Source: a bacterium (GTDB lineage: Bacteria; Planctomycetota; Planctomycetia; Planctomycetales; Planctomycetaceae). Taken from it: 40,403 nt of DNA. Location of the stretch: contig WGMU01000035.1 in assembly GCA_016124895.1 (NCBI GenBank), positions 1 through 40,403 on the forward strand, read 5' to 3'. Under the pieces are notes generated by a model that was not told the DNA's origin, did not search any database, and saw nothing but the letters and a program-made list of their open reading frames with translations. This document shows, piece by piece, positions 1 to 40,403 of the stretch (within the stretch, counting starts at the first letter, position 1; each line of letters begins with the position of its first letter). The position numbers and the translations under genes are program-made.

Positions 1-1
1 G

Positions 2-154
2 CAACTCACAACAAGCCAGCAACCCCTCACGGCAAAAGAAATGGCCGCCCTGTTCTCCCGAGCGAAACCCGAACGAATCGAAGAACTCCTGCAATCACTG
101 GTCATCCTCGGCTCCGCCCGCGAGGTAGACGAAGGCCGCTACGTCGCCGCGTAG
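2..154 (+). CDS. C-terminal end of a gene; winged-helix-like tail, possibly of a DNA methyltransferase
   Basis: An open frame enters from the left edge and stops at TAG 152-154, giving 50 residues. The readable part (TAKEMAALFSRAKPERIEEL, then a short segment ending GRYVAA) has the helix-helix-strand pattern of a small winged helix. Similar tails occur, as far as I recall, at the C-termini of large Eco57I-like or N6-adenine DNA methyltransferases of restriction or defence loci. That is inference from memory, and no catalytic motif lies in the window. It belongs to the integrative element that ends at the tRNA gene at 6633-6705, so it may be cargo of that element. The frame is continuous and the ending is natural, so I think it is a real gene end. 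Confidence 0.5.
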   Translation, partial: QLTTSQQPLTAKEMAALFSRAKPERIEELLQSLVILGSAREVDEGRYVAA

Positions 155-812
155 CCGTGCCGCTGGCCGGGTCCTCTATCCTCGCGCCGGCAATCGCGGT
201 TTCCCCATCGCGGCAAACGCGCATCCAGGCCGTCTCGAAACTCACTTTCTTTCTTTCCTTTGCCGACTGAACAGCGACAGGGAGGGAGGCTACGACACTC
301 CCAGCCTCCCTTGTAGCTGAGTCAATACAGACACACTCGAATCAATCCGGTCACGGATGGGCAGGCTGATTGCCGCAGGGAGGGAGGGAGGCAACTTTCT
401 TTTTTCGCTGCGTACGAAGACGGTGCCATCCCTGAACTGCGCGTCACCCGCCCTCCCGGCAGGAGGACCCCGGCAATTCGGCACTGACCATGCACCCGCC
501 GTGACGCCGTCTCGCCACTCCGCCAGAGATGCGCGCCACGGGTCCTCCGCCGGCATTCAAACCGACGCGGTTTACCCATCGCGCCGGGCTCGCACGTCTG
601 GAGTTTTGAATTGGGGGCAGCAGCATCATGTTTCGTTTCAATCGATGACAAAGAGCCCCGCAAGCAGCCGTACTGATCTGTCTCCTACTGTTCCGCACGG
701 CAGCAGACGCGGCTAAGTTTGCAGTTCTAATCGACGCGAGCAACGTCGGGCGTGTTATCGCGTCCGGCCTGGACTCATCTGGCTGCCGTGGTGACGTACG
801 AGAGATCAGAGA
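155..812. other. Long intergenic region with a small hairpin and purine-rich repeats
   Basis: No convincing gene is visible in about 650 bases; the open frames here have arginine/serine-rich shadow composition. There is a CT-rich tract around 245-261. A hairpin has 9-bp arms AGGGAGGCT (283-291) and AGCCTCCCT (303-311). A second GGGAGG-rich run lies near 377-392. The hairpin could end transcription of the upstream gene, but no T-run follows it. Confidence 0.4.
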
Positions 813-2372
813 ATGCCTGCGGACGATCAGCCAATCTGGAACCGAGCGTATCGGCATCCTGTCGAAAGTGGCTCAACCGACGGGATGACCGTGATCGTTC
901 CGCGATGGAATAACGAATCCTTCGTGTGCCCGAAGCCGGACGCACCATATCCGACAACGACTGACGAGGTTTACCGCGAAGCTTCGGCAGTGTTGCTTGC
1001 GACGGCCCTTTGTGACGATTGGATCGAACGGCTCCGCACGGGCGACTTGCAGAAGTCCTGCGCAGGAGAAGGCCCCTGGTATCTGCTAAGTCTCTATTCC
1101 ACTCGACTCTGGTACTTCACGGACCCGACGCTCTTTCCGAATCGTTCTCCGTTTGAGTACAGGGGAACCTACATCGCGTCATTTCACAGACACATTGCTG
1201 AGTTCGGACACCAGCGATTTGATGCCGTGCTCTCGACAGTCCTGAGGAACAACGTCGAACTGAGGGCAGTCCATCCCGACCGGTATGCCACAAGCACCGT
1301 CGCCCGACAGTTCGATGCAGCGGTCGCCAGTGAAATCGACGAAGTCATCAATGCCTGGACGTTCTCCCCGATCCACTTTCGCGAGCTGTTCTCACTGCTT
1401 GAGGACGAATGGTCATCTCTGCGGCCTCAACAACCAGCAAAACGAAGACGGCAGGCGATCAACTGCGGAATGAGCTTCGCGTACTTCGACGTCGATCAGT
1501 CAGCCGTCGAAGACTGGCACTTCGACACCAGCATTCAAAAGTGGAAGTTTCGGATTCCGGATGGTGCGGGAAAGGGGCGCCCCGGCGCAGGAGCAGTCGA
1601 AGAACTGAGTCCCGCTCCGTCAGACGTAGCGTCGTTCGTTATTGAGTTCAGCAACCTGATGCGGGCGATGTGCTGGCTGGATGCGTTTGCCGAAAATCCG
1701 ACGCAGAAAAGTGAGCGGACCTCGCTCCATGCTTGTGAACTCCCCTTCGGTAGCAGCCGCGAACGTGCCATCCGTCACTTCGCTTACCGCTACTCGCGAG
1801 TTGCCTTTCACTGTGCTTACTCGCTGCGTCAGTCACTGTTTGGTGAGCAGATGGTGCCACACAACGGCAGGCAGTATGAGTCCTGGCACGAAGCATTCCT
1901 GGATGAATGCGGCGAGCGGTTCAGACAACTTCAGCCCGCCTTGAATGGGGCACGCATTGTCGACCTGACCGACGTTGAAACACTACGCAGTTTCGCGTCA
2001 CGAGCCGATGAACGCTTCCGCGAACTGGCTGTCGACTGGCCGGTTGAACGGTTCGACTGGGAGGAAACACTGAGAATCCTGAACCGCGAGGCAGTTGTTG
2101 CGCAACGAGGCGAAGCGGTTCAGAATCGCGACGAACTGGCCGCAGACTTCCAGGTTGGAGGGGAGTGGCTGACCGTCGCGAAGTGCCGCGACATCTGGGG
2201 CTACAATCGCAAGACCTTGTCGAGATGGGCAACGAAAAAATGTCCGTGGCTCAATGATCGCCTTCTCCGAAGAATGCGATTTCCTCCAAGCCAGCCGAAC
2301 TGGTGCTATCACCGGATTGACCTGGAAGACATCCGAGAGACAAAGGACTCGGCAGAGAGACGCACGGACTGA
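813..2372 (+). CDS. Unrecognised 519-aa protein with a C-terminal HTH-like segment
   Basis: I do not recognise this family. The protein has no signal peptide and no clear membrane segment. It is rich in Trp, Arg and aromatic residues across residues 40-400 and looks like a cytosolic helical protein. The last 60 residues (LTVAKCRDIWGYNRKTLSRW, then a Trp/Arg-rich stretch with a Tyr-His-Arg-Ile-Asp turn) resemble an excisionase/MerR-type helix-turn-helix with a wing, so DNA binding is plausible. An internal ATG at about residue 25 is an alternative start. The TGA stop lies inside the palindrome TGAGACGGTCTCA (2370-2382). The gene precedes an HTH gene and a primase-helicase in the same orientation, so it is probably part of the replication or control module of the integrative element. 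Confidence 0.65.
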   Translation: MPADDQPIWNRAYRHPVESGSTDGMTVIVPRWNNESFVCPKPDAPYPTTTDEVYREASAVLLATALCDDWIERLRTGDLQKSCAGEGPWYLLSLYSTRLWYFTDPTLFPNRSPFEYRGTYIASFHRHIAEFGHQRFDAVLSTVLRNNVELRAVHPDRYATSTVARQFDAAVASEIDEVINAWTFSPIHFRELFSLLEDEWSSLRPQQPAKRRRQAINCGMSFAYFDVDQSAVEDWHFDTSIQKWKFRIPDGAGKGRPGAGAVEELSPAPSDVASFVIEFSNLMRAMCWLDAFAENPTQKSERTSLHACELPFGSSRERAIRHFAYRYSRVAFHCAYSLRQSLFGEQMVPHNGRQYESWHEAFLDECGERFRQLQPALNGARIVDLTDVETLRSFASRADERFRELAVDWPVERFDWEETLRILNREAVVAQRGEAVQNRDELAADFQVGGEWLTVAKCRDIWGYNRKTLSRWATKKCPWLNDRLLRRMRFPPSQPNWCYHRIDLEDIRETKDSAERRTD

Positions 2373-2382
2373 GACGGTCTCA
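2370..2382. promoter_or_regulatory. Operator-like palindrome, copy 1 (TGAGACNGTCTCA)
   Basis: TGAGACGGTCTCA is a perfect 6+1+6 palindrome and overlaps the stop codon of the upstream gene. The same 13-mer, differing only in its central base, recurs at 2479-2491. Two copies in the space leading to a small HTH gene suggest binding sites for a dimeric regulator encoded by the element. This is inference from the sequence pattern only. Confidence 0.5.
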
Positions 2383-2470
2383 CGAAGGCAGCAATTTCGG
2401 CGGTGCTGGAAAACTCTAGCCCGCACTTTTCCCCGCGAGTCAGTACGAAATCGGCACAGTAAGACTGAGA

Positions 2471-2499
2471 TTCTTCCGTGAGACAGTCTCACGGAAGAA
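2471..2499. promoter_or_regulatory. 29-bp perfect palindrome containing operator copy 2
   Basis: Arms TTCTTCCGTGAGAC (2471-2484) and GTCTCACGGAAGAA (2486-2499) are exact inverse complements around one central A. The core TGAGACAGTCTCA (2479-2491) repeats the palindrome at 2370-2382. Neither strand shows a T-run after it and the spacer is only one base, so it fits a protein-binding site better than a terminator. It lies about 80 bp before the start of the small HTH gene at 2580. Confidence 0.55.
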
Positions 2500-2579
2500 A
2501 ACGTGCCGTACATCTCCCGCCCGTTGGCAGCCCTTTGTCGAGCTGCCGTGAACGGAGTTCGAGATTGGGAGATTTGAAG

Positions 2580-2786
2580 ATGGTTGCAACTGCAACACCC
2601 ACTGATGACCGCAAGCGACTGGCGGTCACGTATCGCGAGGCCGGGGACGCGTTGGGCGTCTGCGAGCGCATCGTCTGGCAACTGGTTAAAGACGGCGAAT
2701 TGAAGGCCGTCCGCTTTGGGCGGGCGGTTCGCATCCCGGTTGCCGAGCTGGAGCGGTTCATCGCGGACCGCACGGCCAATGCTTGA
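2580..2786 (+). CDS. Excisionase-family helix-turn-helix protein (68 aa)
   Basis: The small protein MVATATPTDDRKRLAVTYRE onward has the classic excisionase/AlpA-like layout: an HTH (YREAGDALGVCERIVWQLV) followed by a wing in which KAVRFGRAVRIPVAEL recognises DNA, then a short helix. Such proteins act as recombination directionality factors or as transcription regulators in prophages and integrative elements. I chose ATG 2580 because the conserved domain begins just after it; the frame stays open upstream to 2478 but that part is not domain-like. It follows the two TGAGACNGTCTCA palindromes, which it may bind, and lies just before the primase-helicase gene. With an integrase downstream, a role as excisionase is reasonable but not proven. 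Confidence 0.75.
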   Translation: MVATATPTDDRKRLAVTYREAGDALGVCERIVWQLVKDGELKAVRFGRAVRIPVAELERFIADRTANA

Positions 2787-2863
2787 CAACATCGCCACAC
2801 GGCGGGCCGGCAAGGATTTCCGGCCTCGCCGTGGCCGTCGAGTCCGCTCCGCGTAAACGCACA

Positions 2864-2913
2864 CAGGCGGCAGGCTCGACGTTTCCGCCAAACCTGCCGC
2901 CTGCATTTCTCTT
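2864..2913 (+). terminator. Hairpin in the leader of the primase-helicase gene (terminator or attenuator)
   Basis: An 11-bp perfect stem, CAGGCGGCAGG (2864-2874) and CCTGCCGCCTG (2893-2903), with an 18-nt loop, is followed by the pyrimidine-rich CATTTCTCTT. It lies between the small HTH gene (stop 2786) and the preferred primase start (2978). It could end the HTH transcript or limit read-through into the primase gene. Confidence 0.45.
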
Positions 2914-2977
2914 ACCCGTCACTCTGACCGCAACGCCGGACAAGCACCTGCGGTCACAGCATGAAAGGGATGCCGTC

Positions 2978-5110
2978 ATGGTATCCAAACGGAACCACAA
3001 GGAGGAGACCGAACGTCGGTCTTTTACAGAAACACCGTCAACGTCGAGAACACCAGGCAGGCCGCCAATCGAAAACGTGCTCGATGCGTTGAGGACGGCG
3101 ACCGGACGCGAGCCGATCAAAGCCGGAGACGGCTGGAAAGCCTGCTGTCCGGCTCACGACGACCACAACCCGAGCCTGTCCGTCTCGGAAGGCGACGATG
3201 GCCGCGTGCTGCTGAACTGCCTGGCTGGCTGCTGCATCGACGACGTGCTCGCCGCTGCCCGGCTGGAGAAACGTGATCTGTTTCCCGAGTCGAGCGGCTG
3301 CCGCTCGGCAGGCATCCCGGCGAAGTCGAGCACTCGACAGGCGGGGACTCGGACACCGAAACCAGCAAAGGCTGCCGGACCGGTCTGGCCGTCGAGTTCT
3401 GCGGCAATCGCGGAGCTGGAAAGGCAACGCGGACCCCGTGCGGCTGCCTGGACGTATCGCGACGCGGACGGCGAACCGGTCGGGACCGTCGTTCGCTGGG
3501 ATCTGGCAGACGGCGGGAAAGACATCCGCCCGCTGCGACGCGGTGACGATGGCTGGTCGCTTGGGACACTGCCGGAACCGCGACCGCTCTACTGGCTGCC
3601 GGACATCATCAACGCGGACGTCGTGTACGTCGTCGAGGGTGAGAAGGCCGCCGACGCTATGCGGTCAATCGGTCTGACGGCGACAACTTCGCAGGGCGGC
3701 AGCAACGCCGCTCACAAGTCGGACTGGTCACCGCTGTCCGGCAAGACGGTCGTGATCATCCCCGACAATGACGAGCCGGGCCGGAAGTACGCCGCAACCG
3801 TGGCCAGCATCCTGTCACAACTCGACCCGCCTGCCGTGGTCTACATCGTCGATCTGGCTGACGACTGGCCGGAGCTGCCGGACAAGGGCGACGCCGATGA
3901 TTGGTGCGAGCACTTCGACAGCGTCGAACCGGAAGTTCTCCGGGAACGCATCGAGGCACTGGCCGCGACCGTCGAGCCGTGGGAACCCGCGACGAACTCG
4001 GAACCGGGTCCAAGAGCCCGACCGACTCGCCGCGCGATTCTGCAACGCTTCTCGGACATCGAACCCGAGACACTTCGCTGGTTGTGGGCAGGCCGGATTC
4101 CGTCCGGGATGCTGACGGTGATTTCCGGCAACCCTGCCGCCGGGAAGTCATTCATCATCGCGGACATCGTCGCGCGAGTGACGACCGGCAGGCCGTGGCC
4201 GGATGACTCCGCCAACGATGACGGGCCGGGAGACGTTGTGCTCGTCAACGTCGAGGATGCGGTTTCCGTCGTGCAGCGTCCGCGACTGGACGCCGCCGAT
4301 GCCGACGTTACGCGAGTCCGCCGGATCGATCGCGTCGAGCTGACCAATGGCGACGACGTCGTCGAGTCCCGGACGTTCTCGATTGCCGACGCTGCCGAAG
4401 TCCTGCGGAGCGCCGTCGAGCAACTCGACCGACCCCGGCTGATCGTGCTCGACCCACTGGCAGCGTTCCTGGCCGGAGTCCGCTCGAACGATCAGGGCGA
4501 CATCCGGGCCGCATTCTCGCCGCTGGTCCAACTGGCCGAAGACTTCGACGTGGCCATTGTGTTTGTGCATCACAACCGCAAAGGCACCGGCAGCCATCCG
4601 TCGGAACGTCTGGCCGGCAGTCTGCAGATCGGCGCGACCGTCCGGCAGAGCTGGGAAGTCGTCGGCGATCCTGACGACGAAGGCCGCCGACTGTTCCTGC
4701 CGGGCAAGAATTCCAACGCCCGCGACCGGGGCGGGCTGGCGTTCCAGATCGTCGATTCCGACATCCCGCTATCGGACACTGGCGACTTCGTCGGACGTGT
4801 CGAGTGGCAACCCGGCAGCGTCGACCCGACCGCCGACCAGGTCGCGTTTCAGGCCATCGACGAAGAATCCCGCGATCCGTGGCCGATTGAGTGGCTGAGC
4901 GACTATCTGAGCGACGGGGCGAAACCTGTTCGAGACGTGCAGACGGCAGCAAAGGCCGTGCTTGTGTCGGAAAAGCAACTCCGCACGGCACGCGGACGTC
5001 TGAAGATCACGACGCGGAAGTCGGACTTCAAAGGTGGCTGGATCTGGGAGCTGCCCGACGACGCTGCCGGATCGAATGAAACGGCTGTAACTCCGCCCGA
5101 TGCTGCCTGA
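2978..5110 (+). CDS. CHC2 zinc-finger / TOPRIM primase fused to a RepA-type helicase
   Basis: This 710-aa replication protein makes primers and probably unwinds DNA for the element. Counting from ATG 2978: a CHC2-type zinc finger with C57/H60 and C81/C85, a TOPRIM domain with E220 in VEGEKAAD and the acidic pair in PDNDEPG (263-265), then a RecA-fold ATPase with Walker A GNPAAGKS (384-391), Walker B LIVLD (488-492) and a His-His motif near 531. A small winged-helix-like C-terminus follows. This order is typical of primase-helicases of plasmids, phage satellites and integrative elements. ATG 2978 has AAAGGG about 8 nt upstream; an in-frame TTG at 2783 would add 65 non-domain residues that cover the hairpin at 2864-2903, so I reject that longer start. 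The integrase follows about 190 bp downstream. Confidence 0.88.
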   Translation: MVSKRNHKEETERRSFTETPSTSRTPGRPPIENVLDALRTATGREPIKAGDGWKACCPAHDDHNPSLSVSEGDDGRVLLNCLAGCCIDDVLAAARLEKRDLFPESSGCRSAGIPAKSSTRQAGTRTPKPAKAAGPVWPSSSAAIAELERQRGPRAAAWTYRDADGEPVGTVVRWDLADGGKDIRPLRRGDDGWSLGTLPEPRPLYWLPDIINADVVYVVEGEKAADAMRSIGLTATTSQGGSNAAHKSDWSPLSGKTVVIIPDNDEPGRKYAATVASILSQLDPPAVVYIVDLADDWPELPDKGDADDWCEHFDSVEPEVLRERIEALAATVEPWEPATNSEPGPRARPTRRAILQRFSDIEPETLRWLWAGRIPSGMLTVISGNPAAGKSFIIADIVARVTTGRPWPDDSANDDGPGDVVLVNVEDAVSVVQRPRLDAADADVTRVRRIDRVELTNGDDVVESRTFSIADAAEVLRSAVEQLDRPRLIVLDPLAAFLAGVRSNDQGDIRAAFSPLVQLAEDFDVAIVFVHHNRKGTGSHPSERLAGSLQIGATVRQSWEVVGDPDDEGRRLFLPGKNSNARDRGGLAFQIVDSDIPLSDTGDFVGRVEWQPGSVDPTADQVAFQAIDEESRDPWPIEWLSDYLSDGAKPVRDVQTAAKAVLVSEKQLRTARGRLKITTRKSDFKGGWIWELPDDAAGSNETAVTPPDAA

Positions 5111-5127
5111 CGACCGGCAGCCGCTGC

Positions 5128-5200
5128 CGAAGATGCCCAAGGCGCCCTGACTCCGGGTGTGGGCATCTTGGGCACCTTCGCCCGCTGCGGGGCATCTTCG
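5128..5200. repeat. Cluster of four 11-bp iteron-like repeats (CGAAGATGCCC)
   Basis: One copy lies on + (CGAAGATGCCC, 5128-5138) and three on - : 5161-5171 (CCAAGATGCCC), 5170-5180 (CGAAGGTGCCC) and 5190-5200 (CGAAGATGCCC). The first two face each other and give a 10-bp inverted repeat, AAGATGCCCA (5130-5139) with TGGGCATCTT (5160-5169). Sitting just after a primase-helicase gene and before the integrase, they could be an origin (iterons), integrase/excisionase arm sites or a regulatory array. Confidence 0.5.
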
Positions 5201-5249
5201 CCAAAAGATTCCCCGTGGCGGTCCTCACTCCCCCTGACTATCCTGGCCC

Positions 5250-5280
5250 GCACTGTGCCGCACCAAGCACTGTGCCGCAC
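5250..5280 (+). repeat. 14-bp direct repeat before the integrase start
   Basis: GCACTGTGCCGCAC occurs at 5250-5263 and again at 5267-5280, a 17-bp period, ending 23 bp before the integrase ATG. Tandem copies this close to an integrase start suggest integrase arm-type sites or an operator controlling int. The function is inferred. Confidence 0.5.
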
Positions 5281-5303
5281 GCAACAGAAAAGGAACGCCA
5301 ACG

Positions 5304-6705
<1,402 letters not shown>

Positions 6706-7151
6706 GGGTTGAAGCTATCGGGCGTTTTATCGGGCGCGGGTGGGTTGATCAACTCAAAAGGAATCTGGCACAGCCGTTCGATGAGGAGTGGGGGCGAAAT
6801 GGTGTCGGTCGTGTCGAATCGTCGGCGCGACGTTGGCGGGCACTCTCTGTGCTGGACTGGAGACGGCGGCCTTCGCGACTGCTCATGCCTTGTGGCCGAC
6901 TCTCATTGAGGTCGAGCGGTGCAGGGGGGTGGGCAACCTGTTGATCACTATGGTTCTGCAACAGGTCTGGTGCCGTTTGCCCGAGGATTGGGCAGATGTC
7001 AGAATCCGCGACCTTTGACCGACAGGTGATTTGATCGATTGGCAGATTGTCAGTGAGTGACGAACTGCTGACTGACGAAGGGCTCGTCGAGTGGTGGACG
7101 CCTGAGGTATCGACACTCGATGACGGCAACTCGAACCAGGAAAGCAACGCA
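6706..7151. other. Intergenic region between tRNA-Val and the dipeptidase gene
   Basis: Apart from the tRNA promoter I see no gene in about 445 bases. The open frame at 6709-6909 has no family features. The frame of the dipeptidase is open back to 7047, but residues encoded before ATG 7152 do not look like the family N-terminus. Confidence 0.4.
6724..6752 (-). promoter_or_regulatory. Probable sigma-70-type promoter of tRNA-Val
   Basis: On the minus strand TTGATC (6752-6747) and TAAAAC (6729-6724) are separated by exactly 17 nt, and the tRNA 5' end is 18 nt further on. Each box matches the consensus at 4 of 6 positions. Confidence 0.5.
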
Positions 7152-8225
7152 ATGAGAAAGCTGATCTTTGATGCGCATCTTGATATGTCGTGGAATGCGA
7201 TTGAGTGGAACCGCGACCTGATGCTCCCTGTCAGTGAAATTCGAAAGTTCGAGAGTCAGTTTGAGAACATCGTCCCCGGTGACCCCACGGTGTCGTGGCA
7301 CGCGCTGCGGCGGGGGCGGGTCGGAATGACGATCTCGACGCTGCTGCCGCGGTTGCATCGCAAGGACGGGGCGCTGACGCATTATCAGTCGCGTGAGGCG
7401 GCGTATGGCTGCTGCATGGGACAGCTTGCCTATTACCAGGCGATGGTGAAACGCGGTGTGCTGCGGGAGATTCCAGACGCGGCTGCTCTGAACGAGCACG
7501 TGGCGGCGTGGGAGGCAGACGAATCAGAAGACTCCAGCGAGCTGCCAATCGGGTTCATTCTGAGCATGGAGGGCAGCCCGTCGATTCTCTCGCCAGGACA
7601 GATCAGTGAATGGTACGAGGCTGGCCTGCGGATTCTGGGGCCGGCTCATTACGGGCCAGGGCCGTACTGCATGGGGACAGGCAGCGAAGGCGGGCTGAAG
7701 AAAGAAGGTCCGGCGCTGCTGCGCGAGATGGATCGTGTCGGGATGCTGCTCGACGTGACTCACCTGGCTGATCAGTCATTCTGGGAAGCACTCGACGTCT
7801 ATCAGGGGCCGGTGCTGGCGAGTCATCACAACTGCCGTGCCTTAGTGCCGGGCGATCGGCAGCTCGATGACGACCAGATCAAGGAACTCATCAAACGGGA
7901 CGCGATCATCGGAGCAGCCTTTGATAACTGGATGATCAAGCCGGGCTGGATTCGCTTTGTGAGCGATCCGCAGACGGTCTGCATGGCGGACATCGTCGAT
8001 CATATCGACCATATCTGTCAGCTCGCAGGAACGACGAAACACTGCGGTCTGGGTACGGACCTCGATGGCGGTTTCGGCAAGGAGCAGTGCCCGTACGATC
8101 TCGACACAATCGCCGATCTGCAGAACATGGCTGGCCTGCTGTCAGAGCGCGGCTATAGCGATGCCGACATCGAAGGCATCATGTACCGCAACTGGGTCGA
8201 CTTCTTCCGCCGGGTGTGGAGCTGA
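7152..8225 (+). CDS. Membrane dipeptidase family protein (peptidase M19)
   Basis: This 357-aa zinc-dependent dipeptidase-like TIM-barrel protein hydrolyses dipeptides or related amide substrates. The M19 metal ligands are present: H9 and D11 in FDAHLDMSW, E140 in LSMEGSPS, H204 in DVTH, the paired His in SHHNCR (225-226), and D303 in GTDLDGGFG. I chose ATG 7152 because the HxD motif should sit a few residues from the N-terminus and AGGAAAG precedes it at suitable spacing. The in-frame codon at 7047 would add 35 unrelated residues. No signal peptide is seen, so the enzyme is probably cytoplasmic. It stands alone, ahead of trpS by 138 bp that hold a strong hairpin. Confidence 0.9.
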   Translation: MRKLIFDAHLDMSWNAIEWNRDLMLPVSEIRKFESQFENIVPGDPTVSWHALRRGRVGMTISTLLPRLHRKDGALTHYQSREAAYGCCMGQLAYYQAMVKRGVLREIPDAAALNEHVAAWEADESEDSSELPIGFILSMEGSPSILSPGQISEWYEAGLRILGPAHYGPGPYCMGTGSEGGLKKEGPALLREMDRVGMLLDVTHLADQSFWEALDVYQGPVLASHHNCRALVPGDRQLDDDQIKELIKRDAIIGAAFDNWMIKPGWIRFVSDPQTVCMADIVDHIDHICQLAGTTKHCGLGTDLDGGFGKEQCPYDLDTIADLQNMAGLLSERGYSDADIEGIMYRNWVDFFRRVWS

Positions 8226-8235
8226 TCTGACCTGG

Positions 8236-8302
8236 TGTGTGCCACTGGTTCTGCCAGTGAATCAGAGCCGGGGCTCAGCACTGGCGGAGCCTGTGGCACA
8301 CA
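8236..8302 (+). repeat. REP-like extragenic hairpin between dipeptidase and trpS
   Basis: Two 24-nt arms (8236-8259 beginning TGTGTGCCACTGG, and 8279-8302 ending GGCACACA) pair along their whole length with one mismatch and two G-T wobbles, around a 19-nt loop. There is no T-run after it. Compensatory wobbles rather than random decay suggest an RNA structure or a mobile palindromic repeat. It could also end the dipeptidase transcript or shape the trpS leader. Confidence 0.6.
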
Positions 8303-8363
8303 GGTTTGCGTCCCGGCTATTGGAATACTGCGTAGAACTGACGACAACACTGGATTCTGACTG

Positions 8364-9338
8364 ATGAAGATTCTCTCCGGCATTCAGCCGACTGGACGCT
8401 TTCACTGGGGCAATTACTTCGGAGCGATCCGGCAGTACATTGATCTGCAGGACAACGAGCAGGCGTTTTACTTCATCGCGGATTACCACGCGCTGACGAC
8501 CGTGCGCGAGCCGGAAACGCTGCGTGGCTACGTCCGCGACGCGGCGCTCGACCTGCTGGCGCTGGGACTCGATCCGGCGAAAGCGACGCTGTTCCGGCAG
8601 TCGGATGTCCCGGAAGTCACCGAGCTGACCTGGCTGCTGATGACGCTGACGCAGATGCACCTGCTCGAAAAGTGTCACGCTTACAAAGATAAGAAGGCGA
8701 AGGGACTGGCGGCCGACGCGGGACTCTTTACCTATCCGGTGCTGATGGCGGCCGACATTCTGCTGTATGACAGCGACGTCGTCCCGGTCGGGCTCGACCA
8801 GGTGCAGCACATCGAAGTGACACGCGACATCGCGGCCCGGTTCAACAACATGTACGGTGTCGAAGCTCTAAAGCTGCCGGATGCGAAAGTCGTCGAGTCG
8901 GCCGCCAAGGTGCCGGGTATCGACGGCGAGAAGATGTCGAAGAGCTACAACAATACGATCGAGCTGTTCGAGACGCCGAAGCGGACGAAGAAGAAGGTCA
9001 ACTCGATCAAGACAGACTCGAAGACCGTCGAGGAACCCAAGGATCCGGAAACGTGTTCGGTCTTCACGCTCTATAAACTGTTCGCGACACAGGAGCAGCA
9101 GGACGCTCTGACCGAACGTTACCGAGCGGGCGGGATGGGCTACGGCGAAGCGAAAGGGGCTCTGTACGAAGCCGCGATGGAACACTTCGCCGAGGCGCGC
9201 GAACGTCGCGAGAAGCTCGAACAGGATCCGAGCACGGTTGAAGACATCCTGCGGGCCGGCGCAACTAAAGCACGGGAAGTCGGCCGGGAAGTGCTCGATC
9301 GCTGCCGCGCGGCCTGCGGGCTGACGGCAACGTTCTGA
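8364..9338 (+). CDS. trpS: Tryptophanyl-tRNA synthetase
   Basis: This 324-aa class I aminoacyl-tRNA synthetase charges tRNA-Trp with tryptophan in the cytoplasm. The N-terminus [20 protein letters not shown] has the TrpRS signature with the HIGH-equivalent HWGN (14-17). The second class I signature GEKMSKS ends at about residue 194. The tryptophan-site region with YHALTT (41-46) and the dimer-interface motif following [11 protein letters not shown] (141-151) are also typical. Length is normal for bacterial TrpRS. It is monocistronic here, with the hairpin at 8236-8302 in its leader region. Confidence 0.97.
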
Positions 9339-9574
9339 AACCTGACGCAACCGCGTGCGTACAGTCCTGCGTTTCAATGAATGCCGCAGTTGAACAGCGT
9401 CACTTTCGGATGCCGTACCAGCACGAAGCGCAAGTACGTGAATTCCTTGCGTCACAGATACACTCGCTTGCGCGTCGTGCTTGTATCCAGGGGTTTTGCC
9501 GACGCGGCGCTGTCGCAGCCGAAACGGTGGTTTCTGAGGCAGGCTGGATGCCTGGCCCGCGTTGCAACTGACGG

Positions 9575-10225
9575 TCAGCGCGGCGTCGCTGGCGTTGCTT
9601 GTTCGCTGCGGCCGATGCCGGTGTGAATCGTGGACTCGGTGATGACCTTATCCATGAAGATGTCGTGTGACTGCATCGGTATCTCTGCGAACATCTGGCA
9701 GTCGAAGGCCAGGGCAACCAGCGGGCAGTCCAGGCGGGCGTGTTCGAGCAGTTTGTCGTAGTAGCCCTTGCCGTGTCCGGTGCGGCCGCCGCGTTCGTCG
9801 AATGCGACGCCGGGGACCATGATCAGGTCGATCTCTTCCGGCTGGACGACCTTCTCCGCCAGGCGACGCAACTCGGCTTTCGGTTCCAGGATCGAGTACA
9901 TCCCAAGTTCCAGCTCGTCCATCGACTCCAGCAGGAACAGTTCGAGTTCTCCGTCGTCGTTGCACCAGGGAACGATGACGCGTTTGCCAGTGGCGAGTGC
10001 TTCGGGCAGAGCGAATCGCGTGCGGACTTCGGCTCGAACGTCGACGTAAAACATGACGGTGCGGGCCTGCTGAAACTCAGGTAGCTCCATGAACCTGCGG
10101 ACGATCGTCTCACTGAGCCCGTCCTTGTTGTCCTGATTGCGGCGGTTTTCGTGCGCCTGCTTGCGGATAAACTGCTTGAGTTCGCCCGGATCCATTGCCG
10201 ATTCGGTCGCTGTCTGGGTCGTCAT
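9575..10225 (-). CDS. 5-formyltetrahydrofolate cyclo-ligase
   Basis: This 216-aa enzyme converts 5-formyl-THF plus ATP to 5,10-methenyl-THF in one-carbon metabolism. The family signature is clear: VPGVAFDERGGRTGHGKGYY, the phosphate and folate binding loop, followed by a C-terminal strand and the terminal VITE segment. The N-terminal basic helix (KQFIRKQAHENRRNQ) contributes to ATP binding in this family. The start at 10225 is decided by a strong ribosome site, GGAGGT, six bases before the ATG; the frame is open to 10255 but the extra residues have no support. It is convergent with trpS, with about 235 bp between them that hold no clear gene. Confidence 0.92.
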   Translation of the reverse strand: MTTQTATESAMDPGELKQFIRKQAHENRRNQDNKDGLSETIVRRFMELPEFQQARTVMFYVDVRAEVRTRFALPEALATGKRVIVPWCNDDGELELFLLESMDELELGMYSILEPKAELRRLAEKVVQPEEIDLIMVPGVAFDERGGRTGHGKGYYDKLLEHARLDCPLVALAFDCQMFAEIPMQSHDIFMDKVITESTIHTGIGRSEQATPATPR

Positions 10226-10353
10226 TGTTACCTCCGTGACGAGTGATTCTGGCACCGACGGCGACGATAGCGATGCTCGATCGGCTTTTCAAACTGTGCT
10301 GTCCTCTCGTCTCCATGCTCAGCGGCGAGCAAACTTGCAGACGAACTACGGCA

Positions 10354-10393
10354 GAATAATCCGGGAACAGGATGATGCCTGTCTGGATCATTC
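10354..10393 (+). other. Imperfect hairpin in an intergenic space
   Basis: GAATAATCC (10354-10362) faces GGATCATTC (10385-10393) with one mismatch, and inside them ACAGG (10367-10371) pairs with CCTGT (10378-10382). It lies in the divergent space between the cyclo-ligase and the TIM-barrel gene and could be a regulatory site. Weak evidence. Confidence 0.3.
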
Positions 10394-10578
10394 TTCCCTG
10401 AATTAATCTGCCAATCCTTCACGCTTGCTGAAGTGAGTCATCTCCTGCCCTGCCTCAACGACTTTGATTGCGAACACCGGTCAGCACCAACGTCGTCGTC
10501 AAAGCGTGGGAGCCAGCGCTGCAAGCCGGTAATCTGTCGCGACATTCGCCCTTACAAATCTTCAAACTGGCTCGAATC

Positions 10579-11370
10579 ATGCCCGAACTGAAACTGGCCG
10601 TGGCGACTCGCCACTTCAACCTTCCGCTGAAGCGGGTGCTCGACACCGCTGCCGAGATCGGGGCGCGCGGGCTGCAGTTTGACGTCCGCAACGAACTGAA
10701 GCCGAGCGAACTGTCCGAAACCGGTCGGCGACAGTTTCGGCACCGATTGCAGGAACAGCTTCTGACGCTGGCGTCGTTCGAGTACCCGACACGGCGCAGC
10801 TTCAGCGACGAAGATGCGCTCGATGCTCGCATTGCTGGTCTGAAAGCGGCGCTCGAATTCGCGTTTTCGATGGGGGTGACAGTGGTCTGTGGTCGGATCG
10901 GCCGCATTCCGGAAGACGCCGACGCGCCGAAGTACAAGCTGCTTTGCGACGTGCTTAACGACATTGCCCGGCACTCGAACCGTGTCGGCGCGACGTTTGC
11001 TATCACGCCGGGCGTTGATTCGCTCGACATGCTCAAGCGTTTGCTGGACGACGTGATCGAAGGCCCGATCGGCATCAACCTCGACCCGGCCGGTCTGGTG
11101 ATGAGCGAGAACGATCCGGTCGAGGTCTATCGCGCGCTGTATGACAAGGTGCTCTCGGTCACGCTACGCGATGGTCTGCGCGACATCGACGGCCAGGGGA
11201 TCGAAGTTCCGGTCGGTCGCGGCGAGGTCGTGTGGGACGAACTGCTCGCCCTGCTCGACGAAGGCAACTTCAACGGCTGGCTGGTCGCCACGCGAACAAC
11301 CGGCGACGACCGCATCGCCGACATGGCGCGTGCGATCCGCTTTGTCCGCAACCTGCAGGCTGGGCAGTGA
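10579..11370 (+). CDS. Sugar phosphate isomerase/epimerase-like TIM-barrel protein
   Basis: This 263-aa protein has the AP-endonuclease-2/xylose-isomerase-like TIM-barrel layout: LAVATRHF strand 1, ARGLQFDVRNEL strand 2, a long middle with VTVVCGRIGRIP, then INLDPAGLVM and a final VPVGRGEVVWDELLALL, which is the family's typical late-barrel metal region. The metal ligands are not all obvious, and the substrate is unknown. In Planctomycetes such proteins are often linked to the use of sugars or sugar acids. I chose ATG 10579 because the barrel starts right after it; the frame is open to 10468 but upstream residues are not family-like. The gene stands alone. A small ACGCAC/GTGCGT hairpin (11371-11391) follows its stop. 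Confidence 0.8.
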   Translation: MPELKLAVATRHFNLPLKRVLDTAAEIGARGLQFDVRNELKPSELSETGRRQFRHRLQEQLLTLASFEYPTRRSFSDEDALDARIAGLKAALEFAFSMGVTVVCGRIGRIPEDADAPKYKLLCDVLNDIARHSNRVGATFAITPGVDSLDMLKRLLDDVIEGPIGINLDPAGLVMSENDPVEVYRALYDKVLSVTLRDGLRDIDGQGIEVPVGRGEVVWDELLALLDEGNFNGWLVATRTTGDDRIADMARAIRFVRNLQAGQ

Positions 11371-11576
11371 ACGCACGACTGCAGAGTGCGTCCTGACGTC
11401 CCATTCGTTCGACCGGTCCTGCTGGCAGCTTGCTGAATCGGCGTGTTCCGGGTGTGATGTCAGCGGAGCTTTAGAAAAGACTGTCAGTGACGCTGTCAGC
11501 CGACGATTGCAGACGCAGTGTTTTGCCGCGAGCGGCGTCGAAATGGCAGTGATCGGTATGATCGAGGGAGCCTGTA

Positions 11577-12554
11577 ATGAATGTTATCGCAAGTGTGTGG
11601 TCAACTCTGTTTTTTGTCTGTGGACCTGGGCAATGTGCTGATCTGGAGCCAGTGCGGATCGCAGTGCCGGTTAATGGCCACATTCACCCGGCGATCTGTG
11701 TCAGTCATCAGGGGACGATCGTCGTGACATACGGACGGGTGAACCACCACGATCTGCGGATCACTCGGTCGACCGACGGTGGGAAGTTGTGGGCCGAGCC
11801 CGTTCCGTTTGAGCATACGATCGAGAAGACGTATTACCCCGGTTCACTGACGACGCTCGCCGACGGGCGGCTTGTTCATGCCTGGAACCGCTGGGACACG
11901 GACGTCACCGAGAAAGAACCGCGGTCGGTGCTGTATTCGATTTCAAAGGACGACGGTGTTACGTGGAGTGCCCCTCAGCCCCTGCCGCGCGACCCAGCCG
12001 TCCGCAGCATCATTCGACACCCGTTCGTTGAGCTGGCTCCGAACAGATGGTTGTTCTCGCTGAGCGACCGGACGTTTGTCATTGATCCACCAACCGGAAA
12101 GGCGACAGATTTCGGTGACGGACGCGTTCACGGGCTCGTCCCGATCGTGCGCACGCCGAAAGGGACGTTCGTCAGCGGTGCCGGGCTGCGATCGACGGAC
12201 GGTGGTCAGACATGGGCGGAGATCGACGAGTTTCCGAACCTCAAAGAACAGGGCTGGCGTCACGAGATGGTGTGCCTGTCGAATGGTCTGCTGCTGGCCT
12301 CCGAGATTCTCGGTCCTGGGTTCGGCGGCGAGCGAATCCGCTATCGGATCTCGCGGGATGACGGCGTCACCTGGAGCGACCACTTCGAGTATCACAATCC
12401 GGGCCGCCCAATCGTCGGCCGGGCCTGTCCGCGAACGGTGCAGCTCGACGACCAGAACATCGGCGTCGTCTTCTACGACCAGAGTCCGGATCAGCCCGGC
12501 GGATCGGGAGTTTTCTTTCTGCGGATTCCGATGACGAGCCTCGCCGCAAAGTAG
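11577..12554 (+). CDS. Secreted BNR/Asp-box repeat protein, sialidase-like fold
   Basis: This 325-aa protein begins with a short hydrophobic signal-like segment (MNVIASVWSTLFFVCGPG). Four Asp boxes mark a six-bladed propeller of the exo-alpha-sialidase/BNR type: STDGGKLW (65-72), SKDDGVTW (123-130), STDGGQTW (206-213) and SRDDGVTW (259-266). An arginine-rich active site cannot be assigned with certainty, so sialidase activity itself is unproven; Planctomycetes carry many such proteins that probably act on polysaccharides. GGAG lies at a reasonable distance before the ATG. It is convergent with the ThuA gene, 54 bp apart. Confidence 0.82.
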   Translation: MNVIASVWSTLFFVCGPGQCADLEPVRIAVPVNGHIHPAICVSHQGTIVVTYGRVNHHDLRITRSTDGGKLWAEPVPFEHTIEKTYYPGSLTTLADGRLVHAWNRWDTDVTEKEPRSVLYSISKDDGVTWSAPQPLPRDPAVRSIIRHPFVELAPNRWLFSLSDRTFVIDPPTGKATDFGDGRVHGLVPIVRTPKGTFVSGAGLRSTDGGQTWAEIDEFPNLKEQGWRHEMVCLSNGLLLASEILGPGFGGERIRYRISRDDGVTWSDHFEYHNPGRPIVGRACPRTVQLDDQNIGVVFYDQSPDQPGGSGVFFLRIPMTSLAAK

Positions 12555-12608
12555 TCACCGGCGAGGTCACATGACTCGTCAGTCGTCTGTACTGAGGACT
12601 GGTCGCGC

Positions 12609-13622
12609 TTACCGCAGGTTGTGCGCCGACGGCTTGACGCCTTTCGTGTAGCTGCCGAAGCCGTAAAATGACGGTTTGAATTCGCCGACAATGTCGACGT
12701 TGGCTCGTTCCGGGACGTCCATTTTCAGGCCCCAGTAGCAGGCGTTGATCAGCAGGCGGCGGAGGTCTTCGCATTCGAGGTCGACCGACGCACCCATCGT
12801 CGTGTTGACGACGCGTGAGACGTTGCCGGTCTCACCCTGGTACATTCGCGTCCAGACGAGCGGCATCATCGGGTTGTTCTTCGGACCTTCGACAGGCGGG
12901 TCGGTTGGCTTCATTCCAGCGAGCACGGCGCCGCGCATTAGAATCTGATCGTCGTCGCGCAGGTGCTTGATGCCGTAAACGTCGGTCAGGCCGAAGACGT
13001 CTTTCACGCCGCGCAGGATCGGATGGTCGGCGAATTCCGGGTTGATAACTCCGCGCGTGGCTTCGTGCTTGTGGCTGCCGTGATGGCTGATCCAGGTATC
13101 GCCCAGCACGGCCTGCCCCCACCCGCCCGGTGGATCATTGCTTCGCCAGGACCATTTGGCATAAGTCGCGTCGCCGGGGATGTTGAACGCGTGCGTTGCG
13201 GTCCGCAGACCGAGGATTGGTTTGCCGGAATTCGTAAAGTCGACGATCGGCTTCATCTGCTCGTCCGGCAGGTTCCGGAACCGCAGGAAGACGACCATCA
13301 TGTCGGCGTCGTTGAGGACTTCCGTGCCAGGTATGTTGGTCTGAAAGTCGGGTTTGATTTCGCCGGACTGTGGATCGATCGCGAAGAGGACCGTGCATTT
13401 GAAGCCGTGGTGCTGAGAGAGAATTTTCGCAAGCTGCGGACAGGCTTCCTCAGAGCGGTATTCATCGTCGCCGCTCACAAAGACAATGTGCCTGCCCTTG
13501 CCGGGGCCTTCGCCGCCTTCGTACGTGACCCACTGCTGCTCGGCGCGGACGGGGGCGGCTCCGCAGGTCACGATCAGAGCGACCAAAGAAAGCATCGGGT
13601 ACGAGAGTCGGCAGTGCGGCAT
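12609..13622 (-). CDS. Secreted ThuA-domain protein
   Basis: This 337-aa protein has a Sec signal (LSLVALIVTCGAAPVRAEQQ) followed by a ThuA-like, class I glutamine-amidotransferase-like fold. Recognisable parts are the first strand HIVFVSGDDEYRSEE, the block DMMVVFLRFRNLPDEQM, then KPILGLRTATHAF in the nucleophile-elbow position, where the usual Cys/Ser is replaced by Thr. The domain is linked to trehalose or other sugar use in alphaproteobacteria and is greatly expanded in Planctomycetes, but the reaction is not settled. ATG 13622 is supported by GGAG eight bases upstream; the longer frame to 13700 would bury the signal peptide. It is divergent from the metallophosphoesterase. Confidence 0.85.
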   Translation of the reverse strand: MPHCRLSYPMLSLVALIVTCGAAPVRAEQQWVTYEGGEGPGKGRHIVFVSGDDEYRSEEACPQLAKILSQHHGFKCTVLFAIDPQSGEIKPDFQTNIPGTEVLNDADMMVVFLRFRNLPDEQMKPIVDFTNSGKPILGLRTATHAFNIPGDATYAKWSWRSNDPPGGWGQAVLGDTWISHHGSHKHEATRGVINPEFADHPILRGVKDVFGLTDVYGIKHLRDDDQILMRGAVLAGMKPTDPPVEGPKNNPMMPLVWTRMYQGETGNVSRVVNTTMGASVDLECEDLRRLLINACYWGLKMDVPERANVDIVGEFKPSFYGFGSYTKGVKPSAHNLR

Positions 13623-13914
13623 TGGTGAATCTCCGGGAAGTTTGGGTCGGGCGTGCCGGCCGATCTGGCCATGATCAATTCGGGAAGTTGTCTCGGGCAC
13701 GTTTCTGAGTTCGACGGATGGCTTGCCGTCGATGCGTCATCGTAGATGAATCTCCGGCTGCGACGCACTCGTGCGCAATTGATTGTGAGCGTCGCCGATT
13801 GCGTCTGGCAGGTTAATCCGGCCGCGACTATACCTCGCGACCGCTCGCGGCGAGGCCGTTTCGACGAACGAACGGATTCCTGATTCGTCTGACCGCTCAC
13901 GAGTCTGCATCTCG

Positions 13915-15090
13915 ATGATTCTGCTTCACCTCTGCTGGCTGCTGATCCTGTCGATCGGAAACACGGAACTCCTCGTGACGTTGATCAACCGGACGCACGC
14001 TGCGCCGGTGCATGAGCGGTTGCTCAAACCGATCCGGCATCTCCACGATGTGCTGATCCCACTTGTGCCGCTGTGGATTCTGGTCGTCGTCGGCTTTTTC
14101 TCGCCGGGCGTCTTTGTCCACGAAATGTCGCCCCGCGAGGCCTGGAGTCAGCTCAAAGGCCCGGTCCCGTACTTCTTCGGGTTGTGCCTGATCGGGTTTG
14201 CGGGGTTTCTGTGGTCAGTTGCCCGTTACTGGCTGCGGCGGGAACCACGACAACAGATTGGATTTCGGTCGGAGACTGTCGACGTTGCGGCTGAGACCGG
14301 TGTTTCTCTGGCTGGACACGGGACCTACCGCAGTCTGCTGCGCGTGCCGTTCAACGAGTGCTTCACTGTCGAGTGGACCGAACGCGAACTGCGGCTGCCG
14401 AGGCTGCCGCGCGAATGGGACGGTCTGACGCTGCTGCACCTGAGCGACTGGCACTTCACGGGGACTCCTGACCTGCCGTTTTACAAAGCGATCTGTGAGC
14501 GTGCCGCGAAGCTCGATTTCGACATTGCGGTCTTTACCGGCGATCTGATCGACGACGAAGCCTGTCTCGCCTGGGTGCTGCCAACACTGGGAACGATCAA
14601 CGCTCCGCTCGGGCAGTACTTCATTCTCGGCAATCACGACTGGTATCACGTCGTACCGACGATCCGGCAGGAGCTGACCTCCGCCGGGTGGCGCGATCTT
14701 TCCGGACAGATCCAGGTGCTCGACACCGCAGGAAAGAAGCTCGCCCTGGGCGGTGACGAGCGGCCGTGGATCGGGAAGCCACCGAACTTCAACGCGGCTC
14801 CGACTGACGCGTTCCGGATGCTGCTGAGCCATACGCCCGACAATCTGACCTGGGCTCGGCGTCAGGGCGTCGATCTGATGCTCGCCGGGCATAACCACGG
14901 CGGCCAGGTTTCACTGCCGGGAATCGGTCCCGTTTACGCCCCGAGTCTGCATGGGACGCGTTTCGCAGGCGGACTCTACTGGTCGGACCCGACGCTGCTG
15001 TGTGTGAGCCGAGGTCTCGGTGGTCGACACCCACTGCGGATCGGCGCCCGGCCGGAGGTCTGCCGGATCGTGCTGAGAGCTGCGGGTTGA
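13915..15090 (+). CDS. Membrane-anchored metallophosphoesterase
   Basis: This 391-aa protein has three hydrophobic segments near the N-terminus (about 1-22, 47-65 and 85-105) followed by a calcineurin-like phosphoesterase domain. All metal motifs are present: D178 and H180 in LSDWH, G209-D210 in FTGDLIDDE, G239-N240-H241-D242 in LGNHDW, H306 in LSHTPD, and H326/H328 in AGHNHGG. It resembles YkuE/YaeI-type phosphoesterases acting on lipid or lipid-linked phosphates at the membrane, though the substrate is not visible. No clear ribosome site precedes the ATG, so an inner start is possible, but the membrane segments fit the longer form. Confidence 0.9.
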   Translation: MILLHLCWLLILSIGNTELLVTLINRTHAAPVHERLLKPIRHLHDVLIPLVPLWILVVVGFFSPGVFVHEMSPREAWSQLKGPVPYFFGLCLIGFAGFLWSVARYWLRREPRQQIGFRSETVDVAAETGVSLAGHGTYRSLLRVPFNECFTVEWTERELRLPRLPREWDGLTLLHLSDWHFTGTPDLPFYKAICERAAKLDFDIAVFTGDLIDDEACLAWVLPTLGTINAPLGQYFILGNHDWYHVVPTIRQELTSAGWRDLSGQIQVLDTAGKKLALGGDERPWIGKPPNFNAAPTDAFRMLLSHTPDNLTWARRQGVDLMLAGHNHGGQVSLPGIGPVYAPSLHGTRFAGGLYWSDPTLLCVSRGLGGRHPLRIGARPEVCRIVLRAAG

Positions 15091-15298
15091 ACGCTCAACG
15101 CTGGTCGTTTACGGCTATCGCCTGCTTCCTTCAGCCTGCTCCCGACTGCCCTTCCACACGAATCCCTCTTCTGAAGATCGCTGCGTCCTGTTATCACCCG
15201 GCTCTGGAAACGCTGGATCGTCAAGGATGACTGTCTGCACGTTCCGATATCGCGTTGAAATCGCCCGTCACACGCCTCAAGGATGAGGAGCCGTTGCG

Positions 15299-15457
15299 AT
15301 GGCCCGTCGCTCGATTTTCGTAGCCCTGCTGATGACAGCAGCCAGTGGCTGCAGCTTTGGTCGCGTTGCACTTTCGTTGAATCGCGAACATGCGGTGCCT
15401 TTTCCCGAAGTGACAATGCTTCCTGACCAGTGGGAGCCGGGAACCGCCGGCGAGTGA
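15299..15457 (+). CDS. Small lipoprotein (52 aa)
   Basis: A short gene, MARRSIFVALLMTAASGCSF onward, ends EPGTAGE. It has a basic start, a hydrophobic run and a lipobox TAASGC with Cys18, so it is probably a lipid-anchored envelope peptide. GGATGAGGAG sits about 8 nt before the ATG. I know of no function. A second small lipoprotein gene (15636-15959) follows about 180 bp downstream in the same direction, so the two may work together or share a transcript. Confidence 0.6.
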   Translation: MARRSIFVALLMTAASGCSFGRVALSLNREHAVPFPEVTMLPDQWEPGTAGE

Positions 15458-15635
15458 CTCGCTGCCGGGGAATTCGCTCAAGCCCGTTACGGCAGGGCGT
15501 CGACCTTACCGCCGAGACCGGATTGCTCAGGAAATTCCACAGGCCAGCCGGGTTGGACGTGATCAGATTTTCGCGCAACAGAAACCGCGGGCGGGTCAGC
15601 AGTCAGCGCCCGAGACTGAACGGATTCTCGAAATC

Positions 15636-15959
15636 ATGCTGCAGCGCTGCTCTCTGACTATTTTCGCTTTGTGTCTTGCCGTGACTGCCGGTTGCCGCAC
15701 GCCGATGAACACGGCGTCGCGATACAGCGAACCCGCTCCGACGCAAGTGCTGCCGGTCAGCCAACCGTCCGAACGGGTCGACGTGGTCCCAGCTGTCGAA
15801 CAGACCGCAGGCGAAACAGACACAACGTCGACAGCCGAACGGCTCTGGAATCGAATTCGTCCGGCCCGTCGCATCTCATTGCCACGAACAGACTTCTGGC
15901 AGAACGATGATGCCGGAAAAGTGCTCGAACCCGTTGACGATTTCGACACCGGCTTCTGA
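15636..15959 (+). CDS. Small lipoprotein (107 aa)
   Basis: The N-terminus MLQRCSLTIFALCLAVTAGC is a lipoprotein signal with lipobox VTAGC. The rest is a low-complexity, Pro/Thr/Glu-rich linker followed by a short conserved-looking C-terminal block with WNRIRPARRISLPRTDFW and an acidic end. There is no catalytic domain. It follows another small lipoprotein gene and precedes the ribosome hibernation factor by about 300 bp. No strong ribosome site is visible before this ATG. It is probably an envelope protein of unknown role. Confidence 0.65.
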   Translation: MLQRCSLTIFALCLAVTAGCRTPMNTASRYSEPAPTQVLPVSQPSERVDVVPAVEQTAGETDTTSTAERLWNRIRPARRISLPRTDFWQNDDAGKVLEPVDDFDTGF

Positions 15960-16256
15960 GAAGACACTCGCTCCACCAGGTCGGGTTTCTCCCGCACGCC
16001 GCAACGCTTCTCCCTCAAGCATCACTCGCATTCCGCATTTCCTGCCGTTGTGGACTGTGAGTGCGACAGTTTACGCGTTGTGGCGTCAATGCACTTTTCC
16101 ACTCTCGCCTGAATGCTCACCGGCAACTGGCGGACCAGGAACGGCGAAACTAGACTTCCGGACTTCGTGCGAAATCAACGCAGTAAAGGCCACCAGAGCG
16201 ACTCGCAGGACGTGATTTTGCCTCGGATGACGACCAGCCTCAGGAGTGAGAACCTC

Positions 16257-16580
16257 GTGGAAATCAAAGTGAACAGCCGGCACGGTTCTGTACGGCCGGA
16301 AGTGGAAGAGCATATCCGGGAAAAGTCTGAGAAAATTCTGACCTACTTCGAGCGAGTGACGCAGATCGAAGTGGTCGTCGATTTTGAACACGAAAAGGCC
16401 AGGGTCGAAATCCTTGTTGACGCCGAGCATCGTCACGATTTCGTGGCCAGCGATGAGCATGAGGAAGTGGCGGTCGCCTTCGATTCCGCCCTGCACAAGA
16501 TCGAGCACCAGATTCGGAAGTACAAAGACAAGGTGCAGAACCATCGTCGCGATACCCCAATGGCTGGGCCGACCGAATAA
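16257..16580 (+). CDS. hpf: Ribosome hibernation promoting factor (HPF/RaiA family)
   Basis: This 107-aa protein binds the small ribosomal subunit in stationary phase and blocks mRNA and tRNA access. It has the family pattern VEIKVNSRHGSVRPEVEEHI, a central amphipathic strand IEVVVDFEHEKARVEILVDA, and helix 2 with ALHKIEHQIRKYKDKVQNHR, rich in basic residues that contact rRNA. It is the short form, lacking the long-form dimerisation tail. I prefer GTG 16257, with AGGAG ten bases upstream and homology starting there; ATG 16227 would add ten residues. It is monocistronic as far as can be seen. Confidence 0.88.
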   Translation: MEIKVNSRHGSVRPEVEEHIREKSEKILTYFERVTQIEVVVDFEHEKARVEILVDAEHRHDFVASDEHEEVAVAFDSALHKIEHQIRKYKDKVQNHRRDTPMAGPTE

Positions 16581-16872
16581 CGCAGAGCATCTCTCGCTGT
16601 CCGATCGCCGTCAGCGCCGCGATTCGAGCGAGTACCAGCCGAGTCGGCTTTTGACGCGACCCTGGGGCTCGTTGGAGTTGATCGCCAGTTCGATCACCTG
16701 GGCAGCTAACTCGCCGTGCGAGGGCATCCGACGTCCCGACTTCGTTCAACGCGAATTTCGCTGCATTCGGCCGATTAATGATACGCGAATGCAAGCGGCT
16801 CCAGCGCTGGGACTTGCAAACGGGAGGGTCACTGGTAGGTTCGAGGCATCGTCCTGATCCGAGGAGCCTGTC

Positions 16873-17490
16873 GTGAATTACTCTCTGTGGTCGTCGTGGG
16901 TGGTCGTCTTTGCGGCTGTTTCCGTGACCGCTGCCGCAGCGGTCACGGACTTCAAATGCCGACGGATTCCGAACGTTCTGACAATCACCGCGTTTGCTCT
17001 GGGCCTGCTGTTCCGGATCGGTACCGGCGGGCTGGTTGGGTTTCTGGATGCTGGTCTGGCCTTCGCCGTTGGATTTGGAACTCTCTTCGTGCTCTGGGTT
17101 TCCGGCGGCGGTGGAGCGGGCGACGTCAAACTGATGGGAGCCCTGTCAGTGTGGATCGGCTTTTCGCTGACGTTGTCCGTGCTGGTGCTTTCCGTTGTGC
17201 TTGTCGGGTTGCTGACTGCAGCCGCACCGCTGTTTTCGAAACGGTCGACCGTCGTGGCTTCGACGGTCCGTCCAGGTGACCTCGCCACTGCTGGATACTC
17301 GCCCGGCAGTGAGCCGTCAGTTGAGGGCGACGATGCGATAACTGCGACAACAACGAATCCGGAAATGAGTTCTCCTCAGCAGCCGAATTCGCGACAGCGA
17401 GTCACTGTCGCGTTCGCAATTCCGCTGGCACTGGCAACGTGGATCGTGCTGGGGCTTGACATTGCAGGCATCCCGCTGCGACTGACCTGA
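16873..17490 (+). CDS. Prepilin peptidase (A24 family, TadV/CpaA type)
   Basis: This 205-aa inner-membrane aspartic peptidase cleaves prepilin leader peptides. The two catalytic aspartates are visible: D26 in VTDFKCRRIPN and D84 in GGGGAGDVKLMGA, both in the expected motif context. Membrane segments fill residues 8-25, 35-55, 60-78 and 92-115, with a last one near 180-198. An unusual soluble Ser/Thr-rich stretch (about 125-175) sits before the last helix. It lacks the N-terminal methylase domain of PilD, as TadV/CpaA proteins do. The start is GTG with GAGGAG upstream. No pilus genes lie next to it. Confidence 0.88.
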   Translation: MNYSLWSSWVVVFAAVSVTAAAAVTDFKCRRIPNVLTITAFALGLLFRIGTGGLVGFLDAGLAFAVGFGTLFVLWVSGGGGAGDVKLMGALSVWIGFSLTLSVLVLSVVLVGLLTAAAPLFSKRSTVVASTVRPGDLATAGYSPGSEPSVEGDDAITATTTNPEMSSPQQPNSRQRVTVAFAIPLALATWIVLGLDIAGIPLRLT

Positions 17491-17796
17491 CGGAGCTGAG
17501 GAGCTGGCAGGAAACTGCCGTGAGAATTGTGGCACGCCCTCAGTCCGGAGCTGAAACGCACAATCGAGACTCAGAACGGCTGACCGACTGCCAGTCGACC
17601 GGCCGAATGCCTGGCCTACCTGATGCTGATTTGAAACGGCAGTTTTGTCGGCGTGACGAGCGATCTGGACGGCACCGGTCGCGCTGTGCGATCCTTCTGG
17701 CCGTCGACGCGTCACTGCCGGTCGTCGACCTTTCTCGCGAGGGCCTCGAATGGTGCTCTCGCGGCTCAATTTCCGAAGCGTGACGGGAGTTCCGGA
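17491..17796. other. Intergenic region, no gene seen
   Basis: About 300 bases between the prepilin peptidase and the secreted coiled-coil protein. The frame of the downstream gene is open back to 17653, but those residues precede the signal peptide and are not convincing. No hairpin or clear promoter was found. Confidence 0.35.
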
Positions 17797-19227
17797 ATGA
17801 TGTCTGGAAATCGAAGTCGAGCAGGCCTGCTGACTGGGTGTTTCGCACTCGCCAGTCTGTTGTTGAGCAGCGTAACTGCGCAGGCTCAGAGTCAGCCGGC
17901 AGGGAAAGGAAACGCCCAGCCAGCGCCGAAACCACGGACGATTGAAGTGTATCGCGGCACAGTACGCACTGACGGCCGCGGCAATCGTGTGGTGACACCA
18001 CTCGAAGTCAAACGCGCGGTTGAGCAGGCTCAGCGGGCGAAGCAGCAGGCTGATCGGCAACTGAAAGTCCTTGCTGAGCAGTCGGCTGCTCTGGCAGATC
18101 AAAGTTTCGATTCCTTCAGCCGTGGATTGATGCCGCTGCCCGACCACCTCGAACAACTCAAGCTGACCCAGCGCTCAGAACTGCTGACGGCCAGCGACGA
18201 GAAGCAGGCGGTTGAAGTTCAGCAGCGGTATGTCGAGCGGATGGAGGCGATCGTCGACGCGCTTGAAGAATTCAATGCGCCGAACGCAGAAGGCTGGCAG
18301 GCTGATCTGCTGCTGGCCCGGGCTCTGACCGCAGAAGCTCGCTCGGACCTTGCAACGCAGCAGAAGCGGGACGGCATCGCTCAGGCAGCGCGGGAGCAGG
18401 CACTCGAACTGGCCGAAGATCATCTCGAACAGCGGCAAGCGGACAGCACGATCGGCTGGGCCACGGTTCCGATGCTGGTCAATGCGCAGCTCGTCGTGCA
18501 GCGGATTCAGGAGAACGAGCCATACACGCTGCTGCCGACGGACGAGTTTCTCGACGACGCCGTCACTCTGACTCGAAGCTGGCAGGAACGGGACGCGGGA
18601 GTCGGCCGCGCAGACCGCCTCGCACTCGCCGAGTACGAACAGGCACGGTTCGCCCTGCGGCACGGACTGGAGCTTGATCCGGCTCAGATCGCCGTGCTGT
18701 ATCAGACCGCCGAGGCTGCGGCCATGGACCTGTACGATCAGCAGCGCGAGTTTCTGCGCAGCGGAACGGCGTCTCTGTTCGATGTCGCGCTGGCCTGGGA
18801 TTATCGCAGCCAGTTGTCAGACATTCTGTCGACTGCAAAACTCGCTCCTCCGGAAACGTCCGAGCGGCAGCTTTTGCTCGATCTCGATGCGCTCAACGAA
18901 CTGGCTGATGACGTGACGGATCGTCAGGGACGCATTGAAGCGGACCTGTCGTACATTGACGTACTGAGTTCCCGGCAGAAATCGCTGCAGGCACTCAACG
19001 ATCTGGATACGGCTAATGCTGCGGTTGAGGAATTGAAAAAGCACGCTACTGAAGCAGAGCAGAGCGTTGCTCCGCCAGCGCCGGGCGATGCGACGCGTCC
19101 CTCACCGGCAGCGACCGATCCGCCGCTGACTGCGCCGCGGAAACTGCAGCGCGGCGAACGACTGCCGCAGAGTGGTAAGCGACTACCGCAACGCGGCGAG
19201 CGGCTGTCTGTTCGTCCGAAGCGCTAG
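17797..19227 (+). CDS. Secreted coiled-coil protein of unknown function with a basic repeat tail
   Basis: I do not recognise a family. From the ATG-ATG pair at 17797 the 476-aa protein starts with a Sec signal (LLTGCFALASLLLSSVTAQA) and a Pro/Gln-rich linker. It continues as long alpha-helices rich in Ala, Glu, Gln and Leu, with coiled-coil character around VEQAQRAKQQADRQLKVLAE and again near residues 200-400, reminiscent of TolC-like or adaptor helices but without strand-rich barrel parts. The C-terminus is Pro/Ala-rich and ends in a short basic repeat, KLQRGERLPQSGKRLPQRGE. It is probably periplasmic or envelope-associated. The upstream extension to 17653 is less likely. Confidence 0.75.
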   Translation: MMSGNRSRAGLLTGCFALASLLLSSVTAQAQSQPAGKGNAQPAPKPRTIEVYRGTVRTDGRGNRVVTPLEVKRAVEQAQRAKQQADRQLKVLAEQSAALADQSFDSFSRGLMPLPDHLEQLKLTQRSELLTASDEKQAVEVQQRYVERMEAIVDALEEFNAPNAEGWQADLLLARALTAEARSDLATQQKRDGIAQAAREQALELAEDHLEQRQADSTIGWATVPMLVNAQLVVQRIQENEPYTLLPTDEFLDDAVTLTRSWQERDAGVGRADRLALAEYEQARFALRHGLELDPAQIAVLYQTAEAAAMDLYDQQREFLRSGTASLFDVALAWDYRSQLSDILSTAKLAPPETSERQLLLDLDALNELADDVTDRQGRIEADLSYIDVLSSRQKSLQALNDLDTANAAVEELKKHATEAEQSVAPPAPGDATRPSPAATDPPLTAPRKLQRGERLPQSGKRLPQRGERLSVRPKR

Positions 19228-19487
19228 CGGCGAGCGGCCGGTTGGTGCAGGAACGGCATTCGAGCGAAAACTGCGGCATTCGGTGCTGGCTCTGTCCGGC
19301 GGCGACCTCGCACGCCTGAATTGTGCAGTCGAATGTCGTGGGGCGTTTCTCACCTCCTGCGTGCCGACGCTTCGCTTGCAGATCGTTCCGCTCTGATCTT
19401 GAATAGTCCGGTTCTGCGCTCTCGACCGGCTCATTCGGGCTGTTCCTGCTCAAGACGCGTGACTCCCTCGACAAAGGAAATGTTCTG

Positions 19488-20120
19488 ATGCGTACGCTCA
19501 CTGCACTGTTCGCCGCTCTGGCACTCTCTCTGGCTGCTCAGAGCTTTGCGGACGACAAGGAAGAAGGCTTCGTCCGGCTCGACACCGGCAAGGATTTCAG
19601 CGGCTGGAAAATCAATGAAAGTAAGGAGTCGTGGTCGATCGAGGACGGCGCGTTCAAGGCGAACGGTGGGCGGAGCCACCTGTTTTACGTCGGCGATGAC
19701 AAGCCCTTCATCAATTTTGAACTGAAGGTTGATGTCCTGACGAAAGCCCACTCGAACGGCGGCATTTACTTCCATACGCGGTTCCAGGAGGAAGGCTGGC
19801 CGAAGTACGGCTTCGAAGCACAGGTCAACAACAGCTACGACAAGGATCCCCGCAAGACCGGCAGCCTGTACGCGGTCAAGGACGTCCTGGAAGCTCCGGC
19901 CAAAGACGACAAGTGGTTTACCGAGCACCTGATCGTCAAAGGCAAGCACGTCGTGATCAAAGTCGATGGTAAGACCGTCGTCGACTACACCGAACCTGAT
20001 GACGCCAAACCTGGCAAGGACTTCACGCGCGTCGTTGACAAAGGCACGTTCGCTCTGCAGGCGCACGATCCGGGCAGCACCGTCTACTTCCGCAATATCC
20101 GTGTGAAGCGACTCGACTGA
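19488..20120 (+). CDS. Secreted DUF1080 (3-keto-disaccharide hydrolase-like) protein
   Basis: The 210-aa protein has a signal peptide (MRTLTALFAALALSLAAQSF, cleaved near FADD) and one jelly-roll domain of the DUF1080/3-keto-disaccharide hydrolase family. Features are FVRLDTGKDFSGWK at the start, the central SNGGIYFHTRF, YGFEAQVNNSY, and the last strands GTFALQAHDPGSTVYFRNIR that end the fold. Some relatives hydrolyse 3-keto-sugar glycosides, and most planctomycete copies are uncharacterised. AAAGGAA precedes the ATG. A perfect hairpin follows the stop by 28 bp. Confidence 0.88.
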   Translation: MRTLTALFAALALSLAAQSFADDKEEGFVRLDTGKDFSGWKINESKESWSIEDGAFKANGGRSHLFYVGDDKPFINFELKVDVLTKAHSNGGIYFHTRFQEEGWPKYGFEAQVNNSYDKDPRKTGSLYAVKDVLEAPAKDDKWFTEHLIVKGKHVVIKVDGKTVVDYTEPDDAKPGKDFTRVVDKGTFALQAHDPGSTVYFRNIRVKRLD

Positions 20121-20148
20121 TCGTCGCGTGCTCTGCAGCACGCCATCA

Positions 20149-20185
20149 ATGCCTGACGAAACTCGCGCTGAGTTTCGTCAGGCAT
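20149..20185. terminator. Perfect 16-bp hairpin between convergent genes
   Basis: ATGCCTGACGAAACTC (20149-20164) and GAGTTTCGTCAGGCAT (20170-20185) pair perfectly around a 5-nt loop. It follows the DUF1080 gene and lies before the convergent end of uppP. There is no T-run on either side, so it may be a bidirectional transcript end or a processing or stability structure. Confidence 0.6.
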
Positions 20186-20334
20186 CGTACTGGCCCTGTG
20201 CCTGACAGTGACTATCGTAAGAAACGCGTCTTCAGGGAAACGGACCGCCGACTCAGCGAGAGTCTGGCTGGCTGGTTCACTGGACAGGCCAGTGTCACGC
20301 GAACTGTCGGAACGAGTCACCGGCGGAAGTTGAC

Positions 20335-21144
20335 TCAGATTGCGGCCGCTTCCGTGGAGACCGCCGCCGCCAGTTGCCAGATCACCGTCGCCGTGCCGAC
20401 TGCCGCGCAGTAAAAGGCGAACCAGTGAAGTTGGCCGCGCGCGATCAGCGAGATCAGCCAGCGCAGCGTGAACAGGCCGACGACAAACGACGTCACTCCG
20501 CCCGCCAGCAAAGCGGTGACGAAGTCCTGCGAGACGGCTGAGTCGCCCGTAATGAGGTCTTTCAGTTCGAGCACCGCGGCGCCTCCGATCACAGGAACAG
20601 CCATCAGAAATGAAAAGGCCGCGGCTGCATCCCGCTTCAGTCCGCAGATCAGCCCGCCCGAGATCGTGCTGCCCGATCGCGAGATGCCTGGAATCAGAGC
20701 GAACGCCTGAAACAGTCCAATCAGCAGTGACTGCCCCAGCGTCAGTTGCTCGTAGGCCAGCACGTTTTTTTCGAGCCGCTGCCCGACGACCAGCAGTCCG
20801 GCCGTGCCAAACAGAGCGACACCCGCAATCAGCGGCGTTTCGAAGACGCGTTCAAAGAAGTCCTTCAGCGTGAATCCGACCGCCGCCGCCGGAATCGACG
20901 CGAGCACCAGCAGCAGGCAGACACGCGGCTGCAGTCGCAGTCTGAGAATCTCTCGCTGGTAGACAATCAGAATCGACAGCAGCGTCCCGACATGCAGCGT
21001 CACATTCATCAGCAGTTTCGCGCTGGAGTCCCACGGTGGGTCGAGCAGCTCCCCAACGATGACGAGATGCCCCGACGAGCTGATCGGCAGAAACTCCCCG
21101 ATCCCCTGCACAATCCCCAGAATCACCGCCTGCAGCACATCCAC
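20335..21144 (-). CDS. uppP: Undecaprenyl-diphosphate phosphatase
   Basis: This 269-aa polytopic membrane phosphatase recycles undecaprenyl pyrophosphate to the monophosphate for cell-wall synthesis. Both family signatures are present: the N-terminal QGIGEFLPISSSGHL and the second motif PGISRSGSTISGG (catalytic Ser/Arg/His region). About seven membrane helices fill the chain. The start is GTG 21144, chosen because GGAGG lies six bases upstream and the N-terminus MDVLQAVILGIVQG matches the family; an inner ATG does not. The gene is convergent with the DUF1080 gene. Confidence 0.95.
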   Translation of the reverse strand: MDVLQAVILGIVQGIGEFLPISSSGHLVIVGELLDPPWDSSAKLLMNVTLHVGTLLSILIVYQREILRLRLQPRVCLLLVLASIPAAAVGFTLKDFFERVFETPLIAGVALFGTAGLLVVGQRLEKNVLAYEQLTLGQSLLIGLFQAFALIPGISRSGSTISGGLICGLKRDAAAAFSFLMAVPVIGGAAVLELKDLITGDSAVSQDFVTALLAGGVTSFVVGLFTLRWLISLIARGQLHWFAFYCAAVGTATVIWQLAAAVSTEAAAI

Positions 21145-21356
21145 TCAGGACCTCCCTGTCCGAGGTTTCGAGAACGCATCAGAAGTTCGCCGCAGCAGCG
21201 TAACGACTTCCCCCTGCCCCACATACGGCATCAGCAGATTCCGGGCAAAGACCCACTGAATCTTGCAACTCGACCAGATTCTGGATAACAAAAACTGTCC
21301 GTGCCTGAACGGCAGGCCTGTTGTCAGGAAAGCAGTTGGCCGGTTACAGGTGAGTC

Positions 21357-21641
21357 ATGAACTGGAACTACGGCAACTTTGCCCCCGCAGCTGTGATTGC
21401 ATTTAAGAGATCGAACGTTCATTTGGTCGGCTACTGTCTTACGAACGTGATCTTTCTCGCAGTCGGCCTGCCTTTTGAATTCGGAGCCGTTCCGGAATTT
21501 CCGTTCGTCCGTATGTCTCTCGCTGCCGTTGCTTTTGTTGCCCTGATCGTGTTACTCACCTGGGGCATGGTCCTGGCGGGCAGCGTCGCGGGCCACTTCT
21601 ATTCGGCCCTCGATGAGCTGCGTGATGCTTGCGGCGTGTAG
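21357..21641 (+). CDS. Small membrane protein of unknown function (94 aa)
   Basis: I do not recognise this protein. It has two hydrophobic segments (about residues 22-40 and 53-78) and a short soluble C-terminus ending LDELRDACGV, so it is probably an inner-membrane protein. AGGTGAG lies four bases before the ATG, which supports translation. It is divergent from uppP and is followed by a terminator-like hairpin at 21748, which suggests its own transcript. It could be a minor planctomycete-specific gene. Confidence 0.5.
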   Translation: MNWNYGNFAPAAVIAFKRSNVHLVGYCLTNVIFLAVGLPFEFGAVPEFPFVRMSLAAVAFVALIVLLTWGMVLAGSVAGHFYSALDELRDACGV

Positions 21642-21947
21642 TTCTGTGGCGTTCGTGACGGCAGGACAATCTGATCCGGGACGGCTGATGCGACGGGCCA
21701 GCCTTTCGAGTGGTTGGGTCTGCGGGTAGACTGCCCTTCTTCTGAAACAGCCCCGGTCGGTGCTGACGCCGGGGCTGAGCTTGTTTTCGGGCTCTGCTGG
21801 CTCGACGCTGGTCCCGGGATGTCTGTCTGGCGCGGATTCTCTCTGCGGAATCCGGTCGAGTGATGGGCGTTCGGGGCGTTTCTGCTGACTCCGCGGGCTG
21901 ATGATCTACTCGCGGTCCCTGTCTGGTTCCTGTCTGTACGAATTGAA
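21642..21947. other. Intergenic region before typA, with one terminator
   Basis: No gene is seen in about 300 bases. The terminator-like hairpin at 21748-21777 is the only clear structure. Confidence 0.4.
21748..21787 (+). terminator. Terminator-like hairpin downstream of the small membrane protein
   Basis: CAGCCCCGG (21748-21756) pairs with CCGGGGCTG (21769-21777) around a 12-nt loop that itself contains GTC...GAC. AGCTTGTTTTC follows, a loose T-rich tail on the plus strand. Confidence 0.55.
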
Positions 21948-23756
21948 ATGCGACGCGACGACCTTCGAAATATTGCCATCATTGCCCACGTCGACCACGG
22001 GAAGACGACGCTGGTGGACTGTCTGCTGAAACAGAGCGGCCAGTTTCGGGACTCGGAACTGCGGCAGGAGTGCATCCTTGATTCCAACGACCTGGAACGG
22101 GAACGCGGCATCACGATTCTCGCCAAAAACATCGCGCTCACCTGGAAGGGCGTGAAGATCAACATCATCGACACGCCCGGCCACGCGGATTTCGGCGGTG
22201 AGGTCGAACGCGTCCTGCAGATGGCCGACGGCTGCCTGGTGCTGGTCGACGCATTCGAGGGGCCGCGCCCGCAGACGCGGTATGTACTGAAGAAGGCGCT
22301 GGAAGTCGGACTCAAGCCGATCGTCGTGATCAACAAGATCGACCGGCCGGACTGCCGGCCCCATGTCGTCGTCGATCTGACGTTTGACCTGCTGTGCGAA
22401 CTGGGCGCCGACGACGAAACCCTGGACTTCCCGTACATCTTCGCGAGTGCCCGCGAGGGTTACGCGACCAGGGATCCGGACGTCCGCACGGACAATATCA
22501 GCGACCTGCTGGACATGATTCTCGAACACGTGCCCGGCCCGCACGCTCAACCGGACAAGCCGGCGCAGATGATGATCACCACGCTCGATTATTCGGCCTA
22601 CGTCGGACGGATCGCCGTCGGCCGGCTGCTCAGTGGCAGGCTGCATCCCGGTGACCGGATCTCGGTGCTGAAGCGTGACGGCTCGGCGGTCAACGGTGCG
22701 ATTGAAGAGCTGCAACTGTTCGACAAGCTGGGTCGTACGGAAGCTCAGGAAGCGACAGCCGGTGACATCGTCGCGCTGATCGGACTGCCGGAACCGGAGA
22801 TCGGAGACACGGTCGTCGACCCGGCGAATCCCGTCGCACTGCCGCGGATCGAAGTCGATGAACCGACGCTGTCCATGACGTTCACGATCAACGACGGCCC
22901 GCTGGCCGGGCAGTCCGGCAAGTACGTGACGAGCCGTCACCTGCGCGAACGGCTGATGCGCGAACTGGAATCCAACGTGGCTCTGCGGGTTGAAGAGGGC
23001 GACGACAAGGACAAGTTCAGGGTCTCAGGCCGCGGCGTGCTGCATCTGTCAGTCCTGATCGAAACGATGCGCCGCGAAGGCTACGAACTGTGCGTCGGCA
23101 AGCCGGAAGTCATCCGTAAGCAGATCGACGGGAAGTGGCACGAACCGTTTGAGCTGCTGGAAGTCGACACGCCGGCTGAAACAGTCGGGGCGGTCATGGA
23201 ACAGGTCTGCGCCCGCCGAGGGCAGGTGTCAGAGATGACCGCCGCAGACTCGGGAATGACGCATCTGGAGTTCTCGATCCCCGCCCGTGGACTGATCGGC
23301 CTGCGAACGCGGCTGCTCAACGTGACGAAGGGTGAAGCGATCATCCATCACCGGTTTGACCTGTATAAGCCGGCGGAAGGCGAGGTTCCGCACCGCAGCA
23401 ACGGCGTGCTGATCTCGCAGGAGAACGGCAAAGCCGTCGGCTACGCGCTGTTCAAACTGCAGGAACGGGCAGAGTTCTTTGTCCGGCCAGGCGCGGACGT
23501 CTACGAGGGCATGATCGTCGGCGAAAACGCTCGCGATAACGACATGACCGTCAACCCGATTCGGGAAAAGAAGCTGACGAACGTCCGCGCGTCAGGCAGC
23601 GACGACAACATCCTGCTTAAACCGCCGCGCGAGATGTCACTGGAAGCGGCACTGGAATACATCGAAGACGACGAGTACGTCGAAATCACTCCGGCCGTCA
23701 TCCGCCTGCGGAAGATCTACCTGCGTGAGAGCGACCGGAAGCGAATGCGTAAGTAG
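21948..23756 (+). CDS. typA: Ribosome-associated GTPase TypA/BipA
   Basis: The 602-aa translational GTPase helps 50S subunit assembly and stress adaptation. The G1 loop [10 protein letters not shown] (13-22), switch I with ERGITI, G3 [15 protein letters not shown] and G4 [10 protein letters not shown] are present. After these come the EF-G-like domains II, III and V ([14 protein letters not shown] in domain II) and the BipA-specific C-terminal domain with [20 protein letters not shown], a TypA hallmark. Length matches the family (about 600). The ATG has only weak ribosome-site sequence. A separate MFS gene follows 177 bp downstream. Confidence 0.97.
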
Positions 23757-23855
23757 CGCAAACCACCGAAATGCGGCCGAACAGCGAAAGTTGACCAATT
23801 CGGACTGACTGTTGCGAGTGGTTGGAAATCACTTAAAGCGGCTGTACGATCCCGA

Positions 23856-23908
23856 ACTTTTCGTAACTCTGCCTACTGCCATCTGTTACGGCTTCCTAAG
23901 CGAAAAGT
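23856..23908 (+). promoter_or_regulatory. Inverted repeats in the leader of the MFS gene
   Basis: ACTTTTCG (23856-23863) faces CGAAAAGT (23901-23908), and just inside the left arm GTAAC pairs with GTTAC, forming a two-part hairpin 26 bp before the MFS ATG. It could be an operator or an RNA leader structure. Weak evidence. Confidence 0.35.
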
Positions 23909-23933
23909 CCTTCAAGTCTGGGAGAATCACCCG

Positions 23934-25571
23934 ATGAGTGATGCGAGTGCTGTGGAGAATCGCCAGTCCAAAGGCGATCAGATTTTATTCTGGGGATGCT
24001 TCATCGCCCTCATTACGACGTCGTTTGCCTTCTTCAGCCGCATGTATCTGTGCGACGTCCGATTTGGTGCCGACTTTGGCATCAGTAAGGTCACCGTCGG
24101 CGAGTTGAAGGGGGCTGGTGTCTGGCCGTTCGCAATTTCGATCATCCTGTTCAGCCTGATCATCGACCGGATCGGCTACCGGTTTGCGATGCTGTTTTCG
24201 TTCGTCTGTTACGTCATCTATATGATCATGGCGTGCCTAGCCTATGGTTCAATCCAGGGAGTGACTGATCCGGAGACACTGAAGGCCGCACAGGCCGAAG
24301 GATACAACCTGCTGTATTGGGGCAGCATCGTGCTGGCTCTTGGCAATGGGACAGTCGAGGCGTTCATTAACCCCGTTGTCGCGACGATGTTCAGCCGTGA
24401 AAAGACTAAGTGGTTGAACATTCTTCATGCTGGTTGGCCGGGTGGGCTCGTCATCGGCGGGCTGATCACTGTCGCAATGGCCGATACTGCTGCGACTGGC
24501 GACTGGCGAATGGTGCTCGGCGTGATCGCTATTCCCGCGGTCATCTTCCTGGCCATGCTCATCAAGGCCGAGTTTCCCGTCAGCGAACGCGAACAGGCAG
24601 GCGTGACCTATCGTGAAATGCTGGCTGAGTTCGGTGGCTTTGGAGCACTCATCGGATTCGGTCTGATTTTTGCGCAGCTCGGTCAGGTGCTGGGCTTCGG
24701 TCTGGGAGTCGTGATCGGGCTGGCCGCAGTCGTCACGGTTGCGTTTGGAGCTTACACACGAAACGTCGGTCGCCCGGTGATGGCATTCCTGATCATCATC
24801 ATGATGCCGCTGGCGACGACCGAAATCGGAACAGATGGCTGGATCAGCGGCCTGATGGAACACCCGATGAAAGAAGCCGGTTACAATCCCGGCTGGGTGC
24901 TCATTTACACGTCCGCGATAATGATGGTGTTGCGCTTCTTCGCCGGGCCGATCGTTCACAAACTATCGCCGATCGGCCTGCTGGTGATCAGCTCAATCCT
25001 GGCAATCGTGGGCCTGTTTGCTTTGTCACGCTGCGGCAGTTCTGGGCTTGGAATCATTTTCGCTGCTGCAACGCTGTACGGTTTCGGCAAGACCTTCTTC
25101 TGGCCGACCATGCTGGGAATTACTGCTGAGCAGTGTCCGAAGGGCGGCGCTCTGACACTCAACGCGATCTCCGGCATCGGCATGATCGCTGTCGGCGTCC
25201 TCGGATTTCCGTACATCGGTGCTCTGCAGGAAAAGACGGCCAGTTCTGTCCTTCAGGAATCCGATGCGGCAACCGCTCAGGCCGTCCTGGTCGACAAGGC
25301 CTACGTGCTGGGAGACTACCAGGCGATTGACCCTGACAGAGTCGCGACGATTACAGATGAGACGGCGAAGTCAGCGCTGGCTTCCGCCAATCAGGCCGGA
25401 CAGTTCGATGCTCTTGCGAAGATGGCCTTGTTCCCAGCCTTCATGCTGGCCTGCTACATCGTTCTTTTCCTGTACTTCAAGTCGCGAGGCGGCTATCAGG
25501 CGCAGGTGCTGACCGGACATGAGGCCAAAGACGAGGAGTTCACAGGAGGCGTTCCGGCCGCTGTCGAATAG
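23934..25571 (+). CDS. Major facilitator superfamily transporter
   Basis: This 545-aa inner-membrane carrier has about 12 hydrophobic segments starting at residue 17 (ILFWGCFIALITTSFAFFSR). The loop between helices 2 and 3 carries DRIGYRFAML, the MFS motif A region, and the second half repeats the fold. Loops near residues 100-120 and 440-490 are longer than usual, rich in Ala/Asp/Gln and probably periplasmic. The substrate cannot be read from sequence; sugar or nucleoside-type carriers with this layout are common in Planctomycetes. GGGAG lies about ten bases before the ATG. A MITE-like element and then a terminator follow. Confidence 0.85.
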   Translation: MSDASAVENRQSKGDQILFWGCFIALITTSFAFFSRMYLCDVRFGADFGISKVTVGELKGAGVWPFAISIILFSLIIDRIGYRFAMLFSFVCYVIYMIMACLAYGSIQGVTDPETLKAAQAEGYNLLYWGSIVLALGNGTVEAFINPVVATMFSREKTKWLNILHAGWPGGLVIGGLITVAMADTAATGDWRMVLGVIAIPAVIFLAMLIKAEFPVSEREQAGVTYREMLAEFGGFGALIGFGLIFAQLGQVLGFGLGVVIGLAAVVTVAFGAYTRNVGRPVMAFLIIIMMPLATTEIGTDGWISGLMEHPMKEAGYNPGWVLIYTSAIMMVLRFFAGPIVHKLSPIGLLVISSILAIVGLFALSRCGSSGLGIIFAAATLYGFGKTFFWPTMLGITAEQCPKGGALTLNAISGIGMIAVGVLGFPYIGALQEKTASSVLQESDAATAQAVLVDKAYVLGDYQAIDPDRVATITDETAKSALASANQAGQFDALAKMALFPAFMLACYIVLFLYFKSRGGYQAQVLTGHEAKDEEFTGGVPAAVE

Positions 25572-25582
25572 CTTCTGTAATC

Positions 25583-25753
25583 TAATTGGACAGCGCCACT
25601 TCGACATGTTTCGATGCCGCAACCTATTGACCAGGAATCAGTTACGATGCAACTGGCACTAACTTCCGGTGGAAGTTGACTGTCACGCTGTAACTCACAA
25701 CGTCAGCAAGAGTTAAGTGTGGGTGGTTCGCCCAAAGTGGCGCTGTCCAACTA
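25583..25753. mobile_element. MITE-like element with 17-bp inverted ends flanked by TA
   Basis: The left end TAATTGGACAGCGCCACTT (25583-25601) and right end AAGTGGCGCTGTCCAACTA (25735-25753) are inverse complements with one mismatch. Each terminus begins with TA on the outside, the target duplication expected of the IS630/Tc1-mariner group. The 171-bp body has no gene, only a small internal hairpin (ACTTCC...GGAAGT). It sits between the MFS stop and that gene's terminator. A non-autonomous IS630-type MITE is the best reading; a long regulatory inverted repeat is the alternative. Confidence 0.6.
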
Positions 25754-25765
25754 AACGTAGTTATC

Positions 25766-25806
25766 CGGGGCAGCCAGAATCTGATCTGAGCTGCCCCGTT
25801 TTCTTG
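25766..25806 (+). terminator. Rho-independent terminator after the MFS gene
   Basis: CGGGGCAGC (25766-25774) pairs with GCTGCCCCG (25790-25798), loop 15 nt, followed directly by TTTTCTTG. It probably served the MFS transcript before the 171-bp insertion moved it away from the stop codon. Confidence 0.75.
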
Positions 25807-25837
25807 TGACCTCTCTAATGGCTGCAGGTCAGTCTCG

Positions 25838-26557
25838 ATGGGAACACCGGCCTCAGTGACGCTGACAGCTCTCGCCGCCTACCTGGCCGGTTCGATTCCG
25901 TTCGGGCTGCTGGTGGCTCGGGGGGTGGCTGGGATCGATATCCGGCGGCACGGCAGCGGAAATATCGGAGCGACCAACGTCAGCCGCACGCTCGGTGCGA
26001 AGTGGGGCGTGGCCGTGCTGGTGCTCGATGCGCTGAAGGGGGCGTTGCCGGTTCTGGTCATCCCGCGATTGTTTGCCGGTTCTGAATCCGCCTGGTTTCT
26101 CCTGTTGCAGGTGATCGCTGGCGTGGCGACCGTCGTCGGGCACATGTTTCCTGTCTGGCTGAAGTTTCACGGCGGCAAGGGAGTGGCCACGGCGCTCGGC
26201 GTTGTCTGCGTGTTGACGCCGGAAGCTTCGATCGCCGCCTTTGTCGGATTTGCTCTGTGCATGGTCGCATCGCGGATCGTCGCTCTCAGTTCGGTCGTCG
26301 CTGCGCTGGTCTTCGCCGTCGGACAGATGATTATTCTGTCGCCGAACCCGTTTGACCGGGCGAAGCTGCCTCTGTCGATGTTCAGTCTTGCCGTGCCCGC
26401 CCTGATCATCCTGCGGCACGGCAGCAATATCGGGCGTCTGCTGCGAGGTGAAGAGAAGAAGTTCTCGTTCGGCCGCCGGCGCAATGCGGAATCCTCGCCC
26501 GACGAAGCCGCGTCAAATGATGAACCCTCCGTCGGGTCGCGTGGAACTGGAAGCTGA
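25838..26557 (+). CDS. plsY: Acyl-phosphate:glycerol-3-phosphate acyltransferase
   Basis: The 239-aa membrane enzyme transfers an acyl group from acyl phosphate to glycerol-3-phosphate, the first step of phospholipid synthesis. The three PlsY motifs are visible: AYLAGSIPFGLLVAR with SGNIGATNVSRTLG (motif 1), GHMFPVWLKFHGGKGVATALG (motif 2), and the late ILRHGSNIGRLLRGEEKKF (motif 3). About five membrane helices fill the chain. A C-terminal soluble tail of about 35 residues rich in Ser, Glu and Pro is longer than usual. It is the first gene after the terminator at 25766. Confidence 0.96.
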   Translation: MGTPASVTLTALAAYLAGSIPFGLLVARGVAGIDIRRHGSGNIGATNVSRTLGAKWGVAVLVLDALKGALPVLVIPRLFAGSESAWFLLLQVIAGVATVVGHMFPVWLKFHGGKGVATALGVVCVLTPEASIAAFVGFALCMVASRIVALSSVVAALVFAVGQMIILSPNPFDRAKLPLSMFSLAVPALIILRHGSNIGRLLRGEEKKFSFGRRRNAESSPDEAASNDEPSVGSRGTGS

Positions 26558-26859
26558 TGCGGCCTCGCCCGCAGAACGTGAATTCCGACTGTTGCCGACA
26601 GGCGTCGAATTCGCGGGCTACAGGCTCATCTTGCTGCGTTTTCGCCGATGCGTGATCATGCCGCCGCCTCTCCGAGGTCGAATCCGTCGGCCTCGAACTG
26701 CGCGTTGCGAGCGTTGAGGCCCGGTCTGGCCCCATGCGGCCGGAGCGGGCTTTGTGGGAATTCTGATTTCGGCGTTTCGATCGCTGAGCGATCAACGACT
26801 TTGTTACGGATTCCATCGCGGCGTGACCTGCCATCGCCACCGGGAAGGGACTCCCGCTC
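26558..26859. other. Intergenic region between plsY and the kinase-like gene
   Basis: About 300 bases with overlapping open frames but none with a recognisable domain. No terminator was found after plsY. Confidence 0.35.
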
Positions 26860-29529
26860 GTGGTTCAGCCTCCGTCAAAACAGCTACAGCAAATCCTGCT
26901 GGGCAAAAAGCTCTGCACACCGCGCGACCTGAAACGGTGCGTGCGTCGTGTGAAGCGTCTGTCTGCAGACCTGCCGGCGTTCGATTCTGTCTGGCTGGAT
27001 GCACTGGTGCAGACACGACGGCTGACGTCGTTTCAGGCTCTGACAATCGAGACCGGCCTGACCGAACTGCTGACGATCGGGCCGGGCATCGTGCTCGATC
27101 AGATCGGTTCCGGCCCGGCGGCGGCGACGTACCTCGTGCGGATTCCGGATTCGCAGACACCTGCCGTCATCAAACGCATTCCCGTCGCGACGGAACTGAA
27201 AACCGCGACGCTGGCCCGGTTTCGAGAACTCGCTCAGCGAGCGACTGGCGTTGGACATTCTGCCGTCGTTGCGCCGCACGCGTGCCACGAGATCGTCCGT
27301 GTCGCCGAACCGCGACGCGAACCGGCCAGGTCCGAGAAGGGTGTTTCGCCAAGTCGTCGACGACGCAGGTTCGAGTCGGCAAACGACCTGATCAGCGAAC
27401 TGGCAGCAGCGAGTCGACTGGTCGAGGGTCTCACACTGACACAGATGCTGCTGCGTCGCGGACGGTTCCCGGCGTCGGTCGTTCAGGAGATCGCGCGACA
27501 ACTGCTGGAGTCGCTGGCGGCACTCGACGCGGCCGGCATCGTCCACGGCGAAATTCTGACGGACAATGTCATTGTCGACGGCAGTGGCCGGGCGGTACTC
27601 GTCGATGCGGGCGTGCGTCCCTGCGTACAGCCGGAGTTCTCGTTCAGCGCAGCGATCGATCCCCAACGGTACTCGGGGATCGCCCCGGAACTGATTGGCA
27701 CCGCGTTGCCGTACTCGCATCGCTCGGATCTGTACGCGCTGGGCTGCCTGTTGTGGGAACTGCTGACAGCCCGTCCGGTCTTCCCGACGGGAGATCCGCT
27801 CGCCCGCCTGGCGGCGCATCAGACGACCCGCGTCCCCGACGTGCGCGAGATCGCTCCCGATACTCCGACCTCGCTGGCCGAGACGATTCAATGGCTGACT
27901 GAGCCAGACGCGGCACTGCGTCCACGCCTGGCGTCTGAAGTGCTGGGCCGGGGGGCGTCGACGGCCCGCAAGCCAACGGGTGACAAAGCGGCGACGGAAA
28001 AGCGGACGGCGGGGAGCGTCACGGCGAGCGGCGGAGCCCTCTCGTCAGGCAGCGTCGCCTCGGCAGAGGCCGGCGCCGTCGGCGACTCAGGTGTGTCGCC
28101 GCGTCGCGGACTGTCGGCGCGAGCCAGTCGCCGGTCGCTGTCAAAGTTCTCCGCTGGATTTCGGAGCCGTCCAATCAGTAAATCGACGCGGCCGCGCAGC
28201 AACGTTCGCTTTGCCGGCCATATTGCGGTGGCCGGTCTGGCAGTTGTGATGGCGAGCGTCGCGCTGCTGACTCTGCACGGCCAGTCGCGCGACTGGGTAA
28301 CGGCGGCGATTCTCGCGTCGCGGGGCGAGATGTCTTTGCAGGCCGAGCCCAGCAACGATTCGGTACTCGCTCTGCATCCGGAATCACCCTTGTCGGCATC
28401 GCCGATAACGACGGCTCAGGAGCTTCCGCAACCTGACGCATACGGCCTGATCGAACTCCCGGACGCGGGGCCGTGGCAGGCCCGATCGCTGCTGTGGAGC
28501 GGTCAGCGTCTGACGCTCCGCGGTTTGAGTTCCGCTCCGGCGGTGTTGCAGATTGACCGGCCGATTCGGATCCGCGCCACTGAGATCGAGATCTCCAACG
28601 TCGAAATCGTCTTTACGTCGCCGTCTCCGGTCAGTGAAGTGCCAGCCAGAGTGTCCACTTCCGGTTCCGCGGAACTGGCGAAATCTAATGTCGCATCAAA
28701 GCCGCTGGCCATGCCTTCATTGCAGTTCGAATCACAAACGCTGCTGGTTGAGGATGCGGCATTTCTTTCGGAGGCAATTCAGGCCGGTGGAGTTGCGCGG
28801 CTCGCCAGCGTCTCGGGCCACTCGGCGAAACCAGCCGGGAGTTCGGCGACGGCTCCGTCCGAAACACCGTTCGCGTTTGTCTGGAAGCCGTTCAACCCGC
28901 GCGACAGCCTGCCGGGGGAAGTCACGCTCCGCAATACGCAACTCGTTGGCGAGCATGTGTCGATCGGGCTCGCCGGGCCGCGGCATCTCGTCAATTGCTG
29001 GAATGTCCTGCAGTCGGGACCAGGTCCGCTGTTTGTCATTGGCCAGTCGAAAACGCCGGGGCGTCACGATTTTCAGATGCAGCACTGCACGCTGCGCGAG
29101 TCCGGCGGGCTGCTCGAAATCCGACTCGACGACGGCAACGCCTGGCGGTCGCAGGTGCGGATTAAGCCAGTAGCCTGCGTCTTTGACCTCGTAACCGAAA
29201 CGTCGACGCGGAAACCGGCTTTCCCGAGTGCCCTGATCCGCTTTCGGGCCGACAGCCTGACCACCGCATGGCCTGAAACACTGATCATCGACGGCAGCGA
29301 TTCGATCGCCCGCCCGGACCTGCGGCTCGTTGAGGGCGCGTCGCGAGATGGTCGCCACCATACCGAACTCGACGCTTCCGGTGTCTCACTGAACGGCCTG
29401 ATCGGTGCGAGCTTTGAGTTCCAGTCGCCTGAGCCGACCGCTGATTTTGCGGCCTCCCTTCTGAAAAGCCACGATGCGAGTCTGGTGACTACCGAACGGC
29501 CAGGAATTGCCAGAGACAATGACCAATGA
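26860..29529 (+). CDS. Kinase-like (probable pseudokinase) membrane protein
   Basis: This 889-aa protein has a serine/threonine-kinase-like domain with a degenerate active site. The glycine loop QIGSGPAAATYLV (81-93) and Lys105 (AVIKRI) are recognisable. The catalytic HRD is HGE (229-231), Asn236 is kept, the DFG is DAG (249-251), and APE is at 275-277. Loss of the HRD aspartate suggests weak or no catalysis. A Ser/Thr/Ala-rich linker, one membrane helix (about 451-472) and a large extracytoplasmic region of beta-strand repeats (about 500-880) follow. Planctomycetes carry many such receptor-like kinases. The start is GTG 26860 after GGGAAGGGA. The stop overlaps the next start as ATGA, so both are translated together. 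Confidence 0.75.
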   Translation: MVQPPSKQLQQILLGKKLCTPRDLKRCVRRVKRLSADLPAFDSVWLDALVQTRRLTSFQALTIETGLTELLTIGPGIVLDQIGSGPAAATYLVRIPDSQTPAVIKRIPVATELKTATLARFRELAQRATGVGHSAVVAPHACHEIVRVAEPRREPARSEKGVSPSRRRRRFESANDLISELAAASRLVEGLTLTQMLLRRGRFPASVVQEIARQLLESLAALDAAGIVHGEILTDNVIVDGSGRAVLVDAGVRPCVQPEFSFSAAIDPQRYSGIAPELIGTALPYSHRSDLYALGCLLWELLTARPVFPTGDPLARLAAHQTTRVPDVREIAPDTPTSLAETIQWLTEPDAALRPRLASEVLGRGASTARKPTGDKAATEKRTAGSVTASGGALSSGSVASAEAGAVGDSGVSPRRGLSARASRRSLSKFSAGFRSRPISKSTRPRSNVRFAGHIAVAGLAVVMASVALLTLHGQSRDWVTAAILASRGEMSLQAEPSNDSVLALHPESPLSASPITTAQELPQPDAYGLIELPDAGPWQARSLLWSGQRLTLRGLSSAPAVLQIDRPIRIRATEIEISNVEIVFTSPSPVSEVPARVSTSGSAELAKSNVASKPLAMPSLQFESQTLLVEDAAFLSEAIQAGGVARLASVSGHSAKPAGSSATAPSETPFAFVWKPFNPRDSLPGEVTLRNTQLVGEHVSIGLAGPRHLVNCWNVLQSGPGPLFVIGQSKTPGRHDFQMQHCTLRESGGLLEIRLDDGNAWRSQVRIKPVACVFDLVTETSTRKPAFPSALIRFRADSLTTAWPETLIIDGSDSIARPDLRLVEGASRDGRHHTELDASGVSLNGLIGASFEFQSPEPTADFAASLLKSHDASLVTTERPGIARDNDQ

Positions 29530-30743
29530 CCAAACGAGCCAATCCTGTGACAACGACTCAACGACTCCTTCCGGTTGCAATTCTCGCTGTCGCGCTGCTT
29601 GTTGTCCTGTCAGGGCGGGCCGCGTTTGCGCAGTCGCCGAACGATGCGTCGAACTCGCAGGTTCTGCTGCTGCGAACTGGGCGAATTCTTGAGGGGCGCA
29701 TTCGGGAAATGTCGACGGGCTGGCTCGTCTCGCAACCGAACGGGCATATCGTGATTCCCTTCGATGAGGCTCGCTTTTCGGCCACTGATCTGGAAGAGGT
29801 TTATCAACGGCTGCGGATTGAAGTGGAAAACCCGACGGCTGGCACGCATCTCCGGCTTGCCGACTGGTGTTTCAGCCAGAAGCTGTATTCCGAGGCGACG
29901 CACGAGCTGCGAGAAGCTCTGCAGCTCGATCCGTCCAATGAAACTGCCCGCGTCATGCTTCATCGGATTGAACTGGAGATTCGGCGTCAGACGCAATCAA
30001 CTGAGGAAACGTCGGCATCGAACAACGTCGTGCGTATTGGCGACACTTCGTCATCCGAGTCTGCTCCGGATGCCCGCAGTCTGGCCGGTCTGTCGCCGGA
30101 ACTGGCCGACGACTTCGTCACTCGAATCCAGCCGTTGCTGGCCAACAAATGCGACAACGCGCGCTGTCATGGAACGGCGGCCACGAATGACTTTCGACTC
30201 GAACACGTGTCCAACCGTGCTGGCAACTTTCGTTTGCGTGTCGAACGTAACCTCGCCGCGACGCTGAAGTACATCGACCCGGACATGCCCCGCGGCAGCC
30301 GACTGCTGTTGCCAATTGACCGCAGCCACGCTGGCCGGCCGGTCTTTTCCGGGCGATTCGGAGCCGACCAGGCGGAGATTCTCCGCACCTGGGTATTGAA
30401 TGCCGCTGCCGAACTGCGTCAGGCCGGCGGGTCGCGTTTGCGCTCGGTCGTTGCCACGGGTGAGCCGCAACTCATTTCGCCCTCCTCCGACACTGCCTAC
30501 CCATCAGAGCGGCCTGAACCCCGCGGTAACGTTTCCGGCAGCGAACGCGAAACAACGACGCGATCGACCGGCCAGGAAGTCATTGACAAACCGCCGCCGG
30601 CTGTGGAGACAAGCCTGGTCAGCGAGTCGAAACTGACGCGTTTCCAGAAGTTGCTGATCGAAGTGGAAGATGCCGCCGACGGCGTCGACGCCTTTGATCC
30701 GCACGAGTTCAATCGCCGCTACGCCGCCAGTCGAACGGAATAG
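29526..30743 (+). CDS. Secreted protein with TPR-like part and CX4CH cytochrome-type motif
   Basis: This 405-aa protein starts with a Sec signal or anchor (LLPVAILAVALLVVLSGRAA). Residues 45-100 form a small beta-rich part (VLLLRTGRILEGRIREM). TPR-like helices follow (about 105-155, with YSEATHELREALQLDPSN). The motif NKCDNARCHG (C209, C214, H215) is the CX4CH pattern found in planctomycete cytochrome-domain (PSCyt1-like) proteins and may bind heme. A downstream methionine, expected as second ligand, may be PDMPRGSRLL. The tail is Ser/Glu/Pro-rich. Its ATG overlaps the stop of the kinase-like gene (ATGA), which implies a shared envelope function. Confidence 0.75.
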   Translation: MTKRANPVTTTQRLLPVAILAVALLVVLSGRAAFAQSPNDASNSQVLLLRTGRILEGRIREMSTGWLVSQPNGHIVIPFDEARFSATDLEEVYQRLRIEVENPTAGTHLRLADWCFSQKLYSEATHELREALQLDPSNETARVMLHRIELEIRRQTQSTEETSASNNVVRIGDTSSSESAPDARSLAGLSPELADDFVTRIQPLLANKCDNARCHGTAATNDFRLEHVSNRAGNFRLRVERNLAATLKYIDPDMPRGSRLLLPIDRSHAGRPVFSGRFGADQAEILRTWVLNAAAELRQAGGSRLRSVVATGEPQLISPSSDTAYPSERPEPRGNVSGSERETTTRSTGQEVIDKPPPAVETSLVSESKLTRFQKLLIEVEDAADGVDAFDPHEFNRRYAASRTE

Positions 30744-30799
30744 TGCGCCCGCCGCCTTTCGGTCAGCGAGTCCGCCGCCAGTCGGAAACACACGACGAT

Positions 30800-31042
30800 C
30801 TACGAGCCGACGTGAATCTCGTTCTGCAATTCGTGCCGGGCGAGCGACGCCATGACGGCGCTGGTGGCGAGCTGCTTGTAGTAGTACCGCGACGTGCGGC
30901 CGGAGATCACGACAGACGAACCGTTCACGGTCACTTCCAGTCCGCGAATACTGCCGTTGGTCTTTGCGCGAATACTGTCCCGCAGTTCTTCCGCAAGTTC
31001 ACGACGCGAGCCATCCGGCGTCTCAGAAAACTGTGTCCCCAT
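30800..31042 (-). CDS. Small BON-domain protein (80 aa)
   Basis: The protein MGTQFSETPD onward is a single BON-like domain: helix RRELAEELRDSIRAK, strand GLEVTVNGSSVVISGRT, then YYYKQLATSAVMAS and a last strand ELQNEIHVGS. BON domains bind membranes or other envelope molecules; planctomycete small BON proteins are of unknown function. ATG 31042 has a strong GGAGGA five bases upstream, better than ATG 31054 or the TTG at 31099. No signal peptide is visible. It is convergent with the CX4CH gene (56 bp apart). Confidence 0.8.
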   Translation of the reverse strand: MGTQFSETPDGSRRELAEELRDSIRAKTNGSIRGLEVTVNGSSVVISGRTSRYYYKQLATSAVMASLARHELQNEIHVGS

Positions 31043-31137
31043 GAGTTCCTCCATGATGCGGGCCAACGGCCATGCGTCAGACCTGATCGACCCGCTCAAG
31101 CGAACTGCCTCGCCGGTGCAGCATGACGAAGCTCAGC

Positions 31138-31162
31138 AAAACGGCTGACAACTGAGCCGTTT
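31138..31162 (-). terminator. Possible terminator between the NT-HD and BON genes
   Basis: AAACGGCT (31139-31146) pairs with AGCCGTTT (31155-31162) around an 8-nt loop. On the minus strand the stem ends in a TTTT run. It lies downstream of the nucleotidyltransferase-HD gene and upstream of the BON gene. Confidence 0.45.
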
Positions 31163-31319
31163 CAATGCCGATGGGCGCGAAATTTATCCAGGGACGGATC
31201 AGTCGTCAAAAACTATTCTGAAAGATCTGGCGGCTCGTGGATTTTCATCTTTCCCGGCGGCAGCTTTCCACGCATCTGAGACTGGTCCGACCACCACGAA
31301 GGCTGGTCTGCAGCATCTT

Positions 31320-32423
31320 TCAGCCGTACTGGCGCGCCAGATCACGCAGGTAGTCGAGCGTCTCGTCGAGACTCGGCACATCGACACCCGGACGCCGCCC
31401 GTCGCGATCGCACTGCCCCAGCAGAACCAGGTCTTCGTAATCCAGCGACTGCTGCAGCCGCAGATGAGCCCGCTGGCCGATCGTGCGGTCGGCGATTCTG
31501 TGAGCCTCCATGTGATGCTCGATCAGCCAGGCGGTGCGTTCAGTGATGTGCCCTTCCAGAGCTTCGAGTCCGGCCTTCACATGATCTGCTGGATCAATCC
31601 CCTTACCAACGTCGTGCAGCAACGCGGCCAGCAGGAACTCCTCGTCGTACGGCTGCTCGTCGCGGGCGAGATCAAAGACCTGCAGGCTGTGATACAGAAC
31701 GTCGCCTTCCGGGTGCCATTTCTTCGATTGTTCCCAGCCGTCCAGCGGCAGCAACAGGGACCGATACACCTGAAACCGGTCGATCGCTTCCTCGGCTGCT
31801 TCCAGCTCGGCGTCCAGGTCGATGTCCGGGTACTCGCTGCGCAGAAACTGCTCGAACTCGGCCGTCGTCGCCCGCTCCATCGACTTGCCGGTGATCGAAC
31901 TTTTGAAGACGAAGCTCGCCTTGTCCGGCGTGTACAACGTCAGCTCAATCGGAAATCGCTCGCGGATATGGACGTGCGTGAAGACGCGTTCCTCACCGTG
32001 CTTGCGGACCTGCTTGAACTCAACGTCGTACTCCATGCCTTCCCGATCGAGCGCCGAGGTCACCGCGTCGGTGTTCGCCACAAAGCAGTGAATGTCGATA
32101 TCCGAACCCTGCCGCACGTGGCCAGTCAGCACGCTGCCAATGATTTTCGGTCGGCAGTGATTCAGCAGGCGCATGATGCGCAGCGCTTCGATCCGCATTT
32201 CCTTGAGCTTGTCGAAGCGGCTGTCACCTTCGTACAGCCACGCCATTCGCTGAATCTCGTCGCGAATTTCGGCGTTGCTGGGCAGCTCGCCGGGTTTGAC
32301 CCAGCCGTGGCAGAGACGGCGGGCGGCCTTCATCTTTGCCCGGTAGTATTCAGTTTCCCGCCGTTCGTACATCAGCCGAGCGGCTTCAAAGATAATGCTG
32401 CGCCTGAGTTTTTCGTTCGCCAT
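31320..32423 (-). CDS. Nucleotidyltransferase fused to an HD phosphohydrolase domain
   Basis: This 367-aa protein combines two known folds. Residues 80-200 resemble a minimal nucleotidyltransferase: IIGSVLTGHVRQGSDIDIHC, with the GS motif and the Asp108/Asp110 metal pair. The third acidic residue may be E160 in FPIELTL. Residues 235-345 are an HD domain: H237 and H245 in HPEGDVLYHSLQVF, HD at 270-271 in LLHDVGKGID, and later His in IEHHMEAH. It has a helical N-terminus (about 80 aa). Related layouts occur in tRNA nucleotidyltransferases and nucleotide-modifying enzymes, but the substrate is unknown. ATG 32423 (MANEKLRRSI) is preferred over 32453; neither has a strong ribosome site. Confidence 0.78.
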   Translation of the reverse strand: MANEKLRRSIIFEAARLMYERRETEYYRAKMKAARRLCHGWVKPGELPSNAEIRDEIQRMAWLYEGDSRFDKLKEMRIEALRIMRLLNHCRPKIIGSVLTGHVRQGSDIDIHCFVANTDAVTSALDREGMEYDVEFKQVRKHGEERVFTHVHIRERFPIELTLYTPDKASFVFKSSITGKSMERATTAEFEQFLRSEYPDIDLDAELEAAEEAIDRFQVYRSLLLPLDGWEQSKKWHPEGDVLYHSLQVFDLARDEQPYDEEFLLAALLHDVGKGIDPADHVKAGLEALEGHITERTAWLIEHHMEAHRIADRTIGQRAHLRLQQSLDYEDLVLLGQCDRDGRRPGVDVPSLDETLDYLRDLARQYG

Positions 32424-32500
32424 GCAAGCGTGTACCGTAACAAAGCCCATCAAAGCGGCACCGGGCTGTGGAGCGGCAGACTATCAACAGTCACCCGTTG

Positions 32501-32702
32501 ATGCTCTCGGAATCTGACACAAAGTCGCTGAGACGCGAAGATTCGCATAGCAGAAAACGAATGAAGAGTGCCGTGCTGCGCGGCGACCAAACGGCGGCTC
32601 GGTCGAGCGCATTTTGTGAACCGGAGAAAACAGAGGAACCAGAGAGTTGCACTCAACTCTGTGCTCTCCGTTGTCTCCTGTTCGAAAAGTTGAGCCCGAG
32701 TA
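32501..32702. other. Intergenic stretch with degenerate repeat-like sequences
   Basis: About 200 bases between the NT-HD gene and the ABC gene. ACACAAAGTCGCTGAGACGC (near 32518-32537) resembles the CGCAAAGACGC type of extragenic repeat, and further on a CAGAGG/CCAGAGAG run is mirrored by CTCTGTGCTCTCC around the hairpin AGAGTTG-CACT-CAACTCT. These look like remnants of dispersed intergenic repeats. The comparison is from memory. Confidence 0.35.
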
Positions 32703-32712
32703 TCAACTCGCG

Positions 32713-34698
32713 TCAGCTCAGTGCGTCCTGATAGCGCGATGTCTGAGCGGCGACCATTTCCCGGTAGCGGCTGTCACGGTCGATCAGTTCGTCGTGCGTG
32801 CCGATCTCGACAACGTGACCGTCTTCGATCACGACGATCCGGTCTGCATCGCGAATTGTGCTCAGTCGATGCGCGATGACAAAACTTGTGCGGCCTTCCA
32901 TCAGCCGCCGCAGACTGGCCTGAATGAGCAGTTCGCTCTCGGTGTCGAGATTACTCGTGGCTTCATCAAGGATCAGGATCGCCGGATCGGCAAGGACCGC
33001 GCGGGCGATTGCGATTCGCTGCCGCTGCCCGCCGCTCAGCTTGACACCGCGTTCGCCGATCCGCGTCTCGAAGCCCTGCGGCAGCGCTTCGATAAACTCG
33101 ATGGCGTTAGCCGTTGTGGCTGCCGATCGCAGAGCCTCTTCCGACGCCGACCGCTGGGCATAACCGATGTTGTCCGCGACGGAACCGTCAAACAGAAACA
33201 CGTCCTGCTCGACGACGCCCAGCAGCCGACGGTACGACTCGACATCGAAGTCCCGCAGATCGTGTCCGCTGACTGTGATCGCCCCCGAAGTCGGATCAAA
33301 GAACCTCGCGATCAGATTGCACAGCGTTGTTTTGCCCGAGCCACTCGGCCCGACCAGCGCGATCGTCTCACCAGGTTCAACCGACAGCGAAACATTCTGC
33401 AGTGCGTCGCGTTCAGCCTTCGGATACCGAAATGTGACGTCGTGCAGTTCGAGTCGCCCGGAGACGGCGGCGCGGTCGGCGATCAGCGCGTCATCGCCGG
33501 CCGGCATCTCGCGCGGTTCGTCCAGCAGGTCGAGAATTCGATCGAGTCCCGACAGACTGTTCTGAAACGACGATGCGCTCTCGGCGAGTACGGCCACTGG
33601 CTCAAGCAGCATGACCAGATAGACCAGAAACATCGTCAGGTCACCGATTGTCAGATTGCCGCGCAGCACTTCCCGCCCGCCGTACAGCAGCATCGCCGCC
33701 GAGGCTGCCGGAATGAGAATGTTCCAGGTGAACTCGATCAGCCGCGCCCACCACCAGACATGCAGCTCTTTGCGGCCCATCAGGTGATTGCCGCTGCTGA
33801 ACCGCGACGTTTCCGTTCGCTGCCTGCCAAAGGCCCGCACGACGCGCATTCCACTGAAGGATTCCGCGGCGTGAGCATCAACCGCTTCGCGCTGCATGCG
33901 CACATAGCGGTACTGCGGCCGGATGCGGGCGATCCAGGTGCGATGCGTTACCCAGACAATCGGCAGCAGAATCAGCGAGCCTGTCAGCAGTCGCCAGTCA
34001 ACCCAGGCCAGCACGGCCAGGCTGCCGATCAACTGCACGAAGGCTCGCCACGGGTTGTAGAGCATCCCGAAGACCAGATCGCCAACGCTACCGGCATCTT
34101 CACGCAACAGGCTCGCGACCCCGCCGGACTTCAATTCGTGAATCCGGTTGAGCGGCAGTCGCACCGCGTGTTCAAAAACCTGCTTTCGCAGCGAGAGCTG
34201 AATCCGCTTGGTCGTCAGCGTCGCGTACCAGCGTCCCCACAGATGCACGGTGACCTGAGCGAGCGTGACAACCATGACGGCACTGACGATTGCAATCAGT
34301 CGGTGCCAGCGGTCATCGGGCAGTCTGAGAATCTGCCAGCGGTCCGGCAGCGGCTGATTCGTCAGAACATAATCGACAACGAACTTCGTCGACGCGGCCG
34401 GCAGCAGGGACAGCAGTTTCGAGACCGACAGCGTCCCCAGCGCAACCAGCAGCGCCGGTCGATGACCTTTCATTAACCCGAAGAACCGCCGGATCAGTTC
34501 CCAGGCGGAGCGCATCCGCGGCGTTGAATCGCTCCCGGCCGAGCGACCGTGATGCCCTTTTCCCGAGTCGCCCTGCGGTCGCGCGTACCCTGAGGCTTTC
34601 AGATCGTGCAGATACGCCAGAAACCGCTGCCGGCTCGACCGGCCAGCAGCCGGCCGAGTACCGTTCGGGGAAGCAGACAATTCGCGGGAACGTTTCAT
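32713..34698 (-). CDS. ABC exporter (fused permease and ATPase)
   Basis: This 661-aa half-transporter has a basic N-terminal region (1-75), an ABC-type-1 membrane domain with about six helices (residues 80-390), and an ATPase domain from about 415. Walker A GPSGSGKTTL lies near residues 445-453, signature LSGGQRQR near 556 and Walker B ILILDEAT near 573, followed by the H-loop VIAHRLSTIRDAD. It resembles MsbA/LmrA-like exporters of lipids, peptides or drugs; the substrate is not readable. The ATG (34698) overlaps the stop of a possible 60-aa upstream frame as ATGA. A long opposite-strand open frame exists but is a shadow. Confidence 0.92.
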   Translation of the reverse strand: MKRSRELSASPNGTRPAAGRSSRQRFLAYLHDLKASGYARPQGDSGKGHHGRSAGSDSTPRMRSAWELIRRFFGLMKGHRPALLVALGTLSVSKLLSLLPAASTKFVVDYVLTNQPLPDRWQILRLPDDRWHRLIAIVSAVMVVTLAQVTVHLWGRWYATLTTKRIQLSLRKQVFEHAVRLPLNRIHELKSGGVASLLREDAGSVGDLVFGMLYNPWRAFVQLIGSLAVLAWVDWRLLTGSLILLPIVWVTHRTWIARIRPQYRYVRMQREAVDAHAAESFSGMRVVRAFGRQRTETSRFSSGNHLMGRKELHVWWWARLIEFTWNILIPAASAAMLLYGGREVLRGNLTIGDLTMFLVYLVMLLEPVAVLAESASSFQNSLSGLDRILDLLDEPREMPAGDDALIADRAAVSGRLELHDVTFRYPKAERDALQNVSLSVEPGETIALVGPSGSGKTTLCNLIARFFDPTSGAITVSGHDLRDFDVESYRRLLGVVEQDVFLFDGSVADNIGYAQRSASEEALRSAATTANAIEFIEALPQGFETRIGERGVKLSGGQRQRIAIARAVLADPAILILDEATSNLDTESELLIQASLRRLMEGRTSFVIAHRLSTIRDADRIVVIEDGHVVEIGTHDELIDRDSRYREMVAAQTSRYQDALS

Positions 34699-34877
34699 GG
34701 AGTAGTCAGTCTGACGGTCAGGTCGTTGCTGCAGCGAGCGACTGCCCGCAAAGCGTAGCCAATCTCTTCAGAGATTGGGCGAGTGCCCCGGAAAGGCCCG
34801 ATTTTCGGCGAGGCCGGCAACTCAAAATCGCTTAGGAGCGCGTCCGAAACAACTCCCCGATTTTCAATCAGGCTCAT
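34695..34877 (-). CDS. Possible small gene coupled to the ABC exporter (60 aa)
   Basis: A frame beginning MSLIENRGVVSDALLSDFEL and ending LTVRLTTP stops with TGA overlapping the ABC start by ATGA. AAGGG precedes ATG 34877 at a workable distance. I do not recognise it, it has no membrane segment, and composition is only moderately protein-like. The 4-bp overlap is the main support. Its start region includes the sequence shared with the mraY 3' end, so it could be a chance frame in a degraded region. Confidence 0.35.
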   Translation of the reverse strand: MSLIENRGVVSDALLSDFELPASPKIGPFRGTRPISEEIGYALRAVARCSNDLTVRLTTP

Positions 34878-34909
34878 TTCGTGGTCGCCCTTAAAAGAAA
34901 GTGGTTGTT
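34876..34909 (-). pseudogene. Degraded fragment resembling the mraY 3' end
   Basis: ATTTCGTGGTCGCCCTT (34876-34892) is identical to 39206-39222 inside mraY, and the next 17 bases match at about 14 positions with a one-base gap (34893-34909 against 39223-39238). On the minus strand it spells NNHFL then, after the frameshift, FKGDHE, as in the MraY C-terminus [10 protein letters not shown]. It lies in the same orientation as mraY and 4.3 kb away. Confidence 0.4.
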
Positions 34910-35227
34910 GAGCAGCCCGCTGGGAGGCCTGCGATCCGGAGAAGTGCGGGGGGCAGGATGCCCGCGCACAGGAAGGGGCTTGGCCATGGCGCCTCAGGAG
35001 ACCCGCCCACGGCAAGCAGGAACAACGCAATCTCACCGGCCGGAAATACCAGCAGATCAGTCGCTGGCGAAAACAGTCACGGAATCGGTGGCCGCAAGCG
35101 TTGCTCTGTCGCTCGTCCGTCCCTGTAATTCGATCTTCGTTGTCAGAGTGATTTGCTCTGGCTTCAAACACCACAGTCTTCCCACGCGACGACGCGTTGC
35201 ATCATCGATTATCCCGGAGTCACCACG
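34910..35227. other. Intergenic region before the fumarase gene, no gene seen
   Basis: About 320 bases with several overlapping low-quality frames and no recognisable domain. It may contain further decayed sequence next to the mraY-like fragment. Confidence 0.3.
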
Positions 35228-36859
35228 ATGCCGACCGCCCCGTTTCATTATCAGCCCATGTTCGAACTCGGTGCCGACGACACGGAGTATCGACTCCTAA
35301 CTAAAGAACACGTTTCCGTCCAGCAGTTCAACGGGCAGGACGTGCTGATGGTTGAGCCGGAAGCGCTGACGCTGCTCGCATCGCAGGCGTTTCACGACAT
35401 CAACTTCTTCCTGCGCCCGGCCCACCTGAAGCAGGTTGCCGCGATCCTCGACGACCCGGAAGCGTCGGACAACGACCGGATGGTCGCTCTGACGATGCTC
35501 AAGAACGCCGACGTGGCGAGCGCGGGAGTTCTGCCGTTCTGCCAGGACACCGGCACGGCCATCGTTCACGGGAAAAAGGGGCACGCCGTCTGGTCGACCG
35601 GAGACGAAGCGGCGCTCTCGCAGGGCGTCTACAACGCCTACGCCGAAAACAATCTGCGGTACTCGCAGAACGCTCCGCTGACGATGTGGGACGAGAAAAA
35701 CACGAACTGCAACCTGCCCGCGCAGATCGATCTCGGGGCCGTCGACGGAGATGCCTACAAGTTCCTGTTCATCGCCAAGGGCGGCGGGTCGGCGAACAAG
35801 TCGTATCTCTACCAGGAGACGCGCGCCGTTCTGAATCCCAGGGCGCTGGTCGATTTCCTGACCGAGAAAATGGCGTCGCTCGGCACGGCGGCCTGCCCGC
35901 CGTATCACCTGACGTTTGTCATTGGCGGCACGTCCGCCGAAGCGACCATGAAGACGGTCAAGCTGGCGTCGACGAAGTACTACGACAATCTGCCGACGAC
36001 CGGCAACGAGCATGGCCGGGCCTTCCGTGACGTCGAACTCGAAGCCCAGATGCTGGAAGTCGCTCGCAACTGCGGCATCGGTGCCCAGTTCGGCGGGAAG
36101 TATTTCGCTCTAGATGTTCGCATTGTCCGGCTGCCGCGTCACGGAGCGTCGCTGCCGATCGGGATCGGCGTCTCGTGCAGCGCTGACCGCCAGGCGAAAG
36201 GCAAGATCACGAAAGATGGCGTTTTCATCGAGCAGCTCGAATTCGAACCGCTGAAGTACATTCCCGAAGAGCTGCGGCATCGCAAGGACGAAAGTGCCAT
36301 CCGCATCGATCTCAACCGCCCGATGCCGGAACTGCTGGCCGAGCTGACTCAGTATCCGGTCACCACGCGGCTGCTGTTGAGCGGCCCGATCATCGTCGCC
36401 CGCGACATCGCTCACGCGAAGCTGCGCGAGCGGCTCGAGTCCGGCCAGCCGTTGCCGGACTACTTCAAGCAGCATCCCGTCTACTACGCCGGCCCGGCCA
36501 AGAAGCCGGAAGGCCTTCCGAGCGGCTCGTTCGGACCAACCACGACTGGCCGCATGGATGCCTACGTCGACCTGTTCCAGGAGGCCGGAGGCAGCATGGT
36601 GATGATCGCCAAAGGCAACCGCGGCAAGGGCGTCACCGAATCCTGCCACAAACACGGCGGCTTCTACCTCGGCAGCATCGGAGGCCCCGCAGCCATCCTG
36701 GCCAAGGAGAACATCCGCAAAGTCGACGTCGTCGAATTCCCCGAGCTTGGCATGGAAGCCATCTGGAAAATCGAAGTCGAGGACTTCCCAGCCTTCATCC
36801 TGGTCGACGACAAAGGCAACGACTTCTTCGAAACCGTAGGCCCCGGCTGCGCCCACTGA
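35228..36859 (+). CDS. fumA: Class I fumarate hydratase (iron-sulfur, single chain)
   Basis: This 543-aa enzyme interconverts fumarate and malate in the TCA cycle using a [4Fe-4S] cluster. The three cluster cysteines sit almost where they do in E. coli FumA (105, 224, 318): C105 in [11 protein letters not shown]223 in TAACPPYH and C317 in GVSCSADRQ. The alpha-type N-terminal and beta-type C-terminal domains are both present, with [16 protein letters not shown] and [16 protein letters not shown] as beta signatures. ATG 35228 has GGAG eight bases upstream; the frame open to 35153 is not needed. It has no operon partner. Its high GC contrasts with the next gene. Confidence 0.95.
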
Positions 36860-36897
36860 CCGTCGGAAGATGTCCGCGACGAGGCCTGGGGCACCAG

Positions 36898-36926
36898 TTG
36901 ACGTGTTCGCCTGTCTCGAAATACGT
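36898..36926 (+). promoter_or_regulatory. Weak candidate promoter of the ATPase-nuclease gene
   Basis: TTGACG (36898-36903) is followed after 17 nt by ATACGT (36921-36926), 24 bases before the ATG at 36950. The -35 box is good and the -10 box poor. AGGAG lies five to six bases before the ATG. Confidence 0.3.
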
Positions 36927-36949
36927 TCCCGCATCACGAAGGAGACGAG

Positions 36950-39010
36950 ATGGCGCGGAACAAAAAGCGAAACGGAGAACAACATCGACTTCAACTCCCG
37001 AAAGACGCGCTTTCACGCGTCAATCTCGGACAGGTATTTGCCGAGTACGATCGAGTTCTTCAGCAGAAAAAAGGTATCTTCGTTCGGACACCAGCGATCC
37101 GTGCAGCAACTGAGACCGACCTTTCAAAATGCTTCTTTGTAGGTCGCCGCGGTACGGGCAAGACAGCGATTTCCTACTTCCTACGCACGCAATATCGCTC
37201 GGCGATTCAGCTTCAGCCGCAGACATTTAACGCGTATGGATTGCCCGTTGAGATTGATCAACTCCGCGACGCAACTCAGCGACACTTTCGATCGCTCGTA
37301 GCCTGCTTCAAAAGAGCGCTGCTCGATGAAGTGCTCGCATCATGGCGTGCTGATCACGCGGTCGACATGAATGAGCGCCCTTTTTCGCTCGAACGCAACT
37401 ACGTCGACGATTTCGATTTTGACCTTCGGATGCTTGCGTTCGTCGAGACGTTATTCAGCGAACTCGCGAAACCCAAAGAGAAAGATTGGCTCCGCGAATT
37501 AAAGAAGACGAAAACGCTTCAAGACGCAATGGAAGAATGCGGAATCTCGACTCCAGTTGTGCTCCTCATTGACCAGATCGACGAAGCGTGGGACGGATCG
37601 GACGCCGCTGTGTTATTTCTGATGGCACTTATGCATGCGTGTGTTGAACTGTCAGCGAGCACGTCATTCATGCGGCCCTTACTGTTTCTGCGAGAAAACA
37701 TCTTCGATCGAGTCCGCCAAATTGACAATGAGTTTGCTCGCCTCGAAACCTGCGTGGTTTCATTGGAATGGACTCGTGAGTTGCTCATTGAACTTGTCGA
37801 GCGTCGATTGCAGTCTGGGCTCACCACTAAACCTGCCCTCGGCGAAACATGGGATCTGTTTTTTGAGCCATACGATGGAATGTCATCTCGAGAGATGGTC
37901 CTCGACTATTGCCAGCAACGCCCCCGAGATGTTCTTACGTATTGTTCCCTAGCGATCGAGTCAGCCGTCAGTCGTCGCCAAGCGATGGTCTCGGTTGAAG
38001 ATCTTCAAACAGCTCGTCGACAGTTCTCGGAAAGTCGTTTGAAGGATCTCGGCGACGAGTACAGTGAAAACTTTCCACAGCTCCAAGTCGTCTTGAATCG
38101 GTTTCATGGGCTGGGGCGAGACTTCACTGTTAGCGGTGTGTCGTCGTTGATTCAAAAACTTCTTGTGGACAACGAGGTGCGACAGTTGTGCGGTAGCTGG
38201 ATCTATCAGTACACAACTCCGCCGAAGTTCATGCAGCTTCTTTACGGAATCGGCTTTTGGGGACTTCAGACGAAGGGCAAACCGGTCGTATTCAGGTCCC
38301 TCGGTGCGACGACGGCGTCCCCACCGCCAATCGATCAGACCACACACGCCGTCGTTCATCCCTGCTATCGAGACGCGCTCGATCTTCCAGACCGCGTGAT
38401 TACGGATTTGGAAGAGGACTTGGCGCTGCAGCAAGACGGCTTGATTCTGGATATCCCAGAAGCGATCCAACTCAACGACTACTTTGAAGAGGTGGGGCGT
38501 CTGCTCGACACGTTACCAACGATCCCGACTGGTCGAGATGGCGAAACGGAATACGAAGATCTGATCGGACGGATGATCGAACTTTGCTTCTACCGTGCCC
38601 TGACCAATGTTGAGCCCCAGTCTCGAGACTGTGAAGGACGGGTCAGGCGCGACTGGATCGCATCAAACCGTGCAGACACTGGGTTCTGGGAAGTGATCCG
38701 ATCTCGATACAAAGCCGTGCAAGTTGTCTGGGAATGCAAAAACTTCGAGGAACTCGATGCGGATGTGTTTCAGCAAATTGGGTATTACTTGAACGATACC
38801 ATTGGACGATTTGGATTGGTCTGCTTTCGAGGAGAGATGAAGAATCACTACTACGGGCATCTCAAGAGGCTCGCAGACAAGGACAACAAGACGGTGCTTT
38901 TGCTGACTGAGCGAGACGTTCTTGTGTTCCTTCGACAGGCAAAAAACGGCAAGGTGAAGGAAAGCCATCTCCAAGAGATATACGATCGAACTGTCAGGAA
39001 GACCTCATGA
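36950..39010 (+). CDS. P-loop ATPase fused to a PD-(D/E)XK-like nuclease, candidate defence protein
   Basis: This 686-aa protein has an N-terminal P-loop ATPase: Walker A GRRGTGKT (65-72), Walker B VVLLIDQIDEAW (203-214), and an Arg-containing segment RPLLFLRENIFDRVR (242-256). A winged-helix-like middle follows (375-445, including FTVSGVSSLIQKLLVDN). The C-terminus (535-670) looks like a restriction-type nuclease: acidic helix TEYEDLIGRMIEL, then RRDWIASN with D568, and VVWECKNF with E595-x-K597, then QQIGYYL. The architecture recalls P-loop ATPases of the Sll1717 type and ATPase-nuclease antiphage proteins; that link is from memory. Sampled lines are 40-43% GC against 68% in the fumarase gene, so it was probably acquired by transfer. 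AGGAG supports the start. No partner gene adjoins it. Confidence 0.8.
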   Translation: MARNKKRNGEQHRLQLPKDALSRVNLGQVFAEYDRVLQQKKGIFVRTPAIRAATETDLSKCFFVGRRGTGKTAISYFLRTQYRSAIQLQPQTFNAYGLPVEIDQLRDATQRHFRSLVACFKRALLDEVLASWRADHAVDMNERPFSLERNYVDDFDFDLRMLAFVETLFSELAKPKEKDWLRELKKTKTLQDAMEECGISTPVVLLIDQIDEAWDGSDAAVLFLMALMHACVELSASTSFMRPLLFLRENIFDRVRQIDNEFARLETCVVSLEWTRELLIELVERRLQSGLTTKPALGETWDLFFEPYDGMSSREMVLDYCQQRPRDVLTYCSLAIESAVSRRQAMVSVEDLQTARRQFSESRLKDLGDEYSENFPQLQVVLNRFHGLGRDFTVSGVSSLIQKLLVDNEVRQLCGSWIYQYTTPPKFMQLLYGIGFWGLQTKGKPVVFRSLGATTASPPPIDQTTHAVVHPCYRDALDLPDRVITDLEEDLALQQDGLILDIPEAIQLNDYFEEVGRLLDTLPTIPTGRDGETEYEDLIGRMIELCFYRALTNVEPQSRDCEGRVRRDWIASNRADTGFWEVIRSRYKAVQVVWECKNFEELDADVFQQIGYYLNDTIGRFGLVCFRGEMKNHYYGHLKRLADKDNKTVLLLTERDVLVFLRQAKNGKVKESHLQEIYDRTVRKTS

Positions 39011-39076
39011 ACGTGATGGCACCGTCTGTGTAGGGGGGGCGGCCTGACGCACCAGATCTATGAAACCGCAGCCAAC

Positions 39077-39094
39077 GGTGCGTCGAGACGCACC
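39077..39094. other. Short palindrome between the ATPase-nuclease and mraY genes
   Basis: GGTGCGTC-GA-GACGCACC is a perfect palindrome, and GACGCACC occurs once more at 39046-39053. It could be a transcription stop for the convergent genes or a protein-binding site. There is no T-run. Confidence 0.4.
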
Positions 39095-39129
39095 CGACTC
39101 AATTCACTCGCTCGATACGGTGAGGGAAT

Positions 39130-40140
39130 CTACTGAATCTTCAGGCTGGCGATGGCGAGGACGGCCAGCAGGGCGGACGTGATCCAGAAGCGGGTGACGA
39201 TTTTGATTTCGTGGTCGCCCTTGAACAGAAAATGGTTGTGCAGGGGGCTGCAGGCGAGGACTCGGGTGCCGGTCAGTTTGAACCAGCCGACCTGGGCGAT
39301 GACGCTCAGTGTTTCCGCCACGAACACGCCGCCGACGATCACCAGCAGGATCTCCTGACGCGCGGCGAGAGCGGCCAGGCCGAGTAACGCTCCGATCGGC
39401 AGCGAGCCGGCGTCGCCCATGAAGACCTGGGCCGGGTAGCAGTTGAACCACAGAAAGCCCAGCATCGCGCCGACCATCGCGCCCATCACGACAGCCAGTT
39501 CGCCGCAGCCGGCGACGTACGGGATCGCCAGGTACTCGGCCATCTCCTTGTGCCCGGCCAGGTAGGTCAGCGCAGTGAATGCTCCGCCGGCGAACACCAT
39601 GCAGCCGCTGGCCAGACCGTCGAGACCGTCGGTCAGGTTCACTCCGTTGGAACTGCCGACGAGCACGAACGCGGCCCAGGCGACGAACGCGATGCCCAGC
39701 GGGATCGTGGCACCGCCGATCGGGATGACGAGGCTCAGGCCCTGCGGCACGTCGCGATGCGTGACGTACAGCGCTGCCGCGAAGCCGAACGCCAGCAGCC
39801 ACTGGACGACGAACTTCTGCCGGACCTTCAGGCCGTTCAGTTTCGAGCTGAGCTTGACCCAGTCGTCCCACGCTCCGAGACCGCCAAACGTCGCGACGAT
39901 GCCGATGCCGCTGAGCGTGTACGGACTGCTGAGGTCTCCCCACAGCAGAGCGCCAATCAGAATCGCGGCGCAGATAAACAGGCCGCCCATCGTCGGCGTC
40001 GACTGCTTCTCAGCGTGCAGCTCGTTCAGCCGTTCCGAGTCGCTGGCAATCCGCTCGCGAAACCGCCCCTTCAACCAGCCAATCAGAATCGGGCCGAGCA
40101 GCAGCGCGGCAACGAACGACGTCAGGTTCGCCAGAGCAAT
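39130..40140 (-). pseudogene. mraY: Phospho-N-acetylmuramoyl-pentapeptide transferase, N-terminally truncated
   Basis: MraY moves phospho-MurNAc-pentapeptide onto undecaprenyl phosphate to make lipid I. The chain from [20 protein letters not shown] through the conserved [37 protein letters not shown] (catalytic Asp region), [15 protein letters not shown] and the terminal [11 protein letters not shown] is intact and well conserved. The first membrane helix and start codon are missing: going upstream the frame shows no ATG, GTG or TTG before a TGA, and the first possible start (TTG 40074) would cut helix 1. At about 40140 the sequence turns into transposase code. Either this is a disrupted copy, or the joint is an assembly artefact; a working copy must exist elsewhere for this essential step. 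Confidence 0.85.
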
Positions 40141-40141
40141 T

Positions 40142-40403
40142 GGCGGCCAACAGAGTCACTCGCACGGATGTGTCCGGGGACGCATTGAACTCCGCGCGCA
40201 TTCGTGCGCAGAACAGGTGGCTGAGCGCTGTCACAAAGAAGTGGCGATGCACGCAGCGCCAGCCGCGGACTTCCCAGTGGTCCAGGCCCAGTTCCTCTTT
40301 GCCTTCGCGGAACACACTCTCGATCGACCACCGGCCGAACGCTACACGCAGCAGCCACCGCACGGTCACACGCTCGTTCGTGACCGGGTTCACCTCGCCG
40401 GGC
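40142..40403 (-). pseudogene. Transposase fragment (DDE type, IS701/IS4-like)
   Basis: A frame entering from the right edge encodes VNPVTNERVTVRWLLRVAF, then RWSIESVFREGKEELGLDHW and EVRGWRCVHRHFFVTALSHL. This contains the (Y/W)xxExxFRxxKxxLG block with the catalytic Glu of IS4/IS701-like transposases. The family C-terminus normally continues further, but here the frame runs into mraY sequence near 40140 without its own stop. So the transposase is cut at its 3' end, and mraY at its 5' end, at the same joint. The N-terminal catalytic part lies beyond the window. The exact family is uncertain. Confidence 0.75.

Follow-up and report, generated by a model that had tools for sequence, protein, structure and literature searches.

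Locus and base composition

The window analyzed here is a whole contig of 40,403 nucleotides. The open frame for an ATPase-nuclease that an earlier note on this DNA had described is real, and a ribosome-binding site precedes it:

36950..39010, + strand: ATPase-nuclease gene of 686 codons (686 amino acids), one uninterrupted open frame, with a match to NF047389 (ATPase_Sll1717)
36939..36944, + strand: ribosome-binding site AAGGAG, read from the sequence, ending five bases 5' of the ATG

At E ≤ 0.01, the encoded protein is the sole match within its own genome. Its closest genes, named by reading their translations, are a fumarase, an ABC transporter and mraY; the window is no defense island, and no recognized defense genes were seen beside it within the window. 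The gene has a GC content of 51.8% (0.61, 0.38, and 0.57 by codon position), which is 10–13 points below that of the three measured neighbors, i.e., the adjoining fumarase (62.2%, GC3 0.82), the ABC transporter (62.1%, GC3 0.73), and mraY (65.2%, GC3 0.87); its GC3 of 0.57 compares with 0.73–0.87 in these genes. The values given previously, 40–43% for the gene and 68% for the fumarase, were thus too far apart: 60-base lines sampled in the gene range from 41.7 to 63.3%, and 40–43% matches the lowest of these lines only. The acquisition of the gene, which the earlier note had considered probable, is supported by its low GC and GC3 relative to the neighbors and by its patchy, non-core occurrence (see below).

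The fumarase gene (35222-36859) has a strong match in one of the 29 other relatives' genomes searched (65% identity) and may have been acquired as well. In an empty-site comparison, the fumarase matched strongly in 2 of 30 genomes including the window's own, and no comparable empty site was found. On the other side, mraY (39130-40403, − strand) is the sole mraY match in the genome and presumably lacks its usual N-terminus. A DDE transposase fragment lies upstream of mraY at 40010-40393 (PF01609, E 2e-4, just under Pfam's cut-off), and the contig stops there; this side of the window probably holds an insertion element or a contig end that was wrongly joined.

Predicted structure and active sites

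An AlphaFold2 model of the protein, built from 64 homologues, had a mean pLDDT of 91 and a pTM of 0.73. Its N-terminal part contains the following features:

37004..38059, + strand: AAA+ ATPase module, residues 19-370, from VIA-align fold matches; inner border approximate
37142..37165, + strand: Walker A GRRGTGKT, residues 65-72; K71 in 64/64 homologues
37562..37585, + strand: Walker B LLIDQIDE, residues 205-212; D208 and D211 in 64/64 homologues
37919..37930, + strand: RPRD, residues 324-327, sensor-2-like (label inferred), in 64/64 homologues
38060..38386, + strand: winged helix of the ORC/Cdc6-like ATPase, residues 371-479, from secondary structure and fold alignments; borders approximate

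The P-loop ATPase recognized previously by GRRGTGKT (65-72) and LLIDQIDEAW (205-214) is supported, with both motifs present and the ATPase residues retained in all 64 homologues. Pfam gave weak AAA matches only, and the NCBIfam model NF047389 (Sll1717 P-loop ATPase) covers residues 27-477 with 245.6 bits at a cut-off of 75. The best VIA-align matches of residues 19-479 were the archaeal AAA+ proteins 2fna (Z 13.0) and 2qen (Z 12.8), followed by ORC2 (1w5t, Z 12.5), TnsC (7ufi, Z 12.4), and Cdc6 (1fnn, Z 12.3), with the NRC4 resistosome (9cc9, Z 11.8) and CED-4 (4m9s, Z 11.3) at lower scores. As these values are nearly tied, no exact relative is singled out. Aligned ranges of the ORC/Cdc6 and archaeal AAA+ chains extend to residues 478-479. 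In the model, an ORC/Cdc6/TnsC-like AAA+ ATPase of the Sll1717 family, complete with its winged helix, occupies residues 19-479. The winged helix that had been suspected in the middle of the protein is thus present; its proposed role as a separate sensor is ruled out, because the fold alignment shows it to be part of the ATPase.

The C-terminal part comprises the following features:

38456..39007, + strand: FokI/BspD6I-like PD-(D/E)XK nuclease domain, residues 503-686, from fold matches and PADLOC PDC-M36A
38555..38557, + strand: E536, nuclease helix glutamate, in 62/64 homologues
38651..38653, + strand: D568, catalytic candidate, in 61/64 homologues
38732..38740, + strand: E595-C-K597, catalytic candidate; E or D in 61/64, K in 62/64 homologues
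38774..38776, + strand: Q609, nuclease helix glutamine, in 62/64 homologues

Within the full model, residues 503-686 matched BspD6I and FokI at Z 11.1–11.9 in VIA-align. When folded alone (pLDDT 94.7, pTM 0.90), the domain matched N.BspD6I best (6qnz, Z 12.2, rmsd 3.0 over 159 residues), then the R.BspD6I small subunit (2p14, Z 12.0 over 150) and FokI (2fok, Z 11.9 over 156). LlaBIII followed about two Z units under FokI (Z 10.0), and lower scores were obtained for restriction enzymes and for a number of immune nucleases (Shedu SduA 9.1, Card1 9.0, Can2 8.6, Hna 7.9, NucC 7.6, and Avs4 7.4). Foldseek ranked FokI (1fok_A) first with E 2.7e-4, at nearly the same value as chain E of an RNA polymerase II complex (E 3.4e-4). 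With an RNA polymerase subunit as runner-up, the FokI match rests on the agreement of both programs and on the conserved residues. Sequence profiles barely detect the nuclease: Pfam PDDEXK_3 was found in 4 of 66 family members (best E 0.031), and no PDB sequence matched the domain at E ≤ 1. The structural model indicates that residues 503-686 fold like the cleavage domains of FokI and BspD6I, and D568 and E595-x-K597 correspond to the PD-(D/E)XK catalytic pattern, so that catalysis is predicted. The earlier note had staked its reading on a restriction-type nuclease fold at the C-terminus with exactly these residues, and both fold and residues were found.

In the 64-row alignment, K71, D208, D211, R248, N250, and R324-P-R-D327 are invariant, and all five nuclease residues (E536, D568, E/D595, K597, and Q609) occur jointly in 61 rows, the exceptions being L074, L081, and L085; these counts favor intact proteins, since the rows were chosen as full-length and two longer homologues with a dead nuclease site (L071 and L090) as well as broken or partial ones were left out. 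The conservation pattern indicates that both predicted enzymes, the ATPase and the nuclease, are under selection.

Distribution and foreign composition of the family

Among 99 genomes (the window's own and 98 relatives), four contained matches to the protein at E ≤ 1e-5, of which only that in the window's own genome was full-length and the other three were partial. Of 199 genomes from the phylum, the window's among them, 11 had a match to NF047389 at E ≤ 1e-10, and nine of these matches exceeded the cut-off; the 14 control genomes had no match. These numbers rule out a conserved core gene of the phylum; together with a GC content unlike that of its neighbors, they agree with what the earlier note had expected of an acquired gene. 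An oddity of a single genome can be dismissed as well: a contig scan with the window protein alone yielded no relative, and a scan with a four-member alignment yielded 87 loci, of which 80 were kept, and a further 10 in viral contigs.

The homologues form two clades in the phylogenetic tree. That of the window protein comprises 15 rows with 44–51% identity to it (five from Pseudomonadota, four from Actinomycetota, three from Acidobacteriota, two from Planctomycetota, and the window itself), and the larger clade shows 20–26% identity. The four Planctomycetota rows require four label changes on the tree, no fewer than shuffled labels (mean 3.9); the Actinomycetota rows form one group. An open frame of 58 amino acids in genome G074 (L002:1501-1671) contains 57 residues that are 44% identical to residues 629-685 and is probably what is left of a gene from the window's clade, and the member at L006 is broken into two annotated pieces.

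Of the 64 rows, 8 were dropped for having less than 8 kb of flank. At 53 of the remaining 56 loci, the family gene was more AT-rich than its flanks, and the median GC difference was −12.6 points (Wilcoxon p = 2e-10). The control genes, called at these loci and no shorter than 450 amino acids, had a median of +3.3 points, and one of 161 was as low as the family genes; they were called by longest open frame and some are spurious, which weakens this control. The low GC at 53 of 56 loci shows that the foreign composition belongs to the family and not to the window's genome alone. Given this composition, the patchy occurrence, and the carriage by mobile elements described below, we regard a host accessory of DNA repair or replication, namely a Cdc6-like loader with a nuclease, as highly improbable despite the ORC/Cdc6 fold. 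Four homologues (L036, L089, L091, and L099) each span two open frames, being either frameshifted or broken genes or draft assembly errors, which also speaks against such a function.

Exchange of the enzyme end

Two homologues retain the ATPase and the nuclease domain, have substitutions in the nuclease residues, and carry an additional C-terminal enzyme. In L071 (3950-6658), D568 is replaced by S and E595-x-K597 by V-x-R, and an adenylate/guanylate cyclase domain follows (PF00211, E 3e-17). In L090 (9974-12889), the changes are E536 to C, E595-x-K597 to L-x-R, and Q609 to D, and the added domain is a nucleoside phosphorylase (PF01048, E 6e-22). A separate phosphorylase gene (7940-9043; PF01048, E 5e-20) ends 8 bases upstream of the L085 member, which lacks the nuclease residues, on the same strand. 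L081 has D568 changed to N and E595 to I with K597 kept; its next gene, a KAP ATPase on the opposite strand, is the sole candidate for a replacement enzyme there, and none was recognized beside L074. Five further homologues (L008, L009, and L095-L097) combine the same ATPase, without the nuclease, with a deoxyribosyltransferase-like N-terminal match, which is weak (E 1e-5 to 2e-3) and in no case reaches Pfam's cut-off.

Appended C-terminal enzymes thus occur in two of the five dead-nuclease members examined and in none of the 61 intact rows, which extend at most 133 residues past K597; the pattern was noticed in passing rather than by a designed test, and the numbers are small. To judge from these sequences, one enzyme end can apparently be exchanged for another. 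Both phosphorylases and cyclases are known from immunity, where they act as effectors or produce signals.

Neighboring genes, mobile carriers and the tnpX gene of gamma-delta

The homologues are mostly solitary genes. A same-strand neighbor within 60 bases was present for 19 of 63, and among 304 called neighbors within 2.5 kb no family occurred at more than 3 of the 63 loci. In a sample of 142 of 159 near and 140 of 186 far genes, 193 PADLOC families were matched near the homologues and 69 far from them. The comparison is not decisive for an enrichment of defense genes: it counts families and not genes, its far genes are still no more than 10 kb away, and the called genes include spurious ones.

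Members of the family are carried by different types of mobile elements. In Escherichia coli, the EMG2 plasmid, which we take to be F from its tra genes, size, and strain, carries a Tn3-type element in which one member follows the resolvase at a distance of 15 bases. The same member resides in the DH5alpha chromosome, and both copies are 100% identical to that on a plasmid of a farm isolate. A published study gives primers for the tnpX-tnpR stretch of Tn1000 with a 1,887-base product (PMC6340991). Two of these primers map in the E. coli member and the resolvase and span 1,887 bases, which identifies the member as tnpX of gamma-delta (Tn1000). It was found in 126 of 5,426 E. coli genomes, at 73 chromosomal and 58 plasmid places, and many laboratory K-12 derivatives are among the matches listed. 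A second E. coli version, present in 41 of the 5,426 genomes and 75.6% alike at the DNA level to a copy in a viral contig, is located in the one genome inspected in a prophage with recE, kilR, and sieB, which we read as Rac-like. In Klebsiella, a third version is found on a plasmid that also has phage-type genes, and two records of Klebsiella phages contain it as well. Within the window's own clade, phage integrases adjoin one member (L034) or lie 1.6 kb (L028) and 4.3 kb (L031) away, and another member (L035) is 0.8 kb from a Mutator transposase.

Such carriage raises the question of whether the protein serves its carrier. It could be a factor for transposition or element maintenance, in which a TnsC/MuB-like ATPase with a restriction-fold nuclease aids the movement, resolution, or competition of the element. 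TnsA and TnsC together provide a restriction-fold nuclease and an ATPase, and TnsC and MuB (8xvb, Z 11.5) are among the best matches of the ATPase. TnsA was not among the best 50 fold matches of the nuclease domain, an absence without weight as a test. The position of tnpX behind the resolvase, the carriage on transposons and plasmids, and the transposase fragment past mraY, some 1 kb downstream of the window gene, would fit as well. However, a single Tn3 transposase was found among the 142 near genes, in the best 25 of 140 families, which makes the gamma-delta arrangement an exception. Moreover, no annotated transposase accompanies the copies in the Rac-like prophage and on the phage-like plasmid in the stretches inspected, and gamma-delta is not known to need genes other than tnpA and tnpR. 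We therefore consider this function unlikely. Equally improbable in our view is a role restricted to warfare between elements, in which the protein would kill rival plasmids or prophages and not provide phage defense proper. The copies on F, other plasmids, phage-like plasmids, and a prophage suit this idea, whereas those in unlike phyla lie between chromosomal-looking genes with no recognized element, although the draft contigs leave this uncertain.

The earlier note had suggested that the combination of domains may be undescribed. It is not confined to the window genome and recurs in a wide family that includes tnpX. Literature searches that covered few subscription papers and no bioRxiv preprints as such found no published function for the family or for TnpX, no mention of Sll1717, and no link of Tn1000 to anti-phage activity. 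Two papers in these searches name tnpX together with Tn1000, and judging by their titles both deal with tet(M) elements.

Proposed function

We read the window gene as an acquired copy from a widespread family of solitary and in many cases mobile ATPase-nucleases, whose role is most likely defense. We estimate a probability of about two in three that it encodes a single-protein, horizontally spread defense system against phages or other incoming DNA. Observed are predicted folds, conserved active sites, a lone and often mobile occurrence, a foreign composition, and a few exchanges of the enzyme end; the mobility, the solitary occurrence, and these exchanges fit a role in defense. For the trigger, oligomer, substrate, and outcome, we infer the following scheme. 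The ORC/Cdc6/TnsC-like AAA+ part would act as a switch, which upon a signal of the invader (foreign or replicating DNA, or a phage protein) would bind ATP and assemble. Assembly would pair the FokI-like ends and lead to cutting of DNA. FokI-type domains are known to cut only as dimers, so that single copies would be harmless and assembled ones would cut. The cut might either destroy the invader or kill the infected cell.

A broader reading, to which we give about even odds, is that one Cdc6/TnsC-like AAA+ core with an interchangeable enzyme end constitutes a wide family of immune switches, with TnpX as its E. coli member. In this family, the great majority of the proteins seen would carry the FokI-like nuclease, which after loss of its site would have been replaced by a cyclase or a phosphorylase, while the inactive nuclease domain would be retained as an adaptor; the N-terminal deoxyribosyltransferase-like domain would be an alternative. 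If this is true, DH5alpha carries an unrecognized immune gene. The gene tnpX, which belongs to one of the most thoroughly studied transposons and is present on the F plasmid and in DH5alpha, both used daily for phage work and cloning, gains a testable role, and if TnpX acts on phages or plasmids, phage and cloning experiments with F or DH5alpha may be biased.

Comparison with known systems

Proteins of this general architecture are already known. What a specialist would not expect is a FokI-like end joined to a Cdc6-like core, the relationship to tnpX, and the swapping of one enzyme end for another. The closest described family is Sll1717 (NF047389), to which the ATPase and winged helix of the window protein belong by a score over the cut-off and which all 66 members match at E ≤ 0.01; the model stops before the nuclease, and its name carries no function. 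TnpX of gamma-delta aligns over both domains (residues 13-629, 24.8% identity, E 5e-41) and has the same conserved residues. Unlike the window gene, it is located on a Tn3-type transposon, and its close relatives (L045 and L047) fall into the other clade.

Links to defense models concern one half of the protein at a time. The nuclease (residues 517-659) matches PADLOC PDC-M36A, a defense candidate, with E 2.5e-19 over positions 284-428 of 457, leaving the rest of the model unmatched, and the nuclease half resembles this model in 64 of 66 members. The M in this name presumably stands for a multi-gene candidate. The ATPase weakly resembles the anti-phage model NF053860 (DS41_1, 448 positions) in 65 of 66 members; the window protein scored 31.9 bits, far below the cut-off of 370. 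Judging from its name, this model probably represents DS-41, which appears among the validated systems of DefensePredictor (PMC13092281). The model's own gene was found in 0 of 392 genomes at E ≤ 1e-30, an uninformative result since the controls were equally silent. The family's link to validated defense is accordingly remote.

With the cleavage domains of FokI and BspD6I, the protein has the fold in common (Z about 12 over 150–159 residues) at 9–12% identity; these enzymes have a sequence-recognition domain where the window protein has its ATPase. OLD, Gabija, and PARIS likewise join an ATPase switch to a nuclease end. They use an ABC-type ATPase and a Toprim nuclease, in contrast to the AAA+ ATPase and PD-(D/E)XK nuclease found here; Toprim was not among the Pfam, PADLOC, and fold matches listed for the window protein, an absence that is no test. 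STAND NTPases share the P-loop ATPase with a winged helix (Walker A and B in 64/64 homologues; matches to NRC4 and CED-4). Their repeat sensor is absent from the window model, in which the winged helix reaches residue 479 and the nuclease starts at 503. The swap from a nuclease to a cyclase or phosphorylase on one ATPase core would be a natural experiment on AAA+ switches with unlike outputs, and it parallels STAND immunity, with the difference that the core is Cdc6-like and lacks repeat sensors.
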